Positions 1-61,346 of a stretch of 61,346 nucleotides of DNA are shown here, one piece after another. Each line of letters begins with the position of its first letter. The stretch's first letter is position 1. Source of the stretch: Lactiplantibacillus pingfangensis (GTDB taxonomy: Bacteria > Bacillota > Bacilli > Lactobacillales > Lactobacillaceae); NCBI RefSeq assembly GCF_005404945.1, contig NZ_BJDG01000020.1, positions 1-61,346 on the forward strand, written 5' to 3'. The notes below the pieces were generated by a model that worked only from the letters and a program-made list of their open reading frames with translations, did not search any database and was not told the DNA's origin. The translations under genes were made by a program, and so were the position numbers.

Positions 1-159
1 GTCGTTGATTAAAGTATAGGTCTCCATGGCCTATTTGTTTACTTTACTTGGTGTTGCACTTCAATTTTAAATCCGGGTATTAATAACGTTTCTAAATTGG
101 AATCCTTCTAATAAGTGTGGTTTAATAGGGGTGAATCTTAGTAAAGGAGGAACCGCGTC

Positions 160-642
160 GTGGCAGAAGATATGTTAACGCAAGCCTTACAACAATTAAA
201 GGATCACAAAATCCGGGTAACGCCACAACGTCAGATTATTCTGACTTACCTCGTTACTCATCATAATCATCCTTCGGTGGAAACCATCTATCAGTCTTTG
301 GCCTCTCAACTGCCTAACTTAAGTTTGGCGACGGTTTATAACACCTTGAAGCTGTTCGTTGATTTAGGGATTGTCATTGAATTGCAGAACGGCGATGCTG
401 GGACCCACTATGATTTCTTTGGACGGCCCCACTACCATGTCGTTTGTGAAAACTGCGGTAAAATTACCGATGTTTTTGAACCAGACTTAAGTGGGATTGA
501 TGAAACGGCAGCCAAACTTTCTGGCTATTTAGTAACTGGTCACAACATGGAAGTCTATGGCTTATGCCCTGAGTGTCAAGCAAAGCTTGGCATCACCCAT
601 AAGAGCGAGTTACAACGATTAAATTTAAGTCATGCTGAATAA
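160..642 (+). CDS. perR: Peroxide-responsive repressor PerR (Fur family)
   Basis: A 160-residue Fur-family metalloregulator that would repress oxidative-stress and metal genes until its regulatory metal is used to oxidise a histidine. All PerR signature residues fall at the same numbers as in B. subtilis PerR: His37, Asp85, His91, His93 and Asp104 for the regulatory metal, and Cys96, Cys99, Cys136, Cys139 for structural zinc. Asp at 104 favours PerR over Fur. The exact register supports the GTG start at 160, preceded by a strong AAAGGAGG site at 143-150. The gene stands alone and ends in a terminator shared with the convergent gene. What is inferred is only the target set. Confidence 0.93.
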   Translation: MAEDMLTQALQQLKDHKIRVTPQRQIILTYLVTHHNHPSVETIYQSLASQLPNLSLATVYNTLKLFVDLGIVIELQNGDAGTHYDFFGRPHYHVVCENCGKITDVFEPDLSGIDETAAKLSGYLVTGHNMEVYGLCPECQAKLGITHKSELQRLNLSHAE

Positions 643-645
643 CAA

Positions 646-674
646 AAAGTCGACCATCGCTGGCCGACTTTTTT
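646..674. terminator. Bidirectional Rho-independent terminator after perR
   Basis: Inverted repeat AAGTCG(A)CC / GG(C)CGACTT with a six-base loop, A-run on the left and T-run on the right, lying between two convergent genes, so it can serve both. Confidence 0.8.
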
Positions 675-675
675 A

Positions 676-909
676 TTATTCACGGGACTGACCAAACATA
701 AAGTATAGCCATGGCCCAATTGGTTGTACAAAAGCTAATAAAAGCCAACCAATTTTATGACCGCGTCGAAGTGATTTCGCCCGGATAATATCCGTAATCG
801 CAATACTAGATGCAACGAACTCGAATGCTGCAACCGGCGCAATCTGTTGGCGAACCCGTCGTGATAATTTCGGATGCCGTTCATGGTGCAAGTGACAATG
901 TTTTAACAT
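676..909 (-). CDS. Small PLDc_N-type membrane protein
   Basis: A 77-residue protein with two hydrophobic segments (about residues 24-42 and 52-73). The C-terminal half has the pattern GWLLLAFVQPIGPWLYFMFG, typical of the phospholipase D N-terminal (PLDc_N) membrane module found at the front of cardiolipin synthases and as free small proteins. The domain has no catalytic role of its own; the function of free copies is unknown. The start has a good site (AAGGGGGC, 7 bases upstream), and a TATAAT box lies at 939-944 on the minus strand. The gene converges on perR. Confidence 0.75.
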   Translation of the reverse strand: MLKHCHLHHERHPKLSRRVRQQIAPVAAFEFVASSIAITDIIRAKSLRRGHKIGWLLLAFVQPIGPWLYFMFGQSRE

Positions 910-973
910 TTCAAAAGCCCCCTTAGTCGTTTGTCCTCATTATACGCGGTTCGTCATGTAAACGCTAACAGTG

Positions 974-1819
974 TTATAAATTTGCTGGTCGCTTAGTTAA
1001 AAAGCGTGTGGATGGAATCGGTAAGCTATCTAACACGGCAGCTTGCTGCAATAGCTGGCGCACGGTCACCCCAACTTGACCACGATCGACCGTAATAATT
1101 TGATAACTACTACTTTCTCGAATTTCATGTAATTGTGGATCGGTACAATCAATGTCAAATGATGCCGAACCGGCAACCACATTCAAAATGCCATCACCAT
1201 TCAAGTAACTGGTTGGAAAATGAACGTGACCTGAAAAAATGCCCCCGATATTATGACCACGCAGAACCGATAATAATTCTGGCGTATTTTGTAAAATTGC
1301 ATAGTGCATGTTTTCCATTGGTGCCCCATCTAAGGGGTGATGCAAAAACAGAAAAGCACGTTTAGTCGGGGCCTGGCGCAGATGCTTGCCTAACCATTGC
1401 AGCTGGGCCGTTGGCAACCACCCGGCTTCAAAGCCCTCAATTTTCGAATCCAAGAAATAAAAATCATTATTTCCAAGCCGCATCCGACTCGCATAATACG
1501 GTCCTGGATCAGCTGGCAAATAGCCTTCATAAAATGCCGCACGCGTATCGTGATTGCCCAAAATCACTCGCACATGACAATTAAATTCATCCTTCATCAT
1601 ATGCACGACGCCGTGCAAACGTTGGTAATCATCCGCACTACCACTATGGATTAAATCACCCGTAAATACGATTAAATCTGGCTGGTAAGGTAAAGTCCGA
1701 ATATCCTGAATGATGGCCGTCAGTTTCATCCAGGGATCAATGGTCTGATGATGAGCTGGCAGTTGACCGTGGGGCGTCAAATGCGTATCCGAAATCTGAA
1801 TTATATGCAACCGTTGCAT
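974..1819 (-). CDS. Calcineurin-like metallophosphoesterase, CpdA/Icc type
   Basis: A 281-residue cytosolic phosphoesterase. The five metal-binding blocks are visible in order: D-x-H (Asp11, His13), GDLIH (Asp55), GNHD (residues 88-91), the HH in FLHHPL near 160, and GHVH near 197-200. This arrangement matches the class III cyclic nucleotide phosphodiesterase family (CpdA, Icc), which hydrolyses 3',5'-cAMP or related phosphodiesters. Since lactobacilli are not known to use cAMP signalling widely, the natural substrate is open. It is transcribed alone, divergently from the acetyltransferase gene at 1991. Confidence 0.85.
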   Translation of the reverse strand: MQRLHIIQISDTHLTPHGQLPAHHQTIDPWMKLTAIIQDIRTLPYQPDLIVFTGDLIHSGSADDYQRLHGVVHMMKDEFNCHVRVILGNHDTRAAFYEGYLPADPGPYYASRMRLGNNDFYFLDSKIEGFEAGWLPTAQLQWLGKHLRQAPTKRAFLFLHHPLDGAPMENMHYAILQNTPELLSVLRGHNIGGIFSGHVHFPTSYLNGDGILNVVAGSASFDIDCTDPQLHEIRESSSYQIITVDRGQVGVTVRQLLQQAAVLDSLPIPSTRFLTKRPANL

Positions 1820-1951
1820 TCTATCACTTCTTTACACTAATATTCACCAAATGGTTAACCCTAGCATACTGATTGGACGTAAATTTTAGACAAGTTAATG
1901 TGTAAAATAAATGTAAACATTTCGTTAGTAGTGCTTTTGGTTCTAGTGAGC

Positions 1952-1957
1952 TATGAT
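1952..1957 (+). promoter_or_regulatory. Probable -10 box of the acetyltransferase gene
   Basis: TATGAT, about 30 bases before the TTG start at 1991. No good -35 hexamer is present. Its position inside the possible upstream ORF extension argues that translation starts at 1991 rather than at the ATG at 1898. Confidence 0.4.
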
Positions 1958-1990
1958 AAAGATATTAGTTTAACAAGAGAGGAACTTATT

Positions 1991-2542
1991 TTGAAAAACA
2001 TTTTAGCTGGGCCACGACTCACACTGTCAGTGCCACGACCAGAAGACTTTGATGAGATCAGTGATTGGTATACCGAAGGCAATTTTTTGCGCAACTTAGA
2101 TACGGCTCCCGCACGACCACTGTCCGGCGAGGCTTTGGAACAAACTTATCGTAATCTGGACCAAAACACTGAGTATTATTTCCATGTCCGTACTCAAGAA
2201 GATGACCGCCTGATTGGTTTTGTCACGCTTTATAATATCGACTGGTCAAATCAAATTTCTCAGCTGGCGATTGCCATTGGTGATCCGGCTGATCGCGGTC
2301 ACGGCTATGGCACTGAAGCCTTAAATCTAATGCTCAATTATGGTTTCAACGAATTAAACTTGTATAAAGTTTGTTTGGACGTCATCGCAACTAACCATGC
2401 TGCGATTGCCGTTTACCAAAATAGTGGCTTTGAATTTGAAGGGACGAATAAGCTTGCCGTCAAGCGGGACGGGGCCCGCTATGACCTCTACAGCATGGGA
2501 TTATTCGCCTCAGATTTTCAGCCACGGATTAAATTAGACTAA
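1991..2542 (+). CDS. GNAT-family N-acetyltransferase, RimJ/RimL-like
   Basis: A 183-residue acetyltransferase with the RimJ/RimL-like layout: N-terminal PRPEDFDEISDWY, the core beta strand with IGFVTL, the acetyl-CoA loop in the GDPADRGHGYGTEA region, and a C-terminal NSGFEFEG motif. Family members transfer acetyl groups to protein N-termini or small amines; the substrate here is not predictable. The reading frame is open back to an ATG at 1898, but the first 31 residues are hydrophobic and unlike the family, whereas a GAGGAAC site precedes the TTG at 1991. I take the TTG as the start. Confidence 0.8.
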   Translation: MKNILAGPRLTLSVPRPEDFDEISDWYTEGNFLRNLDTAPARPLSGEALEQTYRNLDQNTEYYFHVRTQEDDRLIGFVTLYNIDWSNQISQLAIAIGDPADRGHGYGTEALNLMLNYGFNELNLYKVCLDVIATNHAAIAVYQNSGFEFEGTNKLAVKRDGARYDLYSMGLFASDFQPRIKLD

Positions 2543-2559
2543 TCTACCAGCGCAATTAG

Positions 2560-2588
2560 TTGCAGCCGGTAGCGTTTGCAATTATAAT
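2560..2588 (+). promoter_or_regulatory. Sigma-A promoter of candidate sRNA A
   Basis: TTGCAG at 2560-2565, a 17-base spacer and a consensus TATAAT at 2583-2588. No protein gene follows on this strand; the next plus-strand signal is the terminator at 2769-2799, so the promoter most likely drives a small RNA. Confidence 0.7.
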
Positions 2589-2594
2589 AGTCGC

Positions 2595-2799
2595 AGATTG
2601 ATAGAAAGCGATTAACTGACTATCGATCATTAATATTCTTTAGTTTTTAGATTGTAACCGGTGTTGCTGCCATAATACCGATTACTAATCACTTTCATTC
2701 ATAGACTCCCCCAAGTCTTATGAATGGGGTTCATCAAAGCCCCCACTTTGATGTTTCCTACTCCTTGACCACTGCATCCATGATGTGGTGGCTTTTTTT
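2595..2799 (+). ncRNA. Candidate small regulatory RNA A (C-rich loops)
   Basis: A predicted transcript of about 205 nt between a strong promoter and a terminator. Two hairpins both display the same loop, CCCCCA: one at 2696-2726 (arms CATTCATA-GACT / AGTC-T-TATGAATG) and one at 2732-2753 (arms CATCAAAG / CTTTGATG). A pyrimidine stretch containing CTACTCCTT, complementary to a Shine-Dalgarno AAGGAG, follows, then the terminator at 2769-2799. It resembles the four units at 5520-7049. The seen part is promoter, hairpins and terminator; regulation of mRNAs by loop pairing is an inference from csRNA, LhrC and Rsa-type RNAs. Confidence 0.65.
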
Positions 2800-2801
2800 G
2801 T

Positions 2802-2930
2802 GCAGAGTGTGAGGTCAACCGGGTGAGAGTGAGCATTGCCTAGCACAGTCAATGACTCGGTGCTTTCCCGAGTGCTTGACTGTGCGTAGCAAGCGGAACT
2901 CTCAGGTTGGCTGAACACGTTTCGACTATC
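2802..2930. repeat. Structured repeat, full unit 1
   Basis: Begins three bases after the sRNA A terminator with CAGAGTG. An outer 5' arm (GTGT...CAACC-GGG-TGAGAGT) can pair with an outer 3' arm ending in GAACAC, and an inner hairpin CACAGTCAA...ACTCGG / CCGAGT...TTGACTGTG sits between conserved strips GAGCATTGCCTAG and GCGTAGCAAGCGGA. The unit ends in the conserved CACGTTTCGACTAT. Arms differ from the other units but still pair. Confidence 0.7.
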
Positions 2931-2947
2931 AAAATACCCCCCAAAAA

Positions 2948-3028
2948 CAATTACTCGGCGGTCTTTCCGAGTGGTTGGATGGTGTAGCAAGCGGAGGAAG
3001 CTGCCCGAGCAAGCACGTTTCGACTATA
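2948..3028. repeat. Structured repeat, half unit 1b
   Basis: Directly follows unit 1 and lacks the outer 5' arm. It keeps the inner ACTCGG / CCGAGT hairpin, the TAGCAAGCGGA strip, a private 3' arm (AAGCTGCCCGAGCAAG) and the CACGTTTCGACTATA end. Both unit 1 and unit 1b are trailed by a run of C followed by AAAAACAA. Confidence 0.65.
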
Positions 3029-3119
3029 AAAATATCCCCCAAAAACAAATTAAATCCGACTGGTGCTTGATCTACCAAAAACGGTAAATCCAACACCACC
3101 CGGACCTAATAACAGCTTA

Positions 3120-3539
3120 CTAATCTTCTTCAACTTCAACTGTCCGTCGTTGCTGACGCGCAATCACAGCTTCCTTAACTTTAATCAATATCCATGAAAT
3201 CCCAGCCGTGAAAAGTAACAACATCAAGGTCGACATCACGACCACGATAATGATCTGCACGCCTTCTGCTTTCAGCACATCTAACTTCGTGACTAAAGCC
3301 ACCCCAGACGGAATAAAAATCAAGCTAATAATCTGGACAAAGAAGTTGCTCACGCCTTCCACTTGTTCCAATTTCACAATTTTCAACGTTAATAAGACGT
3401 ATAACAGAATCATCCCAATTAAGGCTGGTGGCATCGGAAAGCCTGGCCAAATCTGATTAACCAGTTCAGAAATCAAACTACTAACGAGCAGAATCACACC
3501 ATAAATCATAATTTGCTTAATAAATTTTGCTTTTTTCAT
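3120..3539 (-). CDS. lrgA: LrgA-like antiholin / holin-like membrane protein
   Basis: A 139-residue integral membrane protein of the LrgA/CidA family with about four hydrophobic segments (residues 10-27, 33-54, 65-86, 94-118) and the family feature FPMPPALIGMILLY. With LrgB it is thought to modulate murein hydrolase activity and, in several Firmicutes, to move pyruvate. The ATG at 3539 is preferred to the TTG two codons upstream because AGGAG lies six bases before it. It is the second gene of a two-gene operon: lrgB comes first here, the reverse of the common lrgA-lrgB order. Confidence 0.85.
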   Translation of the reverse strand: MKKAKFIKQIMIYGVILLVSSLISELVNQIWPGFPMPPALIGMILLYVLLTLKIVKLEQVEGVSNFFVQIISLIFIPSGVALVTKLDVLKAEGVQIIIVVVMSTLMLLLFTAGISWILIKVKEAVIARQQRRTVEVEED

Positions 3540-3548
3540 AGACAACTC

Positions 3549-4277
3549 CTATCCTAAACCAACCAAATGGGCAAAACTTGGGACCATGAAGTTCACTAAG
3601 ATTCCAGCAATCACAAACGCAATCGCGCCAGTTGCCCCGGCCGCTTCACTGACTTCAATCGCTTTTGTCGCACCCACGGCATTGCCAGCAATCCCGAAGC
3701 CTAATCCGGCACCCAATGGATTCTTGTGCAATTTAAACCACCGAATAAAGTGGTCGCCAAGGGCATAAATTAAGACTGAGTTTAAAATGACCGCAAAGGC
3801 TGCAATCGCTTGATCGCCACCAACTGACTCGGCGACTGGTAAAGCAATGGCCGTCGTCGCTGCTTGAACCAACATGGCGCCTAATGCCGCATCCGTCAGT
3901 CCCATCAAGCGTGACACGCCATAAATGCCAAACAACGATAACAGTAACCCGAGAAAAAGGGCAACTAAAATCACATCCCAGTGTTTCTTAAAAATATCAT
4001 TTCGCTTATACAGTGGTACCGCAAAGGAAACAGTCGCGGGGGCGACAAACCAAAATAACCAGTCGCCACCAATCTGATACGCTTGATAAACTTTGTGCAA
4101 CGGTGCTTTGAGGGCCGACGCAATCAATACCAGCAAACCAATCCCGAGCAACATTCCAAAAAATAATGGTTGGAATAATACAAAACGATTCGTCTTATGA
4201 TACAAATACTCGCCAATCCCATAAACTAGCACGGTCAGGCCGATACCAAAAAATGGATTATTGAGAAGATATGCCAA
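3549..4277 (-). CDS. lrgB: LrgB-like membrane protein
   Basis: A 242-residue, highly hydrophobic LrgB/CidB family protein with about seven membrane segments and the family signatures KSxT-like VAPATVSFAVPLYK (near residue 80) and a glycine-rich C-terminal stretch GIAGNAVGATKAIE. It acts with LrgA in the cytoplasmic membrane. The start is a TTG preceded by AGTAGGAA. The gene is followed nine bases later by lrgA. A long leader with a hairpin and U-run lies upstream. Confidence 0.85.
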   Translation of the reverse strand: MAYLLNNPFFGIGLTVLVYGIGEYLYHKTNRFVLFQPLFFGMLLGIGLLVLIASALKAPLHKVYQAYQIGGDWLFWFVAPATVSFAVPLYKRNDIFKKHWDVILVALFLGLLLSLFGIYGVSRLMGLTDAALGAMLVQAATTAIALPVAESVGGDQAIAAFAVILNSVLIYALGDHFIRWFKLHKNPLGAGLGFGIAGNAVGATKAIEVSEAAGATGAIAFVIAGILVNFMVPSFAHLVGLG

Positions 4278-4309
4278 AAAATTTCCTACTTTCTTTTGAG
4301 GGAAAAAGT

Positions 4310-4376
4310 GTCAAAAAAATAGCGCACCCATCCGGGTCTAGTCATCATTAAAATGGTGGTTAGGCTCAGAACAGTG
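4310..4376 (-). promoter_or_regulatory. Attenuator-like hairpin in the lrgBA leader
   Basis: On the minus strand, GCGCAC pairs with GTGCGC around an inner ACCC-GGAT-GGGT hairpin and is followed by TATTTTTTT, about 35 bases before the lrgB start. It looks like an intrinsic terminator placed inside the leader. No ligand-binding domain or T-box motif was recognised between the promoter and this hairpin. Confidence 0.5.
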
Positions 4377-4408
4377 CGCCAACACGGCTCTAAAAATATG
4401 TTATTTTA

Positions 4409-4414
4409 ATTATA
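4409..4414 (-). promoter_or_regulatory. Extended -10 promoter of lrgBA
   Basis: On the minus strand TTTGCTATAAT gives a consensus TATAAT with an extended TGN motif. The -35 region is weak. It places the transcription start about 125 bases upstream of lrgB, upstream of the hairpin. Confidence 0.5.
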
Positions 4415-4457
4415 GCAAACTAACGGACAAAATGATATATTTTTGTTCAATAAGTTT

Positions 4458-5297
4458 TCAATCTACGACATAAAGCATCAAAGCGTACGCTCCGACACCC
4501 GTGTGTGTTGCAATGATTGGACTCGTCCGTTCGACCAACAGCTCCGCTTGGGGCGCAACTTTCATCATCAACGCATGTGGTGCCGCCGCAACCTCATCAT
4601 CACCAACATAGGAAATTCCCGCGGATTCAACGCGGGTCACGTCTGCGAGTTCATTTAATATTTGGGTCTGGGCTTTAATCAAGGCCTTTTTACCGCGCCC
4701 GCGAGTATATAATTTCAACTTGCCATCAACGAGTTCAAACACAAATTTTAACTTAATAAGATTGGTCACGACACCGGCAATCTTAGGAACCCGTCCACCT
4801 TTAACTAGATTGTCGAGCGTATCAACAAATAAATAGACATGGGTCTGTCGCCGAATCACGTCAATTTTTGCTAGAATCGTCGCTAAATCAGCACCGGCAT
4901 GTGCCATCCGTGCCGCGGTTAAGACTTGAAATGCCATTCCGCGATCAGCCGATTGTGAATCAACCACTGTCACGTCGCCACTGGCTAATTGTGCCGCTTG
5001 CCGCGCCGCGTTAACCGTCCCGCTCAAAGTTTCCGTAATATGTAACGACAGCACTTGACTCCCATCAGCGGTTAGCTCGTCGTAAAGCGTGACAAACGCC
5101 CCGATTGGCGGCTGACTCGTTGTTGGCAACAAGTCACTTGCTGCCATTTGGCGATCGAAGTCTGCTCGTGAAACCGTCGTATCTGGGACCAATTCGCCAC
5201 CAAAACCGACTAGTAGCGGCAAAATTTGGATATCATATTGTTCAATTTCAGCTGAGGTTAATTGAACCGAAGAATCTGTTACGATTTTGATGCTCAT
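4458..5297 (-). CDS. DegV family fatty-acid-binding protein (FakB-like)
   Basis: A 279-residue DegV protein. The N-terminus has KIVTDSS, followed by TTSQPPIGAF and LSGTVNAARQAA, all family signatures; residues Thr and Ser in these motifs hold the fatty acid carboxylate. Family members act as FakB subunits that present exogenous fatty acids to the kinase FakA. No fakA lies nearby, so the partner would be elsewhere. A GGAAAGTG site precedes the ATG. Transcribed alone. Confidence 0.88.
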   Translation of the reverse strand: MSIKIVTDSSVQLTSAEIEQYDIQILPLLVGFGGELVPDTTVSRADFDRQMAASDLLPTTSQPPIGAFVTLYDELTADGSQVLSLHITETLSGTVNAARQAAQLASGDVTVVDSQSADRGMAFQVLTAARMAHAGADLATILAKIDVIRRQTHVYLFVDTLDNLVKGGRVPKIAGVVTNLIKLKFVFELVDGKLKLYTRGRGKKALIKAQTQILNELADVTRVESAGISYVGDDEVAAAPHALMMKVAPQAELLVERTSPIIATHTGVGAYALMLYVVD

Positions 5298-5481
5298 TTT
5301 AAGTCACACTTTCCTGTTGTTTTGCCAGCAATTATAGCATGTCGCAAGGGACAATCCAGTCAAAAGGCCGCCAATACAACGTTTAGGAGTTATCATAACG
5401 AAATAATTCCGGTCACTTGGTTATAAACTTTGTAAAAACAGTTAATTGTTCAAGTCAAAGTCATGGGATTAGTACGGTCAC

Positions 5482-5513
5482 ATCACAAATTCTTCACTAA
5501 CCGCCGTTATACT
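5482..5513 (+). promoter_or_regulatory. Direct-repeat activated promoter of sRNA B
   Basis: ATCACA at 5482-5487, five bases, TTCACT at 5493-5498, nine bases, then TATACT at 5508-5513. There is no -35 hexamer; the direct repeat occupies its place. The same geometry occurs before sRNA C and sRNA D, as expected for an OmpR/PhoB-family response regulator. Confidence 0.6.
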
Positions 5514-5519
5514 ATGTTC

Positions 5520-5659
5520 ATAGTCATTAAGGAATTCCCCGTTTCTTAATAACCACTAACTTAAAATTCAATTACCTCCCCCGAAAGTAATGAATTGATG
5601 TGTAGACAACCTAATTTCTTCCCTTTTTCCACCGTATTCCCCGATACGGTGGTTTTTTT
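5520..5659 (+). ncRNA. Candidate small regulatory RNA B
   Basis: About 140 nt from the predicted start to the end of the terminator. Hairpin 1 at 5526-5550 has arms ATTAAGGAA / TTTCTTAAT and loop TTCCCCG. Hairpin 2 at 5565-5596 has arms AATTCA-TTAC / GTAA-TGAATT (one bulged A) and an open loop CTCCCCCGAAA. The terminator at 5629-5659 has arms CCACCGTAT / ATACGGTGG, loop TCCCCG and seven T. Thus every loop carries a run of C able to pair with Shine-Dalgarno sequences. Nearest relative in the window is sRNA C. Confidence 0.7.
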
Positions 5660-5663
5660 ATTG

Positions 5664-5790
5664 TAGAGTGAAAGAATCAACGGGTTGCTGATGAGCATTG
5701 CCTAGCCATCCAATTACTCGGTGCTTCCCCGAGTGGTTGGATGGCGTCCCAAGCGGAATCAGCAGTTGATTTTTTCACGTTTCGACTATA
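5664..5790. repeat. Structured repeat, full unit 2a
   Basis: Follows the sRNA B terminator. The outer arm GTGAAAGAATCAAC-GGGT-TGCTGAT pairs with ATCAGCAGTTGATTTTTTCAC's end region, and the inner stem CCATCCAA / TTGGATGG encloses ACTCGG / CCGAGT. Conserved strips GAGCATTGCCTAG, CCAAGCGGA and CACGTTTCGACTATA are present. Confidence 0.7.
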
Positions 5791-5802
5791 AATCTAAGTA
5801 AT

Positions 5803-5883
5803 CAATTATTCGGTGAATTTCCGAATGGTTGTTCTAGCGTCCCAAGCGGAGTCCCCAGCTTTGCCGAACACGTTTCGACTATA
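5803..5883. repeat. Structured repeat, half unit 2b
   Basis: Lacks the outer 5' arm. Inner hairpin uses ATTCGG / CCGAAT instead of ACTCGG / CCGAGT, a compensated change. Its 3' arm (CCCCAGCTTTGCCGAACAC) matches that of unit 3a, about 870 bases away, rather than its neighbours. Confidence 0.65.
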
Positions 5884-5896
5884 TTAGTAAAAGCGT

Positions 5897-5976
5897 CAAT
5901 TACTCGGTGTTTTTCCGAGTGGTTGGATAGCGTCCCAAGCGGAATCAGCAGTTGATTTTTTCACGTTTCGACTATA
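5897..5976. repeat. Structured repeat, half unit 2c
   Basis: Lacks the outer 5' arm. Inner hairpin ACTCGG / CCGAGT. Its 3' arm (ATCAGCAGTTGATTTTTT then CAC) is identical to that of unit 2a, so the single 5' arm of 2a could pair with either. Confidence 0.65.
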
Positions 5977-6055
5977 AAACTAATCCCAAAGCCACCAAAC
6001 CCGTTCACAAAACCGATTTTCTTTCAAGCAAGGATCATAGTTTCAGCTTTCCGGT

Positions 6056-6087
6056 ATCACACTTTCTTCACGACTCCCCGCTATACT
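6056..6087 (+). promoter_or_regulatory. Direct-repeat activated promoter of sRNA C
   Basis: ATCACA at 6056-6061, five bases, TTCACG at 6067-6072, nine bases, TATACT at 6082-6087. Spacing is identical to the promoters of sRNA B and sRNA D. Confidence 0.6.
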
Positions 6088-6093
6088 GTGTTC

Positions 6094-6234
6094 ATAGTCA
6101 TTAAGGAACTCCCCATTCCTTAGTGATCACTAACTTAATTCAATTACCACTCCAAGTAATGAATTCAGGCAAAACAACCTAACTTAATTTACTTCCCTTT
6201 TTGCCACCGTATTTCCCCGATACGATGGTTTTTT
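6094..6234 (+). ncRNA. Candidate small regulatory RNA C
   Basis: About 141 nt. Hairpin 1 at 6099-6125 pairs CATTAAGGAA with TTCCTTAGTG and exposes CTCCCCA. Hairpin 2 at 6137-6165 has the same arms as in sRNA B and a loop CACTCCAA. The terminator at 6204-6234 (CCACCGTAT / ATACGATGG, one mismatch) has loop TTCCCCG and six T. The stem of hairpin 1 differs from sRNA B by changes that keep pairing. Unlike B and D, no structured repeat follows its terminator. Confidence 0.7.
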
Positions 6235-6435
6235 ATTGCCCTGCTTCTAATTAATTTGCGCGACCCTAATTAGGCATCAGCAATTTGATCATTTTATCGT
6301 TATGAGAAGCTGTGTCTGACATCAGTATGACAACGAAAATTAGCCCATCTAATCCCCGTATTAAGCGGCTATCGCAACAATGATTAGTCCCTTAACAAAG
6401 GCTTAGTGAATTCTTCACGACATTGAACGGATTCG

Positions 6436-6467
6436 GTCACATATTCTTCACACGGTCTGGTTATGAT
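6436..6467 (+). promoter_or_regulatory. Direct-repeat activated promoter of sRNA D
   Basis: GTCACA at 6436-6441, five bases, TTCACA at 6447-6452, nine bases, TATGAT at 6462-6467. The best-matched direct repeat of the three. Confidence 0.6.
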
Positions 6468-6473
6468 AGCATC

Positions 6474-6626
6474 ATAGCAATTGAGGAACACCTCAACGAG
6501 CTATAAAACAACCTAAAATTTTTCATTTACTCCTCCAAAGTAATGAAATTCATAGTGACATGTGACTCCCCATCACATGTCTCCCTACTCCTTTTTCCAC
6601 CGTATTCCCCGATACGGTGGTTTTTT
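6474..6626 (+). ncRNA. Candidate small regulatory RNA D
   Basis: About 153 nt with four hairpins: 6481-6496 (TTGAGG / CCTCAA), 6521-6548 (TTTCAT-TAC / GTA-ATGAAA, loop TCCTCCAAA), 6557-6581 (GACATGTGA / TCACATGTC, loop CTCCCCA) and the terminator 6597-6626 (arms CCACCGTAT / ATACGGTGG, loop TCCCCG). A single-stranded CTACTCCTTTTT precedes the terminator and is complementary to AAAAAGGAGTAG. It therefore offers at least three anti-Shine-Dalgarno surfaces. Confidence 0.7.
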
Positions 6627-6630
6627 ATTG

Positions 6631-6759
6631 CAGAGTGTTCGACAAAGCGGGTTGGGGACGAGCATTGCCTAGCTAGGACAATTATTCGGTGGGTTTCCGA
6701 ATAGTTGTCTTAGCGTAGCAAGCGGAGGCCCCAGCTTTGTTGAACACGTTTCGACTATA
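6631..6759. repeat. Structured repeat, full unit 3a
   Basis: Follows the sRNA D terminator. Outer arms GTGTTC-ACAAAGC-GGGG and CCCC-GCTTTGT-GAACAC pair, with the conserved GGGTT strip bulged on the 5' side. Inner arms CTAGGACAA / TTGTCTTAG enclose ATTCGG / CCGAAT. Ends with CACGTTTCGACTATA. Confidence 0.7.
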
Positions 6760-6770
6760 AAACTAAGTAA

Positions 6771-6815
6771 TCAATTATTCGCCGACTTCCCGAATGGTTG
6801 TCCTAGCGTCTCAAA
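6771..6815. repeat. Structured repeat, truncated half unit 3b
   Basis: Only the inner hairpin (ATTCG..CGAAT) and CTAGCGTC remain; the CAAGCGGA strip, 3' arm and CACGTTTCGACTATA end are lost. The linker before it (AAACTAAGTAATCAATTATT) matches that before unit 2b, indicating block duplication. Confidence 0.6.
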
Positions 6816-6876
6816 CTCAGTCAACCGCATCTCATCACCAACAACGCACACTCAACAAACAAAATAGTCACGATGC

Positions 6877-6905
6877 TTACCTTTTAACTGTCAAACGGGT
6901 ATACT
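6877..6905 (+). promoter_or_regulatory. Promoter of sRNA E
   Basis: TTACCT at 6877-6882, 17 bases, TATACT at 6900-6905. The TCACA direct repeat seen before sRNAs B, C and D is absent, so this copy is probably regulated differently. Confidence 0.5.
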
Positions 6906-6911
6906 AATAAT

Positions 6912-7049
6912 ATGGTGATTGAACTTGTCACTCGATCGCCATATCTTTTTCATTTACTCCTCCAAAGTTAATGAAAAAAGTCTCGCTGGGCACTCAAACC
7001 TAACGAAACGAACTACTCCTTTTGCCGTCGCGTAAAGCGATGGTTTTTT
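6912..7049 (+). ncRNA. Candidate small regulatory RNA E
   Basis: About 138 nt. A 5' hairpin at 6910-6944 (ATATGGTGAT / ATCGCCATAT) with a 15-base loop has no counterpart in the other copies. The hairpin at 6946-6978 (TTTTTCATT..AC / GT..AATGAAAAA, loop TCCTCCAAA) is nearly identical to that of sRNA D. CTACTCCTTTT precedes a terminator at 7025-7049 (CCGTCGC / GCGATGG, six T). No repeat follows; the next gene starts at 7148. Confidence 0.6.
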
Positions 7050-7147
7050 ATTTTCTATCTGCAATACGCTGATTATTTTCAGAAAAGTTGCAATCATAAA
7101 TCAACAGGTAGTATCATAGCCAAGTAAGAACTTAAGGAGTTGATTAG

Positions 7148-8083
7148 ATGAAAAAACGGAGTTGGGTCGCCGCTTTAGGGACCCCCATCGCCTTATTTTC
7201 AGCAACATTAATCGCGAGCGAAAAGCTTTATAGCTTTGCTTTCAAACGGGTTGATTATGTCCCAGAAACTTCTGCGGACAAACAAAAATACGCTGATGCT
7301 TATTGGTCATATGTGAAGTGGCTTCATCAGCAGCCCATTCAAACCTGGCAACTCGACAGTGATACTGACAGTCACTTAGTTGCCAAATACGTGCCGGCTT
7401 CAAATACGAGTCGCCGAACAGTGATCGTCTCGCACGGCTATAAAGGTGACGGCGAAACGATGGCCAACTATGCTTATATGTTTCATAACATGGGCTATAA
7501 CGTGCTCTTACCAGATGACCGCGGTCACGGTCAAAGTACCGGCAAATATATTAGCTTTGGCTGGCAAGATCGTCGTGACTATTTAGGTTGGGTCAATCAA
7601 GTCATCGAAGCAACCGGACCTCAGGCAGAAATTGTGCTCTTTGGCGTCAGCATGGGCGGTGCGACGGTTGAAATGATGAGTGGTGAAGCGTTGCCCCCTC
7701 AAGTCAAAGCAATTATTGCCGACTGTGGCTATACAAGCGTTGAAGAAGAACTCGCCTACTTACTCAAACGCCAATTTCACTTACCTAAGTATCCATTTGT
7801 CCCAATCGTCAGCTTTATCAACCGACACCGCATGGGGTACTTTTTGAGCGATGTGAGTTCAGTTGAACAACTTCGCCATAACAAGTTACCAATTTTCTTC
7901 ATTCACGGTGAAAAAGATGTCTACGTCCCAAGTTGGATGCTGAAAAAGAATTATCAGGCCGCTGCTGGTCCCAAGTCGATGTGGCAAGTTCCCAACGCGA
8001 CTCATGCCGAAAGCTTCTGGATTGGCCCGGCCGAATATGAAAAACATGTCGCCGCATTTCTAAAACGTTACTTAACTGATTAA
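7148..8083 (+). CDS. Membrane-anchored alpha/beta hydrolase
   Basis: A 311-residue serine hydrolase with one N-terminal hydrophobic segment (residues 7-24) that could anchor it facing the outside. The catalytic triad is readable: Ser168 in GVSMGG, Asp257 in HGEKDVYVP and His286 in ATHAES. The oxyanion region is SHGYKGDG and the DDRGHGQS block is typical of this family, often annotated as cell-surface hydrolases in lactobacilli. Substrate unknown; esters or peptides are possible. AAGGAG precedes the ATG, and a strong terminator follows. Confidence 0.85.
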   Translation: MKKRSWVAALGTPIALFSATLIASEKLYSFAFKRVDYVPETSADKQKYADAYWSYVKWLHQQPIQTWQLDSDTDSHLVAKYVPASNTSRRTVIVSHGYKGDGETMANYAYMFHNMGYNVLLPDDRGHGQSTGKYISFGWQDRRDYLGWVNQVIEATGPQAEIVLFGVSMGGATVEMMSGEALPPQVKAIIADCGYTSVEEELAYLLKRQFHLPKYPFVPIVSFINRHRMGYFLSDVSSVEQLRHNKLPIFFIHGEKDVYVPSWMLKKNYQAAAGPKSMWQVPNATHAESFWIGPAEYEKHVAAFLKRYLTD

Positions 8084-8085
8084 AA

Positions 8086-8133
8086 AAACACCCATCTTTT
8101 CCGGCACAACTGCCATGAAAAGATGGGTGTTTT
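8086..8133. terminator. Strong bidirectional terminator
   Basis: Fifteen-base arms AACACCCATCTTTTC / GAAAAGATGGGTGTT flanked by A-runs and T-runs, between the convergent hydrolase and MFS genes. Confidence 0.8.
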
Positions 8134-8182
8134 AGTCGTTATTAAAACTTGAAACAACCTTACGCAAATTTGGAAGTAGTCA

Positions 8183-9589
8183 TCAGTTGGCTGTGACTTT
8201 TTTATTTTTCAGCCAAAATGATAAAACGAACCCTAGGAGTGCCATCAGAAAGGCCATTAGGAAAGAGAACCAGTAGCCGTGATTTAATTGATTGACGGTC
8301 GATAAGTGCTGACTCGCACCACTTTGCGTGCCAAAGGCGACCATCATCATCAGAAGTGCCGTTCCTAATGATCCCGCAATTTGCCGGACTGTCGATGAAG
8401 CCGCATTGCCATGAACGGAAAGCCCGCTTGGTAAGGCATTAAGTCCCTCGGTAAAGGTTGGCATCATCACCGTGGCGACCCCCACAATTCGGAACGCGTA
8501 GGCCCCAGCCACTAAACCTAAATTAGTGTGCGGCGTAAAGAATAGCATCGGAAAAGTCCCAACAGCAATGATGGCGAAACCGACTAATGCGATTGGTTTG
8601 ATCCCAAAACGGTCATATAGTTTACCAGCAATCGGGCTAATCAACCCTTCTAACAAAGCCCCCGGTAATAACAGTAAGCCCGAAGTTAGCGCCGACAACC
8701 CTTGTACCCGTTGCAAATACAGTGGCAAAACCAATTCCACCCCCAACAACGCAATGTTGCTCAGCGCACTTAGAATGGTCGTTAAACTAAAGGTCCAGTT
8801 TTTGAAAACACTTAAATTAATCAATGGTTGGGCTATCGTTAATTGTCGACGAACAAATAATACAAGGACAATTAGCCCCACCAACAACCACAAGATGCTC
8901 CCAGTACTAATGCCACCAACATTTCCCATCATCGAAAAACTATATAGTAAAGCGGCAAAACCAACCGAAGATTCCGTGATTGATAGCCAATCAACCTGCA
9001 CATTTTCTGGCGTCATGACTGGCCGTACCCACATGACTGCGGCAACAATTAAAATAACAACCAATGGAATCAAGACGCCTGAGAGCCAAGCTAACCCCCA
9101 AGTATCAATCACCCAGCCACCCACTGTTGGTCCAAGTGCCGGACCAAAAGCAACGACTAACCCAATCACACCCATCACGGTGCCACGAGATTTTTCTGGG
9201 TAGAGCACTAAAACAACATTTTGAATCAGTGGAATCATTGATCCGGCTGCGACTGCTTGAACCAATCGTCCTGCTAGTAGCCACCAAAAGTTTGTGGCGA
9301 AAAAGCCAAATAAACAACCGACCAAAAAGACGACGGCCAAGGTTAGAAATGTGCGCTGGGTGTTAAACCGATGGAAGACCCAGGCAGAAATCGGAATCAT
9401 TAATCCCGCGACCAACTGGTAACCAGTACTAACCCATTGGGCCGTTGATTGGCTGACCGCAAAAGTTTTAATAATGGTTGGTAACGCATTGTTGAAAAAA
9501 GTTTCAGTCAGTAACATTGTAAACGCGCCGATGAGTAAAACCGCTAACATGCGATTGCGTTTTGCTTTATTTGACTCAATTGTAATCAT
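8183..9589 (-). CDS. MFS multidrug exporter, DHA2 (EmrB/QacA) type
   Basis: A 468-residue transporter with about 14 membrane segments. Motif C-like stretch GPALGPTVGGWVID (near residue 152) and the motif GRLVQAVAAGSMIP identify a drug:proton antiporter of the DHA2 family. It exports lipophilic or cationic toxicants by proton exchange; the substrate cannot be told. It lies 65 bases downstream of a MarR-family gene on the same strand, and a MarR-type palindrome sits in that gap, so it is probably regulated by that protein. Confidence 0.88.
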   Translation of the reverse strand: MITIESNKAKRNRMLAVLLIGAFTMLLTETFFNNALPTIIKTFAVSQSTAQWVSTGYQLVAGLMIPISAWVFHRFNTQRTFLTLAVVFLVGCLFGFFATNFWWLLAGRLVQAVAAGSMIPLIQNVVLVLYPEKSRGTVMGVIGLVVAFGPALGPTVGGWVIDTWGLAWLSGVLIPLVVILIVAAVMWVRPVMTPENVQVDWLSITESSVGFAALLYSFSMMGNVGGISTGSILWLLVGLIVLVLFVRRQLTIAQPLINLSVFKNWTFSLTTILSALSNIALLGVELVLPLYLQRVQGLSALTSGLLLLPGALLEGLISPIAGKLYDRFGIKPIALVGFAIIAVGTFPMLFFTPHTNLGLVAGAYAFRIVGVATVMMPTFTEGLNALPSGLSVHGNAASSTVRQIAGSLGTALLMMMVAFGTQSGASQHLSTVNQLNHGYWFSFLMAFLMALLGFVLSFWLKNKKVTAN

Positions 9590-9605
9590 AAAATCCCGCC
9601 TTTTT

Positions 9606-9623
9606 AGTGTAGTTAGCTACACT
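9606..9623. promoter_or_regulatory. MarR-type operator between marR and the exporter
   Basis: Perfect palindrome AGTGTAG-TTAG-CTACACT. The same arms recur at 10121-10138 upstream of the marR-like gene. Confidence 0.6.
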
Positions 9624-9654
9624 TTGTTTTAAAAAATAAAGCCTCGTTTTGAGG

Positions 9655-10101
9655 CTAACTCATGTTTTGAATCATTCGCATCAGTAATTGCTGTAACGTG
9701 GCCTGCTCCGCCGTGCTCAGCCCATTAACCATCTGGGACTCAACCCCAGCAACTTGTGCTTTGAGTTGTTCAAAATTAGTTTTCATCAAGTCTTGCCCGG
9801 TCGCCGTTAACCTGAGCACAATTTGACGTTGATCGGCTGCTTGTGAGGTCGTCTGAACCAATCCAGTCGCTACTAACCGTTTGACAATGCCACGAGTGGT
9901 CGGATGGCTTAACTTTAACGCAACTTCAACTTGTTTTTGGGTGATTGGCGCCCGCTGCTGAACCAACGATAAGACCGCCACCTGCGTGCCAGTCAACGAC
10001 AGACCGAGTTGTTTAAGGCCATTATTCATCGCCTTTTCAACTAAAATGTTCAGGACTTTCAATTGTTGACCTAAACTGTCTAAGAAAAAATCAGTTGCCA
10101 T
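9655..10101 (-). CDS. MarR family transcriptional regulator
   Basis: A 148-residue winged-helix regulator. It shows the MarR layout: dimerisation helices, the helix-turn-helix ITQKQVEVALKLSHPTTRGIVK near residues 48-69, and the wing ending DQRQIVLRLTATG. The ATG at 10101 is chosen because AAAGGAG lies eight bases upstream; the ATG at 10119 overlaps that site. Twin palindromes before this gene and before the following MFS gene suggest it represses both and is released by a ligand exported by the pump. Confidence 0.87.
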   Translation of the reverse strand: MATDFFLDSLGQQLKVLNILVEKAMNNGLKQLGLSLTGTQVAVLSLVQQRAPITQKQVEVALKLSHPTTRGIVKRLVATGLVQTTSQAADQRQIVLRLTATGQDLMKTNFEQLKAQVAGVESQMVNGLSTAEQATLQQLLMRMIQNMS

Positions 10102-10120
10102 TTGAACAACTCCTTTCAAT

Positions 10121-10138
10121 AGTGTAGTATGCTACAGT
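10121..10138. promoter_or_regulatory. MarR-type operator upstream of marR
   Basis: Near-perfect palindrome AGTGTAG-TATG-CTACAGT, 20 bases before the marR start. Same arms and four-base centre as at 9606-9623, suggesting autoregulation. Confidence 0.6.
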
Positions 10139-10206
10139 ATTTTAAACTTGTCAACAAAAAAATACCTGGTCGGCAACTTATTCAGTCGCAATCCAGGTAT
10201 TCTGAT

Positions 10207-11319
10207 TTAGCGAGACGTTAAAATCCGTGCGAGCCGATCCGCCATTTTTGCCAAATTCGTGGGACCTTTTGCCATGGCTTCCGCTAACGTGGACACATGG
10301 TCAACTATCGGGAGCACTGCCGTGACGCCATGTTCTGAAAAAGCTTGGTTACGCCCTTTTTGATTTCCAATCAACAAATAGCAAGTTTTACCGGCCTGTC
10401 GTGCCAGTTCACTAATCTGAATTGGCACTTTTCCCATAAAACTCTGATCATCAACTTGGCCTTCGCCAGAAATAACAAAATCAGCATGCTGAACCAGCTT
10501 AGCCAACTGACTAATTTCGGCAATAAGTTTAAAGCCAGATTTCACTTGTGCGCCCAAGAAATAGCGCAAGGCAAACCCGATCCCACCAGCCGCGCCATCC
10601 CCGAGATGGTCACTCACTTGACCGGTTGCAACTTGCATGTAATGCTGCATCGCTTGATCATAATTAGCAATTTCAGTCGTTGCCAAGCCCTTCTGGGGCC
10701 CAAAAATTGTGGCCGCCCCAGTTGGTCCTGTTAGCGGATTCGTCACATCCGAGGCATTAATAAAAGTCACCTCAGCCAATTCTGGCAACACTGCGTCAGT
10801 CTTAATCGTCGCAACTTGACCCAAATCGGCCCCAACCATCATCAACTCCCGCTGCTGGTCATCGTAGAAGCGATAACCAAGCGCGCGTAAAATTCCGGTC
10901 CCACCGTCAACCGTGCCACTGCCACCCAAACCAATCACAAGTTGTTGGGCACCTCGTTCGATGGCCGCCTTGATCAGTAATCCGGTGCCATAAGTATTTG
11001 TATTGGCTGGCACCAAGCCATCATCGAGAAATTGAATTCCTGATGCCGCGGCAACCTCAATAATCGCCAATTTCTTAGCTTCAAAGTAGCCATAGGTTCC
11101 TTGAATAGGTCGTTGTGCCAAATCAACCGTCGGCACAGTAATCAGTTCACCACCCGGTTGATTGGCTAGAAAGGCGGCGACCGTGCCTTCACCACCATCC
11201 GCAATCGCAATTTGCTGTGACTGAATGCCATGTGCGGCAAATGCCGTCGCAACCAGCTGATTAGCTTGAATACTGGTCATTGAATTTTTAAAAGAATCAA
11301 TTGCAATTAGTGCTTGCAT
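10207..11319 (-). CDS. Glycerate kinase
   Basis: A 370-residue glycerate kinase of the GarK/GlxK type, phosphorylating D-glycerate to 2- or 3-phosphoglycerate. Visible family blocks: AIDSFKNSMTS at the N-terminus, IADGGEGT (residues 39-46), GLGGSGTVDGG (near 130), GDGAAGGIGFAL (near 238) and SGEGQVDDQS (near 283). The ATG at 11319 is preferred over the one at 11325 because AAGG is better spaced. It follows a lipoprotein gene by 13 bases and lies downstream of the mannosidase/PTS pair whose products would be glycerate and mannose 6-phosphate, giving a plausible pathway link. Confidence 0.88.
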   Translation of the reverse strand: MQALIAIDSFKNSMTSIQANQLVATAFAAHGIQSQQIAIADGGEGTVAAFLANQPGGELITVPTVDLAQRPIQGTYGYFEAKKLAIIEVAAASGIQFLDDGLVPANTNTYGTGLLIKAAIERGAQQLVIGLGGSGTVDGGTGILRALGYRFYDDQQRELMMVGADLGQVATIKTDAVLPELAEVTFINASDVTNPLTGPTGAATIFGPQKGLATTEIANYDQAMQHYMQVATGQVSDHLGDGAAGGIGFALRYFLGAQVKSGFKLIAEISQLAKLVQHADFVISGEGQVDDQSFMGKVPIQISELARQAGKTCYLLIGNQKGRNQAFSEHGVTAVLPIVDHVSTLAEAMAKGPTNLAKMADRLARILTSR

Positions 11320-11332
11320 CCTCATAACCTTC

Positions 11333-11695
11333 TTATTTTTTAAGTTGCTGAATTTTTAACGTTTGGGTTGCATCAATTATTGGGACTAATTGAAAATCCT
11401 TGGCGACAGTTTGCATCACGTACGTGCCGGCATAGTAGCCGTCCTGAATCACAAGATCATCATCGTCATTAAAGTAGTAACGCCAATGTTGTGACCGGCG
11501 TTGCTGGTCGGTAACGATGACCTGATGATCTGTAAACTTGGCAACCCCAATCAATGTCTGTTTCGGCGTCACAAGTGATAGCCGCCATGGTGTGCTTTTT
11601 AAGCGCGCTGGATTACGTTGCTCGCAAGCGGTCAAACTCCCCATTAACAACCCCAGTGCCAACAGCCACGCTAATTGACGCATTATTTTTCGCAT
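11333..11695 (-). CDS. Small predicted lipoprotein
   Basis: A 120-residue protein with a lipoprotein signal peptide: basic start MRKIMRQ, hydrophobic LAWLLALGLLMG and lipobox SLTAC (Cys at about residue 24). The mature part has the pattern of a small beta domain and matches no family I recognise. The ATG at 11695 follows GGGGGAG. The next gene downstream, glycerate kinase, begins 13 bases later, so the two are probably cotranscribed. Confidence 0.75.
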   Translation of the reverse strand: MRKIMRQLAWLLALGLLMGSLTACEQRNPARLKSTPWRLSLVTPKQTLIGVAKFTDHQVIVTDQQRRSQHWRYYFNDDDDLVIQDGYYAGTYVMQTVAKDFQLVPIIDATQTLKIQQLKK

Positions 11696-11756
11696 GTGGT
11701 TAACTCCCCCTATAACCACTAGTATATGATACGCCCGATATTCAGAAATTAATCAC

Positions 11757-11801
11757 ACAAAAAGGCCTTAATTCACGGCATTACCGTTTAATTAAGACCT
11801 T
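11757..11801 (-). terminator. Terminator of the mngB-like transcript
   Basis: On the minus strand AAGGTCTTAATT ... AATTAAGGCCTT is followed by five T. It separates the mannosidase from the lipoprotein and glycerate kinase genes, so these may be a separate transcript or depend on read-through. Confidence 0.7.
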
Positions 11802-11873
11802 CGACCGCATACCATCAGTAGCAACTGAAGGCTCCTGCCGCTAACTAATCTGTCTGCGCCCAATTGTTAATGG
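11802..11873. repeat. Dispersed repeat, copy 1
   Basis: Begins CGACCGCAT and contains ATCAGTAGCAAC and AATCTGT. The same order of motifs is found at 21225-21300, and part of it in inverted form at 21082-21106. Function unknown. Confidence 0.55.
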
Positions 11874-11914
11874 AACGAACCTCTTTCTAGAAAATTTCAG
11901 GTTCATCACTGTTA

Positions 11915-14521
11915 TTAATTATTAAGTTCAATGGTTCTGACTGAATTTGGTTTCACAGCCAAACCTAAATCGCTTGGTCGCTCATCTAGACCAAGCACCT
12001 GTTTAACTGTTGCTCCGGCCATTTTTATTGAATCGGTGGCTTGAGTTTGATTATAGACCCGTACAAGCACCGCTGCACGATTCTCGGCCATTTTAACGGT
12101 ACTCAGTGTCAAGTTATCCGTCATTAATTCAAATAAGCTGTAGCTCGCTGGCAACTGCTGAGTAGGTAAATTCATATGCATTGCGACATTAGGAATTTGA
12201 TTATACGTCGTAACCGGGGTAAGAAACGCTTTAGCTAGACGAGCAATTCCCATCGTTTGATTATTTCCAAAAAACAGCCCATACGTCAGACTAAACTTGC
12301 CATGACATTGTGAATCCGGCGTTGGCGCATTAATTCCGGATGGTCGCCCAGGACGGCGTACTAAGTTAGCTTTGCCTAAAACACCGACACCACGAAACAG
12401 TGTAATGGCTAGTGTAACATTAGTCTCATCTAGTGCTTCATATTCACGAGAACTATTGGTAATGATGCCGACTTGATGATCAGAATCACTAACTGAAACG
12501 TGCGATAGAAATGGGAAAATAGCATCGGGGCGTTCATCCCATTTTTCTTTTTGCCAGACTGCTAAAGCAGTGTGATCGACTACTGGCCGTTGAATGACCC
12601 CAAATTGATTGTCACTCGCAACCACTTTTGAGCTTAACTGCGTTGGTACTAGGAGTCGCACGCGTAAATCATCTGCTTGATTGTCAACGGTCACTTTTAA
12701 GGCAATCACTGGTAAATCTGATTTCAAAGTGAGGTGAACGGATACTTTTAAACTCGTCGTTAATGCAAGATCGGCTGCTTGCCAAGCCACTAAATTTTGT
12801 GGCACTAATAGCTGATAGCTTAGAATCAATTGACTGGAATCAGTTGCAATTAATGACTCTACCGACAGTTTTTTATTAAGCTGGCTGGCATATAATTTGC
12901 GGTTATCCGCCAGGGGTGAGAAGTCATATTCATCACCATCATCAGCTTGAATTTCCAAGTCTAGGACTCGTTGATAAGTCGTTTGAGTGCGCTTGTCAAC
13001 AACGGTTAGCGTCCCGTTATCATTTACTGTTAATTGATAATAATTATTTTCAATCATCGTTTGCGTCTCAGCCTGAACCACCGCTGGCAAAGTCTTCTGC
13101 ACAGGAATCACGCCCAAGACTTCATACCCCATTGCTGGTAATTGGCGCTTAAATTGCAATTCGTATTCATAAAATGGCGTATAGTCGCCATGTGCCACAA
13201 TTTGCCGATCAATTAAGCCAGGATCAATCGTCCGTCGATGCAAAATTTCAAAGGCAACCGGCGTCCCATCTTCAGCAATCAATTGGAATTGCGACAGTTT
13301 AGTGACAATCTTGGCTGTCACCACCCGGTCGCACTTTTTAGGCAAGAGGTTAAAAGCTGCCAGCTTTTCCGTCGCACCCGCTATTGTCACCGCCTCAGTC
13401 AGCTTACGTTGGTAATATTGAATCAACCGATCTGTTCGTTCTTCCGCACGGCGATAGCGTGCCAAAATTTCTTCATTAACAATATCTGAACAGCAAGCAC
13501 CCATACTATCATGAGCATGATTCTTCATAATTTCTTTCCAGATCAATTCGATTAAACCATGTTCATATTGAAAGCCTAATTTAGCTGCAATTGTTGCCAG
13601 TGGTTCCAGTGTATTGGTCAACTTGTTTTCAATCCGTGTATTCATGACTTTTAAATCCATTCGGGTACTCTGAATACTACGGTGAACACGCTCGTTTTTG
13701 CCATCTAAAAATTCGCCGCTGATCACATCCGCGTCTTGATCTTGTTCAATTGCAGGGAAAACGTCCTCGTAACGTCCCAATTGAAAATGACGATCAGGGT
13801 AGAGCTGATTTAGCTGTGCAATTACCGCTTCAATATTTTGTTGAATTGGCATTTGGTCATGACCATTTGGTAAAACTGCTTGGCCAGTCGTCGAATACTG
13901 ATCAAATTTGGCTAATAATGGCGTCAATCGTGCTTTCAATGCCACTGGGTCCGTCGGCAAATACTTGCCAGTCGCGTATCCTGCTGGTAACTGATTAACC
14001 GCGACTGTTGATCCGTCCGCCGATTGCCACTTGAATTGATTGGCATTGGTGCCTTTACGCTCTGATAAGCCACGCCAAAACATGGATCGTTTAATTCCGA
14101 ATTGCGTTAAAATCATTGGCATTTGTGCGCTCTGACCAAACGAATCTGGGACATAACCAATCTTCATCGGCTGACCATAGCGCCGACTATCGGCCATCCC
14201 ATATAACAAATTACGGGTAATTGCTTCGGCCCCAACCGCCATTTCATCAGTTTGGGTATACCAAGGTCCAACAATTAAACGGCCTTGTTTAACTAACTCT
14301 TTAAATCTTTCGGCACCTTCTGGATGCGCTGAGAGATAGTCCTCAATAATGACTGATTGACCATCCAAAACATAACTAGGATATTCTGGATGGTTTTCTA
14401 GCATGGTCATAATCTCTGGCATATTATTTAACAATAATACCTGCGACTCTTCAGTTGAAAAATACCATTCACGATCCCAATGCATATGCGGTACAACAAA
14501 TATTTGTGTGACTTTCATCAT
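11915..14521 (-). CDS. GH38 alpha-mannosidase, MngB-like
   Basis: An 868-residue cytosolic GH38 enzyme. Zinc and catalytic blocks: HMHWDREWY (residues 12-20), GPWYTQTDE (near 85-93), YVPDSFGQ (near 121, containing the probable nucleophile Asp) and NGHDQMP (near 218). The length and the pairing with a fructose-family PTS match E. coli MngB, which splits 2-O-(6-phospho-mannosyl)-D-glycerate into mannose 6-phosphate and glycerate. The PTS gene lies immediately upstream (17-base gap) and a glycerate kinase downstream. Another phospho-mannoside is possible, since GH38 enzymes near PTSs also act on mannobiose-type sugars. Confidence 0.83.
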   Translation of the reverse strand: MMKVTQIFVVPHMHWDREWYFSTEESQVLLLNNMPEIMTMLENHPEYPSYVLDGQSVIIEDYLSAHPEGAERFKELVKQGRLIVGPWYTQTDEMAVGAEAITRNLLYGMADSRRYGQPMKIGYVPDSFGQSAQMPMILTQFGIKRSMFWRGLSERKGTNANQFKWQSADGSTVAVNQLPAGYATGKYLPTDPVALKARLTPLLAKFDQYSTTGQAVLPNGHDQMPIQQNIEAVIAQLNQLYPDRHFQLGRYEDVFPAIEQDQDADVISGEFLDGKNERVHRSIQSTRMDLKVMNTRIENKLTNTLEPLATIAAKLGFQYEHGLIELIWKEIMKNHAHDSMGACCSDIVNEEILARYRRAEERTDRLIQYYQRKLTEAVTIAGATEKLAAFNLLPKKCDRVVTAKIVTKLSQFQLIAEDGTPVAFEILHRRTIDPGLIDRQIVAHGDYTPFYEYELQFKRQLPAMGYEVLGVIPVQKTLPAVVQAETQTMIENNYYQLTVNDNGTLTVVDKRTQTTYQRVLDLEIQADDGDEYDFSPLADNRKLYASQLNKKLSVESLIATDSSQLILSYQLLVPQNLVAWQAADLALTTSLKVSVHLTLKSDLPVIALKVTVDNQADDLRVRLLVPTQLSSKVVASDNQFGVIQRPVVDHTALAVWQKEKWDERPDAIFPFLSHVSVSDSDHQVGIITNSSREYEALDETNVTLAITLFRGVGVLGKANLVRRPGRPSGINAPTPDSQCHGKFSLTYGLFFGNNQTMGIARLAKAFLTPVTTYNQIPNVAMHMNLPTQQLPASYSLFELMTDNLTLSTVKMAENRAAVLVRVYNQTQATDSIKMAGATVKQVLGLDERPSDLGLAVKPNSVRTIELNN

Positions 14522-14538
14522 CTAACAATCCTCTCCAC

Positions 14539-16449
14539 TTACGCCTGTTTTGCTAACTTTTGTTTCCGAGTAACGATTAATAAAATTGTCGAAATTAACG
14601 CACCTAATAAAGCGGCACCCAGCCAAATCAAAGCATTACCAACTGCACCGACCCCATTTTGGAGTAAAAACATTGAGAAAATCCCAGCACCTGGAACGTT
14701 CAGCCCAATCTTAAAGAAGGCAACAATGCCGCCAGTCACAATGGAACCACCAATGAAGGACCCAATGACTCGAATCGGATCAGCCATCGCAAATGGAATC
14801 GCCCCTTCGGTAATGCCAGCTAGCCCTAAAATCCAAGTTTGATTGCCAATTTCGCGTTCTTCGGGAGTGAATAAATCTTTCCGTAACAAACAAGCGGCGG
14901 AAACTGAAAAGGCAGAAACCATTTTAACTGAGGCAAAAATACAATATGGCATAAAGTTACCATTCGCCATCGCACCTAAACAAAATGCGTATGCGGCCTT
15001 ATTGACCGGACCACCCAAGTCAAAGGAAACCATCAAGCCTAAAATAGCTCCTAGCAAAATCGCGCTGGTACCAGCCATCCCGTTTAATAAGTTGACTAAG
15101 CCGGTATTCAGTAATGCCACTGGCTTTCCAACCACAAAGAGCATTAAAACACCAACAATTAATGACCCAATTACCGGATAAACCCAGAACGTGATAAAGC
15201 CTGAAAAGACACCCTCACTCTTGATATGGTTCTTCATCCATTTGATCAAATAACCGGCTAATAGCCCGGCTAACATCCCGCCTAAGAAACCACTGTTAAT
15301 CATCGTTGCCGCTAAACCACCGGCAAATCCGGGACCAAGTGCTGGCTTATCTGCAATTGAATATGCCATATACGCTGAAAGTACTGGTACCATCAAGGTT
15401 CCTAGCATATTGCTGCCAAGTGCTTTTAATAGGAACAGCCAACTATTTTCGTGACCAGCTAAAGTTTGTAGGCCAAAAATTTGGGTAATCATTACCGCAA
15501 TGGCGCCAATCATCCCACCAGCAATAATGATTGGAATAATGTACGAAATCCCAGTTAAGACCGAATCTTTAATTTCCGTACCAACTGATTTATGATCAGC
15601 CTCATCCGCAGTGGTAGCCGCCTGTGTTAATGACCCTGGAACATAAGTCACAGCTTTATCGAGGGCCTTTTGGATCACCTGATCGGCATGCTTCAACGGT
15701 TCTGCGACCGGAACATCAACAACCGGTAATCCTTTAAAACGATCAGTTTCTTTTAAGGCGACATCATGGGCATAAATAATTGCACTAGCTTCATTTACTT
15801 GTTGCATCGAAATTCGATCTTCAAGTCCTTTGGCACCCTGTTCTTCAACTTGAATCCGTAACCCCTGTTTAGCTGCGGACTTTTTCAGTGCCGCGGCGGC
15901 CATATAAGTGTGCGCAATTCCGGCGGCACAAGCTGTAATTGCTAAAATCAGTTTACCTTGCTGATTATTTGTCTGACTTTCGACTTGCACATTATTTTCA
16001 CCTAGAATTGCCAACATTTTCTGTGCTGACTTAGCTTGTAATAGCCGTTGGCGATAATCAGCATCCGCTAACTGGGTTGAAAGCTGCGCCAACATATCCA
16101 AATGTTCGGCACCCTGATCACTAGCCGGAATCGCTAATAAGAAAATTAAGCGAACTTGATTATCCGGGGTCAAACTCTCATAGTCTGCCACTGGTGCCTG
16201 CGTTCTAACTACCGCAAAACTCGCGGCTAAAACCGTATCTGATTTGCCATGGGGAATTGCTAACCCATTTTCAAAACCAGTCACCGATTCTGCTTCCCGT
16301 TGATAAATCGCATCCAAGAAATCAGTCTCAGATTTGATTTTCCCTGCAACAAATAATTTGTGTGTTAAAAACTTGAACACATCAGCCTTGGTTGTTAGCT
16401 CTTGATCCAGTGAAATCAGATCTAATGATGTCGCTTTCGTTAAATCCAT
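14539..16449 (-). CDS. PTS fructose-family EIIABC, mannosylglycerate-like (MngA)
   Basis: A 636-residue fusion with domains in the order EIIA (residues 1-150, phospho-His67 in IPHGKSD), EIIB (165-265, Cys174 in ITACAAGIAHT) and EIIC (285-630, about ten membrane segments). It takes up and phosphorylates a sugar at the membrane. The EIIA-EIIB-EIIC order, length and a downstream GH38 gene match E. coli MngA for 2-O-alpha-mannosyl-D-glycerate. AGGAGG precedes the ATG. A catabolite-response-like site overlaps the promoter, and an RpiR gene lies upstream on the same strand. Confidence 0.85.
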   Translation of the reverse strand: MDLTKATSLDLISLDQELTTKADVFKFLTHKLFVAGKIKSETDFLDAIYQREAESVTGFENGLAIPHGKSDTVLAASFAVVRTQAPVADYESLTPDNQVRLIFLLAIPASDQGAEHLDMLAQLSTQLADADYRQRLLQAKSAQKMLAILGENNVQVESQTNNQQGKLILAITACAAGIAHTYMAAAALKKSAAKQGLRIQVEEQGAKGLEDRISMQQVNEASAIIYAHDVALKETDRFKGLPVVDVPVAEPLKHADQVIQKALDKAVTYVPGSLTQAATTADEADHKSVGTEIKDSVLTGISYIIPIIIAGGMIGAIAVMITQIFGLQTLAGHENSWLFLLKALGSNMLGTLMVPVLSAYMAYSIADKPALGPGFAGGLAATMINSGFLGGMLAGLLAGYLIKWMKNHIKSEGVFSGFITFWVYPVIGSLIVGVLMLFVVGKPVALLNTGLVNLLNGMAGTSAILLGAILGLMVSFDLGGPVNKAAYAFCLGAMANGNFMPYCIFASVKMVSAFSVSAACLLRKDLFTPEEREIGNQTWILGLAGITEGAIPFAMADPIRVIGSFIGGSIVTGGIVAFFKIGLNVPGAGIFSMFLLQNGVGAVGNALIWLGAALLGALISTILLIVTRKQKLAKQA

Positions 16450-16486
16450 GACGCGCTACCTCCTAGTGAAATCCTTTGTTGCCTAT

Positions 16487-16516
16487 ACTATAAAACGGCA
16501 AAAGAAAGCGGATTCA
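16487..16516 (-). promoter_or_regulatory. Promoter and cre-like site of the mng-like operon
   Basis: TATAGT (-10) at 16487-16492 on the minus strand, with a cre-like sequence AGAAAGCGGATTCA at 16503-16516 (12 of 14 matches to the CcpA consensus) over the -35 region. CcpA binding there would repress in the presence of glucose. Confidence 0.45.
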
Positions 16517-16570
16517 TTATCGCAAAAAAATATACTTGCTTCTAGTCACAAAGCAAGTATCTGTGTAAAA

Positions 16571-17302
16571 TTACACAAATGTTTCTAAATAGCGATTTTG
16601 TAATGAATTTAGCACAATATATAATGGCACTTTGTCCGTTAAATTAACCCCAGCTTGTAATCGTTTCGGCGTGTAGCAATATAACGGAATTGTCGCAAAT
16701 GCCGCGAGTGAATTCGTGCTCAAATGCGTCAAGCTAACCACAAATTGTTGATTATCCTGCGCAATTTTGGCCATTTTTAAAACCTGACTATTTTCTCCTG
16801 ATAAACTAACCAAAATTACCAATAAATTCTTGGTATGAGCCAATTCATAAATCATCTGATTTTCGTACGTAAAAAAGATGGTTTTATGATTAAAAGCATT
16901 CATCGTACTTGTAAAATCTTCAACCGGATATGCGGTTTCCCCAACCGCAAACAAAACGACTTTGCTCGCCTTATTTAATTGTGCTGCGACTTGCGCCTCC
17001 CGTTCAGGATTAATTAACTGAAACGTTTTGCTTATCAGTCGTTTTTCGTCGATCTCATTTTCATTTTTAGCTTCTACTTGGCTAGCATGCTGCAACTCTA
17101 CTTTTAACTCTGCATAACCACTGTAACCTAACTTTTTACATAACCGAGTAATGGTGTTCGGCACGGTATAGCAAAGTTGTGCCAACTTAGTCACCGAAAG
17201 CTGAGCCACTGTATCAGGATGACGCCGAATATAATCGGCTAAGGAATCTTCAGTATCCGATAACTTATATTGAACATTAATCAACCGTTCTTGAAAAAAC
17301 AT
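16571..17302 (-). CDS. RpiR/MurR-family transcriptional regulator
   Basis: A 243-residue regulator with an N-terminal RpiR helix-turn-helix (SVTKLAQLCYTVPNTITRLC near residues 35-54) and a C-terminal SIS sugar-phosphate-binding domain. It probably senses a phosphosugar and controls the mng-like genes, 121 bases downstream. The ATG at 17302 is chosen because a GGGGGG-A site lies nine bases upstream; the longer ORF start at 17371 lacks a good site. Confidence 0.83.
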   Translation of the reverse strand: MFFQERLINVQYKLSDTEDSLADYIRRHPDTVAQLSVTKLAQLCYTVPNTITRLCKKLGYSGYAELKVELQHASQVEAKNENEIDEKRLISKTFQLINPEREAQVAAQLNKASKVVLFAVGETAYPVEDFTSTMNAFNHKTIFFTYENQMIYELAHTKNLLVILVSLSGENSQVLKMAKIAQDNQQFVVSLTHLSTNSLAAFATIPLYCYTPKRLQAGVNLTDKVPLYIVLNSLQNRYLETFV

Positions 17303-17368
17303 GCTTGTTCCCCCCAAGCCAAATGAACTTACTAAGTTGCATTGTACCATAGCCACCTTAGTCGCCAT

Positions 17369-17403
17369 CAAAAGGCCCTAATTAATCGTTAAATTAAGGC
17401 CTT
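17369..17403 (-). terminator. Terminator of the C-S lyase transcript
   Basis: Minus strand AAGGCCTTAATTTA / TTAATTAGGGCCTT followed by TTTT. Resembles the hairpin at 11757-11801 in sequence. Confidence 0.6.
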
Positions 17404-17423
17404 CGCTTTAAAAACAACTTTAT

Positions 17424-18602
17424 TTATACGGCACCATAAGCTTTATCTAGAGCTTGCTTAATATCTGATAAAACAGTTGATGGGTCTTCTAGACCCAGAT
17501 ACATTCGAATATGTGAGACTGGTAACCCACGTTCCGCCAAGTTGGCCGCATTATTTCCCTTAAATGCTGGCAAGACTAGACTTTCAAAGCCACCCCAACT
17601 AACCCCAATTGACATGACTTCCAAGGCATCAACAAAGATTTTCAGTTTTTCAAAACTTTCATCTGTTAAATCAATTGCGAACAATGGCCCATAGCCACTT
17701 AAATACTTATCGGCTAGTTGCCGCTGGGTCTCGTTGGCAATATACGGGTGATAAATACGTTTAATTCTTTGATCCCCAGCTAAGCCATCCAATAGCATTG
17801 TAATGGCTTTCGACAAATGTTGCATTCTTACCGGTAGCGTTCGCAATCCTCGTAATGCTAACCATGAATTAAAGGGGCTACTAACTGCACCTAGTGATTG
17901 ATGACCATGTTCAAAAATCGAGTCAACAACTGAGCGCTTGCCAATTACAGCTCCACCAACAATATCAGAATGTCCACCAATATATTTAGACAGTGAGTGA
18001 ATGACGATATCAATTCCCGCTGCCAATGGGTGCTGAAAGATCGGTGAAGCCCAAGTGGCATCAATCACAGTGTAGATATGACGGACTTTGGCTAGATCGG
18101 CAATTGCCGACAGATTTAACAACTCAAATTTTTGTGATGATGGACTTTCAAAATAAATTATCTTGGTCGTCTCTTTTATGTTATTTTCAATATCTGACAT
18201 AGTTTCGACATCGACACGATCCACTGAGACACCAAACTTACTCATATACTTTGCAAAAGCAACTGCTTCACCATAAACCGTATTGAGCATTAGAATATGG
18301 TCACCCGCACTTACTAGCGTAAACAATGTTGCCGAAATGGCTGCCATTCCTGAGGCAAAAACTTTGCATTGCTCGCCGCCTTCTAATTGAGCCAACTTCA
18401 ACTCTAAACTCTTAGTTGTTGGATTACTTCCGCGAGTGTAAACGTAATGATTCTTTTCATCTTCACTGACACCGATAAAGTCTTCATAGTTAGCAAAGTA
18501 AAAAGATGAGGTTTGCACAATTGGCGCCGACATCGGCACATAAGTTTCATTTTGCATTTTATCCACTTCTGTGCAAATATTCATAAGATTTGATTCTTTC
18601 AT
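17424..18602 (-). CDS. PLP-dependent C-S lyase / trans-sulfuration enzyme
   Basis: A 392-residue enzyme of the Cys/Met metabolism PLP family (cystathionine gamma-synthase, cystathionine lyases, methionine gamma-lyase). Visible: YTRGSNPT (residues 55-62, phosphate binding from the neighbouring subunit), FASGMAAIS (82-90), Asp181 in VIDATWASP, and the PLP lysine Lys206 in HSLSKYIGGHSD. The exact reaction cannot be read off. It lies 12 bases downstream of a PTS IIC gene under a divergent RpiR regulator, which is unusual for methionine metabolism and recalls the E. coli malX-malY pairing. AGGAGG precedes the ATG. Confidence 0.85.
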   Translation of the reverse strand: MKESNLMNICTEVDKMQNETYVPMSAPIVQTSSFYFANYEDFIGVSEDEKNHYVYTRGSNPTTKSLELKLAQLEGGEQCKVFASGMAAISATLFTLVSAGDHILMLNTVYGEAVAFAKYMSKFGVSVDRVDVETMSDIENNIKETTKIIYFESPSSQKFELLNLSAIADLAKVRHIYTVIDATWASPIFQHPLAAGIDIVIHSLSKYIGGHSDIVGGAVIGKRSVVDSIFEHGHQSLGAVSSPFNSWLALRGLRTLPVRMQHLSKAITMLLDGLAGDQRIKRIYHPYIANETQRQLADKYLSGYGPLFAIDLTDESFEKLKIFVDALEVMSIGVSWGGFESLVLPAFKGNNAANLAERGLPVSHIRMYLGLEDPSTVLSDIKQALDKAYGAV

Positions 18603-18614
18603 TTACTTAGCCTC

Positions 18615-19922
18615 CTAAAAATCTACTTCTGATTCGTGCAACGCTTCTTTTTGATACTGAGCATCCAACGCTTTTACAAACGGATAGAATACAATTACTG
18701 CAACCAATACCGAAATAAATTGTGTTACAGCACCCTGCCATCCACCAACTAAGAAACCTGAAAAGATAAACGGCGTCGCCCACGGTGCCTGTACATTAGT
18801 AAACATTGGCATAAAACCAATTGACATTGATAGGTACGCAATCGCTACGGACAGAATTGGGGCAATCACAATCGGAATTAGAATTAATGGATTAAAAATA
18901 ACAGGCAGGCCAAAAACTAGCGGCTCGTTAATGTTGAAAAATGCCGGGACAAATGAGACTTTAGTCATTGACTTCATCCGTGACGAACGACCGATGATAA
19001 ACATCGAAATTGCCAACCCAATCGTACAACCGGCACCACCAATTGTTGCAAATTGATCTAACATTTGAACCGTACCAAAGTTACCAGTTTGCGTCGATAA
19101 CTTGCCTAAGTCTGCTAAAGATTGGTTTTTATCGGCATTCGCATATAAAATTGGATAGATCATTGAATTAATAACTGTTGGATGAATCCCAAACCACCAT
19201 AATAACCCATTGAGTCCTGCCACTAGAATAATCGCAAATGGTGATCCAATGATGCCCTGCAATGGTGCTTGAATAATGGTGTAGATCATTTGTGGGAACG
19301 ATCCAGCAGCAATAATCCCCAGACCATTAATTAACAAGGCAACACATGCTAACAGGATTCCTGGAATCAATGCACTAAATGCCGCACTGACCATTGTTGG
19401 AACACTATCTGGCATTTTGATCATAATGTGTTTTTTAATACAGAAACGGGTGACTTCTACAGAAATAATTGACATAATAATAGCGGTAATCACACCTTGA
19501 GTACCAGTCCAAGTGAATGACAGTACATCCGGAATAATTTCCCCAGATTTGGCCGTAACCGTCTTGGGAATAACAATAACGTAGGCAACAATGCCTAAAA
19601 TCATGGACATCAATTTATCCATTTTGTAACTTTCAGCTAGTTTATAAGACATTGTTCCGGCAAACATTAACCCCATCATGTTAAACGTCGCCCGATAAGC
19701 TGGTGAAATAAAACTAGTCCAATTTTTACCAAAAATTGAAGCCATCATTGCCGGATAACCAGCAACCGGAAAATCAGTTATTAGCATAAAGATTGACCCG
19801 ATAATGGTTAATGGCATAATTGCAAAAAATCCATTTCGCAAGGCTTGAAAATATCGTAAATTAGTAATTTTGGCGACTCTTGGCACTAAAAAACGCTCAA
19901 CCCAACTCGTTACTTGCTCCAT
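18615..19922 (-). CDS. PTS EIIC, cellobiose/Lac family
   Basis: A 435-residue membrane permease of the Lac (CelB-type) EIIC family, with about ten membrane segments and the WWFGIHPTVINSMIYPI motif near residue 232. No EIIA or EIIB gene is adjacent, so partners must come from other loci, for example the Lac-family proteins at 29868-30561. The ATG at 19922 is preferred to the one at 19937 because the first ATG is part of ATGGAGG, the ribosome site for the second. The C-terminus ESEVDF resembles the LEVDF end of the other IIC in this window. Confidence 0.87.
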   Translation of the reverse strand: MEQVTSWVERFLVPRVAKITNLRYFQALRNGFFAIMPLTIIGSIFMLITDFPVAGYPAMMASIFGKNWTSFISPAYRATFNMMGLMFAGTMSYKLAESYKMDKLMSMILGIVAYVIVIPKTVTAKSGEIIPDVLSFTWTGTQGVITAIIMSIISVEVTRFCIKKHIMIKMPDSVPTMVSAAFSALIPGILLACVALLINGLGIIAAGSFPQMIYTIIQAPLQGIIGSPFAIILVAGLNGLLWWFGIHPTVINSMIYPILYANADKNQSLADLGKLSTQTGNFGTVQMLDQFATIGGAGCTIGLAISMFIIGRSSRMKSMTKVSFVPAFFNINEPLVFGLPVIFNPLILIPIVIAPILSVAIAYLSMSIGFMPMFTNVQAPWATPFIFSGFLVGGWQGAVTQFISVLVAVIVFYPFVKALDAQYQKEALHESEVDF

Positions 19923-19973
19923 TTTGATAACCTCCATTGCTTTTTTATTATCATAAGCGATAGGCTACAACGA

Positions 19974-19987
19974 TGTAAACGCCCGCA
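19974..19987. promoter_or_regulatory. Weak cre-like site in the divergent promoter region
   Basis: TGTAAACGCCCGCA, 12 of 14 matches to a CcpA site, 50 bases upstream of the PTS IIC start. Confidence 0.3.
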
Positions 19988-20068
19988 AAAGCTTTAGTAA
20001 CAATGTTTCATACTTATTATCACAATTAGTATTTTTGCTGACACTATGTTTTAGAAAGTGGTGAACGA

Positions 20069-20917
20069 ATGAATTTAATCGACCGATTAAAGGCTCCCGC
20101 AAATTTCACATTTAACGAACAGCTGATTATTCAATATTTATTAGCTCATCCTGAAGATGCAGCCAATATGAGTATTTATGAATTAGCGAAACAAACTAGT
20201 TCATCAACTTCAACCATTGTCCGACTATGCAAAAAGTGTGGTCTAACTGGTTTTAAAACGTTCAAAGTTATCTTTGCTCGCGACTTAGAACGTTACTATC
20301 AACAAATTGATCACATTGACGTAAATACCCCATTCGAACAAAATGATTCCGATTTAATTATTGCTAAAAAGATCGCACAATTAACAACTGAAGCGGTCAA
20401 TTTTGCCCAGAGTTCACTATCTAGTAAAGTCCTGAATCAGGTCACTTCAATCTTGTTGAAAGCTTCCAAAGTTTATGCCATCGGTGTCAGCGATAATTTC
20501 ATTCGCTTACGTGACTTGCAGCTCAAACTTTTGCGCATTGGTTTTAGTCTTCAAATGGTAGATTTACAAGCTGAGCAATATCATCTAGCCCTTAATTCAA
20601 AACCAACTGAGGCTGCTTTGCTAGTCTCTTACAGCGGTCAAACCGCCGAAGTGGTGAATGATGCGAAAACTTTTCATCAAAACGGCACAGCTATTTTAGC
20701 AATTACAGGGAATGAAACAAGTCCATTAGCTAAGTACGCGACCGAAACTATCTTGCTTCCCCAACGAGAACATGCCCAATACCAAGTTTCCAATTTTTCT
20801 TCACAACTGGCAGTTGAATACATGTTAAATGTGCTTTATTCCTGTATTTTCAATCGTAACTTCGAGAAAAACTACGTGGGACAACAACCAACGCCAATCT
20901 CAAAATTTGAATTTTGA
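20069..20917 (+). CDS. RpiR/MurR-family regulator of the PTS/C-S lyase locus
   Basis: A 282-residue regulator: RpiR helix-turn-helix in residues 1-75 (MSIYELAKQTSSSTSTIVRLC) and a SIS domain at about 105-250 with VSYSGQTAEVV, the sugar-phosphate loop. It is transcribed divergently from the PTS IIC and C-S lyase genes across a 146-base gap and is the likely regulator of both. It shares only family-level similarity with the RpiR protein at 16571. Confidence 0.86.
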   Translation: MNLIDRLKAPANFTFNEQLIIQYLLAHPEDAANMSIYELAKQTSSSTSTIVRLCKKCGLTGFKTFKVIFARDLERYYQQIDHIDVNTPFEQNDSDLIIAKKIAQLTTEAVNFAQSSLSSKVLNQVTSILLKASKVYAIGVSDNFIRLRDLQLKLLRIGFSLQMVDLQAEQYHLALNSKPTEAALLVSYSGQTAEVVNDAKTFHQNGTAILAITGNETSPLAKYATETILLPQREHAQYQVSNFSSQLAVEYMLNVLYSCIFNRNFEKNYVGQQPTPISKFEF

Positions 20918-21081
20918 TTAAAAAACTAAAAGTTGCAGTCGCAAAAATACGTTAGTACTAACACATCATTAACGGATGTTCCTAAATTAGAATCTCAATG
21001 GGCACCCCAAAGAATTCTTGTGCTATGGTGAGCCAGACATAGCGTAATAATTCCGACTTCGCTAAACCTAATTAGCTGGAG

Positions 21082-21248
21082 GCTGCTACTGATAGCATCG
21101 GTCGTGATGGTGGCGTTAATCGGCCGTTTTTGCCGATTTTACACCACGGACAGTCCGGGACACTTACGATTTTTGCAAGGGTTCTGGGCGAGGTTCAAGA
21201 CGTTTCTGGCTTGGACCGGTCCCACGACCGCATGCTATCAGTAGCAAC
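21082..21248. repeat. Inverted-repeat-bounded element
   Basis: The left arm GCTGCTACTGATAGCAT then CGGTCGTG (21082-21106) is the reverse complement, with one or two differences, of the right arm CACGACCG then CATGCTATCAGTAGCAAC (21223-21248). They enclose about 116 bases without an ORF. The right arm and the following 50 bases recur at 11802-11873, so this is a dispersed element, possibly MITE-like or a structured RNA. Confidence 0.55.
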
Positions 21249-21407
21249 CGGAAGCGGCAGCTGTTAACAAATCTGTATGGGCTGATTATTGACACAGTGG
21301 GCTTTACTTTTTTCACTCTAGTAAAAAGATAACCGTTTTGTCAAAATACGCTGACGGTCATCCAAACAATCAGTTGAATTAGAATCGCTTATCTTTCTAA
21401 AACCCAG

Positions 21408-21449
21408 ACCAAACAGCGCCGACACAAAATTCTGCCGGCGCTGTTTGGT
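21408..21449. terminator. Perfect 13-base hairpin, probable terminator
   Basis: ACCAAACAGCGCC / GGCGCTGTTTGGT with a 16-base loop. Lies 70 bases downstream of the surface-protein stop codon on the minus strand. No long T-run, so efficiency is uncertain. Confidence 0.5.
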
Positions 21450-21519
21450 CTACTATTTAATTGTCTGGATAATCGAACTATAGGATGTCCCTTAGAAGCA
21501 ACCGAAAGCGACAAGTGCC

Positions 21520-22920
21520 CTATTCGGCAATCAACTTACCGCCACCGGTTAACTTATAAGTTTTACTATTCAACCACTTATTGGCGCTGTTACTCTTGGC
21601 GTAGTAAACATTATGCCCATTTGAGTGGATATTCTTGAGACCCTTTTTAGTGCTGACTAAAGCCGTCACATGGGACGCTTTCGTCACGATCCACTTGTTA
21701 TTGCCCTTTAAGGTCACTGTCGTTTTGCCGGTCGTATCAGCACTATTGATCGCACCAGTCAGCTTGCTGCCTTGCGTCAGATTCAGCGCTAACGTGCTCC
21801 CGTTGGCAACTTCAACGTTACCCTTTAAAGCTTGCTTTTTAGTCGTAAAGGTGAGGTTCCCGCCATTGCTGCCACTAGTTCCCCAACGATCACTCGCGAG
21901 CCGAATCAGTGTGCCTGAAACGTTTGATAGTTTGACATTAGTCAAATTGATCTTGGCAGTCGTATTCGTCACATAGAACATGGCACCAGTATGGTTAGTC
22001 GTCCCTTTAGACCCACTTTTGACCTTGGAAGTTAAACTCCCGTTAGTCATGGTGAAAACGGACGTGCCGACTTCTGAATCACCGGACATGCTTTGATACA
22101 GCATGACACCATTATTTCTTTCACCAGTCAGCTTGGAATTTTTAACCGTAATCGTATTTGAGCCTTCAATATCAGCGGCTTCAGCGCCGGTGGCCGTCCC
22201 AGTAACTTGATTGGCCGTAATATTCCCGGTCGAATAGATCACTGGCGACCCATCGCCGGCCGTTTTCAGCTGCCCTTTAGTTAAGCTAACCGTACCACCG
22301 CCGCGGTCAGTCGCCAATGCTGCCGAGTGACTGCCCTTAGTGGTGATATTAGTATTTGTCGCCGTAATTTCCCCTTTATAAGTCGCGTCCAAACCACGCG
22401 ACGAAGACTTGCTCGTCTTGATCGTTGAATTTTTCACGGTCACTTTAGCATTCGTCCCGGTCGCAAATATCCCGTTTGACCCGGTTGAATTGGTCGTTTC
22501 TGTCAGTTTATTAGCTGTGACACTACTGCCTTTGGTTGCCAGCAAGCCAGCATTTTGGCCAAAGAAATTACTGTTATCAGCACTACTAGTATTACCCGTT
22601 TTGGTTAAATGACTATTTTTTAAAGTTAACTTACCACCATTCTTCACATAAATGGCGGATTGATTGGCAGTCGTTGCCTTAATGGTCTGACCGCTCAACG
22701 ACTTAGTGCTCGTGACCGTCGTTTTACCGGCTAATTTGGCACTGCTGCTACTTGTTGATCCCGGGGCTTGCGTGCCGCCTGGTGCGGTACCCCCTGGCTT
22801 GGATTGGACCGCCGCCTGAACCTGAGTCGTTGGTTGTAAGACTTGTGGCACGATGACCAGACCACCAACTAAGGCAGTACTAGTTAAAGCAATGGTGAGC
22901 TGACGCTTTGTTTTATTCAT
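21520..22920 (-). CDS. Secreted beta-helix-like surface protein
   Basis: A 466-residue exported protein. A signal peptide (MNKTKRQL, hydrophobic 9-30, cleavage near VQAA at about residue 37) is followed by a Gly/Pro/Ser linker and about 300 residues of degenerate short repeats rich in Thr, Ser, Asn and Gly (patterns such as TVKNSxI, GEITATNTNI, NGIFATGTNAKV), typical of right-handed parallel beta-helices in adhesins and pectate-lyase-like folds. There is no LPxTG motif, WxL, LysM or choline domain, so retention on the cell is not explained. Ends KLTGGGKLIAE. GGGAGG precedes the ATG. Role in adhesion or exopolysaccharide binding is a guess. Confidence 0.75.
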   Translation of the reverse strand: MNKTKRQLTIALTSTALVGGLVIVPQVLQPTTQVQAAVQSKPGGTAPGGTQAPGSTSSSSAKLAGKTTVTSTKSLSGQTIKATTANQSAIYVKNGGKLTLKNSHLTKTGNTSSADNSNFFGQNAGLLATKGSSVTANKLTETTNSTGSNGIFATGTNAKVTVKNSTIKTSKSSSRGLDATYKGEITATNTNITTKGSHSAALATDRGGGTVSLTKGQLKTAGDGSPVIYSTGNITANQVTGTATGAEAADIEGSNTITVKNSKLTGERNNGVMLYQSMSGDSEVGTSVFTMTNGSLTSKVKSGSKGTTNHTGAMFYVTNTTAKINLTNVKLSNVSGTLIRLASDRWGTSGSNGGNLTFTTKKQALKGNVEVANGSTLALNLTQGSKLTGAINSADTTGKTTVTLKGNNKWIVTKASHVTALVSTKKGLKNIHSNGHNVYYAKSNSANKWLNSKTYKLTGGGKLIAE

Positions 22921-23121
22921 AAGATCCTCCCTGAGTCGCGATACTTTTGGTTCGTCTAAAAACGTTATACACGTCTAACTCAGTGAATGGTAGGCTTTTA
23001 AAAAAACAGCATAAACCTTTCATACTTTAGTCGTTTCTCGGTCAATCAATCGTCATTTTGTTAACGGTCCCGGTAACCGTTGAAAAATGATGTCAGTAAC
23101 TGCCCGTATCTTGGCACGAAA

Positions 23122-23155
23122 AAAGCACCACTCAGCTCACAGCCAAGCAGTGCTC
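23122..23155 (-). terminator. Terminator of purB
   Basis: Minus strand hairpin AGCAC..GCT / AG..GTGCT followed by TTTTTT, just after the purB stop codon. Confidence 0.65.
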
Positions 23156-23163
23156 CAGTTGAA

Positions 23164-24462
23164 TTAGTCATCCAACCCTAAACGCTTAAAGATATCATCA
23201 ACATGTCGTAAATGATAATGGTAATCAAACGCATCATCAATTGCCGCCTGATCCAAATGTTGCCGAATTTCGGCATTACCTTCAATCAGTGGTTTGAATT
23301 GTAATTGCTCGTCCCATGATTTGGCCGTTAACGGTTGCACCAAATCATAAGCATTTTCACGTGACATCCCGGTATCAATTAGCTTTAACAAGACGCGTTG
23401 ACTATAAATCAGGCCATAAGTATCGCCCATATTCTCCTTCATTCGTTCTGGGAAAACGGTCAACGTCCCAATAATCTTATTAATCCGAGTCAAAATGTAG
23501 TCCGTTAAAATTGTCGTATCTGGTAAAATAATCCGTTCAGCCGAAGAATGTGAAATATCACGTTCATGCCATAATGGCACGTCTTCGTATGCCGTCATCA
23601 TATGACCACGAATCACACGAGCCAGTCCAGTCACATTTTCAGACCCAATTGGATTCCGTTTATGTGGCATGGCTGAAGAGCCTTTTTGACCCTTATTGAA
23701 GAATTCTTCCACTTCATGCGTTTCAGACTTTTGTAAGCCACGAATTTCAGTGGCAAAAACTTCAATGCTCGTCGCAATCAAGGCTAAGGTCGCAATGTAT
23801 TCAGCATGCAAATCACGGGGTAAGACTTGGGTAGAAATTTCTTGAGCCCGGATGCCTAACTTGTCACAAACAAATTGTTCAACAAATGGTGGAATGTTGG
23901 CGAAAGTCCCAACGGCCCCACTAATCTTGCCCGCTTCAACGCCGGCCGCAGCATGTTCAAAACGTTCGATATCCCGATTAATCTCAGAATACCAACGCGC
24001 CAACTTCAACCCAAAGGTCGTTGGTTCGGCATGCACGCCATGGGTCCGACCCATTTCAACGGTATATTTATATTTTTTAGCTTGTTGCGCTAACGTTGCT
24101 CGTAAATCTTGTAAATCTTGGCGAATAATCGCATTGGCTTGCTTCAAACGGTAGCCTTGCGCAGTATCGACCACATCAGTACTGGTTAACCCATAATGGA
24201 CCCATTTACGTTCGTCACCGAGTGATTCGGAAACATCGCGGGTAAAAGCGACCACATCATGATGGGTTACGGCTTCGATCTCCGCAATCCGGTCAACATC
24301 AAACTTAGCATTTTCACGAATCTTAGCGACATCACTTGCTGGAATCTTGCCTAATTCAGCCCAAGCCTCATCGGCAGCAATTTCAACTTCCAACCAAGCT
24401 TGATACTGGTTTTCCAGGGACCACACTTTGGCCATCTCCGGCCGCGTATAACGATCAATCAT
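23164..24462 (-). CDS. purB: Adenylosuccinate lyase
   Basis: A 432-residue fumarase-superfamily enzyme that acts twice in purine synthesis: SAICAR to AICAR and adenylosuccinate to AMP, releasing fumarate. The signature [10 protein letters not shown] (near residue 262) carries the catalytic Ser loop, and [10 protein letters not shown] and [10 protein letters not shown] supply substrate contacts. Length is normal. It is divergent from purA, whose product makes its substrate; possible PurBox elements lie in the shared 316-base upstream region. Confidence 0.95.
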
Positions 24463-24499
24463 TGCTAATCCTCATTTCTATTTACTGATTTACTAACAA

Positions 24500-24662
24500 A
24501 ACACGAACATTATTATATCATATCCGACTTTCAAATCATAGGAACGAACAATGAAAAAGTTCACTCATTTTTCACCGATTTTCATTTTAATGCCTCGATA
24601 TAAGTATGTTAATTGAGTAATCATGAACTATTATGCAACCGCAAATCAAGAACATTCGGTTT
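24500..24662. promoter_or_regulatory. Possible PurR boxes between purB and purA
   Basis: Three sequences resemble the Gram-positive PurBox (consensus AWWWCCGAACWWT): AACACGAACATTA at 24500-24512, CATATCCGACTTT at 24519-24531, and AACATTCGGTTT at 24651-24662 on the other strand. The first two are 18 bases apart, within the usual spacing for a tandem site. Match is moderate, so this is a candidate only. Confidence 0.4.
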
Positions 24663-24778
24663 TAAACTTGCGTTCACTCGCTAAAATTGCTATACTCATT
24701 CCTGTTGGAGTGGTGAACGTTTTGCTACTCAGTGCTATTAATCATTCATAATTAAAATAATTTAATGAGGTGGAAAAC

Positions 24779-26068
24779 ATGGCATCAGTCGTAGTAGTAG
24801 GTAGCCAATGGGGCGATGAAGGTAAAGGAAAGATCACGGACTTTTTAAGTCAGGAAGCAGATGTGGTATCACGTTACCAAGGCGGCGATAATGCTGGCCA
24901 CACCATCGTATTTAATGGTAAAACTTTCAAATTGCGGTTGGTGCCATCTGGCATTTTCTTCCACGACAAGCTTAGCATCATCGGTAATGGGGTTGTCTTG
25001 AATCCGAAGTCTTTAGTAGAAGAATTACAATATCTTCGTGATAACGGCGTTCAACCAGATAACTTACGAATCTCCAATCGGGCGCACGTGATTCTGCCTT
25101 ACCATATCGTCTTAGATGGCGCGCAAGAAAAATCTAAGGCCGGCGGCAAAATCGGGACAACCAATAAAGGTATCGGCCCCGCTTACATGGACAAAGCCGA
25201 ACGAATCGGGATTCGGGTTGCTGATTTGCTCGATAAAGACACTTTTGCCGAACTATTAAAACGCAACTTAGCTGAGAAAAACCAAATCATCACAAAGTTA
25301 TATGATTTGGAACCACTCAAATTTGATGACATTTTCGAAGACTACTATAACTATGGCCAACAACTGAAACCATTTGTCACCGATACTTCGGTAGTCATTA
25401 ACGATGCTTTAGATGATGGCAAACGTGTGCTATTTGAAGGCGCCCAAGGGGTCATGCTTGATATTGACCAAGGGACTTACCCTTACGTTACCTCTTCAAA
25501 CCCTGTTGCTGGGGGCGTTACTATTGGGAGTGGCGTGGGTCCTTCTAAGATTGATAACTGTGTCGGCGTCTTAAAAGCTTATACGTCACGCGTTGGTGAT
25601 GGCCCATTCCCAACAGAACTCTTTGATGAAGTCGGTAACTTCATTCGTGAAACGGCTCATGAATATGGAACTGTCACCAAGCGTCCGCGTCGTATCGGTT
25701 GGTTTGACAGTGTTGTCTTACGCCATGCCAAGCGCGTTTCCGGCTTAACTCATTTAAGTTTAAACTGTTTAGACGTTTTGACTGGCTTAAAGACGATCAA
25801 GATTTGTACGGCTTATGATTTGAATGGCGAAACCATTTATCATTATCCAGCCAGCTTGAAGGAACTCGAAGCTTGCAAACCAATCTATGACGAATTACCC
25901 GGTTGGGACGAAGATATTACCGGTGTGAAGACTTGGGACGAACTCCCGGTCAACGCCCAGAACTATTTGAAACGAATTGAAGACTTAGTCGGCGTTAAAC
26001 TCGCGACCTTCTCCGTCGGTCCTGATCGTGACCAAACTAACGTCATCAACCATAACATCTGGGCCTAA
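24779..26068 (+). CDS. purA: Adenylosuccinate synthetase
   Basis: A 429-residue GTP-dependent enzyme joining IMP and aspartate to give adenylosuccinate. [11 protein letters not shown] near the N-terminus forms the phosphate loop, and [17 protein letters not shown] and RPRRIGWFD are family blocks. The ATG at 24779 is preferred to the GTG at 24770, which overlaps the GAGGTGG ribosome site. guaC follows 19 bases later, so the two are likely cotranscribed and together control the IMP/AMP/GMP balance. Confidence 0.96.
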
Positions 26069-26087
26069 GTTAAAGGAGTGCTGACTC

Positions 26088-27059
26088 ATGGAGATTTTTG
26101 ATTACGAAGATATTCAATTAATTCCGAACAAATGTGTCATCAATAGTCGCTCGGAAGCCGATACGACGGTTGAACTCGGTGGCCGACGTTTCAAAATTCC
26201 AGTAGTTCCCGCAAATATGGCAACCGTCATCAATGACACGTTAGCGCAATGGCTTGCCAGTCATGATTACTTCTATATCATGCACCGCTTTGCGCCCGAA
26301 ACCCGCCGAGCGTTCATTGAAACAATGCACGCCGATCAGCTCTTTGCCTCAATCTCCGTTGGTATAAAGCCAAGCGAACATGATTTCATCGACGAACTCG
26401 CGGCGGCTAAGATCGTACCCGAATATATCACCATTGATATTGCGCATGGTCACGCTGACAGTGTCATTGAAATGATCAAGCATATCAAACAGGTCTTACC
26501 TGCTAGTTTCGTTATTGCCGGAAACGTTGCAACACCAGCGGCCGTTCGCGATTTGGAAAATGCTGGTGCGGACGCGACTAAAGTTGGGGTCGGTCCGGGT
26601 AAGGCTTGCATTACCAAAGTCAAAACTGGTTTTGGGACCGGCGGTTGGCAGCTTGCGGCCGTGCGCTGGTGTGCCAAAGCCGCTCGTAAACCAATTATTG
26701 CCGACGGTGGCGTTCGAACTAACGGTGACATTGCCAAGTCAATTCGATTTGGCGCAACCATGGTGATGATTGGCTCAATGCTCGCCGGCCATCAAGAATC
26801 TCCCGGCAACATTCTTAAAATTGACGGTAAAACTTATAAACAATATTACGGTTCGGCCAGTGAAACTCAAAAAGGCGAACATAAAAATGTGGAAGGCAAA
26901 CAAATGCTCGTCCCATATCGTGGACATTTAGCCGATACGTTGAATGAAATGCAAGAAGATCTCCAGTCATCGATTTCTTATGCTGGTGGTCGCGACCTCA
27001 AGGCCATTACTAAATGTGACTATGTTGTTGTAAAAAATTCTATTTATAACGGTGATTAA
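26088..27059 (+). CDS. guaC: GMP reductase
   Basis: A 323-residue NADPH-dependent GMP reductase converting GMP back to IMP. The catalytic cysteine is Cys174 in [11 protein letters not shown]; the IMPDH-like barrel is evident from [19 protein letters not shown]. The Firmicute-type short form lacks CBS domains. AAAGGAGTG precedes the ATG and purA lies just upstream. Confidence 0.94.
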
Positions 27060-27066
27060 CCTAAAT

Positions 27067-27100
27067 GACCCGAGTTGAAACTGACTCGAGTCGTTTTATT
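27067..27100 (+). terminator. Terminator of purA-guaC
   Basis: GACCCGAGT / ACTCGAGTC (one mismatch) followed by GTTTTATTTT, eight bases after the guaC stop. Confidence 0.6.
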
Positions 27101-27111
27101 TTGTCACGCAA

Positions 27112-27145
27112 AAATGACCTCAACATTTGACTAGTGAGGTCATTT
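27112..27145 (-). terminator. Terminator of the GH4/PTS operon
   Basis: Minus strand AAATGACCTCA / TGAGGTCATTT with a 12-base loop, ending in a run of T, just after the GH4 stop codon. Confidence 0.55.
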
Positions 27146-27155
27146 AAATGGGGCT

Positions 27156-28508
27156 TTAAACTTCTACAGCAAAATCTGGTAAACCAGTCATTTTAGGCCA
27201 CAGACTTTTATTGGCTTGATATAAATCTTGCAGTGTCTCTTGGGCAACGCGATAACTTGGAACCGTCTTATTCATCACCGCAGCTTCCAATGCTTTTTGC
27301 CACGAACCAGTCAGTGCCGCTTCTACGGTCAACTTTTCGTAAGCCTTTTGTTGTGCCATTAAGCCCTTTTGGAAAGTTGGAATCTGGCCAACATTAATTG
27401 ATTCCGCGCCGGCACTCCCAATATAGACAGGCAATTCAACGACCGCCTCTGAGTCAAAATTGCTAATTGCGCCATTATTCTTCAAATTGACGGTAAAGCG
27501 TTCACGCGTATCATGAATAATTGCGTTGGCAATATCCACAATATAATTGCCATGATCCCCGGCGTGCAAGCTAGAGTCTTTCGCACTGCCATTTTCGATG
27601 ACCCGTTTACATTCATCATAAATCCGTTTTTCTCGGCCAGCCATGACGTAATCACCGCGAGTATAGTCAATATCAACATCTTCAAACATTTCATCGGGTG
27701 TTAGATAATACTGTAAATAACAATTTGGCAAGTATTCAGGGAAAAGCTTAAATAACCGAATCATCCGCTTATACGTATCGCTCCAATATTGATCACCAAT
27801 CGTTTCCTCATTAGTTTGTAACAAGGTTGTTGTGCGACCGCTCTGAACATCCTGACGTAGCTGCGGTAACAAATCCACCCCATGCTCATCGATAATATTA
27901 GTCCACCAACCAAAATGGTTCATGCCAAAATATTTAAAGGTCAAATCCCGTAATGGTTTATGGAAGTACCCCGCAATTGCTTCTTCAATCGAGATTGGCA
28001 TATCACAAATACATAGGGCTTTTAGATCTGGAAATTGCTGAGAAATAGCTTCTGACAAAACTGCCTCTGGATTCGTATAGTTTAAGATCCAAGCATCGGG
28101 GCAAAGTTGTCGTACTTTTTCAAGAATCGACATAATTGCTGGAATCACACGCATTGCAAATGAGAAACCACCTAGTCCACATGTTTCTTGCCCAACGATA
28201 CCGTGTCGCATACAAATTTTTTCATCAATCGCCCGTTGCTTATTTAGCCCAGGACGAATTTGCATAAACAGGAAGTCGGCACCTGTTAGTGCTGCATCAA
28301 TATCTGTCGTATAGCTGACTCGAACTGGTGAGCCAGATTCCTCGTAATACATTTTCGTGTATTTCCCCAACATGTTGACACGAATCGGATCATTGTCATA
28401 TAAGACTAGTTCGGTCATATCTAGATCTTGATACCGGCGTCGTAAAACTTCCAATATACTTGGTGATTGTGTTGAACCGCCACCGACTAATACAAATTTA
28501 TTTCCCAT
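27156..28508 (-). CDS. GH4 6-phospho-glycosidase (CDMP type)
   Basis: A 450-residue NAD- and metal-dependent GH4 hydrolase. The dinucleotide site is GGGSTQSP (residues 9-16); metal ligands are expected at Cys168 in CDMP and at His198 in FGMNHFGWW. In the GH4 family, CDMP marks 6-phospho-alpha-glucosidases, while 6-phospho-beta-glucosidases carry CN(V/I)P. That points to an alpha-linked phospho-disaccharide, in some tension with the Lac/cellobiose-type PTS encoded upstream. It is the last gene of the operon, 26 bases after the IIC gene. Confidence 0.85.
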   Translation of the reverse strand: MGNKFVLVGGGSTQSPSILEVLRRRYQDLDMTELVLYDNDPIRVNMLGKYTKMYYEESGSPVRVSYTTDIDAALTGADFLFMQIRPGLNKQRAIDEKICMRHGIVGQETCGLGGFSFAMRVIPAIMSILEKVRQLCPDAWILNYTNPEAVLSEAISQQFPDLKALCICDMPISIEEAIAGYFHKPLRDLTFKYFGMNHFGWWTNIIDEHGVDLLPQLRQDVQSGRTTTLLQTNEETIGDQYWSDTYKRMIRLFKLFPEYLPNCYLQYYLTPDEMFEDVDIDYTRGDYVMAGREKRIYDECKRVIENGSAKDSSLHAGDHGNYIVDIANAIIHDTRERFTVNLKNNGAISNFDSEAVVELPVYIGSAGAESINVGQIPTFQKGLMAQQKAYEKLTVEAALTGSWQKALEAAVMNKTVPSYRVAQETLQDLYQANKSLWPKMTGLPDFAVEV

Positions 28509-28534
28509 TTTAATTTGCCTCCATTTTAGTTACT

Positions 28535-29848
28535 TTAAAAATCAACTTCCAGTGCATCCTGTTCTTTTTGACGTTGCACTTCTTCAGCAGAGACTTCTTT
28601 TGCTTCCTGCTCCTTAACACTCTTTTCAAACATCTTAAAGAATGGATAGTGCATTAGTACGGCCAAAATTGTCACCACAATGGCCAGGATAACCGCTCTT
28701 GGATCCATAGTGCTTAAATATGATCCAACATATGCCGGCACGCCGCCAACATGGGCAATCGGTGGCCGAACCCAGCCAAGATGGAAGACAAACCATTGAA
28801 GTGTTGCCAATATTGGTGTTCCAAAAACAAACGGAATGAATAAGTATGGATTATACGCAATTGGCAACCCAAAAATTGCTGGTTCAGAGATTCCAAATAA
28901 TGACGGTACCAAGCAAGCTTTGCCAATTGCCTTTAGTTCCTTAGAAGTACTCATCAGCGCTAATATCACAATGGCTAAAGTCAGACCATCACCAGTATTA
29001 GCACAGAAGAAGTCCCAGAAAGTTGTCACGAAAATATGTGGAATTGGCTTACCAGCCTGATAAGCTGCCATATTTTCAGCTAAATTTGACGTCATAACTG
29101 GCAGAACAAACCCGATCATAATCGCATACCCATTTAAGCCTAAGAACCAGAGCAAACTATTGAACAAGGCAATAATAAATACGACCCATGGGGTATCAAT
29201 AGAATTGAAGAATGGTGCTAATGACGTCGTAAAGGCTTCTGGCAGTATCTTGCCCCCAGTAAATTGACCCACGATCGTTGTAATGACGATCATTAAAATC
29301 ATGCTAATCAAAATTGGAATCACGGCTGCAAAAGTATCAGCTATCATACTTGGTAAGCCTTTGAAATGTAGCGTCACATTATGTCTCAAACAATAAGCAT
29401 AAATTTCAACCGCAACTAATGATGCAAAGATTGCTAAGAATAATCCTCGTGAATCTAAAAATTCTGTAATAAATTTACCGTTAGCACCAATTTTAGTATC
29501 TAAAACTAACGTTGAAAGTAACCCGGCAGCCATACCATGAAAAACAGGCACTTCTAACCGTTGTGAATGCCGATAACTAATTGCCAATGCACAAAAAACC
29601 GACAGTAACCCGAATGTATAATTGAATGGAATATTAAATAATGCTTCATTTTGTGTAAAGAACTTCTGAACGCCAGTAATTGGAATAAGTTTACCAATTG
29701 AGACGAAAATTGTTGAAAATGAACCGACTAATAAAACTGTAATCAGGGAAATCATCCCATTTTTGATTGAAGCAATATGTCGCTGCTGTTCAAATTTCTT
29801 CGCTAACGGCTCAACATATTTTTCAAGAAACACCATTAGATTTTTCAT
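28535..29848 (-). CDS. PTS EIIC, Lac family
   Basis: A 437-residue membrane permease of the Lac EIIC family with about ten membrane segments and the block LLWFLGLNGYAIMIGFVLPV near residue 233, matching the substrate-binding loop region. It works with the EIIB and EIIA proteins encoded just upstream and delivers a phosphorylated disaccharide to the GH4 enzyme. Ends ALEVDF like the other IIC at 18615. Confidence 0.9.
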   Translation of the reverse strand: MKNLMVFLEKYVEPLAKKFEQQRHIASIKNGMISLITVLLVGSFSTIFVSIGKLIPITGVQKFFTQNEALFNIPFNYTFGLLSVFCALAISYRHSQRLEVPVFHGMAAGLLSTLVLDTKIGANGKFITEFLDSRGLFLAIFASLVAVEIYAYCLRHNVTLHFKGLPSMIADTFAAVIPILISMILMIVITTIVGQFTGGKILPEAFTTSLAPFFNSIDTPWVVFIIALFNSLLWFLGLNGYAIMIGFVLPVMTSNLAENMAAYQAGKPIPHIFVTTFWDFFCANTGDGLTLAIVILALMSTSKELKAIGKACLVPSLFGISEPAIFGLPIAYNPYLFIPFVFGTPILATLQWFVFHLGWVRPPIAHVGGVPAYVGSYLSTMDPRAVILAIVVTILAVLMHYPFFKMFEKSVKEQEAKEVSAEEVQRQKEQDALEVDF

Positions 29849-29867
29849 TTAAAGCATCCTCCGTGCC

Positions 29868-30218
29868 TCACTGATTCTTAATTGCAACCAGCATTGCGTC
29901 CTTTAGTATCGATGCAGCGTTCCCCGTACCGTAATCTTTCGCGTCAATCACCGCAATTGGCTTTTCAAATTCGGCAGCAACTTTTTTTAATTCAGAAAGT
30001 TGATATTTAATTTGCGGGCCAACGAGTACAACATCAAAATCATTAATAAATTCTTGAATTTCACCTGAAGGATGAGCCTCAATTTTGACTTCCATATCAC
30101 TCAAAGTTTTACTTTGATCACGAATATCTGCCATTTTTTGAACAATTAATCCCGTCGAAATTCCCATATTGCAGACCAGCAGTAAATTTAAATGCGTCGC
30201 ATTATAACCTTTGATCAT
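29868..30218 (-). CDS. PTS EIIB, Lac family
   Basis: A 116-residue cytosolic phosphocarrier. The phosphorylated cysteine is Cys16 in LLLVCNMGISTG, at the end of the first beta strand as in CelA-type EIIB. It receives phosphate from EIIA and passes it to the sugar bound to EIIC. It overlaps the EIIA gene by 17 bases, implying translational coupling. Confidence 0.92.
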   Translation of the reverse strand: MIKGYNATHLNLLLVCNMGISTGLIVQKMADIRDQSKTLSDMEVKIEAHPSGEIQEFINDFDVVLVGPQIKYQLSELKKVAAEFEKPIAVIDAKDYGTGNAASILKDAMLVAIKNQ

Positions 30219-30561
30219 TTTGCTTCAGCTCCTTTATTTGCGCGGTTAAGTCTAAAATTTGTTGATTATATTTATCTTCAATCTCAAATAACTCTTTAGT
30301 GATGGCTTCAAGCAATGCCGCATTCATGAGAATATCCTGTGCATGGACAATTAAAGTTGAGCCCCGATATTTTTGATCTTGCGCCTCTAACGTCATAATC
30401 TGGGTTTGAATTTTGTGCGCTTCTAAAGATTTCTCGTGTGCTTCATCAATCCGATTTGCCGCAACATCTGGATTACCCTGTCGATATTCAGCCAAGCTTT
30501 CCAATAATAATGAAAAAGCCTCGCCACCACTTGAAATCATCTGTAAAGCTTCAGTTTCCAT
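30202..30561 (-). CDS. PTS EIIA, Lac family
   Basis: A 119-residue helical phosphocarrier of the lactose/cellobiose EIIA family, normally a trimer. The phospho-histidine is His73 in LIVHAQDILMN, and the AHEKSLEAHKIQT block is conserved. It is the first PTS gene of the operon, 33 bases after the regulator. Confidence 0.93.
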   Translation of the reverse strand: METEALQMISSGGEAFSLLLESLAEYRQGNPDVAANRIDEAHEKSLEAHKIQTQIMTLEAQDQKYRGSTLIVHAQDILMNAALLEAITKELFEIEDKYNQQILDLTAQIKELKQNDQRL

Positions 30562-30594
30562 AATTTTTCCTCCTCGTCACTACCGCATTAAAAC

Positions 30595-32544
30595 TTACCC
30601 TCGTAGCATTTTTAATAACACCATTGGCTCTTTTAAATTCAACAATTGTTCAATGCATTCAGGATGTTTGATGATCAAATATAGATCATCTAAGACACCC
30701 TTAATTGCTGACATATCTTTTTTGGAAAAACAGAAGAGAAATATGGTCCGAACCTCGCGTCCGCCCCAATCAATCGGTTTAACCAGCGTCATAATTGATA
30801 AGCTTGATTCAATAACCTCACTCGCCTCTGCATGCGGAATAGCGACCATATTATCAACTGCCGTAGAACCCATTAGCTCACGCTGCAAGATTGATTGCTC
30901 ACAATTTTCAGTAATCATTTGCTTTGTTAATAATGGCGTAACGATTTGATGAATCACTTCCGTTTGGGTCGTACATGTTGTATTCAAAAAAATTTGACTC
31001 TGTTGAACTAAAGCGGAAATATGCGGACTCCGTCCTAGTCTTAACTGACTCTGTTTGGCTTCTCCAATCTCAAGAAAGGCCATTGCAATCATCTTTAAAT
31101 CCTCGTTGGTCACCAAGGCTGAGATTTTAAGCACACGATTATGGGTCGCTGGTAACGCAATTGCACTGATAATCATATTGACACGAATCCGACCAGTTAG
31201 ATTGAGAAACTGCTCTTCATTAATCCGCTCCAAAATAATATTCCGAGGGATGATTTTCCTAATCTTTGCGTACGAAATGTCACTAATTGTTGACCGCTCT
31301 GGACTGACATAGAGCACTTTAGTTAATTGGTCCAGTCGTTCAATAGCTGCTTGAAAATGTGTCATTAGAAATGAGATTTCACTTTCGTTAATTAACAATT
31401 GATTATCCGTAAAAAATGCTGTAAACACATACCAGGTCGCATTGTATAAAATTGAATACTGCTCTTTAATTTGCTTTAGAAACGGATTTTTAATACTAAT
31501 GCCTAAATTTAATCGTGTTAGCATCGGTGGGAAATGTGATAATAGGCCGTTGTAGAGTTGATTATCATCCGTCAGATCCACATGCATAATTTTACTCATT
31601 TGCGTAATCGACTCTGAGACAAATCGTTTATACTGTTCCTGAACCATTCCATTGTCAATTGCTGCTGAAACACCATGTGCAATCAATTGGCTATTCAAAT
31701 AATCTAAATCGTTAGTGCTAAAAGTAAGGTTTAGGTCACGTTCAATCGGTTCAACCAAACTAGAGGCTAAACTGTAAACCTGTAAGTCATCCAGCTTATT
31801 CATTAACACATCTTCGTGGGCTTCAACATGGATCTTTTGTGCAATCATGGCTGATTGCACTAATAATCCTAGATAAAGATTCAATCGATATTCACGCTTT
31901 AACGGATCACGTAATAATTGATCAAAAGCTTTGAAATGCTGATAAACACTATTAACAACTGGTACTTCAAAGAAATACGGCAAAATTTCAATATTCAGTG
32001 TTTTCAAGCGCTGATCGGCAGAAAGTAAACACTGCTGAGCCACGTAGTTCACCACATACTCTTCAATCTGACTTTCAGCACCGACAACTTTTGTCCCTTG
32101 ATTGCTATAAGTAAAGCAAATCTTAAACGGCTTCATCGTTTCTGAAAATTGCTTAAATAACGTCGTTATCGAGGTCTTGCTCACAAAATAAGTCTCACTA
32201 AGTGTTGCATACGAAACCGTTCGTCTCAGAATAAATAACTGTTGAAAAATCTGATACTCACGCGATAAGTCCTGAATCCCATCTTGTTTGGCCAATACTT
32301 CGCTAGATATAGCGCTTACATTTTGGCCATGCGGATTTTTTAAATAAGTCCCCTTTCCCCTACCTTTCACAATTTCGACATTCTTTAACTTCAACAACAC
32401 ATTCAAGTCATCAATATCACTACTGATTGTCTTCGTTGAAACCGACCCATGATCGGCTAGCGTTTCCAATGTAACTGGTGTTGTTTGAACACTTAAAAAC
32501 GTTAATAGCTTAAGTTGACGGGTCACTTTAGAAACTTTCCTCAA
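30595..32544 (-). CDS. PRD-containing transcriptional activator (LicR/MtlR-like)
   Basis: About 649 residues. Order of domains: N-terminal helix-turn-helix (residues 5-60, LKLLTFLSVQTTPVTLETLA), a second Mga/HTH region, two PTS regulation domains (about 165-390), an EIIB-like segment (near 395-480, its cysteine not evident) and a C-terminal EIIA-2 domain with HAEASE as the phospho-His site (near 580). It would activate the downstream PTS/GH4 genes depending on phosphorylation by the PTS. The start is uncertain: TTG at 32544 has GGGGGTGG at good spacing; ATG at 32559 and TTG at 32577 are in frame. Confidence 0.85.
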   Translation of the reverse strand: MRKVSKVTRQLKLLTFLSVQTTPVTLETLADHGSVSTKTISSDIDDLNVLLKLKNVEIVKGRGKGTYLKNPHGQNVSAISSEVLAKQDGIQDLSREYQIFQQLFILRRTVSYATLSETYFVSKTSITTLFKQFSETMKPFKICFTYSNQGTKVVGAESQIEEYVVNYVAQQCLLSADQRLKTLNIEILPYFFEVPVVNSVYQHFKAFDQLLRDPLKREYRLNLYLGLLVQSAMIAQKIHVEAHEDVLMNKLDDLQVYSLASSLVEPIERDLNLTFSTNDLDYLNSQLIAHGVSAAIDNGMVQEQYKRFVSESITQMSKIMHVDLTDDNQLYNGLLSHFPPMLTRLNLGISIKNPFLKQIKEQYSILYNATWYVFTAFFTDNQLLINESEISFLMTHFQAAIERLDQLTKVLYVSPERSTISDISYAKIRKIIPRNIILERINEEQFLNLTGRIRVNMIISAIALPATHNRVLKISALVTNEDLKMIAMAFLEIGEAKQSQLRLGRSPHISALVQQSQIFLNTTCTTQTEVIHQIVTPLLTKQMITENCEQSILQRELMGSTAVDNMVAIPHAEASEVIESSLSIMTLVKPIDWGGREVRTIFLFCFSKKDMSAIKGVLDDLYLIIKHPECIEQLLNLKEPMVLLKMLRG

Positions 32545-32577
32545 AAATGCCACCCCCATATTCTGATAATTGCGCAA

Positions 32578-32896
32578 TCACCATTTGGCTACACTCTTAT
32601 ACTAACCGAGGATACCCATATTGAGAATGACTAACTCATTCCATTAGATACAGAAGTTTCTTGAACACCTGTGTATCCAAGACACTAAATTAATTAGAAA
32701 GCGACTAAATATACTACCGTGCCGTGCCTATGCGTTCACTATTAATGAGCAATAAGTAGAAGTTTCCTGAACACCGTTTTAAAAACATACCTTCAAACTT
32801 AATTAATGCTCTTTCAATCTTAAACAGTACCTAAAATCCGACTAATCTACATGAAAGCGGTTATAATTAAGAAAATGATTAATCGAGGTAATTTAA
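32578..32896. other. Divergent control region
   Basis: 319 bases between the PRD regulator and the tyrosine phosphatase. It carries a direct repeat AGAAGTTTC(T/C)TGAACACC at 32650 and 32758, a cre-like site and a -10 box (listed separately). No ORF is credible. Confidence 0.5.
32852..32867 (+). promoter_or_regulatory. cre site overlapping the -10 of the tyrosine phosphatase gene
   Basis: TGAAAGCGGTTATA matches the CcpA consensus TGWAARCGNTWWCA at 13 of 14 positions and overlaps a TATAAT box at 32862-32867, a geometry expected for catabolite repression. Confidence 0.55.
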
Positions 32897-33679
32897 ATGG
32901 AACATAATCGTGTCTTACGTCTGGAACACGGCATTAACTTCCGTGAACTCGGCGGCTACGAAACTACCGGCGGTCAAACCATTAAATGGCAAAAATTGCT
33001 CCGCTGTGGTGGTATGTCGCTGCTTAGCCGACAAGACCTCGCCTATCTCAGAGACTATGGCTTACGTTATGATATCGACCTCCGGCAAGCAAGCGAAGCT
33101 AAACTATCGCCCGATCATTATCCAAAACAAACCCAATACATGAATACATCCGTCTACCCATTCACCGACAATCGCCGCTTTGACCGTCGCCTCAAACGGT
33201 TGATTAAACGAATTATGGTCGATGATAGTTTCGATGCGCAGACCTATGCGCAAATGATTACCGACAGTCATCCAGTCAAAGTTTGGCAAAACCTGTTTGC
33301 GACCTTACTTGCGAATGACCAGCCTGATGAGTCGGTACTATTTCATTGTGCCGCTGGCAAGGATCGAACCGGCGTAGCCGCAACCTTAATCATGACCGCC
33401 CTGGATATTCCCCGTGAAACCATCATCAAAGACTACTTGTTGACGAATGCCGTCTTCATGGCCGCAGATCAACTCGATAACAACAGTATTATCACCGAAG
33501 CGAATAACGGCGATCTGGCAAGCCACTTTAATTCCGCCCTAGATGTCGAAGCCGACAATTTAAAAATGGTCTTTCGTGTTTTTGACGACCTGTATGGTGG
33601 CGGCATTGGTTATCTACGCGAAGTCATCGGCCTAAGCGTGGCTGACATTAATCTGCTCAAACAACTCTATTTAGACTAA
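32897..33679 (+). CDS. Tyrosine-protein phosphatase (Y_phosphatase3 family)
   Basis: A 260-residue dual-specificity-like phosphatase. The P-loop is HCAAGKDRTG with nucleophile Cys151 and Arg157; the N-terminal NFRELGGY motif is the family hallmark. Such enzymes (LipA/IphP-like) remove phosphate from proteins or phosphoinositides; the bacterial substrate is unknown. GAGG precedes the ATG and a strong terminator follows. Confidence 0.88.
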   Translation: MEHNRVLRLEHGINFRELGGYETTGGQTIKWQKLLRCGGMSLLSRQDLAYLRDYGLRYDIDLRQASEAKLSPDHYPKQTQYMNTSVYPFTDNRRFDRRLKRLIKRIMVDDSFDAQTYAQMITDSHPVKVWQNLFATLLANDQPDESVLFHCAAGKDRTGVAATLIMTALDIPRETIIKDYLLTNAVFMAADQLDNNSIITEANNGDLASHFNSALDVEADNLKMVFRVFDDLYGGGIGYLREVIGLSVADINLLKQLYLD

Positions 33680-33716
33680 AAAATCGAGCCTGGGATAACC
33701 CCCCGGCTCGATTTTT
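33679..33716. terminator. Bidirectional terminator
   Basis: Perfect arms AAAAATCGAGCC / GGCTCGATTTTT with a 14-base loop, between convergent phosphatase and cardiolipin synthase genes. Confidence 0.85.
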
Positions 33717-33718
33717 GA

Positions 33719-35173
33719 CTATAGAATTGGTGATAATAACCGTGAAAAAGTCTGCTTGAACTTCAACCAGTTAGATTGATCTTTGAAATCTTGTACCGTG
33801 ATCAAACTACTCAAAGCTTGATCCTCTAAAAAGGCCGCTTCAAGTTCTTCAGCCAACACGGTATCATACAAGAAAGCATTCACTTCGAAGTTCAATTTAA
33901 AGCTTCGGAAATCCATATTCGCGGAACCAACGGACGCAACTTGGCCATCAATCACCATCGTTTTAGCATGAATAAAGCCATTATTATAATAATAAATTTT
34001 AACGCCGGCTTCAGCCAATTCACGCGCATAATATTGCGTTGCGCGATAGACGAAGGCATGATCAGGTTTATCTGGCACCATAATCCGAACATCCACACCA
34101 GACATTGCTGCGATGCGAATCGCATCTAAAACTGAATCATCGGGAATGAGGTACGGTGATTGAATCCACAAATGATCTTGTGCCGTCATAATCATTTTAA
34201 TATAACCCATCTTGATCTGTTGGCCATCATTATCGGGGCCACTGGAAACAATTTGTAATGACGTATGCCCCTTCACTTTGATAACTGGGAACATTTCGGT
34301 ATTCGGAATAATCCGATGTTCGGTATCAGTGGCGTTCCAGTCGCGAATAAACCGTTCTTGTAATTCAAAGACCCCAGAACCAACGATCCGCAAATGGGTA
34401 TCACGCCAATAACCGAATTTTTTATCGCGGCCTAAATACTGATCACCGACATTAAAGCCCCCAACGTAACCGACACGACCATCCGTCACCACAATTTTTC
34501 TATGGTCTCGGAAATTCAACCGGAAGTCTAAAACCGCTGAACGCGCGCCTAAGAACGGCCGTGCATGGCCACCCAGCTCTTCTAAATGTTTGAAAAAGCT
34601 CCGAAAGGTTCCCATTGACCCCCATGGATCATAGAGCACCCGGACATCGACCCCCTGAGCCGCTTTACGTTCCAATAAATGTAATAAGTCATTACCGATC
34701 TTATCGTTATAAAACGTATAATACTCGATATGAATATGATGTTTGGCCGCTTCAATATCTTGAAACATGTCGTGAAACTTCTTATGACCATCCGTGTAAA
34801 TTTTAACGCGGTTTTTACGACTAAGTAAGGCCCCGTCCGAATTCAAGAATAGACTGACCATCCCACGCACCGAGCTGGTAACCGCATCGGCTGGCATTAA
34901 GTCAGAACCTAATTCATCGCGTTGACGCTGAATCATTTGCTCCAAGCGAATTTGGGTTTCTTTTTTCAAACGGAACAAACGATTCTTCGGTAATTTACGG
35001 CCAATAAACGCATACGCAATAAAACCGACAACCGGAATCATGATCAAAACTAACAACCACGCCCAAGTTGCCGCAATATCACGCCGATCACGAAAGACCG
35101 TAATAACCGCCGCCACCGCGTTTAACACGATAATGACGTTAATGATTGGCAAAATATATTGCAATTGAGGCAC
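33719..35173 (-). CDS. cls: Cardiolipin synthase
   Basis: A 484-residue membrane phospholipase D-type enzyme that condenses two phosphatidylglycerols to cardiolipin. Two N-terminal membrane segments (residues 6-27 and 36-56) precede two HKD motifs: His224/Lys226/Asp231 in HRKIVVTDG and His402/Lys404/Asp409 in HAKTMVIDG. Length is standard for the bacterial ClsA type. Single-gene unit. Confidence 0.93.
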   Translation of the reverse strand: MPQLQYILPIINVIIVLNAVAAVITVFRDRRDIAATWAWLLVLIMIPVVGFIAYAFIGRKLPKNRLFRLKKETQIRLEQMIQRQRDELGSDLMPADAVTSSVRGMVSLFLNSDGALLSRKNRVKIYTDGHKKFHDMFQDIEAAKHHIHIEYYTFYNDKIGNDLLHLLERKAAQGVDVRVLYDPWGSMGTFRSFFKHLEELGGHARPFLGARSAVLDFRLNFRDHRKIVVTDGRVGYVGGFNVGDQYLGRDKKFGYWRDTHLRIVGSGVFELQERFIRDWNATDTEHRIIPNTEMFPVIKVKGHTSLQIVSSGPDNDGQQIKMGYIKMIMTAQDHLWIQSPYLIPDDSVLDAIRIAAMSGVDVRIMVPDKPDHAFVYRATQYYARELAEAGVKIYYYNNGFIHAKTMVIDGQVASVGSANMDFRSFKLNFEVNAFLYDTVLAEELEAAFLEDQALSSLITVQDFKDQSNWLKFKQTFSRLLSPIL

Positions 35174-35292
35174 CCACCTATTTTAATGATAATTTTATTT
35201 TACCGCAGATAGCGATTTGTTAATAACCATTACGATTATAATTATTGCTTTTTTTCGATAAAAAAGACATAATCACGACAGGAGGAATCACC

Positions 35293-35445
35293 ATGTTAGC
35301 AATGTTAGGAATTCATGGCCTCGGACCCATTCGCATGTTTCATTTAACCGAACGGGTTGCTGGGCCTAAGGGTGCCATTGGCATCTTACTGATTATTGTT
35401 TTATTGATTGTTGCCTATCGTTATTATCGTCGGCATCAATCTTAG
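35293..35445 (+). CDS. Small single-pass membrane protein, 50 residues
   Basis: A 50-residue protein with one strong hydrophobic helix (residues 28-44, GILLIIVLLIVAYRYY) and a basic C-terminus RRHQS. The start at 35293 follows a strong AGGAGG site; the ORF upstream of it is not needed. It is followed directly by its own terminator. The combination of site, helix and terminator supports a real gene. It resembles no family I know; toxin, regulator or assembly factor roles are all possible. Confidence 0.65.
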   Translation: MLAMLGIHGLGPIRMFHLTERVAGPKGAIGILLIIVLLIVAYRYYRRHQS

Positions 35446-35470
35446 CAGTGCTTAATTAGCATTGCTTTTT
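35445..35470 (+). terminator. Terminator of the 50-residue membrane protein gene
   Basis: GCAGTGCT / AGCATTGC with five T, starting at the stop codon itself. Confidence 0.7.
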
Positions 35471-35765
35471 ATTTTGCCCTCAGTTTCAAAATTTTAGCAG
35501 GTCACGCCAAAGTTAAGCTAACGAAAGGCCACACCTAATCATCCGCGTCAGAACCGGGCTAGCACTTACTTTTCTAAGCCTGAGACTTTAGTCAGAAATG
35601 GTTAGAAATTACTCACAAAATATTAGTTTAAGACTATTTAGACTTAAAAATAATGATATTAGCTGTTGTAACTAAAAATAGCGCTTAATTCAGCCAAATT
35701 AGCTACATCATTCTGGCCGAATCCGTTTAGAATAAGAGCCATTAAATCGAAATGGGGCGATTTTA

Positions 35766-37199
35766 ATGGATTTAACACACACGCATTTGCTTCGAAAAAA
35801 AGATATTAATGACATGTTAGCCAACTATCACAGTCCTTTGAAAAAGGAACTGAAAACTTTTGATTTAACCATGCTCGGGATTGGGGCCATTATTGGGACC
35901 GGGATTTTCGTTTTAACCGGGACTGGTGCCCTGACGGCGGGGCCCGGGTTGATGATTTCATTTGTCCTCGCCGCAATTGCCTGTTTATTTGCCTCACTTT
36001 GCTACGCCGAATTCGCCGCCATGGTACCTGAAAGTGGGTCAGCCTACACTTATTCCTACACCACACTTGGGGAAATCGTGGCCTTCATCATTGGCTGGGA
36101 TTTAATGTTGGAATATCTCTTCGCGGTTTCAACCGTCTCCGCAGGCTGGTCTGGTTATTTTCAATCCTTCCTATCCGGCTTCGGGCTAAAACTACCCACG
36201 ATTTTGACAGCGGCTCCCGGTTCAACGCCAGGCGTGACCACCTTCTTTAATTTACCGGCCTTCACCATTATTTTATTAATCACTGTCTTGCTCTCATTTG
36301 GCGTCAAAGAAACGAAGCGCGTCAACAACATCATGGTCATTATCAAAATTGCTGTCGTTTTATTATTCATTTTTACAGCGATTCGCTTCGTCAAACCAGC
36401 TAACTGGACGCCGCTATTACCTTATGGCTTCAAAGGTGTCTTCGGCGCCGCTTCCAGTGTTTTCTTTGCCTTCATTGGCTTCGATGCAATTTCTTCTAGT
36501 GTTGAGGAAACGTTGGAACCCTCTAAGACGCTACCGCGCTCAATGTTGCTTTCACTCGGGATCTGTACAATTCTTTACGTCGCCGTTTCCGCTATTATGA
36601 CCGGCGTTGTGCCTTTCCGGATGTTTGCCAAATACATCGACCATCCCATTTCCGCCGTGCTAGTCTTATCTGGTCAAAACTGGATGGCCGGCGTCGTTGA
36701 TTTGGGCGCGATTCTTGGTATGACGACCGTTATGCTAGTCTGCTTATACGGGCAAACTCGAATCTCCTTCTCGATGTCGCGTGATGGCTTAATTTCACCA
36801 TTGTTTAGCCGCATCAGTAAAAAGAGTGGCGCGCCAGTCGCCTCTACCGTCTTATTCGGGGTAATTGCCGCAGTCATTGGTGGCTTTATTCCACTAGCGG
36901 ACCTAGCAGAATTGGTCAATATCGGCACCTTAACCGCCTTTCTACTCGTCTCGTTCTCAGTGCTGCGGCTTCGCAAGACGCAACCAGATTTACGGCGGCC
37001 ATTCCGCACACCGTGGGTCCCATTTGTCCCAATTATGTCGATTATCAGTTGTATCTTCTTACTCATTAACTTAAAACCAGTTACTTGGTTACGTTTCGTC
37101 ATCTGGTTAGCAATTGGCATGGTCGTTTACTTCACCTACTCTGTCAAACACTCGAAACTAGCTTCAACGCAACTCACCAAGGCGAAGGCTGAAAAATAA
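35766..37199 (+). CDS. APC-family amino acid permease (YfnA/CAT-like)
   Basis: A 477-residue transporter with about 12 membrane segments. The motif GIGAIIGTGIFVLTG (residues 38-52) is the unwound helix 1 of the APC superfamily, and ESGSAYTYSYTTLGE fits the cationic amino acid transporter subfamily (YfnA). Substrate is probably an amino acid; which one is not clear. Preceded by about 290 bases in which only weak promoter-like sequences are seen. Followed by a terminator. Confidence 0.87.
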   Translation: MDLTHTHLLRKKDINDMLANYHSPLKKELKTFDLTMLGIGAIIGTGIFVLTGTGALTAGPGLMISFVLAAIACLFASLCYAEFAAMVPESGSAYTYSYTTLGEIVAFIIGWDLMLEYLFAVSTVSAGWSGYFQSFLSGFGLKLPTILTAAPGSTPGVTTFFNLPAFTIILLITVLLSFGVKETKRVNNIMVIIKIAVVLLFIFTAIRFVKPANWTPLLPYGFKGVFGAASSVFFAFIGFDAISSSVEETLEPSKTLPRSMLLSLGICTILYVAVSAIMTGVVPFRMFAKYIDHPISAVLVLSGQNWMAGVVDLGAILGMTTVMLVCLYGQTRISFSMSRDGLISPLFSRISKKSGAPVASTVLFGVIAAVIGGFIPLADLAELVNIGTLTAFLLVSFSVLRLRKTQPDLRRPFRTPWVPFVPIMSIISCIFLLINLKPVTWLRFVIWLAIGMVVYFTYSVKHSKLASTQLTKAKAEK

Positions 37200-37268
37200 G
37201 TCCTCAACACCGGCATCTGGCTAAAAGCGAGTGACACATTTCGTCCGATAACTATTCGGAAACACCCA

Positions 37269-37304
37269 AGGAGCCCTGACGAGTTAAGTCACCGCTCTTT
37301 TTTT
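37269..37304 (+). terminator. Terminator of the APC permease gene
   Basis: GGAGC..GAC / GTCACCGCTC followed by TTTTTTT. Sequence is closely related to the terminator at 49697-49729. Confidence 0.65.
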
Positions 37305-37448
37305 GCTGAGAAATTTCAGTCAATTAACACAAATTACCGACCAAAATCCATAATTTAATTTGTTTCAGTTGATAAATTTAGCCGCTTACAATGAAAACTA
37401 GTATAGTATGAGGCACCAATTAGATTGGGTCATGGGAGGGTTGTCACG

Positions 37449-39482
37449 ATGGAAAAGCAACAGGTTCAATCACGAACATTATTTGGGATGCTGATTACGT
37501 TGGGGGTCGTCTACGGTGATATTGGGACCTCACCACTTTATGTTATGAACGCCATTATTAATGACGCTGGAACACTCAAACATGCCACACCCGATTATGT
37601 CATCGGTTGTATCTCGTTAATTTTTTGGACGCTGATGCTGATTACAACAATTAAATATGTGCTGATTGCCCTACACGCCGATAACCACCATGAAGGCGGC
37701 ATTTTCGCGTTGTATGCGCTGGTTCGTCATCGTGCCAAATGGCTCATTATGGTCGCCTTGATTGGTGGCGCGGCACTTTTAGCAGACGGTACCCTAACCC
37801 CTGCTGTGACGGTGACGTCGGCGGTTGAAGGCTTGCGTGGCTTGCCTGCCATGACTAGTTTTAGTCATTATCCCTGGTTGGTCCCCTTAACTGTGACCGG
37901 CATTCTACTAGTATTGTTCATGATTCAAGGCTTTGGGACCGCCACAATTGGCAAATCGTTTGGCCCAATGATGTTCTTGTGGTTTGCCGGAATTGGTCTC
38001 ACGGGAGCCGTTAATATTTTGCAAGCACCGGCCATTTTGAAGGCCTTTTCGCCAGTTTATGCGATTCAGGTGCTGTTCAGTCCAACGAATAAGATGGGAA
38101 TCTTTATTCTGGGGAGTGTCTTTTTGGCCACTACCGGCGCTGAAGCACTGTATTCCGACATGGGCCATGTCGGCAAAGCCAATATTGACGCGACTTGGCC
38201 TTTCGTCTACTTAACCTTAATTCTTAACTATCTTGGTCAAGGCGCTTGGATCATGCGACATTACCAAGCAAGTGCTTATCGCAATGCCGTCAACCTGAAC
38301 CCATTTTATGAAATGATTCCCGCAGAACTGCGTATGGCCGCCATCGTTCTGGCGACAATTGCCGCCATTATTGCGTCGCAAGCGCTTATTACCGGTTCTT
38401 ATACGTTAGTGGATGAAGCGATTGGCTTAAAATTCTTGCCACGGATGATTATTAAGCATCCCAGCCAAGTTCGCAGCCAAATTTATATTGGCGCCATTAA
38501 TTGGCTTCTCTGTGGCACAACCCTAGTCATTGTCTGGCTATTTCAAACTTCGGCCCATATGGAAGCGGCTTACGGGCTTGCCATTACGATTACCATGCTG
38601 ATGACCACCATTTTACTCACGCAATGGGTACTGACTAAAGGTCATCGTGGTTTAGCCATCACCTTAGGACTTGGCTTTGGCTCGCTTGAAACGATCTTCT
38701 TGGCGGCTAGTCTAACTAAATTTGTCCATGGTGGCTATTTGACCTTAGGACTGACACTCCTAATTTTCTTAGTCATGGTGACTTGGTACTTCGGTAATCG
38801 GCGCCGACTACATTACAATCAAGATGCCGAATTGGTCAGTCTCTTAGACTATCGGCAACAATTAACCCAGCTCAGCCATGATGATCGCTTACCACTCTTT
38901 GCGACTAACTTAGTTTATTTAGCCAAAGTGGATGACCAGTATCGTTTAAAACGAACAATTTTATATTCGATATTAGACAAACGCCCAAAACGGGCCCGCG
39001 TTTACTGGTTCATCACCATTAATGAGACAAACCAGCCTTACGATTGTAACTATAGTGTCGACATGCTTGGGACCCGCAATATCGTGGAAGTCCAACTCAA
39101 TCTGGGCTTCAAAAAGTCGCAACACGTGACCATCTACTTGCGTGAAATCGTGACTCATCTGATTGCCAATCAGATTATCGACCCACAACATCCGCATTTT
39201 GGCACTGAGAAAAATCGGCAAGTCGGCGACTTCAAGTTCGTGGTCCAGAACCAGCAGATTATGGACTTAGCTAGTTATCCGGCCATGCGCCAGCTGGATC
39301 GCCTCTTAATCGGCGGTCGGGTCTTGTTACAAAACATCACCCCATCACCGGCCATTTGGTACGGACTGGAATTTAGCGATGTTTTGGAAGAAACGACCCC
39401 CTTATTTACAACGCCAGCGACCGATGTGACCTTGACCAATCATGCCATCCGCCATCAAATGCAACCGCCACAGCACCATTAA
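37449..39482 (+). CDS. kup: Potassium uptake protein Kup
   Basis: A 677-residue K+/H+ symporter. The N-terminal block [13 protein letters not shown] is the KUP/HAK/KT signature; about 12 membrane segments are followed by a cytosolic C-terminal domain (about residues 460-677). The ATG at 37449 is chosen since GGGAGG lies between it and the ATG at 37425. No c-di-AMP (ydaO) riboswitch was recognised upstream. Confidence 0.93.
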
Positions 39483-39483
39483 A

Positions 39484-39530
39484 AAATACCCACGATGACT
39501 GCCAGAATCGGCTAATCCTCGTGGGTATTT
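39484..39530. terminator. Bidirectional terminator
   Basis: AAATACCCACGA / TCGTGGGTATTT with a 23-base loop between convergent kup and AI-2E-family genes. Confidence 0.7.
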
Positions 39531-39536
39531 GAATTT

Positions 39537-40601
39537 TCAACCTTTTGTTGATTGTGAGTTAGTTGAATCTGTTTTCTTCGAAGTCACGCGCTTACGCTCT
39601 GAATCCTGAACACCTAAAATATCCAAGAAGAACGCCACAATTGGAATCCCGACGATCAAGCCCCAAGCACCGAGCAAGCTTTCCATAATAATTAACGTAA
39701 TAAAGGTGGCAAAAACCGGCAAGTCTGTTCGGTCTGCCATCAAACGTGGATGTAAGAAGTATGATTCAAAGGCATGAATTAAAATGACGAGTAAAATAAT
39801 CCACGCAACGCGCACTAAGCCACCGGAAGCAAAGGCCAATAACGTTAACGGAATCATGGATAGCAGCACCCCGGCAACGGGGACTAAGCCTAAAATGAAG
39901 ACGATGATCGACAACACCATGATACTTGGCATGCCAATAATCATAAATCCAATGGTCATTAGAATCGTGTTAATGGTACAAATAATTAATTGTGTTTCGA
40001 TAATCTTCCCAAGAATTAACACGAACTTGCGGCTCAAATAGTAAACGTTATGGAAGAATTTGCTAAACTTAGAAGTCAAAAATTGACGACCAAAACTCAT
40101 CATGCGACCACGCGTTAACGTAAAAATAAAGCTCAGGAAGATAGCTAAAATGACATGCGTAAAACCAGTGCCAATATGTCCAGCTTCTTTCAAGCCAGTC
40201 ACTAGCAAGCTCTTCCCATTTTGGATCAACTCACTACTATGAATCGCTTGATCCACCCATTTATCGATATTTTTATTTAAAACGGGATGATTGGTAATCG
40301 CCTTGGCTAACATATCTGGGATCACTTTTAGCTGTGTCACGAGGGTTGGCGCCGCATAAGATAACGCCCCCACGAAGATACCGATAACTAACAGATACAC
40401 GATAATCACGGCAATCCAATAAGGGAGATGCGTTTTTAAATTCAACCAGTGACTAACTTTTACGCCTAAAAAGGCAAAAATCGTTGTCAATAATACGACG
40501 GTTGCGAATCCCCGCATGAGATAAACCACGATTATTAAAAATGCCAGCGTGAGATACATATCCACATCATCACGTTTTAAGAAACGAATTATACGATCCA
40601 T
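39537..40601 (-). CDS. AI-2E family (YdbI/PerM-like) membrane protein
   Basis: A 354-residue polytopic protein with about seven membrane segments and the central soluble stretch between residues 70 and 150 typical of the AI-2E (UPF0118) family. The GLVPVAGVLLSMIPL and ESYFLHPRLM blocks are conserved. Members export or equilibrate small solutes, some Na+/H+ coupled; the AI-2 export role is shown for few. Transcribed alone. Confidence 0.85.
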   Translation of the reverse strand: MDRIIRFLKRDDVDMYLTLAFLIIVVYLMRGFATVVLLTTIFAFLGVKVSHWLNLKTHLPYWIAVIIVYLLVIGIFVGALSYAAPTLVTQLKVIPDMLAKAITNHPVLNKNIDKWVDQAIHSSELIQNGKSLLVTGLKEAGHIGTGFTHVILAIFLSFIFTLTRGRMMSFGRQFLTSKFSKFFHNVYYLSRKFVLILGKIIETQLIICTINTILMTIGFMIIGMPSIMVLSIIVFILGLVPVAGVLLSMIPLTLLAFASGGLVRVAWIILLVILIHAFESYFLHPRLMADRTDLPVFATFITLIIMESLLGAWGLIVGIPIVAFFLDILGVQDSERKRVTSKKTDSTNSQSTKG

Positions 40602-40687
40602 AACCGAGCCCCCAATTAATTGCTAGTTGTCATTATAGCATTGACGGCACTCAGACACCGGTTCCAGCCACCAACTTAAAAATAAAT

Positions 40688-40716
40688 TTGACTTTCAAAA
40701 AGAGAACCGGTAACAT
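40688..40716 (+). promoter_or_regulatory. Promoter of the T-box/metE-like unit
   Basis: TTGACT at 40688-40693, 17 bases, TAACAT at 40711-40716, giving a start near 40723 and a leader of about 330 bases. Confidence 0.6.
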
Positions 40717-40722
40717 GGGTTT

Positions 40723-41014
40723 AACATTAAAGAACGATTAAAAGATGAGTAGATAAGTGGCCTGTTCAGCGAGTATCGGGTCGGTGTGACGATACCAGAA
40801 AGCTTATTGAAGATGGTCTGAGTAAAAAGTTCGCTAAGGTGAGTCATTGACAAACCTTAACCGAGTTAACTGCCCGTTACCGCAGTGACGGATCGTGAAG
40901 TCATTCACCGTCCGGTAGAGGAAATCTTGGCAACAAGATTTTAAACTCAGGTGGTAACCCGACCAAGTGTCGTCCTGATTGATAGCAATTATCAATCAGG
41001 ACGACACTTTTTTT
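40723..41014 (+). promoter_or_regulatory. T-box leader, probably methionine specific
   Basis: The T-box core is AGGTGGTAACCC at 40949-40960. CAGG (40948-40951) pairs with CCTG (40974-40977) and CGAC (40960-40963) with GTCG (40969-40972), leaving the UGGU-containing bulge free to pair with an uncharged tRNA ending ACCA. The alternative terminator has 18-base perfect arms (40967-41007) and seven T. UGGU fits tRNA-Met, and an ATG triplet at 40813-40815 is a plausible specifier. The full stem I fold was not verified. Confidence 0.75.
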
Positions 41015-41056
41015 CGTTTTTTAACTTAAAAACTAACTTAATGAGGTGCTCAACTT

Positions 41057-42184
41057 ATGACAGAAACAACTTTAACCGCTCCCTTCCGCTACGATGTCGT
41101 TGGCAGTCTATTACGACCCGCCACTTTGAAAAAGGCACATGCCCAATTAGCCGCCGGTGAAATTACCGCTGCTGAGGAATTGGCAATTCAGCATCACGAA
41201 ATCAAACGAATCGTCGATGAACAAATTAAGCTCGGCCTCCATGCCGTGACTGATGGCGAATTTTCGCGTAGTTGGTGGCACTTAGACTTTCTCTGGGGAT
41301 TAACTGGCGTTGGCAAATATGATTATCATCAAAGTTATAAATTTAAAGGCGACCACACCCGGACGGACAATGCCAAATTAACCGGAAAAATTGCCTTCAA
41401 CCCGGATCATCCGTTCTTCAAGGCCTTCAGTTATTTACAGTCAATCGTGCCAGACGGCGTATTCGCCAAACAGACGATTCCTTCACCAACCATGTTGTTC
41501 CGGGATAATCGGAGCGACAATTGGTCCCAATTCTACGATAGCTGGGATGCCTATTTGACCGACCTAGCTCGTGCTTACCACGAAACCATCCAACATTTTT
41601 ACGACTTAGGTTGTCGTTATATTCAACTGGATGATACCACATGGGCATTCCTAATTAGCAAATTGAACGACACGACCGTCAACGCCGATGACCATGCCGC
41701 CTATCTGAAATTAACCACTGATGCCGTCACGGTCATTAACGCTGCTTTAGCCGACTTGCCAACGGATCTGACCGTCACGACCCATATTTGCCGCGGCAAT
41801 TTCAAATCAACCTACCTCTTCTCGGGCAGTTACGATGTTGTCGCACCCTATCTTGGTCAGCTTAATTACGATGGTCTGTTCTTAGAATATGATAACCAGC
41901 GGGCCGGGAGCTTTGATGCCCTTGACCAAATCTGGAACGGTGACACTCATAAGCGCCTCGTTTTAGGTTTAGTGACTTCAAAGTTTCCTGAACTTGAAGC
42001 GACGGCCGATTTAACTGCGCGCATTCAAGACGCTGCCACTAAGGTTCCGTTAGAAAACTTAGCGCTCTCCACCCAATGCGGCTTCGCTTCAACTGAAGAA
42101 GGCAACCAACTCAGTGAGGCCGATCAATGGGCCAAGCTACAACTCGTGATTGAAACGGCCAAAAGTGTCTGGCCGGAAGCCTAG
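41057..42184 (+). CDS. Cobalamin-independent methionine synthase-like protein (short MetE, YxjG type)
   Basis: A 375-residue protein equivalent to the C-terminal catalytic half of MetE (YxjG/YxjH type). Zinc ligands are likely His and Cys in THICRGN (near residue 243) and Cys in STQCGFAS (near 345); TDGEFSR near residue 65 is conserved. It would methylate homocysteine, with a donor that may not be folylpolyglutamate in this short family. A methionine T-box upstream supports the role. GAGGTG precedes the ATG. Confidence 0.85.
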   Translation: MTETTLTAPFRYDVVGSLLRPATLKKAHAQLAAGEITAAEELAIQHHEIKRIVDEQIKLGLHAVTDGEFSRSWWHLDFLWGLTGVGKYDYHQSYKFKGDHTRTDNAKLTGKIAFNPDHPFFKAFSYLQSIVPDGVFAKQTIPSPTMLFRDNRSDNWSQFYDSWDAYLTDLARAYHETIQHFYDLGCRYIQLDDTTWAFLISKLNDTTVNADDHAAYLKLTTDAVTVINAALADLPTDLTVTTHICRGNFKSTYLFSGSYDVVAPYLGQLNYDGLFLEYDNQRAGSFDALDQIWNGDTHKRLVLGLVTSKFPELEATADLTARIQDAATKVPLENLALSTQCGFASTEEGNQLSEADQWAKLQLVIETAKSVWPEA

Positions 42185-42202
42185 ATAAAAAAACAGCAAC
42201 CA

Positions 42203-42251
42203 AAAATACCAGTGACCGTCAGCCTAATCAGCCGGTAGTCACTGGTATTTT
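42203..42251. terminator. Terminator of the metE-like gene
   Basis: AAAATACCAGTGAC / GTCACTGGTATTTT with a 21-base loop; A-runs and T-runs on both sides. Confidence 0.75.
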
Positions 42252-42287
42252 GTCCTATTTGTAGCTATGTCGTTTAGACTAAACCGT

Positions 42288-42818
42288 CTAGCCAAGTAGC
42301 ATTGAATATTTTGTGAACCCAGTAAATCTATCATTATCTGGTATCAGGATACTCAGTCTCGCTGGTTCATTCCGTAATTTATAGTCATCAGCTCGCGTCG
42401 TAAAGTTGAAAACCGCCGTTTTTTTCTGCGGACTGTTGACTTCAAGCTTAGAGAAAACGTGCCCATCAGGATGCTGCATCGGGGTACTCATATTGCTAAA
42501 TCCATACGGCACATTAAGCCACATTCCATGCGTAATATTGCGATTTCCTTTCATATTGCCATAGTGACTAGGCTTAAGTTGTTGTAAGTTCATTGTGACC
42601 GTAACATGTCGCACATTACCAACGGTCTTCGTCTTGACATTGGTGATGCTAAAATTGACCGACTCGTTTTTCACTAATTGATTTTTGGCAAAAAATTGCT
42701 CACGGATGGGCCGGTTACCGACCACATTAACCGTTTGATACTGTCTTATTGCCAATCCCGCAAACACAAACAGTAGCACAACCGCCAAGAGACCGCTATG
42801 TTTTTTAGTCCAGGTCAT
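42288..42818 (-). CDS. Membrane-anchored protein of the ABC operon, unknown function
   Basis: About 176 residues. One N-terminal membrane segment (residues 7-20 of this start) and an extracytoplasmic beta-rich domain of about 145 residues. I recognise no family. It is the last gene of the 46144-42288 operon and overlaps the ABC ATPase gene, which implies coupling. Start choice: ATG at 42818 has GGAG seven bases upstream; ATG at 42830 and 42842 are in frame. A role as an accessory or immunity factor is possible but unsupported. Confidence 0.65.
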   Translation of the reverse strand: MTWTKKHSGLLAVVLLFVFAGLAIRQYQTVNVVGNRPIREQFFAKNQLVKNESVNFSITNVKTKTVGNVRHVTVTMNLQQLKPSHYGNMKGNRNITHGMWLNVPYGFSNMSTPMQHPDGHVFSKLEVNSPQKKTAVFNFTTRADDYKLRNEPARLSILIPDNDRFTGFTKYSMLLG

Positions 42819-43440
42819 AGACTGCTCCATCTCTAACACCAATTCTGCGAGTGGTGATGGCTTCGATGAAATCGCGATCGTGTGACGTAATTAGAAAGGT
42901 TGAGCCATTTTCCCGAAGTCGTTCAATTGTGACAATCAGTTTGGCAATGCTTTCTTCATCTAAGGCATTTGTTGGTTCATCCAAAACAATCAAGTCGCAA
43001 CCGCCGAGCATCGCTTGCGCAATTCCTAGCTTCTGCTTCATTCCTAAGGAAAACTTCTTGACCTTCGTCTTTTTATCAGTCGGCAAATCAAACTGCACTA
43101 GTAATTCCTTGATAGCCTCATCATCCACATCTCCCAATAAGTCGGCAATTAATTGTAAGTTTTTTAGCGCCGAAAATTCCGTGAGCAAACTCGGGCTCTC
43201 GATTAGCACCCCTGCTCGAACCGGATATCGCCCACTCACTAAGACGTTGGTTTGCGCGACGATAACCTTACCAGATACCTTCATTAGCCCTAATACTGCT
43301 CTTAAAATAAGGGTCTTTCCAGAGCCATTAATACCTTCCAGTGTCGTGATTGTCCCTTTTTCAACCGAGAAGGAAACCTCATTCAAAAGCGTTTTGCCGG
43401 AAATCGTCTTACTAACATTCTCAAGTTCAATTAAAACCAT
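42805..43440 (-). CDS. ABC transporter ATP-binding protein
   Basis: A 211-residue ATPase with Walker A GINGSGKT (residues 36-43), a signature helix starting SLGMKQ, Walker B LIVLDEPTNALD and switch TSHD. The closest style is the short ATPases of bacteriocin- or antibiotic-type exporters (SkfE, BcrA groups). It sits downstream of three membrane protein genes in the same operon and would energise them. Confidence 0.88.
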   Translation of the reverse strand: MVLIELENVSKTISGKTLLNEVSFSVEKGTITTLEGINGSGKTLILRAVLGLMKVSGKVIVAQTNVLVSGRYPVRAGVLIESPSLLTEFSALKNLQLIADLLGDVDDEAIKELLVQFDLPTDKKTKVKKFSLGMKQKLGIAQAMLGGCDLIVLDEPTNALDEESIAKLIVTIERLRENGSTFLITSHDRDFIEAITTRRIGVRDGAVYDLD

Positions 43441-43449
43441 TTTTTCATC

Positions 43450-44169
43450 TCATTTCAGTTCATATTTGCCATAAACGTAGCCATAGCCAATCGCTAGCAC
43501 CAAGCAGCCAACAATTGTCAGTGTGACTATCTCGTTGCCAATCAGTCTCATTCTGGGCCACAGCACTAAATTTAACGGATTCCACATTGCTACCGTAAAA
43601 TCGGTATAAACGAGCGCTACTATCGGTACTAACAACAGTAAAACACGGTTGAGCCAACCACAAATCTGTTGAATTAATGACAGCAACATCAAAATGAGAA
43701 ACAGCCTTAACCCCAAATCCTGATAACTGGTTAACCACCCGCTCTGGATGAAACCTTGGGCCTCGGTAGTCGTGAGGTCAACCATCAGCAAAGCAATCAA
43801 AATAGTTGCGAGATAACACAAATTTGTCGCTGTAATCAACACCAGGTTATTAAGCCCAAATTCGCGCTTTGAAAAGCCTAACCCTTTCGCTTTAGAAAAT
43901 AATTCAGCTTGAATCGCCCCGAAACTATCGCCAATAATAAATGCTGGCAAAATCATTATCATCAACCAAAACGGTGGTAAATAGGCATAACCTTGCTTAG
44001 CGGCCTCAAAATCCGGTCCCGTCAGAATGGCAGCTAACAGACTTTTTCTTCGCGGTAATCGACCAAAATAACCGATAGCGATGATCAAATAAGTCCCCGT
44101 TAGTCCCCAAAACCTTTTTTTGATAATTTCATAGTAATAACAAGCTTGCGTATAAAATAAACGTCTCAT
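43450..44169 (-). CDS. ABC-type membrane protein 3, unknown subfamily
   Basis: A 239-residue protein with about six hydrophobic segments. No recognisable family motif. Begins two bases after the preceding gene ends and is followed ten bases later by the ATPase gene. Likely a permease subunit of the exporter. Confidence 0.7.
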   Translation of the reverse strand: MRRLFYTQACYYYEIIKKRFWGLTGTYLIIAIGYFGRLPRRKSLLAAILTGPDFEAAKQGYAYLPPFWLMIMILPAFIIGDSFGAIQAELFSKAKGLGFSKREFGLNNLVLITATNLCYLATILIALLMVDLTTTEAQGFIQSGWLTSYQDLGLRLFLILMLLSLIQQICGWLNRVLLLLVPIVALVYTDFTVAMWNPLNLVLWPRMRLIGNEIVTLTIVGCLVLAIGYGYVYGKYELK

Positions 44170-44170
44170 C

Positions 44171-44851
44171 CTAGTAATCCCTATTCTTAATAATTGCCAA
44201 CAAAGCCTCTGAAATCACCCACAACACCAAAACTAACACCACAATATTAACTAATTTATCTAACGGTGACTGAGAACGGGTGAACTTCCAGAGGGGCGTC
44301 ACGATCTTATTCAAATGCAACGAAAAAAGAAACAAATTTAGGCTGACAATTACGATCAATCCCGCGACTTTTCGCCGTAAAGTGAGATAGCCAATCAATC
44401 CCATAAGTACTAAAAAGAGCTGATTGCAAAACACTTCAACAGTACTGAGAACAATCATGATACCAGCCTGATAATTGGAGATAACACCAAAAGCATAACT
44501 GCTAACTAAAGTACTCACAGCCCACGGTATCCAGATAATTATTTGAACCACTAATGCTTGAATTAAGAGTTGCCAATAGAGTAGTTTCCTTGAACCGGAT
44601 CGCAAATAATCATATGGGCGAAAGACAACTGTCATCAATGTTATCATTGCGCTCATTGGTAAAAATATCACGCCCAATAAATAGGCATCAAACCATCTGA
44701 AATAGACGTCCAGAAAAGTCTTGTCACTTTGCCCAATGGCAATCACCTTAACTAGAATCATCAACATCGTGAACGCATATACTAGCATGACCGGCAGATA
44801 GTAGCGCGGTGCATATCTTAGTTGTTGCTTAACTAGCCTAGCTACTGACAA
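44171..44851 (-). CDS. ABC-type membrane protein 2, unknown subfamily
   Basis: About 226 residues with six hydrophobic segments. The frame is open back to 44887, but a TTG at 44851 with GGGAG at good spacing, 14 bases inside the end of the previous gene, is the better start and matches a coupled operon. Function unknown; probable permease subunit. Confidence 0.68.
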   Translation of the reverse strand: MSVARLVKQQLRYAPRYYLPVMLVYAFTMLMILVKVIAIGQSDKTFLDVYFRWFDAYLLGVIFLPMSAMITLMTVVFRPYDYLRSGSRKLLYWQLLIQALVVQIIIWIPWAVSTLVSSYAFGVISNYQAGIMIVLSTVEVFCNQLFLVLMGLIGYLTLRRKVAGLIVIVSLNLFLFSLHLNKIVTPLWKFTRSQSPLDKLVNIVVLVLVLWVISEALLAIIKNRDY

Positions 44852-45632
44852 TTTTAGCAACTCCCATCCGCCACAAAATGATGACAATCACGATTGCCGA
44901 CACCATTACCTCAAGCACAACCACTAAATTAATTCCCGAGGAAGCAGACTGTTTCATAAAGTCTACTGGTGCAATGCTCCCCGTGGAAATGCCAAACTCC
45001 TGAACAAGCATCAGGGCCAATTGAGTCAACAGTCCAGTGCTTAGTGCCAAAAAACGATTTTTCAACAATAAAGACATCGCAGTCGTAAACATTGCGAATA
45101 ACCCGCCCCAGAAAAAGACAAACAAGATGCTTAATAAAGAATGAATCCACGGGTGATGATAATACAGTGAAACGAATAGCGTATTTTGGTTAATGACTAA
45201 AATATTCAGATTCAACAAATTATCCGGAAAAACACTCGGATAAACTAAGGCCAGTGACACAAGGTTAATCACGAGTGGCACCGCCACAACTAAACCACCT
45301 AGTATAAAGGACCAGGTTAAATAATTACGAAGAATCGGTTTTAATCTTCGCTTAATCCGCAACTGCATTAAAAAACCGTTGTCCAAATCCCGTCTTAAAA
45401 TCATTGCCACCGGTAATGCAGCAATCAATGGCACTATTAAATAGTACGCAACCGTCGCAAAGCTAAAGTTATCAACGCCCATCCAAAGCGTAAAGGGTGA
45501 GTCCCAAAAACGATTATCCACCCTTGCAGAAATGGTTAATTTTTGATTAATCTGGGTAATTGGTAAAATTAGTGCAATTAAAAGTGAGGCGTAAATACTT
45601 TTCTTGTCAAATCTATTCCAAATAAGTGCCAA
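44838..45632 (-). CDS. ABC-type membrane protein 1, unknown subfamily
   Basis: A 264-residue protein with about six membrane segments and an extracellular loop after the first helix (residues 31-65). No family assigned. First of three consecutive membrane protein genes; the gene for a small secreted protein lies 63 bases upstream. Confidence 0.7.
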   Translation of the reverse strand: MALIWNRFDKKSIYASLLIALILPITQINQKLTISARVDNRFWDSPFTLWMGVDNFSFATVAYYLIVPLIAALPVAMILRRDLDNGFLMQLRIKRRLKPILRNYLTWSFILGGLVVAVPLVINLVSLALVYPSVFPDNLLNLNILVINQNTLFVSLYYHHPWIHSLLSILFVFFWGGLFAMFTTAMSLLLKNRFLALSTGLLTQLALMLVQEFGISTGSIAPVDFMKQSASSGINLVVVLEVMVSAIVIVIILWRMGVAKIVSS

Positions 45633-45694
45633 TTACTATTCCTCCAATTCACAAATTTTTAATTATGTATGGTGGAGATGAGGATTGTTTTTAC

Positions 45695-46108
45695 TTAGAC
45701 ACTATCAGGGCTCCAAACACCCGATGCTGATAACCATTTAGTAGAGGTACTATTAATTCGAACCGAAACACCTGAACCATATCTTTCAACAGCTAAATTC
45801 CAAAGATAAAGAACCTGACCCTCATATGTGTTATATGCATGATCTTGATTCACCGCAGTCCCATCAGCCAATGCAGCCCAGATTCGAATATAATTATTAT
45901 ATCCAGAAATATTATCAGTCCGGTTATAATATGAAGTTGTATCATATTTTTGGCGCGATGGTGTATTATCATTTTGATCCCAGAGTCGATATTCATTGTG
46001 CCAATAAGTATCTTGCACATTTGAAGCATGTGCAGATATTGAGCCTAAACCTGATCCCGCTATTGATAGAATAAGAGCAGCGCTAATTGCAATCTTTTTT
46101 GCTAACAT
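45695..46108 (-). CDS. Small secreted protein, DUF2712-like, first gene of the ABC operon
   Basis: About 137 residues. A clear signal peptide (MLAKKIAIS, hydrophobic 8-24, cleavage near AHA-SN at about 28) precedes a mature protein of about 109 residues that is rich in Tyr, Trp, Asn and Ser with no Cys. The C-terminal SASGVWSPDS resembles the SGYWDE ending of DUF2712 proteins, which often sit beside ABC genes; this match is from memory and weak. The ATG at 46108 fits the promoter at 46143-46170; earlier starts at 46129 and 46144 would leave almost no leader. Could be a bacteriocin-like or signalling protein. Confidence 0.65.
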   Translation of the reverse strand: MLAKKIAISAALILSIAGSGLGSISAHASNVQDTYWHNEYRLWDQNDNTPSRQKYDTTSYYNRTDNISGYNNYIRIWAALADGTAVNQDHAYNTYEGQVLYLWNLAVERYGSGVSVRINSTSTKWLSASGVWSPDSV

Positions 46109-46142
46109 GTTTATCTTCTTTTTTCTCATCTCCACAACTAGC

Positions 46143-46170
46143 ACTATACAGGAATGTACACATCACGCAA
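46143..46170 (-). promoter_or_regulatory. Promoter of the secreted protein/ABC operon
   Basis: Minus strand TTGCGT (46165-46170), 16 bases, TATAGT (46143-46148). The -10 box covers the GTG at 46144, ruling that start out. Confidence 0.55.
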
Positions 46171-46663
46171 GAGCAATTATTTAGCAATTCTATTCATATA
46201 ATTATTTCTATTATTTCTGTAAACTAATCCTTTATTTTTATCAGTATGACTTTTCATTTACTATTATTCACTAAAAGCCAAAAGTTCCGTTCACATTAAA
46301 GAACGTTCAAAGCATTTGATAATTATTGCTTATTTTAAAAACCTATAGATAATATATCCGTTATCTAATGGTATTTTTTCAATATTTACTCAGTAAAGGC
46401 CTCCAAGTTTTTTTTTTGTCGATCATATAATTACAAGTTAATATTTTCATTGCGATATATCACAAAAAAATTTCAATGTTTATCAACCACTTTATAAATT
46501 AAACTGAAAATCTTTTTTAACTTTATGAGTGAATACAGTTTTTGAGGTGCAGTAAAATAGCCTAAAATTGAGCCTTGTAAGATTTGAAGAGACTCAGCTT
46601 ACAAAGTTAATTTTAGGCCATTGTGCTAAATATAGAATCAAGTAAACAACGTGATCCCAGCGC
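46171..46663. other. AT-rich gene-free region
   Basis: About 490 bases, clearly more AT rich than the neighbouring genes. It contains GTTCA direct repeats at about 46289 and 46305, with a GAACGTTC palindrome at about 46304-46311, and a long imperfect hairpin at 46560-46618 (GCCTAAAATT / AATTTTAGGC outer arms, TTGTAAG / CTTACAA inner arms). No credible ORF. Confidence 0.5.
46560..46618. repeat. Long hairpin
   Basis: Outer arms GCCTAAAATT / AATTTTAGGC, inner arms TTGTAAG / CTTACAA. Contains AAAATTGAGCC, which also appears at 53086-53098. May be a relic of an insertion sequence end or a terminator. Confidence 0.45.
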
Positions 46664-47044
46664 TTATCGGGTCATGCGAGAACGCCAGCGTTGCCTCACA
46701 GTCGGCGTTTCGGCACCATCACTTGCTTTGACCGGAATATTTAAGAGAATCACACCAATGATAATGGCTAAAAAGCCAATCGTTTTAGCACCGGTCAAGA
46801 CTTCACCAAATGCCCAGATACCAATCAAGCCAGTAAAAGCCGTCCCAACGCCAGCCCAAACGGCATAACCGACACTTAAAGGAATCCGACTGAGGACCAG
46901 CGAAAAGCTAAAAATTGCTAAACCGTACAACAACATGCCTAAAATCCCAATTAACGGATGCCGAAAACCAGCTGATAACTTTAATAAGCTGGTTCCAACA
47001 ACTTCCACCCCGATAGCTAAAACTAATTGAATCCATGCGCGCAT
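46664..47044 (-). CDS. SMR-family multidrug efflux subunit
   Basis: A 126-residue small multidrug resistance protein with four membrane helices and the essential Glu14 in IGVEVVGTS. It has a basic 25-residue C-terminal tail. With its neighbour at 47061 it forms a pair, as in EbrAB and YkkCD, that likely works as a heterodimer exporting cationic compounds or guanidinium. GGGGGG precedes the ATG. Confidence 0.87.
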   Translation of the reverse strand: MRAWIQLVLAIGVEVVGTSLLKLSAGFRHPLIGILGMLLYGLAIFSFSLVLSRIPLSVGYAVWAGVGTAFTGLIGIWAFGEVLTGAKTIGFLAIIIGVILLNIPVKASDGAETPTVRQRWRSRMTR

Positions 47045-47060
47045 TGTAAAGCCCCCCTTT

Positions 47061-47369
47061 TTAAACGTTCAATAAAATTGCACCGATAACGATCGCCATT
47101 AACCCGCTTATCCGGGCTAAGCTTAGACGTTCACGGTACACAACAACGGCCAAGATCACCGTTGCCACTGTCCCGAGTCCGGCCCACATGGCATACGTTA
47201 CCCCTAATGGTAGGCGTTGCATCGCCAAAGTGACTAACACCAACGAACTGAAATAGCCGACTAACACCATTATCGTCGGTATCAAGTTCCGAAACCCGTT
47301 AGCTTTCTTTAGAAAAAAGCTCCCGATTACTTCCATCAAAATGCCACCAAATAATAAACCGTATGCCAT
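47061..47369 (-). CDS. SMR-family multidrug efflux subunit, partner
   Basis: A 102-residue SMR protein with four helices and Glu13 in LMEVIGS. First gene of the SMR pair, 16 bases before the second. The ATG at 47369 is preferred to the GTG three codons upstream since GAGGTG is the ribosome site. Unequal subunit tails support an antiparallel heterodimer. Confidence 0.87.
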   Translation of the reverse strand: MAYGLLFGGILMEVIGSFFLKKANGFRNLIPTIMVLVGYFSSLVLVTLAMQRLPLGVTYAMWAGLGTVATVILAVVVYRERLSLARISGLMAIVIGAILLNV

Positions 47370-47522
47370 CTTTATCACCTCGCTAAATTTTGTGCTGTCC
47401 TACCATTTTACGGAAGTTTATTTAAAAAGGCAATGAAAAAGAGACGCCTGGCTGATTACATTTTCGTGACAAAATGAAGACAAAATAAAAACGCTACCTT
47501 GGTTAAGATAGCGCCATTAAAG

Positions 47523-48155
47523 TCAAATATAAAAATAAATTGAAAAGTACATTAAGGTCGTCCCAATCATCACAAAGATGTGCCAAATGACATGGATGTA
47601 CTTCACATGAGGAAGACTATACAATAAGGCCCCCAAGGTAAAGGCTACGCCACCGGCCACTAGCAGCCAAAAACCAGTCACACCGAGGTTCAACCAGAGT
47701 TGACGACCACCGGCTAAACACATCCAGCCCATTAGCACGTAAATAACCGTTTCAATTTTTCGTAGCTTGCCTGGCCAAACCGCATTGGCCGTAATTCCCG
47801 TAATCGCTAAGGCCCAAATCGTCAACAGAATCGTCCAGCCGAGCCAGCCCTTAATCGCTAATAAGCTATATGGGGTATAGGTCCCGGCAATCAAAATGTA
47901 AACCCCACTATGATCAAAAATCCGAAAAACTTCGCGAGCTTTGGTAAAGTATAGGCCATGAAATAGCATTGAACAGGTGTAGAGAATCAGCAAGGAACAG
48001 CCATAAATGATGAATGCGGTCCATTCCAACTGACGACCATCTTCAAATGCCTTCAACATTAAGAAGACAAACCCAATGATACTCAATATTAACCCGATGC
48101 CGTGCGTCACCGAATTCAAAACTTCGTTAGTAATTTGATACCGTCGCGATTGCAT
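47523..48155 (-). CDS. Hemolysin III family (YqfA/TrhA, PAQR-like) membrane protein
   Basis: A 210-residue protein with seven membrane helices. Conserved residues of the hemolysin III family are visible: NSVTHGIG near the start, SMLFHGLY, FDHSGVYILIAGTYTP and HVIWHIFV, in which His, Ser and Asp would coordinate a metal. The function in bacteria is linked to membrane fluidity rather than hemolysis. Start at 48155 follows GAGGTG. Confidence 0.88.
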   Translation of the reverse strand: MQSRRYQITNEVLNSVTHGIGLILSIIGFVFLMLKAFEDGRQLEWTAFIIYGCSLLILYTCSMLFHGLYFTKAREVFRIFDHSGVYILIAGTYTPYSLLAIKGWLGWTILLTIWALAITGITANAVWPGKLRKIETVIYVLMGWMCLAGGRQLWLNLGVTGFWLLVAGGVAFTLGALLYSLPHVKYIHVIWHIFVMIGTTLMYFSIYFYI

Positions 48156-48292
48156 GCTGGTCACCTCGAATGATTATTGGTTACAGCATACCATCATATA
48201 GTCTTTATATCAAGATACCTAGTCTATAAAACTAGATATAACTAAGTTAATTTTTCCAAACAAAAACAGCCTTCAAATTAACGAAGACTGCC

Positions 48293-48637
48293 TTATTTTC
48301 CGGCTTCCTCAGCATGGGCCGCTACTTGTTGAAAGATACTAATAATATGCTTATCCGCCAACTGATAATGAACATTTCGCCCACTGCGCGTCCCAATCAC
48401 CAACTGTAATTGGCGCAAAACCGATAATTGATGCGAAATATTAGACTGCGTTAGCCCAAGCCCTCGCTCCAGCTCACTCACACTGAGTTTCGAGACGCCC
48501 AGCGCATAAATAATTCGCGCTCTAGTCGGGTCACCGAGCGCCTTAAAAATCGCCGTAATCCGACCTAACTCGTCGTCTTGTGGAATTAGTGTCGTCAAGT
48601 TTTTCACAATTGTGTCATGTTTTAATTCTGAATTCAT
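48293..48637 (-). CDS. ArsR/SmtB-family metal-sensing repressor (CzrA-like)
   Basis: A 114-residue winged-helix repressor. DNA-recognition helix is LTQSNISHQLSVLRQL near residues 56-71. The C-terminal helix contains HIISIFQQVAAHAEE, giving the D-x-H/H-x-x-E type alpha-5 site typical of zinc sensors such as CzrA. No CxC motif is present. It is divergent from the CDF exporter and a matching palindrome lies between them. ATG at 48637 follows a GGGG site. Confidence 0.88.
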   Translation of the reverse strand: MNSELKHDTIVKNLTTLIPQDDELGRITAIFKALGDPTRARIIYALGVSKLSVSELERGLGLTQSNISHQLSVLRQLQLVIGTRSGRNVHYQLADKHIISIFQQVAAHAEEAGK

Positions 48638-48657
48638 TCGCAACCCCATTTTTCTGA

Positions 48658-48686
48658 TTGTTGCCTTACCGTAAAGGTGTTACAAT
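48658..48686 (+). promoter_or_regulatory. Promoter of the CDF exporter
   Basis: TTGTTG at 48658-48663, 17 bases, TACAAT at 48681-48686, immediately before the repressor palindrome. Confidence 0.55.
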
Positions 48687-48688
48687 AC

Positions 48689-48708
48689 ACATGAACAGTC
48701 ATTCATGT
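48689..48708. promoter_or_regulatory. ArsR/SmtB-type operator
   Basis: Perfect palindrome ACATGAA-N6-TTCATGT covering the expected transcription start of the exporter gene; the ATGAA-N6-TTCAT core fits CzrA-family operators. Confidence 0.65.
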
Positions 48709-48776
48709 ATTCGCTTAATCATTCATAATTATAGCAATTTTAAGACTTAATTCAAGGACAAAGGTGGGGTTGTCAG

Positions 48777-49664
48777 ATGGCACAGACACATGCCGTACAA
48801 CAAGAAACGACCGCTTTCAAAGTGGGCGTCTTATTAAATTCAATATTTATCGTTTTAGAAGCTAGTTACGGGTTTGCTAGCGGTTCATTAGCGTTGGTTG
48901 CCGATGCGGGGCACAACCTAAGCGACGTGTTAGGGCTCTTAATTTCTTGGCTCGCAATTTGGCTCGGAACTAAAAGTGCTAACGCGAAATATACTTATGG
49001 TTATAAAAGCTCGTCAATTTTGGCAGCACTCTTTAACGCCGTCTTTTTACTTGTCGCAATTGGCGCAATTTCGGTTGAGGCTATCCAACGCCTGGCTAAT
49101 CCTGGTCCGGTCGCCGAATGGGATGTCATTATCGTGGCTGCTGTTGGGGTCTTAGTCAACGGTTTTACCGCCTTCCTCTTCATGAAAGGTCAAAAACATG
49201 ATCTTAATATCAAAGGGGCGTTCTTACACATGGCGGCCGATGCCGGCGTTTCAATTGGCGTTGTGATTGCAGGCTTCGTTATTTTGAAGACTGGTTGGTT
49301 CTGGTTGGATCCCGTTATTTCGTTACTCATTGCCATCGTCATTTTGATTGGGACTTGGGGCTTATTACGCGATGCCATGAATTATTCGCTGGAAGCTGTC
49401 CCTAACAACATCGATCAAGCAAAAATTTATGACTTCTTGATGTCACAGCCAACCATCAACCAAGTACATGACTTACACATTTGGGGGATGAGTACGACGG
49501 AAACAGCCATGACGGTGCATCTATGCCGCAGTACCCTTGACCACAACAATGAATTTCTCGAAACGATGAACAAACAGTTGAGCGACCAATTTCCACTTAC
49601 CCACATTACGATTCAAGTTGAACTCGGCAAAGTGGATTACGAAACAACCGATACATCTATTTAA
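48777..49664 (+). CDS. czcD: CDF-family zinc/cadmium exporter
   Basis: A 295-residue cation diffusion facilitator with six membrane helices. The transport site is formed by His46/Asp50 in DAGHNLSD and His151/Asp155 in HMAADAG. A cytosolic C-terminal ferredoxin-like domain begins near residue 205 with the HDLHIWG motif. It exports Zn2+ (and perhaps Cd2+, Co2+) against protons. The adjacent divergent ArsR gene and operator indicate metal-induced expression. Confidence 0.92.
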   Translation: MAQTHAVQQETTAFKVGVLLNSIFIVLEASYGFASGSLALVADAGHNLSDVLGLLISWLAIWLGTKSANAKYTYGYKSSSILAALFNAVFLLVAIGAISVEAIQRLANPGPVAEWDVIIVAAVGVLVNGFTAFLFMKGQKHDLNIKGAFLHMAADAGVSIGVVIAGFVILKTGWFWLDPVISLLIAIVILIGTWGLLRDAMNYSLEAVPNNIDQAKIYDFLMSQPTINQVHDLHIWGMSTTETAMTVHLCRSTLDHNNEFLETMNKQLSDQFPLTHITIQVELGKVDYETTDTSI

Positions 49665-49696
49665 TTTGATTGAACGATAAGCATTTAGAGATACTA

Positions 49697-49729
49697 AAGG
49701 AGCCCTGACTAATGTCACCGCTCCTTTTT
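49697..49729 (+). terminator. Terminator of czcD
   Basis: AGGAGC..GAC / GTC..GCTCCT followed by TTTTTG. Same sequence type as at 37269-37304. Confidence 0.75.
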
Positions 49730-49735
49730 GTATCA

Positions 49736-50485
49736 TTAATGCCGGGCTTCGGCTAAATTTGACCAATGAATTTGTAACAACGCAATGCCGCAAAAAACGA
49801 GCGCGATGCCCACATAAATCGCTGCCGCAAGTGCCATCTGACTCGCACTTCCAACTGAAAGTGCCCCCGTCGACTTCATCATAAACAGCGGTAAGTCATC
49901 ACAAATATGCAATAGGATCGTTAGCGATAAGTTGTGGGTCGTCAGATAAACGGTGCCCCATAAAATTCCCGTTGCAAAGACTAAAATCAGTTGCAACAAG
50001 ACGACGCCAAGTGACATGTGTGCCAAATTGACGATATGCGCAACACTAAAGCCGACGCTGCTAATCACCACTGCCAAAAAGCCATGTCGGGGTGTTAATG
50101 ACAAGCTCAATGGTAGTAGTAACCCCCGAAAGACTAGTTCTTCTGCCAGTGCAATAAAAATAACCGTTAACAGAATCCGACCATTTAGCAGTCGCCACGA
50201 CACATTTAGCCAAGAACCTACCCGTGAAAATAACAGAAACAGGATTGCGGGTACGCATTGTAATAATTGTCGCCATGGATGTTGGCGGTTAAACCACGCA
50301 ATCCGAACATGCCAAAAATAATGATTAAGTAATAACGCAATAATCACAATGGCAGTATCATCTGCCAATTGGCCGAAACGCGCTGGCGTAAAAGAACTAA
50401 TCAAATACGGAAAAAAGGTTAAGACCAGCGGCACTAAGATAAAATTAATTCCCACCGCACAAAAATTTTTATTTCGACTGATCAC
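49736..50485 (-). CDS. CPBP-family intramembrane metalloprotease
   Basis: A 249-residue protein with about seven hydrophobic segments and the three CPBP (CAAX protease / bacteriocin-processing) motifs: EExxFRG (in LAEELVFRGLL), FSVAHIVN and a third helix ending with ICDDLP. In lactobacilli such genes often act in bacteriocin immunity, but none is adjacent. The start is a GTG after a GGGGGG site. Confidence 0.83.
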   Translation of the reverse strand: MISRNKNFCAVGINFILVPLVLTFFPYLISSFTPARFGQLADDTAIVIIALLLNHYFWHVRIAWFNRQHPWRQLLQCVPAILFLLFSRVGSWLNVSWRLLNGRILLTVIFIALAEELVFRGLLLPLSLSLTPRHGFLAVVISSVGFSVAHIVNLAHMSLGVVLLQLILVFATGILWGTVYLTTHNLSLTILLHICDDLPLFMMKSTGALSVGSASQMALAAAIYVGIALVFCGIALLQIHWSNLAEARH

Positions 50486-50585
50486 TTTTGTCCCCCCTAC
50501 GATTTAGTCGTACTAATTAGATTATACGAGTATTAGCCCTAAATTAACCAAATTTTCTGAGCAACAGCTGCCATTGGGAAAAAAT

Positions 50586-50618
50586 AGTACCAGCACGCTG
50601 CTCTCCCGTGCTGGTACT
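50586..50618 (-). terminator. Terminator of the 60-residue membrane protein gene
   Basis: AGTACCAGCACG / CGTGCTGGTACT, with ATTTTTTCCC following on the minus strand. Confidence 0.75.
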
Positions 50619-50664
50619 ATCTCAAACTTTCAATTAACTCACCAATTCTAACTTAATTACCTGG

Positions 50665-50847
50665 CTAAGCGACATTTCTGAAGTTACGAATTAACAACGC
50701 ACTGCCAACAATAACTTGTAGCACCGCTAGTACCGTAATTATTGCGGTATTAGTTGTCAACCTAGCAACCTTTTGAGCGCCGAGAATTACTAACAACAGC
50801 CCCAACCAAAACCAAGTATCTTTGCAAAATCTTCTGTTATGATTCAA
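50665..50847 (-). CDS. Small two-helix membrane protein, 60 residues
   Basis: A 60-residue protein with hydrophobic segments at about 12-23 and 35-52. No family recognised. The case for a real gene is a GGGGTCGG sequence upstream of the ATG, sensible hydrophobicity and a strong terminator 47 bases after the stop on the same strand. Function unknown. Confidence 0.55.
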   Translation of the reverse strand: MNHNRRFCKDTWFWLGLLLVILGAQKVARLTTNTAIITVLAVLQVIVGSALLIRNFRNVA

Positions 50848-51183
50848 AATTCCGACCCCATTCCAACAATTATTTCCCCATTAATAATTTCGTCAAATTA
50901 ATAGGATAGCCTAAACACAAAAGTTAAGCATACCTACATTTTTTTACATTCTAATCTTAACATGCTTTTTAAGGTGACTGTAGCCCTATTTTGGAAAAAG
51001 GACACGAAACTATCGAAAAATACGTTTTTAATTGCTGGTATGCTAGTTTTCCGAACGAAACGTCTGACAGCGTTTTCAAGTACAATCATGGTATTGTTTG
51101 GATACTGACAGTGTATCGGCTAGCTTGTAAAAGTTTAGACAGCCATCTAAGCCTGATTTCAAAAAAGAATGGAGGAAAATATC

Positions 51184-51909
51184 ATGCGTTCATTAAAAAT
51201 CATGTCTCGTCTCAGTAGCAGTCTCACCATCAGCTTACTTGCACTAACGCCACTGGCGGCAATGGCAGCGACAACCGGTCCAGGAACTGCGACTAGTAAC
51301 TTAACGACCGTCTCCACTGGCTATGTAGCGGATGCCACTGGTTCAGCAGAAGCGGCGTCAAACGCCCAGTTTACGGTTGCCCCAGGTAGTTTAACCTTAA
51401 ATCAGGTCCCAAACATTACTTTAGGCAGTGTTAACGTCAAAGACATCGCTACCGCGGACACCACCTTAGCAGCTACCGTTAGTGCCGCCACAACTGGCAG
51501 TACTTATGATGGTAATAATACAGGTGCCCTAAATATTAGTGATTATCGTGGCGATCATGCCGGCTGGACTTTGACCGTTGGAATGGGACCATTTACGTCT
51601 GGCACGAGTACCGTCACAAGTGCGAAATTAGACTTAAATCAAGCCATCGGTTCAGTGGACAATGCCACGACGGCATCACCGCTTAATTTGACCTTATCAC
51701 AAGGCACGGTCACGAACGGTTGGATTAGTAATCCCGAAACTGCTTGGCTCGCTGATCCTAATAGTGGTGAAGGCGCGAACACCGCAACAACTGCTACTAG
51801 CAGTAAGCTAACCATCAGCAAGCAACCACTCATTTCAGCCGGCACTTATACTGCGACTTTATACTGGGCATTACAAAATGCCCCCGTTGCAGTCACGCCA
51901 GCACATTAA
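51184..51909 (+). CDS. WxL-domain cell-surface protein
   Basis: A 241-residue secreted protein. Signal peptide at residues 1-30 (cleavage near AMAA), then a WxL domain with both halves visible: DHAGWTLTVGMGPF near residue 124 and YWALQNAP at the C-terminus. WxL domains bind peptidoglycan non-covalently and interact with WxL-interacting (DUF916) proteins; such a partner is the next gene. GGAGG precedes the ATG. A longer frame from 51169 is not supported. Confidence 0.85.
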   Translation: MRSLKIMSRLSSSLTISLLALTPLAAMAATTGPGTATSNLTTVSTGYVADATGSAEAASNAQFTVAPGSLTLNQVPNITLGSVNVKDIATADTTLAATVSAATTGSTYDGNNTGALNISDYRGDHAGWTLTVGMGPFTSGTSTVTSAKLDLNQAIGSVDNATTASPLNLTLSQGTVTNGWISNPETAWLADPNSGEGANTATTATSSKLTISKQPLISAGTYTATLYWALQNAPVAVTPAH

Positions 51910-51941
51910 TGACAACAATTAGGTGATTGGAGGCCATTACC

Positions 51942-52976
51942 ATGAAAATTAAACCTATCATTTGGGGCTTACTAAGTCTTAGCTTACTCGCCACCGGATT
52001 ATTCGGCAGGCCATCACCCGCTCAGGCGGCAACCCAACCGGATGAAAATTTCGTGGTAACTCCGTTATTGCCTAATAATCAACTAAACAGCAAAGATGGC
52101 TATTTCAATCTCAAAGTTACTCCCGGCAGCACCCAAGTTTTGAAACTGTCAGTCACCAATCCTGGATCAAGCAGCCGTAAAATTGACGTGAGTCCAGTCA
52201 AGGCCACTACCGCTGACACCGGCACCATCGTCTATATTCCTTCTAATCGCACTGATCCTTCGGCACAAACAACTTTTACTAAGATGACCTCTAAGGCGAT
52301 TTCACTCACCTTAGCGCCTCATCAAGGCAAAACCGTCACCTTCGAGACCAAAATTCCGAAAAATGGGTTTAGCGGTGAAGTTTTAGGTGGGCTGTTCGTC
52401 ACAAACCCACAGACCAGTGAAGCCAGTACTAAGCGGAATGCTCAAAACTTTCAACTTGCTAATCGTTACGCAGTGACAACGGCGGTCGCGCTCTGGTGTC
52501 AGCCCAATCAGACCATTCCCGCAAAAGTGGCCTTAGCCAATACCAAAGTCGTCTATTCCAAAACTGATACCGCGCCGATGGTCGTCGCCAAGTTACGCAA
52601 TTTAGCGCCGATTGCATTTGGTGACTTACAAGTTCATGCGCAACTCTTTGAACAAGCTAACGGCCGTGAAGTGGCGGCTCAAACGCAAAAAAATCGTTCG
52701 ATGGCGCCCAACAGTTGGTTTGACTTAGAAATGGGACTCGGCGATAAGCCCTTACCGGCCGGCCGCTACACGCTCAAATTAAAGCTAGCCAGTGGCGACC
52801 GTCATTGGAACTTCACTCAGCCGGTCAGTTTATCAAAGGCTCACGCTCAGGAACATAACAACAGTACGAAACCAGCGACCGGCAAACAACAACCATGGCT
52901 TTGGTTTGCCGGCGGTGGCCTACTCATCTTGCTCATTATCGTTGGTGCTTATGTGCTCGGAAGAAAACACCACTAA
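51942..52976 (+). CDS. WxL-interacting protein (DUF916-DUF3324)
   Basis: A 344-residue surface protein: signal peptide (1-31, ending AQA), DUF916 peptidoglycan-binding domain (about 40-155, with YFNLKVTPGSTQ and VTNPGSSSRKI), a DUF3324 host-binding domain (about 160-300) and a C-terminal membrane helix (316-336, followed by GRKHH). It is the usual partner of WxL proteins in the Csc surface complexes. GGAGG precedes the ATG, 32 bases after the WxL gene ends, so the two form an operon. The compact pair lacks the extra WxL genes of typical csc clusters. Confidence 0.86.
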   Translation: MKIKPIIWGLLSLSLLATGLFGRPSPAQAATQPDENFVVTPLLPNNQLNSKDGYFNLKVTPGSTQVLKLSVTNPGSSSRKIDVSPVKATTADTGTIVYIPSNRTDPSAQTTFTKMTSKAISLTLAPHQGKTVTFETKIPKNGFSGEVLGGLFVTNPQTSEASTKRNAQNFQLANRYAVTTAVALWCQPNQTIPAKVALANTKVVYSKTDTAPMVVAKLRNLAPIAFGDLQVHAQLFEQANGREVAAQTQKNRSMAPNSWFDLEMGLGDKPLPAGRYTLKLKLASGDRHWNFTQPVSLSKAHAQEHNNSTKPATGKQQPWLWFAGGGLLILLIIVGAYVLGRKHH

Positions 52977-52996
52977 CGATTAAAACTAGTCATGAT

Positions 52997-53043
52997 AGCG
53001 ATCTATATTTTGCAGCCAACTGCAAGATACGGATCGCTTTTTT
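52997..53043 (+). terminator. Terminator of the WxL operon
   Basis: AGCGATC / GATCGCT outer arms, ATTTTGCAG / CTGCAAGAT inner arms, then six T. Confidence 0.8.
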
Positions 53044-53082
53044 GTACAACTCAACCTAACTCGTCCGAGACGTAAAATGCCG

Positions 53083-53165
53083 CTGTAAAATTGAGCCTAC
53101 CAAAAAAGCGCCAGTACAAGTGTATTGGCGTTATTTTGAGTGGCTCACTATTGAACTTCAATCTC
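53083..53165. repeat. Dispersed repeat with terminator hairpin, copy 1
   Basis: Contains GTAAAATTGAGCC and a hairpin CGCCAGTACA / TGTATTGGCG followed by TTATTTTGAGT. Nearly the same arrangement recurs at 60125-60195; the first motif also occurs at 46565-46574. The hairpin at 53105-53136 probably terminates the tag-like/folate operon on the minus strand. Confidence 0.55.
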
Positions 53166-53167
53166 AC

Positions 53168-53695
53168 TCAATTCAGTTTAATTATCCCAGCCGCCAACAA
53201 AAACATGTGTGTGACAACCGGACCAACAAAGGTAAACCCATGGCGATGTAAATCCTTCGCCACGCGCGTCCCTAACGGTGATTGCGTTGGCAATTCATCA
53301 TCTGGTGCTGGCATCATCAAAGGTGTCGCATCGACAAACTGCCAGAGATAGGCACTAAAACTGCCGTATTCAGCCTGGAGATGGACAATCGCCTGAGCAT
53401 CTTGAATGATCGCATGAAGTTTACGGCCATTATGCATGACGCCGGGCGTTTGCATCAGCCGTTCCCAGTCCGGTTCGTCCAAGCCGGCCACCTGTTCAAT
53501 GCGCAAACCAGCCATTTCGCGACGTAAAACTGGTAGCTCGCTCGCCGCCACCCGCCAGCCTAAACCAGTTTGTAAAATACCGACAATTAAAAGCTCAAAC
53601 AAGATGTGATCATCATGAGTCGGCGTGCCAAAATACGCATCGTAATCCTTAACACCATCGGCCGTAAAGTCATTAAAATCATCCGCGGCAATCAT
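53168..53695 (-). CDS. DNA-3-methyladenine glycosylase I-like protein without zinc ligands
   Basis: A 175-residue protein with the TAG fold signatures: LQTGLGWRVA (aligned to the QQAGLSW block) and RVAKDLHRHGFTFVGPVV (aligned to SKDLKKRGFKFVG). Typical TAG proteins begin with a Cys-Gly-Trp motif and close a zinc site with HxxxC; here the N-terminal Cys and the C-terminal HxxxC are missing, so the zinc snap is lost. It could still excise alkylated bases, or have a new role. It overlaps the end of folP by four bases (ATGA-type), so it is coupled to the folate operon. Confidence 0.75.
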   Translation of the reverse strand: MIAADDFNDFTADGVKDYDAYFGTPTHDDHILFELLIVGILQTGLGWRVAASELPVLRREMAGLRIEQVAGLDEPDWERLMQTPGVMHNGRKLHAIIQDAQAIVHLQAEYGSFSAYLWQFVDATPLMMPAPDDELPTQSPLGTRVAKDLHRHGFTFVGPVVTHMFLLAAGIIKLN

Positions 53696-54840
53696 TGTGG
53701 GGCCGCCAACCAGTAACCTGTTTCAATCCGATCCAGTAATGTCACTAACTGCTGCGTTTCAGCCACATCGTGCACCCGCAAAATCCGGCCGCCTTTAAGC
53801 ATCATGGCTGTTTCAGTCACCAACGTCATTGCGAGTCGGTCTTCCTTTTTCAAGCCCAGTAGCAAGCCTAGATAACCCTTGCGTGAGATTGCAACCATCA
53901 TTGGCCGTTGTAAGTAATTGAATTCATCAATATTGCGCATCATGACATAATCCTGTTCACCATGTGCGACCTTTGAATAGCCAATCCCTTGATCCAAGGC
54001 GATCCGTTCCAAATCAATACCCGCACTCGTTAATTCTGCGAGATTATGTTCAAAGAAATGGCGCATGCTTCCAGTTAAATCAGCATATTCTTGCTCACGA
54101 CTGCTGTGCATCGTCAATAACCCAACGCGACTGTCAGCCATTAGTGCTAGCTTACGTGGGTCATCAGTGAAAGCATTAACATCATTAATAATGCTGACAC
54201 CTTCCGTCACGACTGCTTTCATCACGGGATATTTGTAAGTGTCAATCGCCAAAACCGCTTCTGGAAAACGTTTCTTGATGGCCCGAATATAAGGAAGTGT
54301 CCGGTCTAATTCAACTTCTGGGGTGACTTCTTTAAAACCCGGCCGCGTCGTTTGACCATTGACTTCAATCACATCCGCCCCAGCTTGCAACATTTCAGCC
54401 ACGTGAGTCAAAACGTCGTCCATCGTTTCATAGCGACCACCATCATAAAATGAATCCGGCGTGATATTCATAATGCCATAAATCATTGGCCGCTTCGTTA
54501 AATTAAACCGATGTGTCCCAGCCTGCCAATAAATTTCATATTGCTTCATAATTTGGGTTAATTGTAGCTGTACCGTGGCATGATTATGAAAGACTTGTGA
54601 CCATTGTTTCGTCAATAACCGACCAGCAGCTTGACTCAATAACACAGTCAATTGGTCGGGTGTCGCTTGCACAACCCCATCCAATTGATGACAAAGTTGT
54701 GTCAATTTAAGCTGCTGTTCGCGATTATAATCGCTAAATTGTAAAATGACTTGTTGCTGCCGCGCCGCTTGTGCCCGCAACGCTTGGCTTGCAAAGTCGG
54801 TGGCACGCGCAAAAGAACCTGTGATGTCTTGAACTAACAT
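53692..54840 (-). CDS. folP: Dihydropteroate synthase
   Basis: A 382-residue enzyme joining DHPP and p-aminobenzoate to give dihydropteroate. The catalytic core starts near residue 117 with IMNITPDSFYDGG; the pABA loop is EVNGQTTRPG and AIDTYK is the third block. About 110 N-terminal residues without a clear family precede the core, as is common in lactobacillar FolP. Last biosynthetic gene of the cluster. Confidence 0.93.
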   Translation of the reverse strand: MLVQDITGSFARATDFASQALRAQAARQQQVILQFSDYNREQQLKLTQLCHQLDGVVQATPDQLTVLLSQAAGRLLTKQWSQVFHNHATVQLQLTQIMKQYEIYWQAGTHRFNLTKRPMIYGIMNITPDSFYDGGRYETMDDVLTHVAEMLQAGADVIEVNGQTTRPGFKEVTPEVELDRTLPYIRAIKKRFPEAVLAIDTYKYPVMKAVVTEGVSIINDVNAFTDDPRKLALMADSRVGLLTMHSSREQEYADLTGSMRHFFEHNLAELTSAGIDLERIALDQGIGYSKVAHGEQDYVMMRNIDEFNYLQRPMMVAISRKGYLGLLLGLKKEDRLAMTLVTETAMMLKGGRILRVHDVAETQQLVTLLDRIETGYWLAAPQ

Positions 54841-54849
54841 TTGTGATCC

Positions 54850-55452
54850 CTACCCTTTCATCTGCTTCAGTTGTTGACCTAATTTTCGCGCTGCCTGACC
54901 ACGATGGGTTAGCGGCAGTCGCCATGGCGCTGGTATCTCGGCTAAAGTGCGGCCATACTGTGGTAGCCAAAACAAGCGATCAAAGCCACCCGAATAGTCC
55001 CCCATTTGATGCTCAGCAATATAGCCAACCACCGTCGCTTGGGCTGTCAGGCTGCGACCATCTGGCCAAGCGACCGCTAACGTTGATCGCATAACTGCTT
55101 GCCGTTTTGTGGCCGGCACATTTTTCATTGCCGCCAAAATCTCAGCATTCCGATCACCGCCACTAGTTTGCACCCCTAAATCACGCGCGGTCGTGACACC
55201 AAGGACGTCTGGTAGCGCCGGAACCTCAATGCCACTATCATCCGCAATCACGGGACGTTGTAATCTTTTGGCCGCAAATTTAGCCTTCGTCAGCGCATTT
55301 TCGAGGTAACTCGTCGTCGTTTCAGCTGGAAAATCTAACCGCTCTGCCTGGACCAAATAGTTTTCAGCAGTTAGCCCGTAATACGCTAAACACAACGCTA
55401 AGTCACGACTTTTGCCACGATTGTTAGAAGCTATTAACCACTCAACGGTCAT
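54850..55452 (-). CDS. HAM1/RdgB-family nucleoside triphosphate pyrophosphatase in the folate operon
   Basis: A 200-residue protein with the HAM1 motif IASNNRGKSRDL, DDSGIEVPAL and YSGGFDRLFW. The family hydrolyses XTP or ITP to monophosphates. Its place inside the folate operon, with 11-base overlap to folC, suggests it may remove pyrophosphate from dihydroneopterin triphosphate, the step for which no Nudix FolQ is visible here. The C-terminus LTHRGQAARKL retains the HRxxA motif. Either role fits the sequence. Confidence 0.83.
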   Translation of the reverse strand: MTVEWLIASNNRGKSRDLALCLAYYGLTAENYLVQAERLDFPAETTTSYLENALTKAKFAAKRLQRPVIADDSGIEVPALPDVLGVTTARDLGVQTSGGDRNAEILAAMKNVPATKRQAVMRSTLAVAWPDGRSLTAQATVVGYIAEHQMGDYSGGFDRLFWLPQYGRTLAEIPAPWRLPLTHRGQAARKLGQQLKQMKG

Positions 55453-56785
55453 CTGGTAACACCTGCCAACCTTGTTGTTGCAACTCCCGCATCACATAAA
55501 ATGACCCGGTGACAATGATGGCGCTATTCTCAGTGGCCTCTTGTTGGGCTAAGTTTAACGCGGCTTGAATATCCGCCGCCACTAAAACCACTGGTTTGTT
55601 CGGCGAGTCTAACGCGGTTGCCGTCTGTGCCAGTTGGGCTGCCGGTAACGCCCGTTCAGGGTTTGCTGGCGTATTCGTAATCAAGACGGTCGCTGCGGGC
55701 AATAAGGTTGTTAACATTGTTTGATAATCCTTATCGCGTAAAACACCCACGACCCAGATCAACTGTCGCTGTGGCAGCAAGGCCTGGACGCTTTTGACCA
55801 GCGCCTGCATGCCATCTGGGTTATGCGCCCCATCAGCCAAGATTAACGGTTGTCGCTGTAATACCGTTAACCGCCCTGGCAAGGTCACTTGCCGCAACCC
55901 AGCTCGAATCGCTTCGTCACTAAGCTTCACCCGCTGTTGTTGCAAAACAGCCACGGCCGTCAAAACCAAGCCTAAATTCTGAACTTGATAGCCACCAACT
56001 AAGCCTAACTGTAATTTAGACCAAGTAAACAAGTCACTCGTCGCATCGACGATTGACCCATCAATGGTTGATTGCACAACCGTCAGTTGTAGCTGCTTCG
56101 CTTGGGTCAGCGGCACCCCTTGACGGTCAGCTTCAGCTTTTAACACGGTTAGTGCAGCCGGATTTTGATCGGCTAACGTCACCACTTGGGTTTTCGGTTT
56201 GATAATCTTGGATTTGTTATGGGCAATCGCCGTAATCGACTTCCCGAGAATTTTTTGATGGTCCAAGGCAATTTTGGTAACAATTGTAAGTTGCGGCCCA
56301 GCGAGTGCATTAGTTGCATCGTATTGACCACCAAGGCCGGCCTCAACAATGGCCCAGTCGATAGCCTGATTTCGAAACCAGACCATGCCAATCAAAAAAT
56401 ACCACTCAAAAATAGAAATCGCTGCGGGGGTCAAGCCCATATTAGTCAAAACTGGCACAATTTCGTGATAAGTATCAATAAAATCGGCCGGACTGATCCA
56501 TTGGCCATCAACTTGTAGCTGTTCGCGGTCATCGTTAATTGCCGGACTACTGAAACGCCCGACCCGGTAACCTTGGGCCTGCAAAATACTGGCAAGCATT
56601 GCCCCAGTTGACCCTTTGCCGTTAGTCCCGGCTAAATGGCTCACATGAAAATAGCGATCCGGTTGCCCAAGATGCGCCATAATACGCCGTAACAGCGGCA
56701 CCCGATCGTGTTTAGTCACGAGCATCGCTTGATTGAGCTGACCCACTAACGTTTCATATTGTTGCTGTATCGTTGCTGAATCCAC
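55442..56785 (-). CDS. folC: Dihydrofolate/folylpolyglutamate synthase
   Basis: A 447-residue Mur-ligase-superfamily enzyme adding glutamate to dihydropteroate and folates. The P-loop is GTNGKGSTGAM (near residue 49), the Mg/ATP block is GGQYDATNA, KIALDHQKILG follows, and ADGAHNPDGM is the C-terminal domain motif. Start is a GTG after AGGTG. Overlaps the HAM1 gene by 11 bases. Confidence 0.94.
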   Translation of the reverse strand: MDSATIQQQYETLVGQLNQAMLVTKHDRVPLLRRIMAHLGQPDRYFHVSHLAGTNGKGSTGAMLASILQAQGYRVGRFSSPAINDDREQLQVDGQWISPADFIDTYHEIVPVLTNMGLTPAAISIFEWYFLIGMVWFRNQAIDWAIVEAGLGGQYDATNALAGPQLTIVTKIALDHQKILGKSITAIAHNKSKIIKPKTQVVTLADQNPAALTVLKAEADRQGVPLTQAKQLQLTVVQSTIDGSIVDATSDLFTWSKLQLGLVGGYQVQNLGLVLTAVAVLQQQRVKLSDEAIRAGLRQVTLPGRLTVLQRQPLILADGAHNPDGMQALVKSVQALLPQRQLIWVVGVLRDKDYQTMLTTLLPAATVLITNTPANPERALPAAQLAQTATALDSPNKPVVLVAADIQAALNLAQQEATENSAIIVTGSFYVMRELQQQGWQVLPDDR

Positions 56786-56797
56786 GCCGTCACCTGC

Positions 56798-57376
56798 TTA
56801 ATTTGCAATTCGTTGTAAAAATTCACGTTTTAGCTCTAAGTCCGTTTTGAACTGACCACTGTAATAACTACTTTCGGTTTGGACGCCAGGTTTGCTGACA
56901 CCACGCATTTCCATACACATGTGCCGCGCTGAAATCGAGACGGCGATGCCCGCTGGGTCTAAAATCCGCTGAAGTTCTTTAGCAATTGACACCGTTAGCC
57001 GTTCCTGAACATTAGGTTGTTGACTACAATAATCAATCAATCTTGGAATCTTGCTCAGGCCAATGACTTGCTGATTTTGTGGGACATAGGCGACTTGCAC
57101 CGTCCCAAAAAATGGCAATAAATGGTGTTCACACATTGAATAGAAAGGAATATCTTTTAATAGCACCATTTCAGTTGGCTCAGTCACCTTAAATAACTTA
57201 TAGTTGTCAAAAGGTGCCGCCGTCTTGGTGGCAAAGACTTCCGCGTACATCCGGGCGACGCGATCTGGGGTTTCAACCAAACCAGGACGATCAGGGTCTT
57301 CCCCAACCGCAGTCAAAATCTCACGAACGGCGTGCCGAATCGTTGCTTGTTTACTTTCATCAATCATCTTACTCAC
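56798..57376 (-). CDS. folE: GTP cyclohydrolase I
   Basis: A 192-residue enzyme making dihydroneopterin triphosphate from GTP. Zinc ligands: Cys82 and His85 in SMCEHHLLPF, and a Cys in ARHMCMEMRGV. The GTG at 57376 has AGGA at 7 bases; this start overlaps the end of folK by eight bases. Confidence 0.95.
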   Translation of the reverse strand: MSKMIDESKQATIRHAVREILTAVGEDPDRPGLVETPDRVARMYAEVFATKTAAPFDNYKLFKVTEPTEMVLLKDIPFYSMCEHHLLPFFGTVQVAYVPQNQQVIGLSKIPRLIDYCSQQPNVQERLTVSIAKELQRILDPAGIAVSISARHMCMEMRGVSKPGVQTESSYYSGQFKTDLELKREFLQRIAN

Positions 57377-57869
57377 TCACATTTCCTACTTTTTTAATCC
57401 AACTTTGATCCGTATTGGCGGCAGTCATTGCCTGTACTTGAGGGCCAACTTGGGGATCATTTTTGGCAATTTCTGCGGTTGGTCGTAACACAAAGTTACG
57501 TTCCGCTGCATGTAAATGGGGAACCGTCAACTCAGCCGTCTGAATTTGACGGGCACCCCAGAAAATAATGTCTAAATCAATCGTTCGTGGTCCCCAATGA
57601 ACTTTGCGCTCGCGGTGTCCGAGATGTTCAATCGCATGGAGTTCCATTAACAGCTCATGTGGTGTCAACGTGGTAGTCAAGGCGACTGACACGTTGTAAA
57701 AATTAGCCTGATCACGCTTGCCCCACGGCTCAGTCTCATACCAAGTTGACTGCGCAATTACATTGACCGCCGCTAGCTGACTTAACAGCGTAATGGCTTG
57801 TTTAATGTTCGCCACTCGTGGATGGATGTTGGACCCAATGCTTAAATAGACCCGCTCATCACTTGCCAT
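57369..57869 (-). CDS. folK: HPPK (2-amino-4-hydroxy-6-hydroxymethyldihydropteridine pyrophosphokinase)
   Basis: A 166-residue ATP-dependent pyrophosphokinase. YLSIGSN at the N-terminus, TWYETEPWG and the catalytic WGPRTIDLDIIFWG are all present. It activates hydroxymethyldihydropterin for FolP. It overlaps folB by 11 bases. Confidence 0.95.
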   Translation of the reverse strand: MASDERVYLSIGSNIHPRVANIKQAITLLSQLAAVNVIAQSTWYETEPWGKRDQANFYNVSVALTTTLTPHELLMELHAIEHLGHRERKVHWGPRTIDLDIIFWGARQIQTAELTVPHLHAAERNFVLRPTAEIAKNDPQVGPQVQAMTAANTDQSWIKKVGNVSE

Positions 57870-58227
57870 TAGGCGTTCCTTCTACCTCAATCTCAACATC
57901 ATCAAAAATACCGGGCATTGGCACACTATATTTACGAATTTTTAAATTGATGGCCTCAACGGTTGGAAATTTGGTTAGTAACACTTGCAAAAGTTGATTA
58001 GCCAAAGATTCAATCAATTTATAAGAATGGGTGTCAACGAAATCAGCCATAACTGCCCGAACTTCGGCGTAATTAATGGTCTCATGGACATCATCGTGTC
58101 GGACCTTGGTTTCGATTGGATACTTGATTGCAATATCCATCGCTAATTGTTGACCGTTGCGCCGTTCTTCCGGTAACACCCCGTTGAACGTGTGAAAGCG
58201 CAAATTATTAATGCGAATCATTCCCAT
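57859..58227 (-). CDS. folB: Dihydroneopterin aldolase
   Basis: A 122-residue aldolase splitting dihydroneopterin to hydroxymethyldihydropterin and glycolaldehyde. Signatures: FHTFNGVLPEE, NYAEV and LIESLANQL, with a Lys in INLKIRKYSVPMPG. The ATG at 58227 with AGAAGAGGGA upstream is preferred to the frame start at 58263. First gene of the folate operon. Confidence 0.93.
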   Translation of the reverse strand: MGMIRINNLRFHTFNGVLPEERRNGQQLAMDIAIKYPIETKVRHDDVHETINYAEVRAVMADFVDTHSYKLIESLANQLLQVLLTKFPTVEAINLKIRKYSVPMPGIFDDVEIEVEGTPNGK

Positions 58228-58436
58228 AAGTATCCCTCTTCTGCTTTTTTTAACTATAATCATAGCATGAAGGACCGGTTAAGTGATAGTAATCAGCCAA
58301 ATTACCCCCGGATTCGGCAAACTGAACCTAAGTGGCCTAATCTTGTCGGACCGACCAAAAAGACTCGTCAGCGATAGCTTTTTCTAAATTAATCGGACGT
58401 ACCTCGCCAAGCTAACTGTTAGTTAGCTGAGCAGAC

Positions 58437-58467
58437 AAAAAAACGACCCACGCTAATACGGGATCGC
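58437..58467 (-). terminator. Terminator of the CvpA-family gene
   Basis: On the minus strand CGATCCCG / CGTGGGTCG-type imperfect hairpin followed by TTTTTTT. Confidence 0.55.
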
Positions 58468-58476
58468 TCATGGGAC

Positions 58477-59007
58477 TTAAGAATTTTGACTAGTCGTTTC
58501 AAATTTAAATAGTTGGCTCAAAGACTGACTCGTTAATCCGGGCGTTTTTTCAACAATGAAAGACGCTACCGGTGAACTGCTCATTTGCGTTTGGATAAAG
58601 TTAGTTGGTATTAGATTGGCTAGCGAAAGCACCACAAAAATCACTAAATAGGAAATGATAAATGAAACAGCCCCACCAGCAACACTATTCACTTGCTTGA
58701 TCACTGGCAGCCAAGTGATTTTACGAGACAGCCGACCTAGTAATCTGATTACCGCCCAACCAATCGTCGTTAAGATGAAAAATGACACTAAATTAATCAC
58801 TAACGTACTGGCAGTGCTGACGTCGATCAAGTTCAGGCTACCCAAAAGATTACGTAGTGTCGTTCCCAACGATTGATAACAGACACGGGCAAAAATCAAC
58901 ACAGCCACGGTACCAACAAGATGTAACACTTCGATCACAAAACCGCGGTGAAACCCGCGCAATAATGCGGTCAACAACAGTAACAAGATGACAATGGTAA
59001 AAATCAT
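58477..59007 (-). CDS. CvpA-family membrane protein
   Basis: A 176-residue protein with four membrane helices of the CvpA (colicin V production) family: RGFHRGFVIEVL near the N-terminus, a second helix block with LINLVSFFIL, and GAVSFIISYLVIFVVLS. The role in Gram-positives is unclear. Transcribed alone, with a GGGGG site before the ATG. Confidence 0.85.
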   Translation of the reverse strand: MIFTIVILLLLLTALLRGFHRGFVIEVLHLVGTVAVLIFARVCYQSLGTTLRNLLGSLNLIDVSTASTLVINLVSFFILTTIGWAVIRLLGRLSRKITWLPVIKQVNSVAGGAVSFIISYLVIFVVLSLANLIPTNFIQTQMSSSPVASFIVEKTPGLTSQSLSQLFKFETTSQNS

Positions 59008-59129
59008 TCTGAGTTCCCCCTCAATATGTCGTATGCTTATTTTATCAGGTTAAGCGCTAAGTTGCGCCAATTTTGCCGAATATTAAACTTTCCTTAGCAC
59101 CTTGACTTAAATTCAATTATTCGTTAAAG

Positions 59130-59141
59130 TTAAACAGTAAC
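59130..59141 (+). promoter_or_regulatory. Possible zinc-repressor (AdcR/ZitR-like) box
   Basis: TTAAACAGTAAC is an imperfect match (9 of 12) to TTAACYRGTTAA, about 45 bases upstream of the zinc-binding lipoprotein start. Confidence 0.35.
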
Positions 59142-59184
59142 AATTACTATTTAAAATTTTAGAAATGGAGTGCCGTGACTGCCC

Positions 59185-60090
59185 TTGAAAAAATTCTTAC
59201 TAAGTTTAGTGCTATTATTCAGTCTTGGCGGCCTATTAGCTGGTTGTCAATCCACAACTAAAGCCACACCAACTGCAGATGGCAAAATCAGAATCATCGC
59301 CAGTTTAGACTTTTATGGCCAAGCCGCGAAAAAAGTCGCCGGTCAGTACGGCCAGGTAACGTCCGTCATTAATCGGCCCGGAATTGATCCTCATGATTTT
59401 GAGGCAACCGTTAAAACCGCTAAGGTAGCTAGCAAGGCCAGCCTGATCATTTATAATGGGATTGGTTATGATGACTGGATGAGTAAGCTAATCGTTAACA
59501 AGGCCGCCAATGCTAAAGTTATCCAAGTTGGCACGACCATCGCAGGCAAAAAAGATGGCGATAACGAGCACGTTTGGTATGACCCAACTACCATGCCGAA
59601 GTTAGCCCACCAAATCGCCTTGGAACTCGCTAAAATCCAACCAGAACACAAGCAATACTTTCTCAAACGCGCACAAGCATATCAAACTAGTCTGACCCCT
59701 TTGACCCGTGAAGTTGCTAAGTTAAAACAACGGTCAGATAGTCAAAAAGTCGCCGTTAGTGAACCGGTTTTCGACTATTCACTCGCTGCGATGGGATATA
59801 AAGTCAGCAATACGCACTTTGCCAAGTCCATTGAGGAAGGTTCAGATCCTTCCCCGAAAGATATTAAACAAATGCAAACTGCCATTAAAAAGCATCAAAT
59901 TGCGTTCTTTGTGGAAAACACACAATCCGATAGTAATATTGTCGATAATATGGTGAAACTTGCCCATCAAAACAACGTTCCGGTACTTAAAGTAACTGAA
60001 ACCTTGCCAGCCGGTCAAACTTATGAAAGCTGGATGCTTGGACAATATCAACAATTGGCGAAAATCCAATCCCAGACTAAGTCACACTAA
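59185..60090 (+). CDS. Zinc/metal ABC-transporter substrate-binding lipoprotein (ZnuA/AdcA-like)
   Basis: A 301-residue lipoprotein: signal peptide with lipobox LLAGC (Cys21), then a cluster A-I metal-binding fold. Likely metal ligands lie in DPHDFE (near residue 70), in EHVWYDP (near 130) and in the SNTHFAKS stretch (near 212). There is no His-rich loop. The start is TTG; the upstream frame closes with a stop three codons before, so no other start fits. No permease or ATPase gene is adjacent, so its partner is elsewhere. Confidence 0.88.
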   Translation: MKKFLLSLVLLFSLGGLLAGCQSTTKATPTADGKIRIIASLDFYGQAAKKVAGQYGQVTSVINRPGIDPHDFEATVKTAKVASKASLIIYNGIGYDDWMSKLIVNKAANAKVIQVGTTIAGKKDGDNEHVWYDPTTMPKLAHQIALELAKIQPEHKQYFLKRAQAYQTSLTPLTREVAKLKQRSDSQKVAVSEPVFDYSLAAMGYKVSNTHFAKSIEEGSDPSPKDIKQMQTAIKKHQIAFFVENTQSDSNIVDNMVKLAHQNNVPVLKVTETLPAGQTYESWMLGQYQQLAKIQSQTKSH

Positions 60091-60124
60091 CCAACTGACT
60101 TCCGGGATGGTTGATTCGAAAAAG

Positions 60125-60195
60125 CCGATGTAAAATTGAACCACTTAAACAACGCCAGTACACTTGTATTGGCGTTGTTTTGAGTCGCTAGCTTA
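60125..60195. repeat. Dispersed repeat with terminator hairpin, copy 2
   Basis: GTAAAATTGAACCAC then the hairpin CAACGCCAGTACA / TGTATTGGCGTTG followed by TTTTGAGTCGC. Counterpart of 53083-53165. Also acts as a likely terminator between the convergent lipoprotein and membrane protein genes. Confidence 0.55.
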
Positions 60196-60216
60196 ATTTG
60201 GTGACGATGGTTCGGA

Positions 60217-61032
60217 TCAGCCCGCCAATAACCACCATAAAAACCACCCCAGTAGTGGCAAGATGGCGACGAACGGGATAAACCGCATCCAATAATTTGC
60301 ATCCATCACCGCATACGATTCTGCATTCGTTGGCACATGATAGTAGTCCTCAACCCGTTTCTTAGGACCAATCGTGGCCTTAATCCATTTTAACCGAAAT
60401 TCACGTAACAAGCGAACTGCTCGTAAAATCATCCAGATGAACGCGACAAAGAATAATACCATCTCAACTAATAAAAGCCATTTGATTGTTTTAGGCGAAA
60501 TGAATTGCACTACCATATACGCCAAACCAATCAAGACCATTGAGCCAATAAGCAAACAAGTTTCGCCAACGTTTAAAACGCGGTTAAAATTAAGATAGCG
60601 GTCAATTCGGACACGTAACGCTAATTTAGACCGTTGTAACGATTTCACGACCAACTGCCAGGCATATGCCCAGATACCATACAAACTCGCGGTGATGACT
60701 GTAGCCACTGGCCAGGTTCCTTCCAGCATCACTTTGTCACTTGATAGATCGTTATCAATATCAAACGCGTAAATCAATTGGCTAAAATTAGTCCCTGCGC
60801 CAAGCATCAATGGCATGACAACCATGAGCACTAACAGAACCTGAATCATTTTTTTAGTACCAACGCGCTCTAAACTCCCATTAACCGCTTCATCATCAAC
60901 AGTCCTAGCTAGATACCACCAAGTGGTAATCATCGCTAGAACCCACATGACAATCATTTTGAGTAGTGATTCCCAGCGTGTGCCATTTGTGAATCCAAGA
61001 AACCATAGCAGCCATTTTAGTCCAATTGGCAT
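60217..61032 (-). CDS. Polytopic membrane protein, unknown function
   Basis: About 271 residues with around six hydrophobic segments and basic loops. No family recognised. ATG at 61032 is preferred because GGGGGG lies nine bases upstream; the frame extends to 61071. A promoter CTGGCA-17-TATACT lies at 61102-61130 on this strand with a cre-like site further upstream, hinting at catabolite control. Confidence 0.68.
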   Translation of the reverse strand: MPIGLKWLLWFLGFTNGTRWESLLKMIVMWVLAMITTWWYLARTVDDEAVNGSLERVGTKKMIQVLLVLMVVMPLMLGAGTNFSQLIYAFDIDNDLSSDKVMLEGTWPVATVITASLYGIWAYAWQLVVKSLQRSKLALRVRIDRYLNFNRVLNVGETCLLIGSMVLIGLAYMVVQFISPKTIKWLLLVEMVLFFVAFIWMILRAVRLLREFRLKWIKATIGPKKRVEDYYHVPTNAESYAVMDANYWMRFIPFVAILPLLGWFLWWLLAG

Positions 61033-61101
61033 CTTCCGAACCCCCCTTCTGTCATCCCAATCAGCCAACACGTTGCCTAACTATTTCGTTAATTAATTAT
61101 T

Positions 61102-61150
61102 AGTATAACCCTTCCATCAACAGTTGCCAGCAGTTTATAAAGCGCTTTCA
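61102..61150 (-). promoter_or_regulatory. Promoter and cre-like site of the membrane protein gene
   Basis: Minus strand CTGGCA (61125-61130), 17 bases, TATACT (61102-61107). ATAAAGCGCTTTCA at 61137-61150 matches the CcpA consensus at 12 of 14 positions and is itself a near palindrome, just upstream of the -35 box. Confidence 0.5.
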
Positions 61151-61229
61151 TAAGCTTGTGAACAAAAAAGACCGTAACCAGGTTAGGCGCGGCTCCGTGT
61201 CAAGTAGACAATCAAATAATTAAAATTGT

Positions 61230-61346
61230 TTAGGCAATTTTCTTGAGGGCATGATTCCGGTATTCAACTGGGGTCATGCCCTTTAAGGTTGGCTGGCGGC
61301 GTGAATGGTTATACCAATCCATGAAATCGCCAACCATCGTTGTGAT
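61230..61346 (-). mobile_element. IS3-family (IS150-like) transposase, C-terminal end, partial
   Basis: Only 38 residues lie in the window, read on the minus strand: they begin at the window edge and include DFMDWYNHSRRQ and KGMTPVEYRNHA, the hallmark C-terminal part of IS3-group orfB integrase-type transposases. The element continues beyond the right edge. Its end should lie between the stop codon and about 61165, where TGACACGGAGCCGCGCC on the minus strand may include the terminal repeat; the boundary is not resolved. Confidence 0.85.

Follow-up and report, generated by a model that had tools for sequence, protein, structure and literature searches.

A likely new family of multicopy small RNA genes with C-rich hairpin loops and a direct-repeat promoter box in the Lactobacillaceae

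Five structured units on a Lactiplantibacillus contig

The window analysed here, the whole stretch of 61,346 nucleotides, is contig C20 of the 2.9 Mb genome of Lactiplantibacillus pingfangensis. Five units, U1 to U5, sit among genes for a GNAT acetyltransferase, LrgA/LrgB, DegV and an alpha/beta hydrolase (Table 1); U2 to U5 form a tandem run at 5520–7049, and U1 stands apart. Three of the units are followed by a second repeat that has GCGGAGG stretches, and REP-like repeats adjoin. An earlier note, made from the letters of the DNA alone, had described the five units (as A to E) as small RNA (sRNA) genes, each with its own promoter, hairpins with C-rich or CUCC loops, a CU-rich tail, an intrinsic terminator and no open reading frame. 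These claims fared as follows: (i) all five units, four in tandem and one apart, are where the note had placed them. (ii) The hairpin loops are C-rich or CUCC, with the sequences it gave, and the terminator loops of U2 to U4, which it had not listed, are C-rich as well (UUCCCCG). (iii) The CU-rich tail failed as written in U1, which has CTACTCCTTGA and not CTACTCCTTTT. (iv) The intrinsic terminators held: a terminator hairpin closes each unit, as judged by terminator scan, by fold or by both, the scan marking the ends of U1, U2, U4 and U5 and the hairpin of U3 being visible in the fold only. (v) The promoters held in part. U4 has a conserved −10 element and lacks a TTGACA-like −35 element 17 nt before it, a direct repeat lying in that place; a promoter scan of the window gave no excess over shuffled sequence (10 vs 10.1). 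(vi) The absence of a reading frame was supported for U4, the one unit compared in this way: no frame of at least 12 amino acids is common to its 15 orthologs and one ortholog (L058) has no frame of that length at all. (vii) Five was too low a copy number, since the genome has at least seven copies.

Table 1. Positions of the units, their promoters and the neighbouring hydrolase gene in the window (sRNA genes are putative; R1 is the covariance model and A2 an alignment, both described in the text)
Feature	Position	Strand	Description	Basis
U1 sRNA gene	2595..2799	+	Divergent copy; extra hairpins; loops CCCCCA twice; linker CTACTCCTTGA; terminator; without strong TTCACA box	Fold z −6.0; R1 match 2651–2797, E 1e-5 in own genome; box matrix
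U2 promoter	5483..5513	+	(A)TCACA-N5-TTCACT, then 9 nt, −10 TATACT at 5508–5513	
U2 sRNA gene	5520..5659	+	Loops UUCCCCG, CUCCCCCGAAA; terminator loop UUCCCCG	Fold z −3.95; R1 match E 8.7e-11; alignment A2
U3 promoter	6057..6087	+	(A)TCACA-N5-TTCACG, then 9 nt, TATACT	
U3 sRNA gene	6094..6234	+	Loops CUCCCCA, CACUCCAA; terminator loop UUCCCCG	Fold z −5.1; R1 match E 3.9e-7
U4 promoter	6437..6467	+	(G)TCACA-N5-TTCACA, then 9 nt, TATGAT at 6462–6467	
U4 sRNA gene	6474..6626	+	Best conserved of the cluster	Fold z −7.96 (6474–6623); 15 aligned rows, covariation
U4 hairpin 2	6519..6548	+	First 18 nt (6519–6536) exact reverse complement of GGAGGAGTAAATGAAAAA	
U4 hairpin 3	6557..6581	+	Loop CUCCCCA or UUCCCCG	6/9 pairs changed on both sides
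U4 linker CUACUCCUUUUU and intrinsic terminator	6585..6626	+	Terminator loop UUCCCCG	
U5 sRNA gene	6912..7049	+	Hairpin 2 as in U4 (6946–6977); −10 TATACT at 6900–6905; without strong TTCACA box	Fold z −5.6; R1 match E 1.2e-6; 12 aligned rows; box matrix
Alpha/beta hydrolase (Hydrolase_4), neighbour gene	7148..8083	+		

Each of the five units folds better than all 200 of its own dinucleotide shuffles (z scores in Table 1). The note had also stated that the stems vary between copies and still pair, and this held, with covariation in orthologs that keep their C-rich loops. It is clearest in alignment A1, which holds U4 and 14 orthologs from Lactiplantibacillus loci (one a MAG), its rows chosen by their 5' end and not by hairpin 2. 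The double changes in hairpin 3 leave pairing in 99% of the cells, and four of five covariation measures were reached in 0/500 shuffles and one in 1/500, slid controls being far lower. The first hairpin of U5 carries double changes in 5 of its 10 pairs (alignment A3), with three of five measures at 0/500 and the other two, at 22/500 and 458/500, weak or absent. The alignment of the U2/U3 type (A2) is poor in the middle and was used for the first hairpin and the terminator only; its terminator stem shows compensated pair changes, and 20 of the 21 rows retain the CCCC loop, that of L002 being UUCCUUG. Hairpin 2 is identical in all 15 U4 loci. For U5, a look independent of A3 found it exact in 13 of 15 loci, with three changes in L007 and no such hairpin found in L064; inside A3 its invariance is by construction, because the rows were chosen with the hairpin 2 pattern. 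Since it hardly varies, hairpin 2 of U4 and U5 provides no covariation.

A direct-repeat promoter box and the extent of the family

The covariance model search and the Rfam comparison that the earlier note had proposed as checks were both run. The model, R1, was built solely from the U4 orthologs (A1, folded). At E 1 or better it finds seven places in its own genome, the weakest at 1e-5: U1 to U5 and two dispersed copies outside the window, on contigs C7 (about 2736–2972) and C10 (about 89431–89585), both on the minus strand, which had first turned up by the promoter pattern alone, before R1. All 21 genomes of the genus have 4–11 matches each (a few genes being matched twice), and across the family Lactobacillaceae 102 of 251 genomes, from 19 of 40 genera, have a match (E 0.01). 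A class-wide sample gave matches in 6 of 250 genomes: its own, one more member of the family and four from other families of the order, these last being weak and having a CUCCCCC or CUCCUCC hairpin and a ACUCCUUUU linker, in one case with a box-like repeat. At the gathering level Rfam has no family in the window, and nine further loci gave a tRNA alone.

Upstream of U2, U3, U4 and the C7 and C10 copies lies (N)TCACA-N5-TTCANN or a one-base variant of it (consensus TTCACA-N5-TTCACA), whose second half-repeat ends nine bases before the −10 element (TATACT, TATGAT or similar). Exact matches to TCACANNTTCTTCA-N11-TANNNT number 62 in the 21 genomes of the genus, and 61 of them are followed by an R1 match within 110 nt, with 0.01 expected by chance; the count includes many same-locus boxes of related species, so the cases are not independent, and R1 matches of the C10 type overlap the box by about 20 nt. 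Boxes with one mismatch are followed by an R1 match in 36 of 56 cases. Seen from the RNA side, the box is present at 97 of 135 R1 matches (E below 5e-4, five weaker ones omitted, and genes of G018 and G019 matched twice), U1 and U5 being without it. A box matrix trained on 42 boxes (scores 19–46), the three sRNA promoters of the window among them, gives these three 34–45, and elsewhere among the 122,630 positions of the window at most 7.7. Because 61 of the 62 exact boxes precede an R1 match, the regulon of the box looks nearly sRNA-only, as is the case for the CiaR csRNAs.

Both elements extend beyond the genus. When 19 copies of other genera were read, all had a top box score of 12.7–32.6 in the 120 nt before them, and a similar pattern with one mismatch occurs in 138 of the 251 family genomes and 26 of 40 genera, against 30 of 251 genomes for the reversed pattern (counted by eye). 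Thirty box loci of other genera were read, including loci of four genera (g4, g9, g28 and g40) where R1 had no match in the family search; by script, 23 have a C-rich hairpin loop downstream, and in the remaining seven C-rich or CUCC stretches are visible by eye, one of these loci (L276) being without a clear terminator.

The neighbourhood of the hydrolase gene gives a further view. All 14 Lactiplantibacillus loci have the CTCCTCCAAAG motif no more than 6 kb upstream of this gene, compared with none of 56 loci of other genera. C-rich loops were counted in 52 of these 56 (three, L014, L015 and L056, were too short and L059 was omitted). Downstream of the hydrolase, 28 of the 52 loci have at least two on the sense strand, where the loops total 100; the antisense strand has a single loop, in one locus. 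The final 420 nt of the gene have 6 loops in all, and no locus has more than one there. Directly downstream of the hydrolase, 24 of 27 Levilactobacillus loci have 2–5 predicted C-rich-loop hairpins within 420 nt. The placement differs, the Lactiplantibacillus RNAs lying upstream of the hydrolase and the Levilactobacillus RNA regions downstream of it. Since the promoter-box scores downstream of the hydrolase are mostly weak (Levilactobacillus best 10.9), the putative Levilactobacillus RNAs belong less surely to the same regulon.

Complementarity to translation starts and the search for a regulator

In both U4 and U5, hairpin 2 opens with 18 nt that are exactly complementary to GGAGGAG-UAA-AUG-AAA-AA, that is, to a whole translation start consisting of a Shine-Dalgarno sequence, a spacer, the AUG and AAA-AA; certain U2/U3 copies have CAA, which is complementary to a UUG start. 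This complementarity offers a reason for the conservation of hairpin 2. The motif TTCAT-N1-7-(CTCC, CCCC or TCCC) occurs in 75 of 91 distinct units (the first 94 of the 106 rows of alignment A4 being taken), against a shuffle mean of 3.3, a count that cannot be read as a probability because the units are related. In other genera the distance from the CAU to the CU-rich element varies and both elements are mostly kept: the same motif is present in 23 of 26 distinct units, and TTCAT-N1-7-(C/U)CC in 19/19 copies read.

No particular target stands out. The genome shows no excess of exact complements to the hairpin arm: there are 6, three of which are the sRNA genes themselves, and the reversed pattern also gives 6. 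Predicted pairing with the 47 genes of the window peaks around the Shine-Dalgarno region; since the reversed-sequence control is about equally strong, we take this peak to reflect composition and not gene specificity. Near-exact sites for the arm were seen in a gene for a 386-aa protein on contig C28 and in one for a 55-aa protein on C3.

As to the regulator, the hexamer of the box suggested PhoP, which is disfavoured: the sRNA box is not like the Pho box of the pst promoters in the same genomes, which use TTTACA (TTTACA-N5-TTTACA in six of the 11 upstream regions), and on these 11 no score of the sRNA-box matrix exceeds −4.3, the training boxes scoring 19–46. A response regulator with its kinase, which has an exact box 40 bp upstream and might thus have been autoregulated, was rejected, because the box is not conserved upstream of the 19 genus orthologs (own included) and because close orthologs are lacking in G005 and G020 (about 59% identity at best), which yet keep their sRNA boxes. 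The genome of the window encodes nine regulators of the OmpR type. No strong box was found before 21 OmpR-type regulator genes of two genomes (best 11.6, the rejected candidate; next 3.2), nor was an OmpR-type regulator gene found beside the sRNAs in 188 sequences searched; the three OmpR-type matches there are all some 8 kb away from the hydrolase, and their loci have no visible RNA of this kind. Since the pst promoters share the N5 spacing and differ in the hexamer, the class of the activator is only an inference.

Known systems, proposed mechanism and rival explanations

The earlier note had likened these units to the csRNAs of Streptococcus and LhrC of Listeria. That reading is supported by the orthologs in other species and genera, transcription and translational blocking remaining inferred, and it is strengthened because the units combine a direct-repeat promoter of N5 spacing, as in the CiaR csRNAs, with several UCCC-type sites, as in LhrC. 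However, and in spite of these similarities, the units differ from each of the known families compared: (i) The csRNAs of the CiaRH regulon are also multicopy, with an N5 direct repeat, complementarity to the Shine-Dalgarno sequence and start codon, and a terminator (PMC3091779). Their repeat is TTTAAG-N5-TTTAAG (PMC3091779), whereas the present one is TTCACA, so that the CiaR repeat test is not met, and the present RNAs can have as many as five hairpins, with C-rich loops. The start-complementary feature is met in both, lying partly in a stem here and unpaired in the csRNAs. The csRNAs have strong promoters of an OmpR-type regulator (PMC3091779), a class that for the present RNAs is merely inferred, and no CiaH homolog is found in Lactobacillus according to the same study (PMC3091779). 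(ii) LhrC1–5 exist in five copies and carry three redundant UCCC/CU-rich sites, in a loop, a single strand and the terminator loop (PMC4132741, PMC5880928); stem A is reported to open, its 5' side and loop binding mRNA (PMC4132741, PMC5880928). Like LhrC (RF00616), the present units have several UCCC/CU-rich sites, including the terminator loop in U2 to U4 (that of U1 and U5 is not C-rich). In contrast, U4 scores 25.8 bits against an Rfam threshold of 110, which is not met, and the present control element lies directly before the −10, while LhrC is regulated by LisR, with the responsive element of lhrC5 around −55 to −75 (PMC4132741). (iii) Ref84 (Enterococcus sRNA 84, RF02846) has a similar UACUCCUU-UUCCACCGG-like linker and terminator, but U4 and U2 reach only 29.9 and 25.7 bits, short of the threshold of 52, and hairpins 2 and 3 fall outside the Ref84 base pairs of the alignment. 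No paper on Ref84 was found in the open-access literature searched.

By the features tested, then, U1 to U5 and the C7 and C10 copies are probably a new sRNA family of a known kind, distinct from csRNA, LhrC and Ref84. The earlier note knew of no description in lactobacilli; nothing to the contrary was found in the open-access literature searched, which includes PMC12807594, PMC13109727 and PMC13414033, subscription papers and supplements being outside its scope. One study reports small RNAs in vesicles of L. plantarum WCFS1 and followed one RNA acting on human cells (PMC9436029); its small-RNA lists were not compared, and the family seems uncatalogued as far as open-access literature and Rfam go.

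The sequence family, its structure and conservation, the promoter box and the complementarity are shown; in the absence of expression data, transcription, the class of activator, blocking and additivity are inferred. With that proviso, we consider it likely that U1 to U5 and the C7 and C10 copies are multicopy, trans-acting, activator-controlled sRNAs that block translation. In this view, an activator, probably a response regulator of the OmpR/PhoB type, would bind TTCACA-N5-TTCACA in place of a −35 element and turn on most of the copies, yielding trans-acting RNAs of about 130–240 nt, several per genome, each presenting several C-rich or CUCC loops. The 5' arm and loop of a hairpin in many copies would pair with the whole translation start (Shine-Dalgarno sequence, AUG and AAA-AA), and such pairing would stop ribosome initiation on many mRNAs, probably in an additive manner between copies.

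A bolder reading, which we regard as no more than possible, is that the Lactobacillaceae have a dedicated regulon made almost solely of sRNAs, in which one signal-dependent activator sets a global brake on the secretome. Met-Lys-Lys is a usual start of exported and envelope proteins; because many of the RNAs have an element complementary to Shine-Dalgarno sequence, AUG and AAA-AA together, they would press chiefly on genes that start in this way. If this is true, exported proteins would be damped together. As far as we are aware, sRNA control is poorly known in lactobacilli, which are major food and gut bacteria, and an sRNA family with its own promoter code would offer a ready handle on it: the R1 model, a widespread box and a regulator to be found. 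It would also suggest that activator-driven anti-Shine-Dalgarno sRNAs are a general Gram-positive device, found in Streptococcus, in Listeria and now in lactobacilli.

Two rival explanations are unlikely and a third can be set aside more firmly. The first is that the units are divergent true homologs of the LhrC/Ref84-type sRNAs of other Bacilli, all being one old family. The sub-threshold matches of U4 to Ref84 (29.9/52 bits) and LhrC (25.8/110 bits) speak for it, as do the four weak matches in other families of the order, whose design looks the same and one of which has a box-like repeat. Against it, there is no match at gathering level, what carries the Ref84 alignment is chiefly the C-rich linker and the terminator, which could converge, and the LisR element of lhrC5 is not directly before the −10 (PMC4132741). 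The second, for which we likewise see little room, is that the partner of the C-rich loops is a protein or some other RNA, for which they act as a sponge or decoy, and not the ribosome sites of mRNAs. Hairpin 2 is conserved as a whole, no target specificity was found and the repeat with GCGGAGG stretches lies behind three units, all of which would fit. However, the conserved arm complements Shine-Dalgarno sequence, AUG and AAA codons together, the spacer length varies between genera while the CAT and CU-rich parts stay (23/26 units), and UCCC sites do bind mRNA in LhrC (PMC4132741). Finally, repeated structured DNA without a regulatory role, such as REP elements or orphan terminators, would agree with the tandem arrangement and the adjacent REP-like repeats, but is very unlikely, given that promoter box and RNA co-occur at dispersed loci and across genera and that the structure is kept while the loops stay fixed.

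Copy number of the sRNA genes and regions by the hydrolase gene

The L. fabifermentans locus carries a tandem array of four copies resembling the sRNA units U2 and U3, which points to growth in copy number. RNA regions with four to five successive predicted hairpins with C-rich loops lie 3' of the alpha/beta hydrolase gene in five Levilactobacillus loci (L016, L022, L035, L036 and L038).

A second repeat family behind three sRNA genes

The terminators of U1, U2 and U4 are each directly followed by a member of a second repeat family, laid out as GAGCATTGCCTAGC, an inverted stem, GTAGCAAGCGGAGG and CACGTTTCGACTAT, whose two end motifs, with as many as two mismatches allowed, have no further occurrence within the 61 kb window. 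One possibility is that this repeat is a REP-like element that was copied together with the sRNA units; another is that it is an RNA whose GGAGG stretches could soak up the sRNAs. Elements resembling this repeat likewise lie 3' of the sRNA copies in L. fabifermentans.

Coordinates of the features discussed
Feature	Locus	Positions
Second repeat, 3' of U1	window	2816-3030
Second repeat, 3' of U2	window	5670-5978
Second repeat, 3' of U4	window	6635-6810
Tandem array	L010	5713-7299
Operon with box	L102 (G000 C27)	2890-3664
Box and short hairpin RNA	L213	~1860-2010
Box and short hairpin RNA	L214	

The box without C-rich-loop RNAs

An exact copy of the box, the direct-repeat promoter element of most sRNA copies, precedes a response-regulator/kinase operon; it is not conserved at this place across the genus, and reflects either chance or a recent gain. 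At corresponding sites in two close relatives, a short hairpin RNA that lacks C-rich loops lies behind a box promoter; it is conceivably a decayed or re-purposed sRNA copy.
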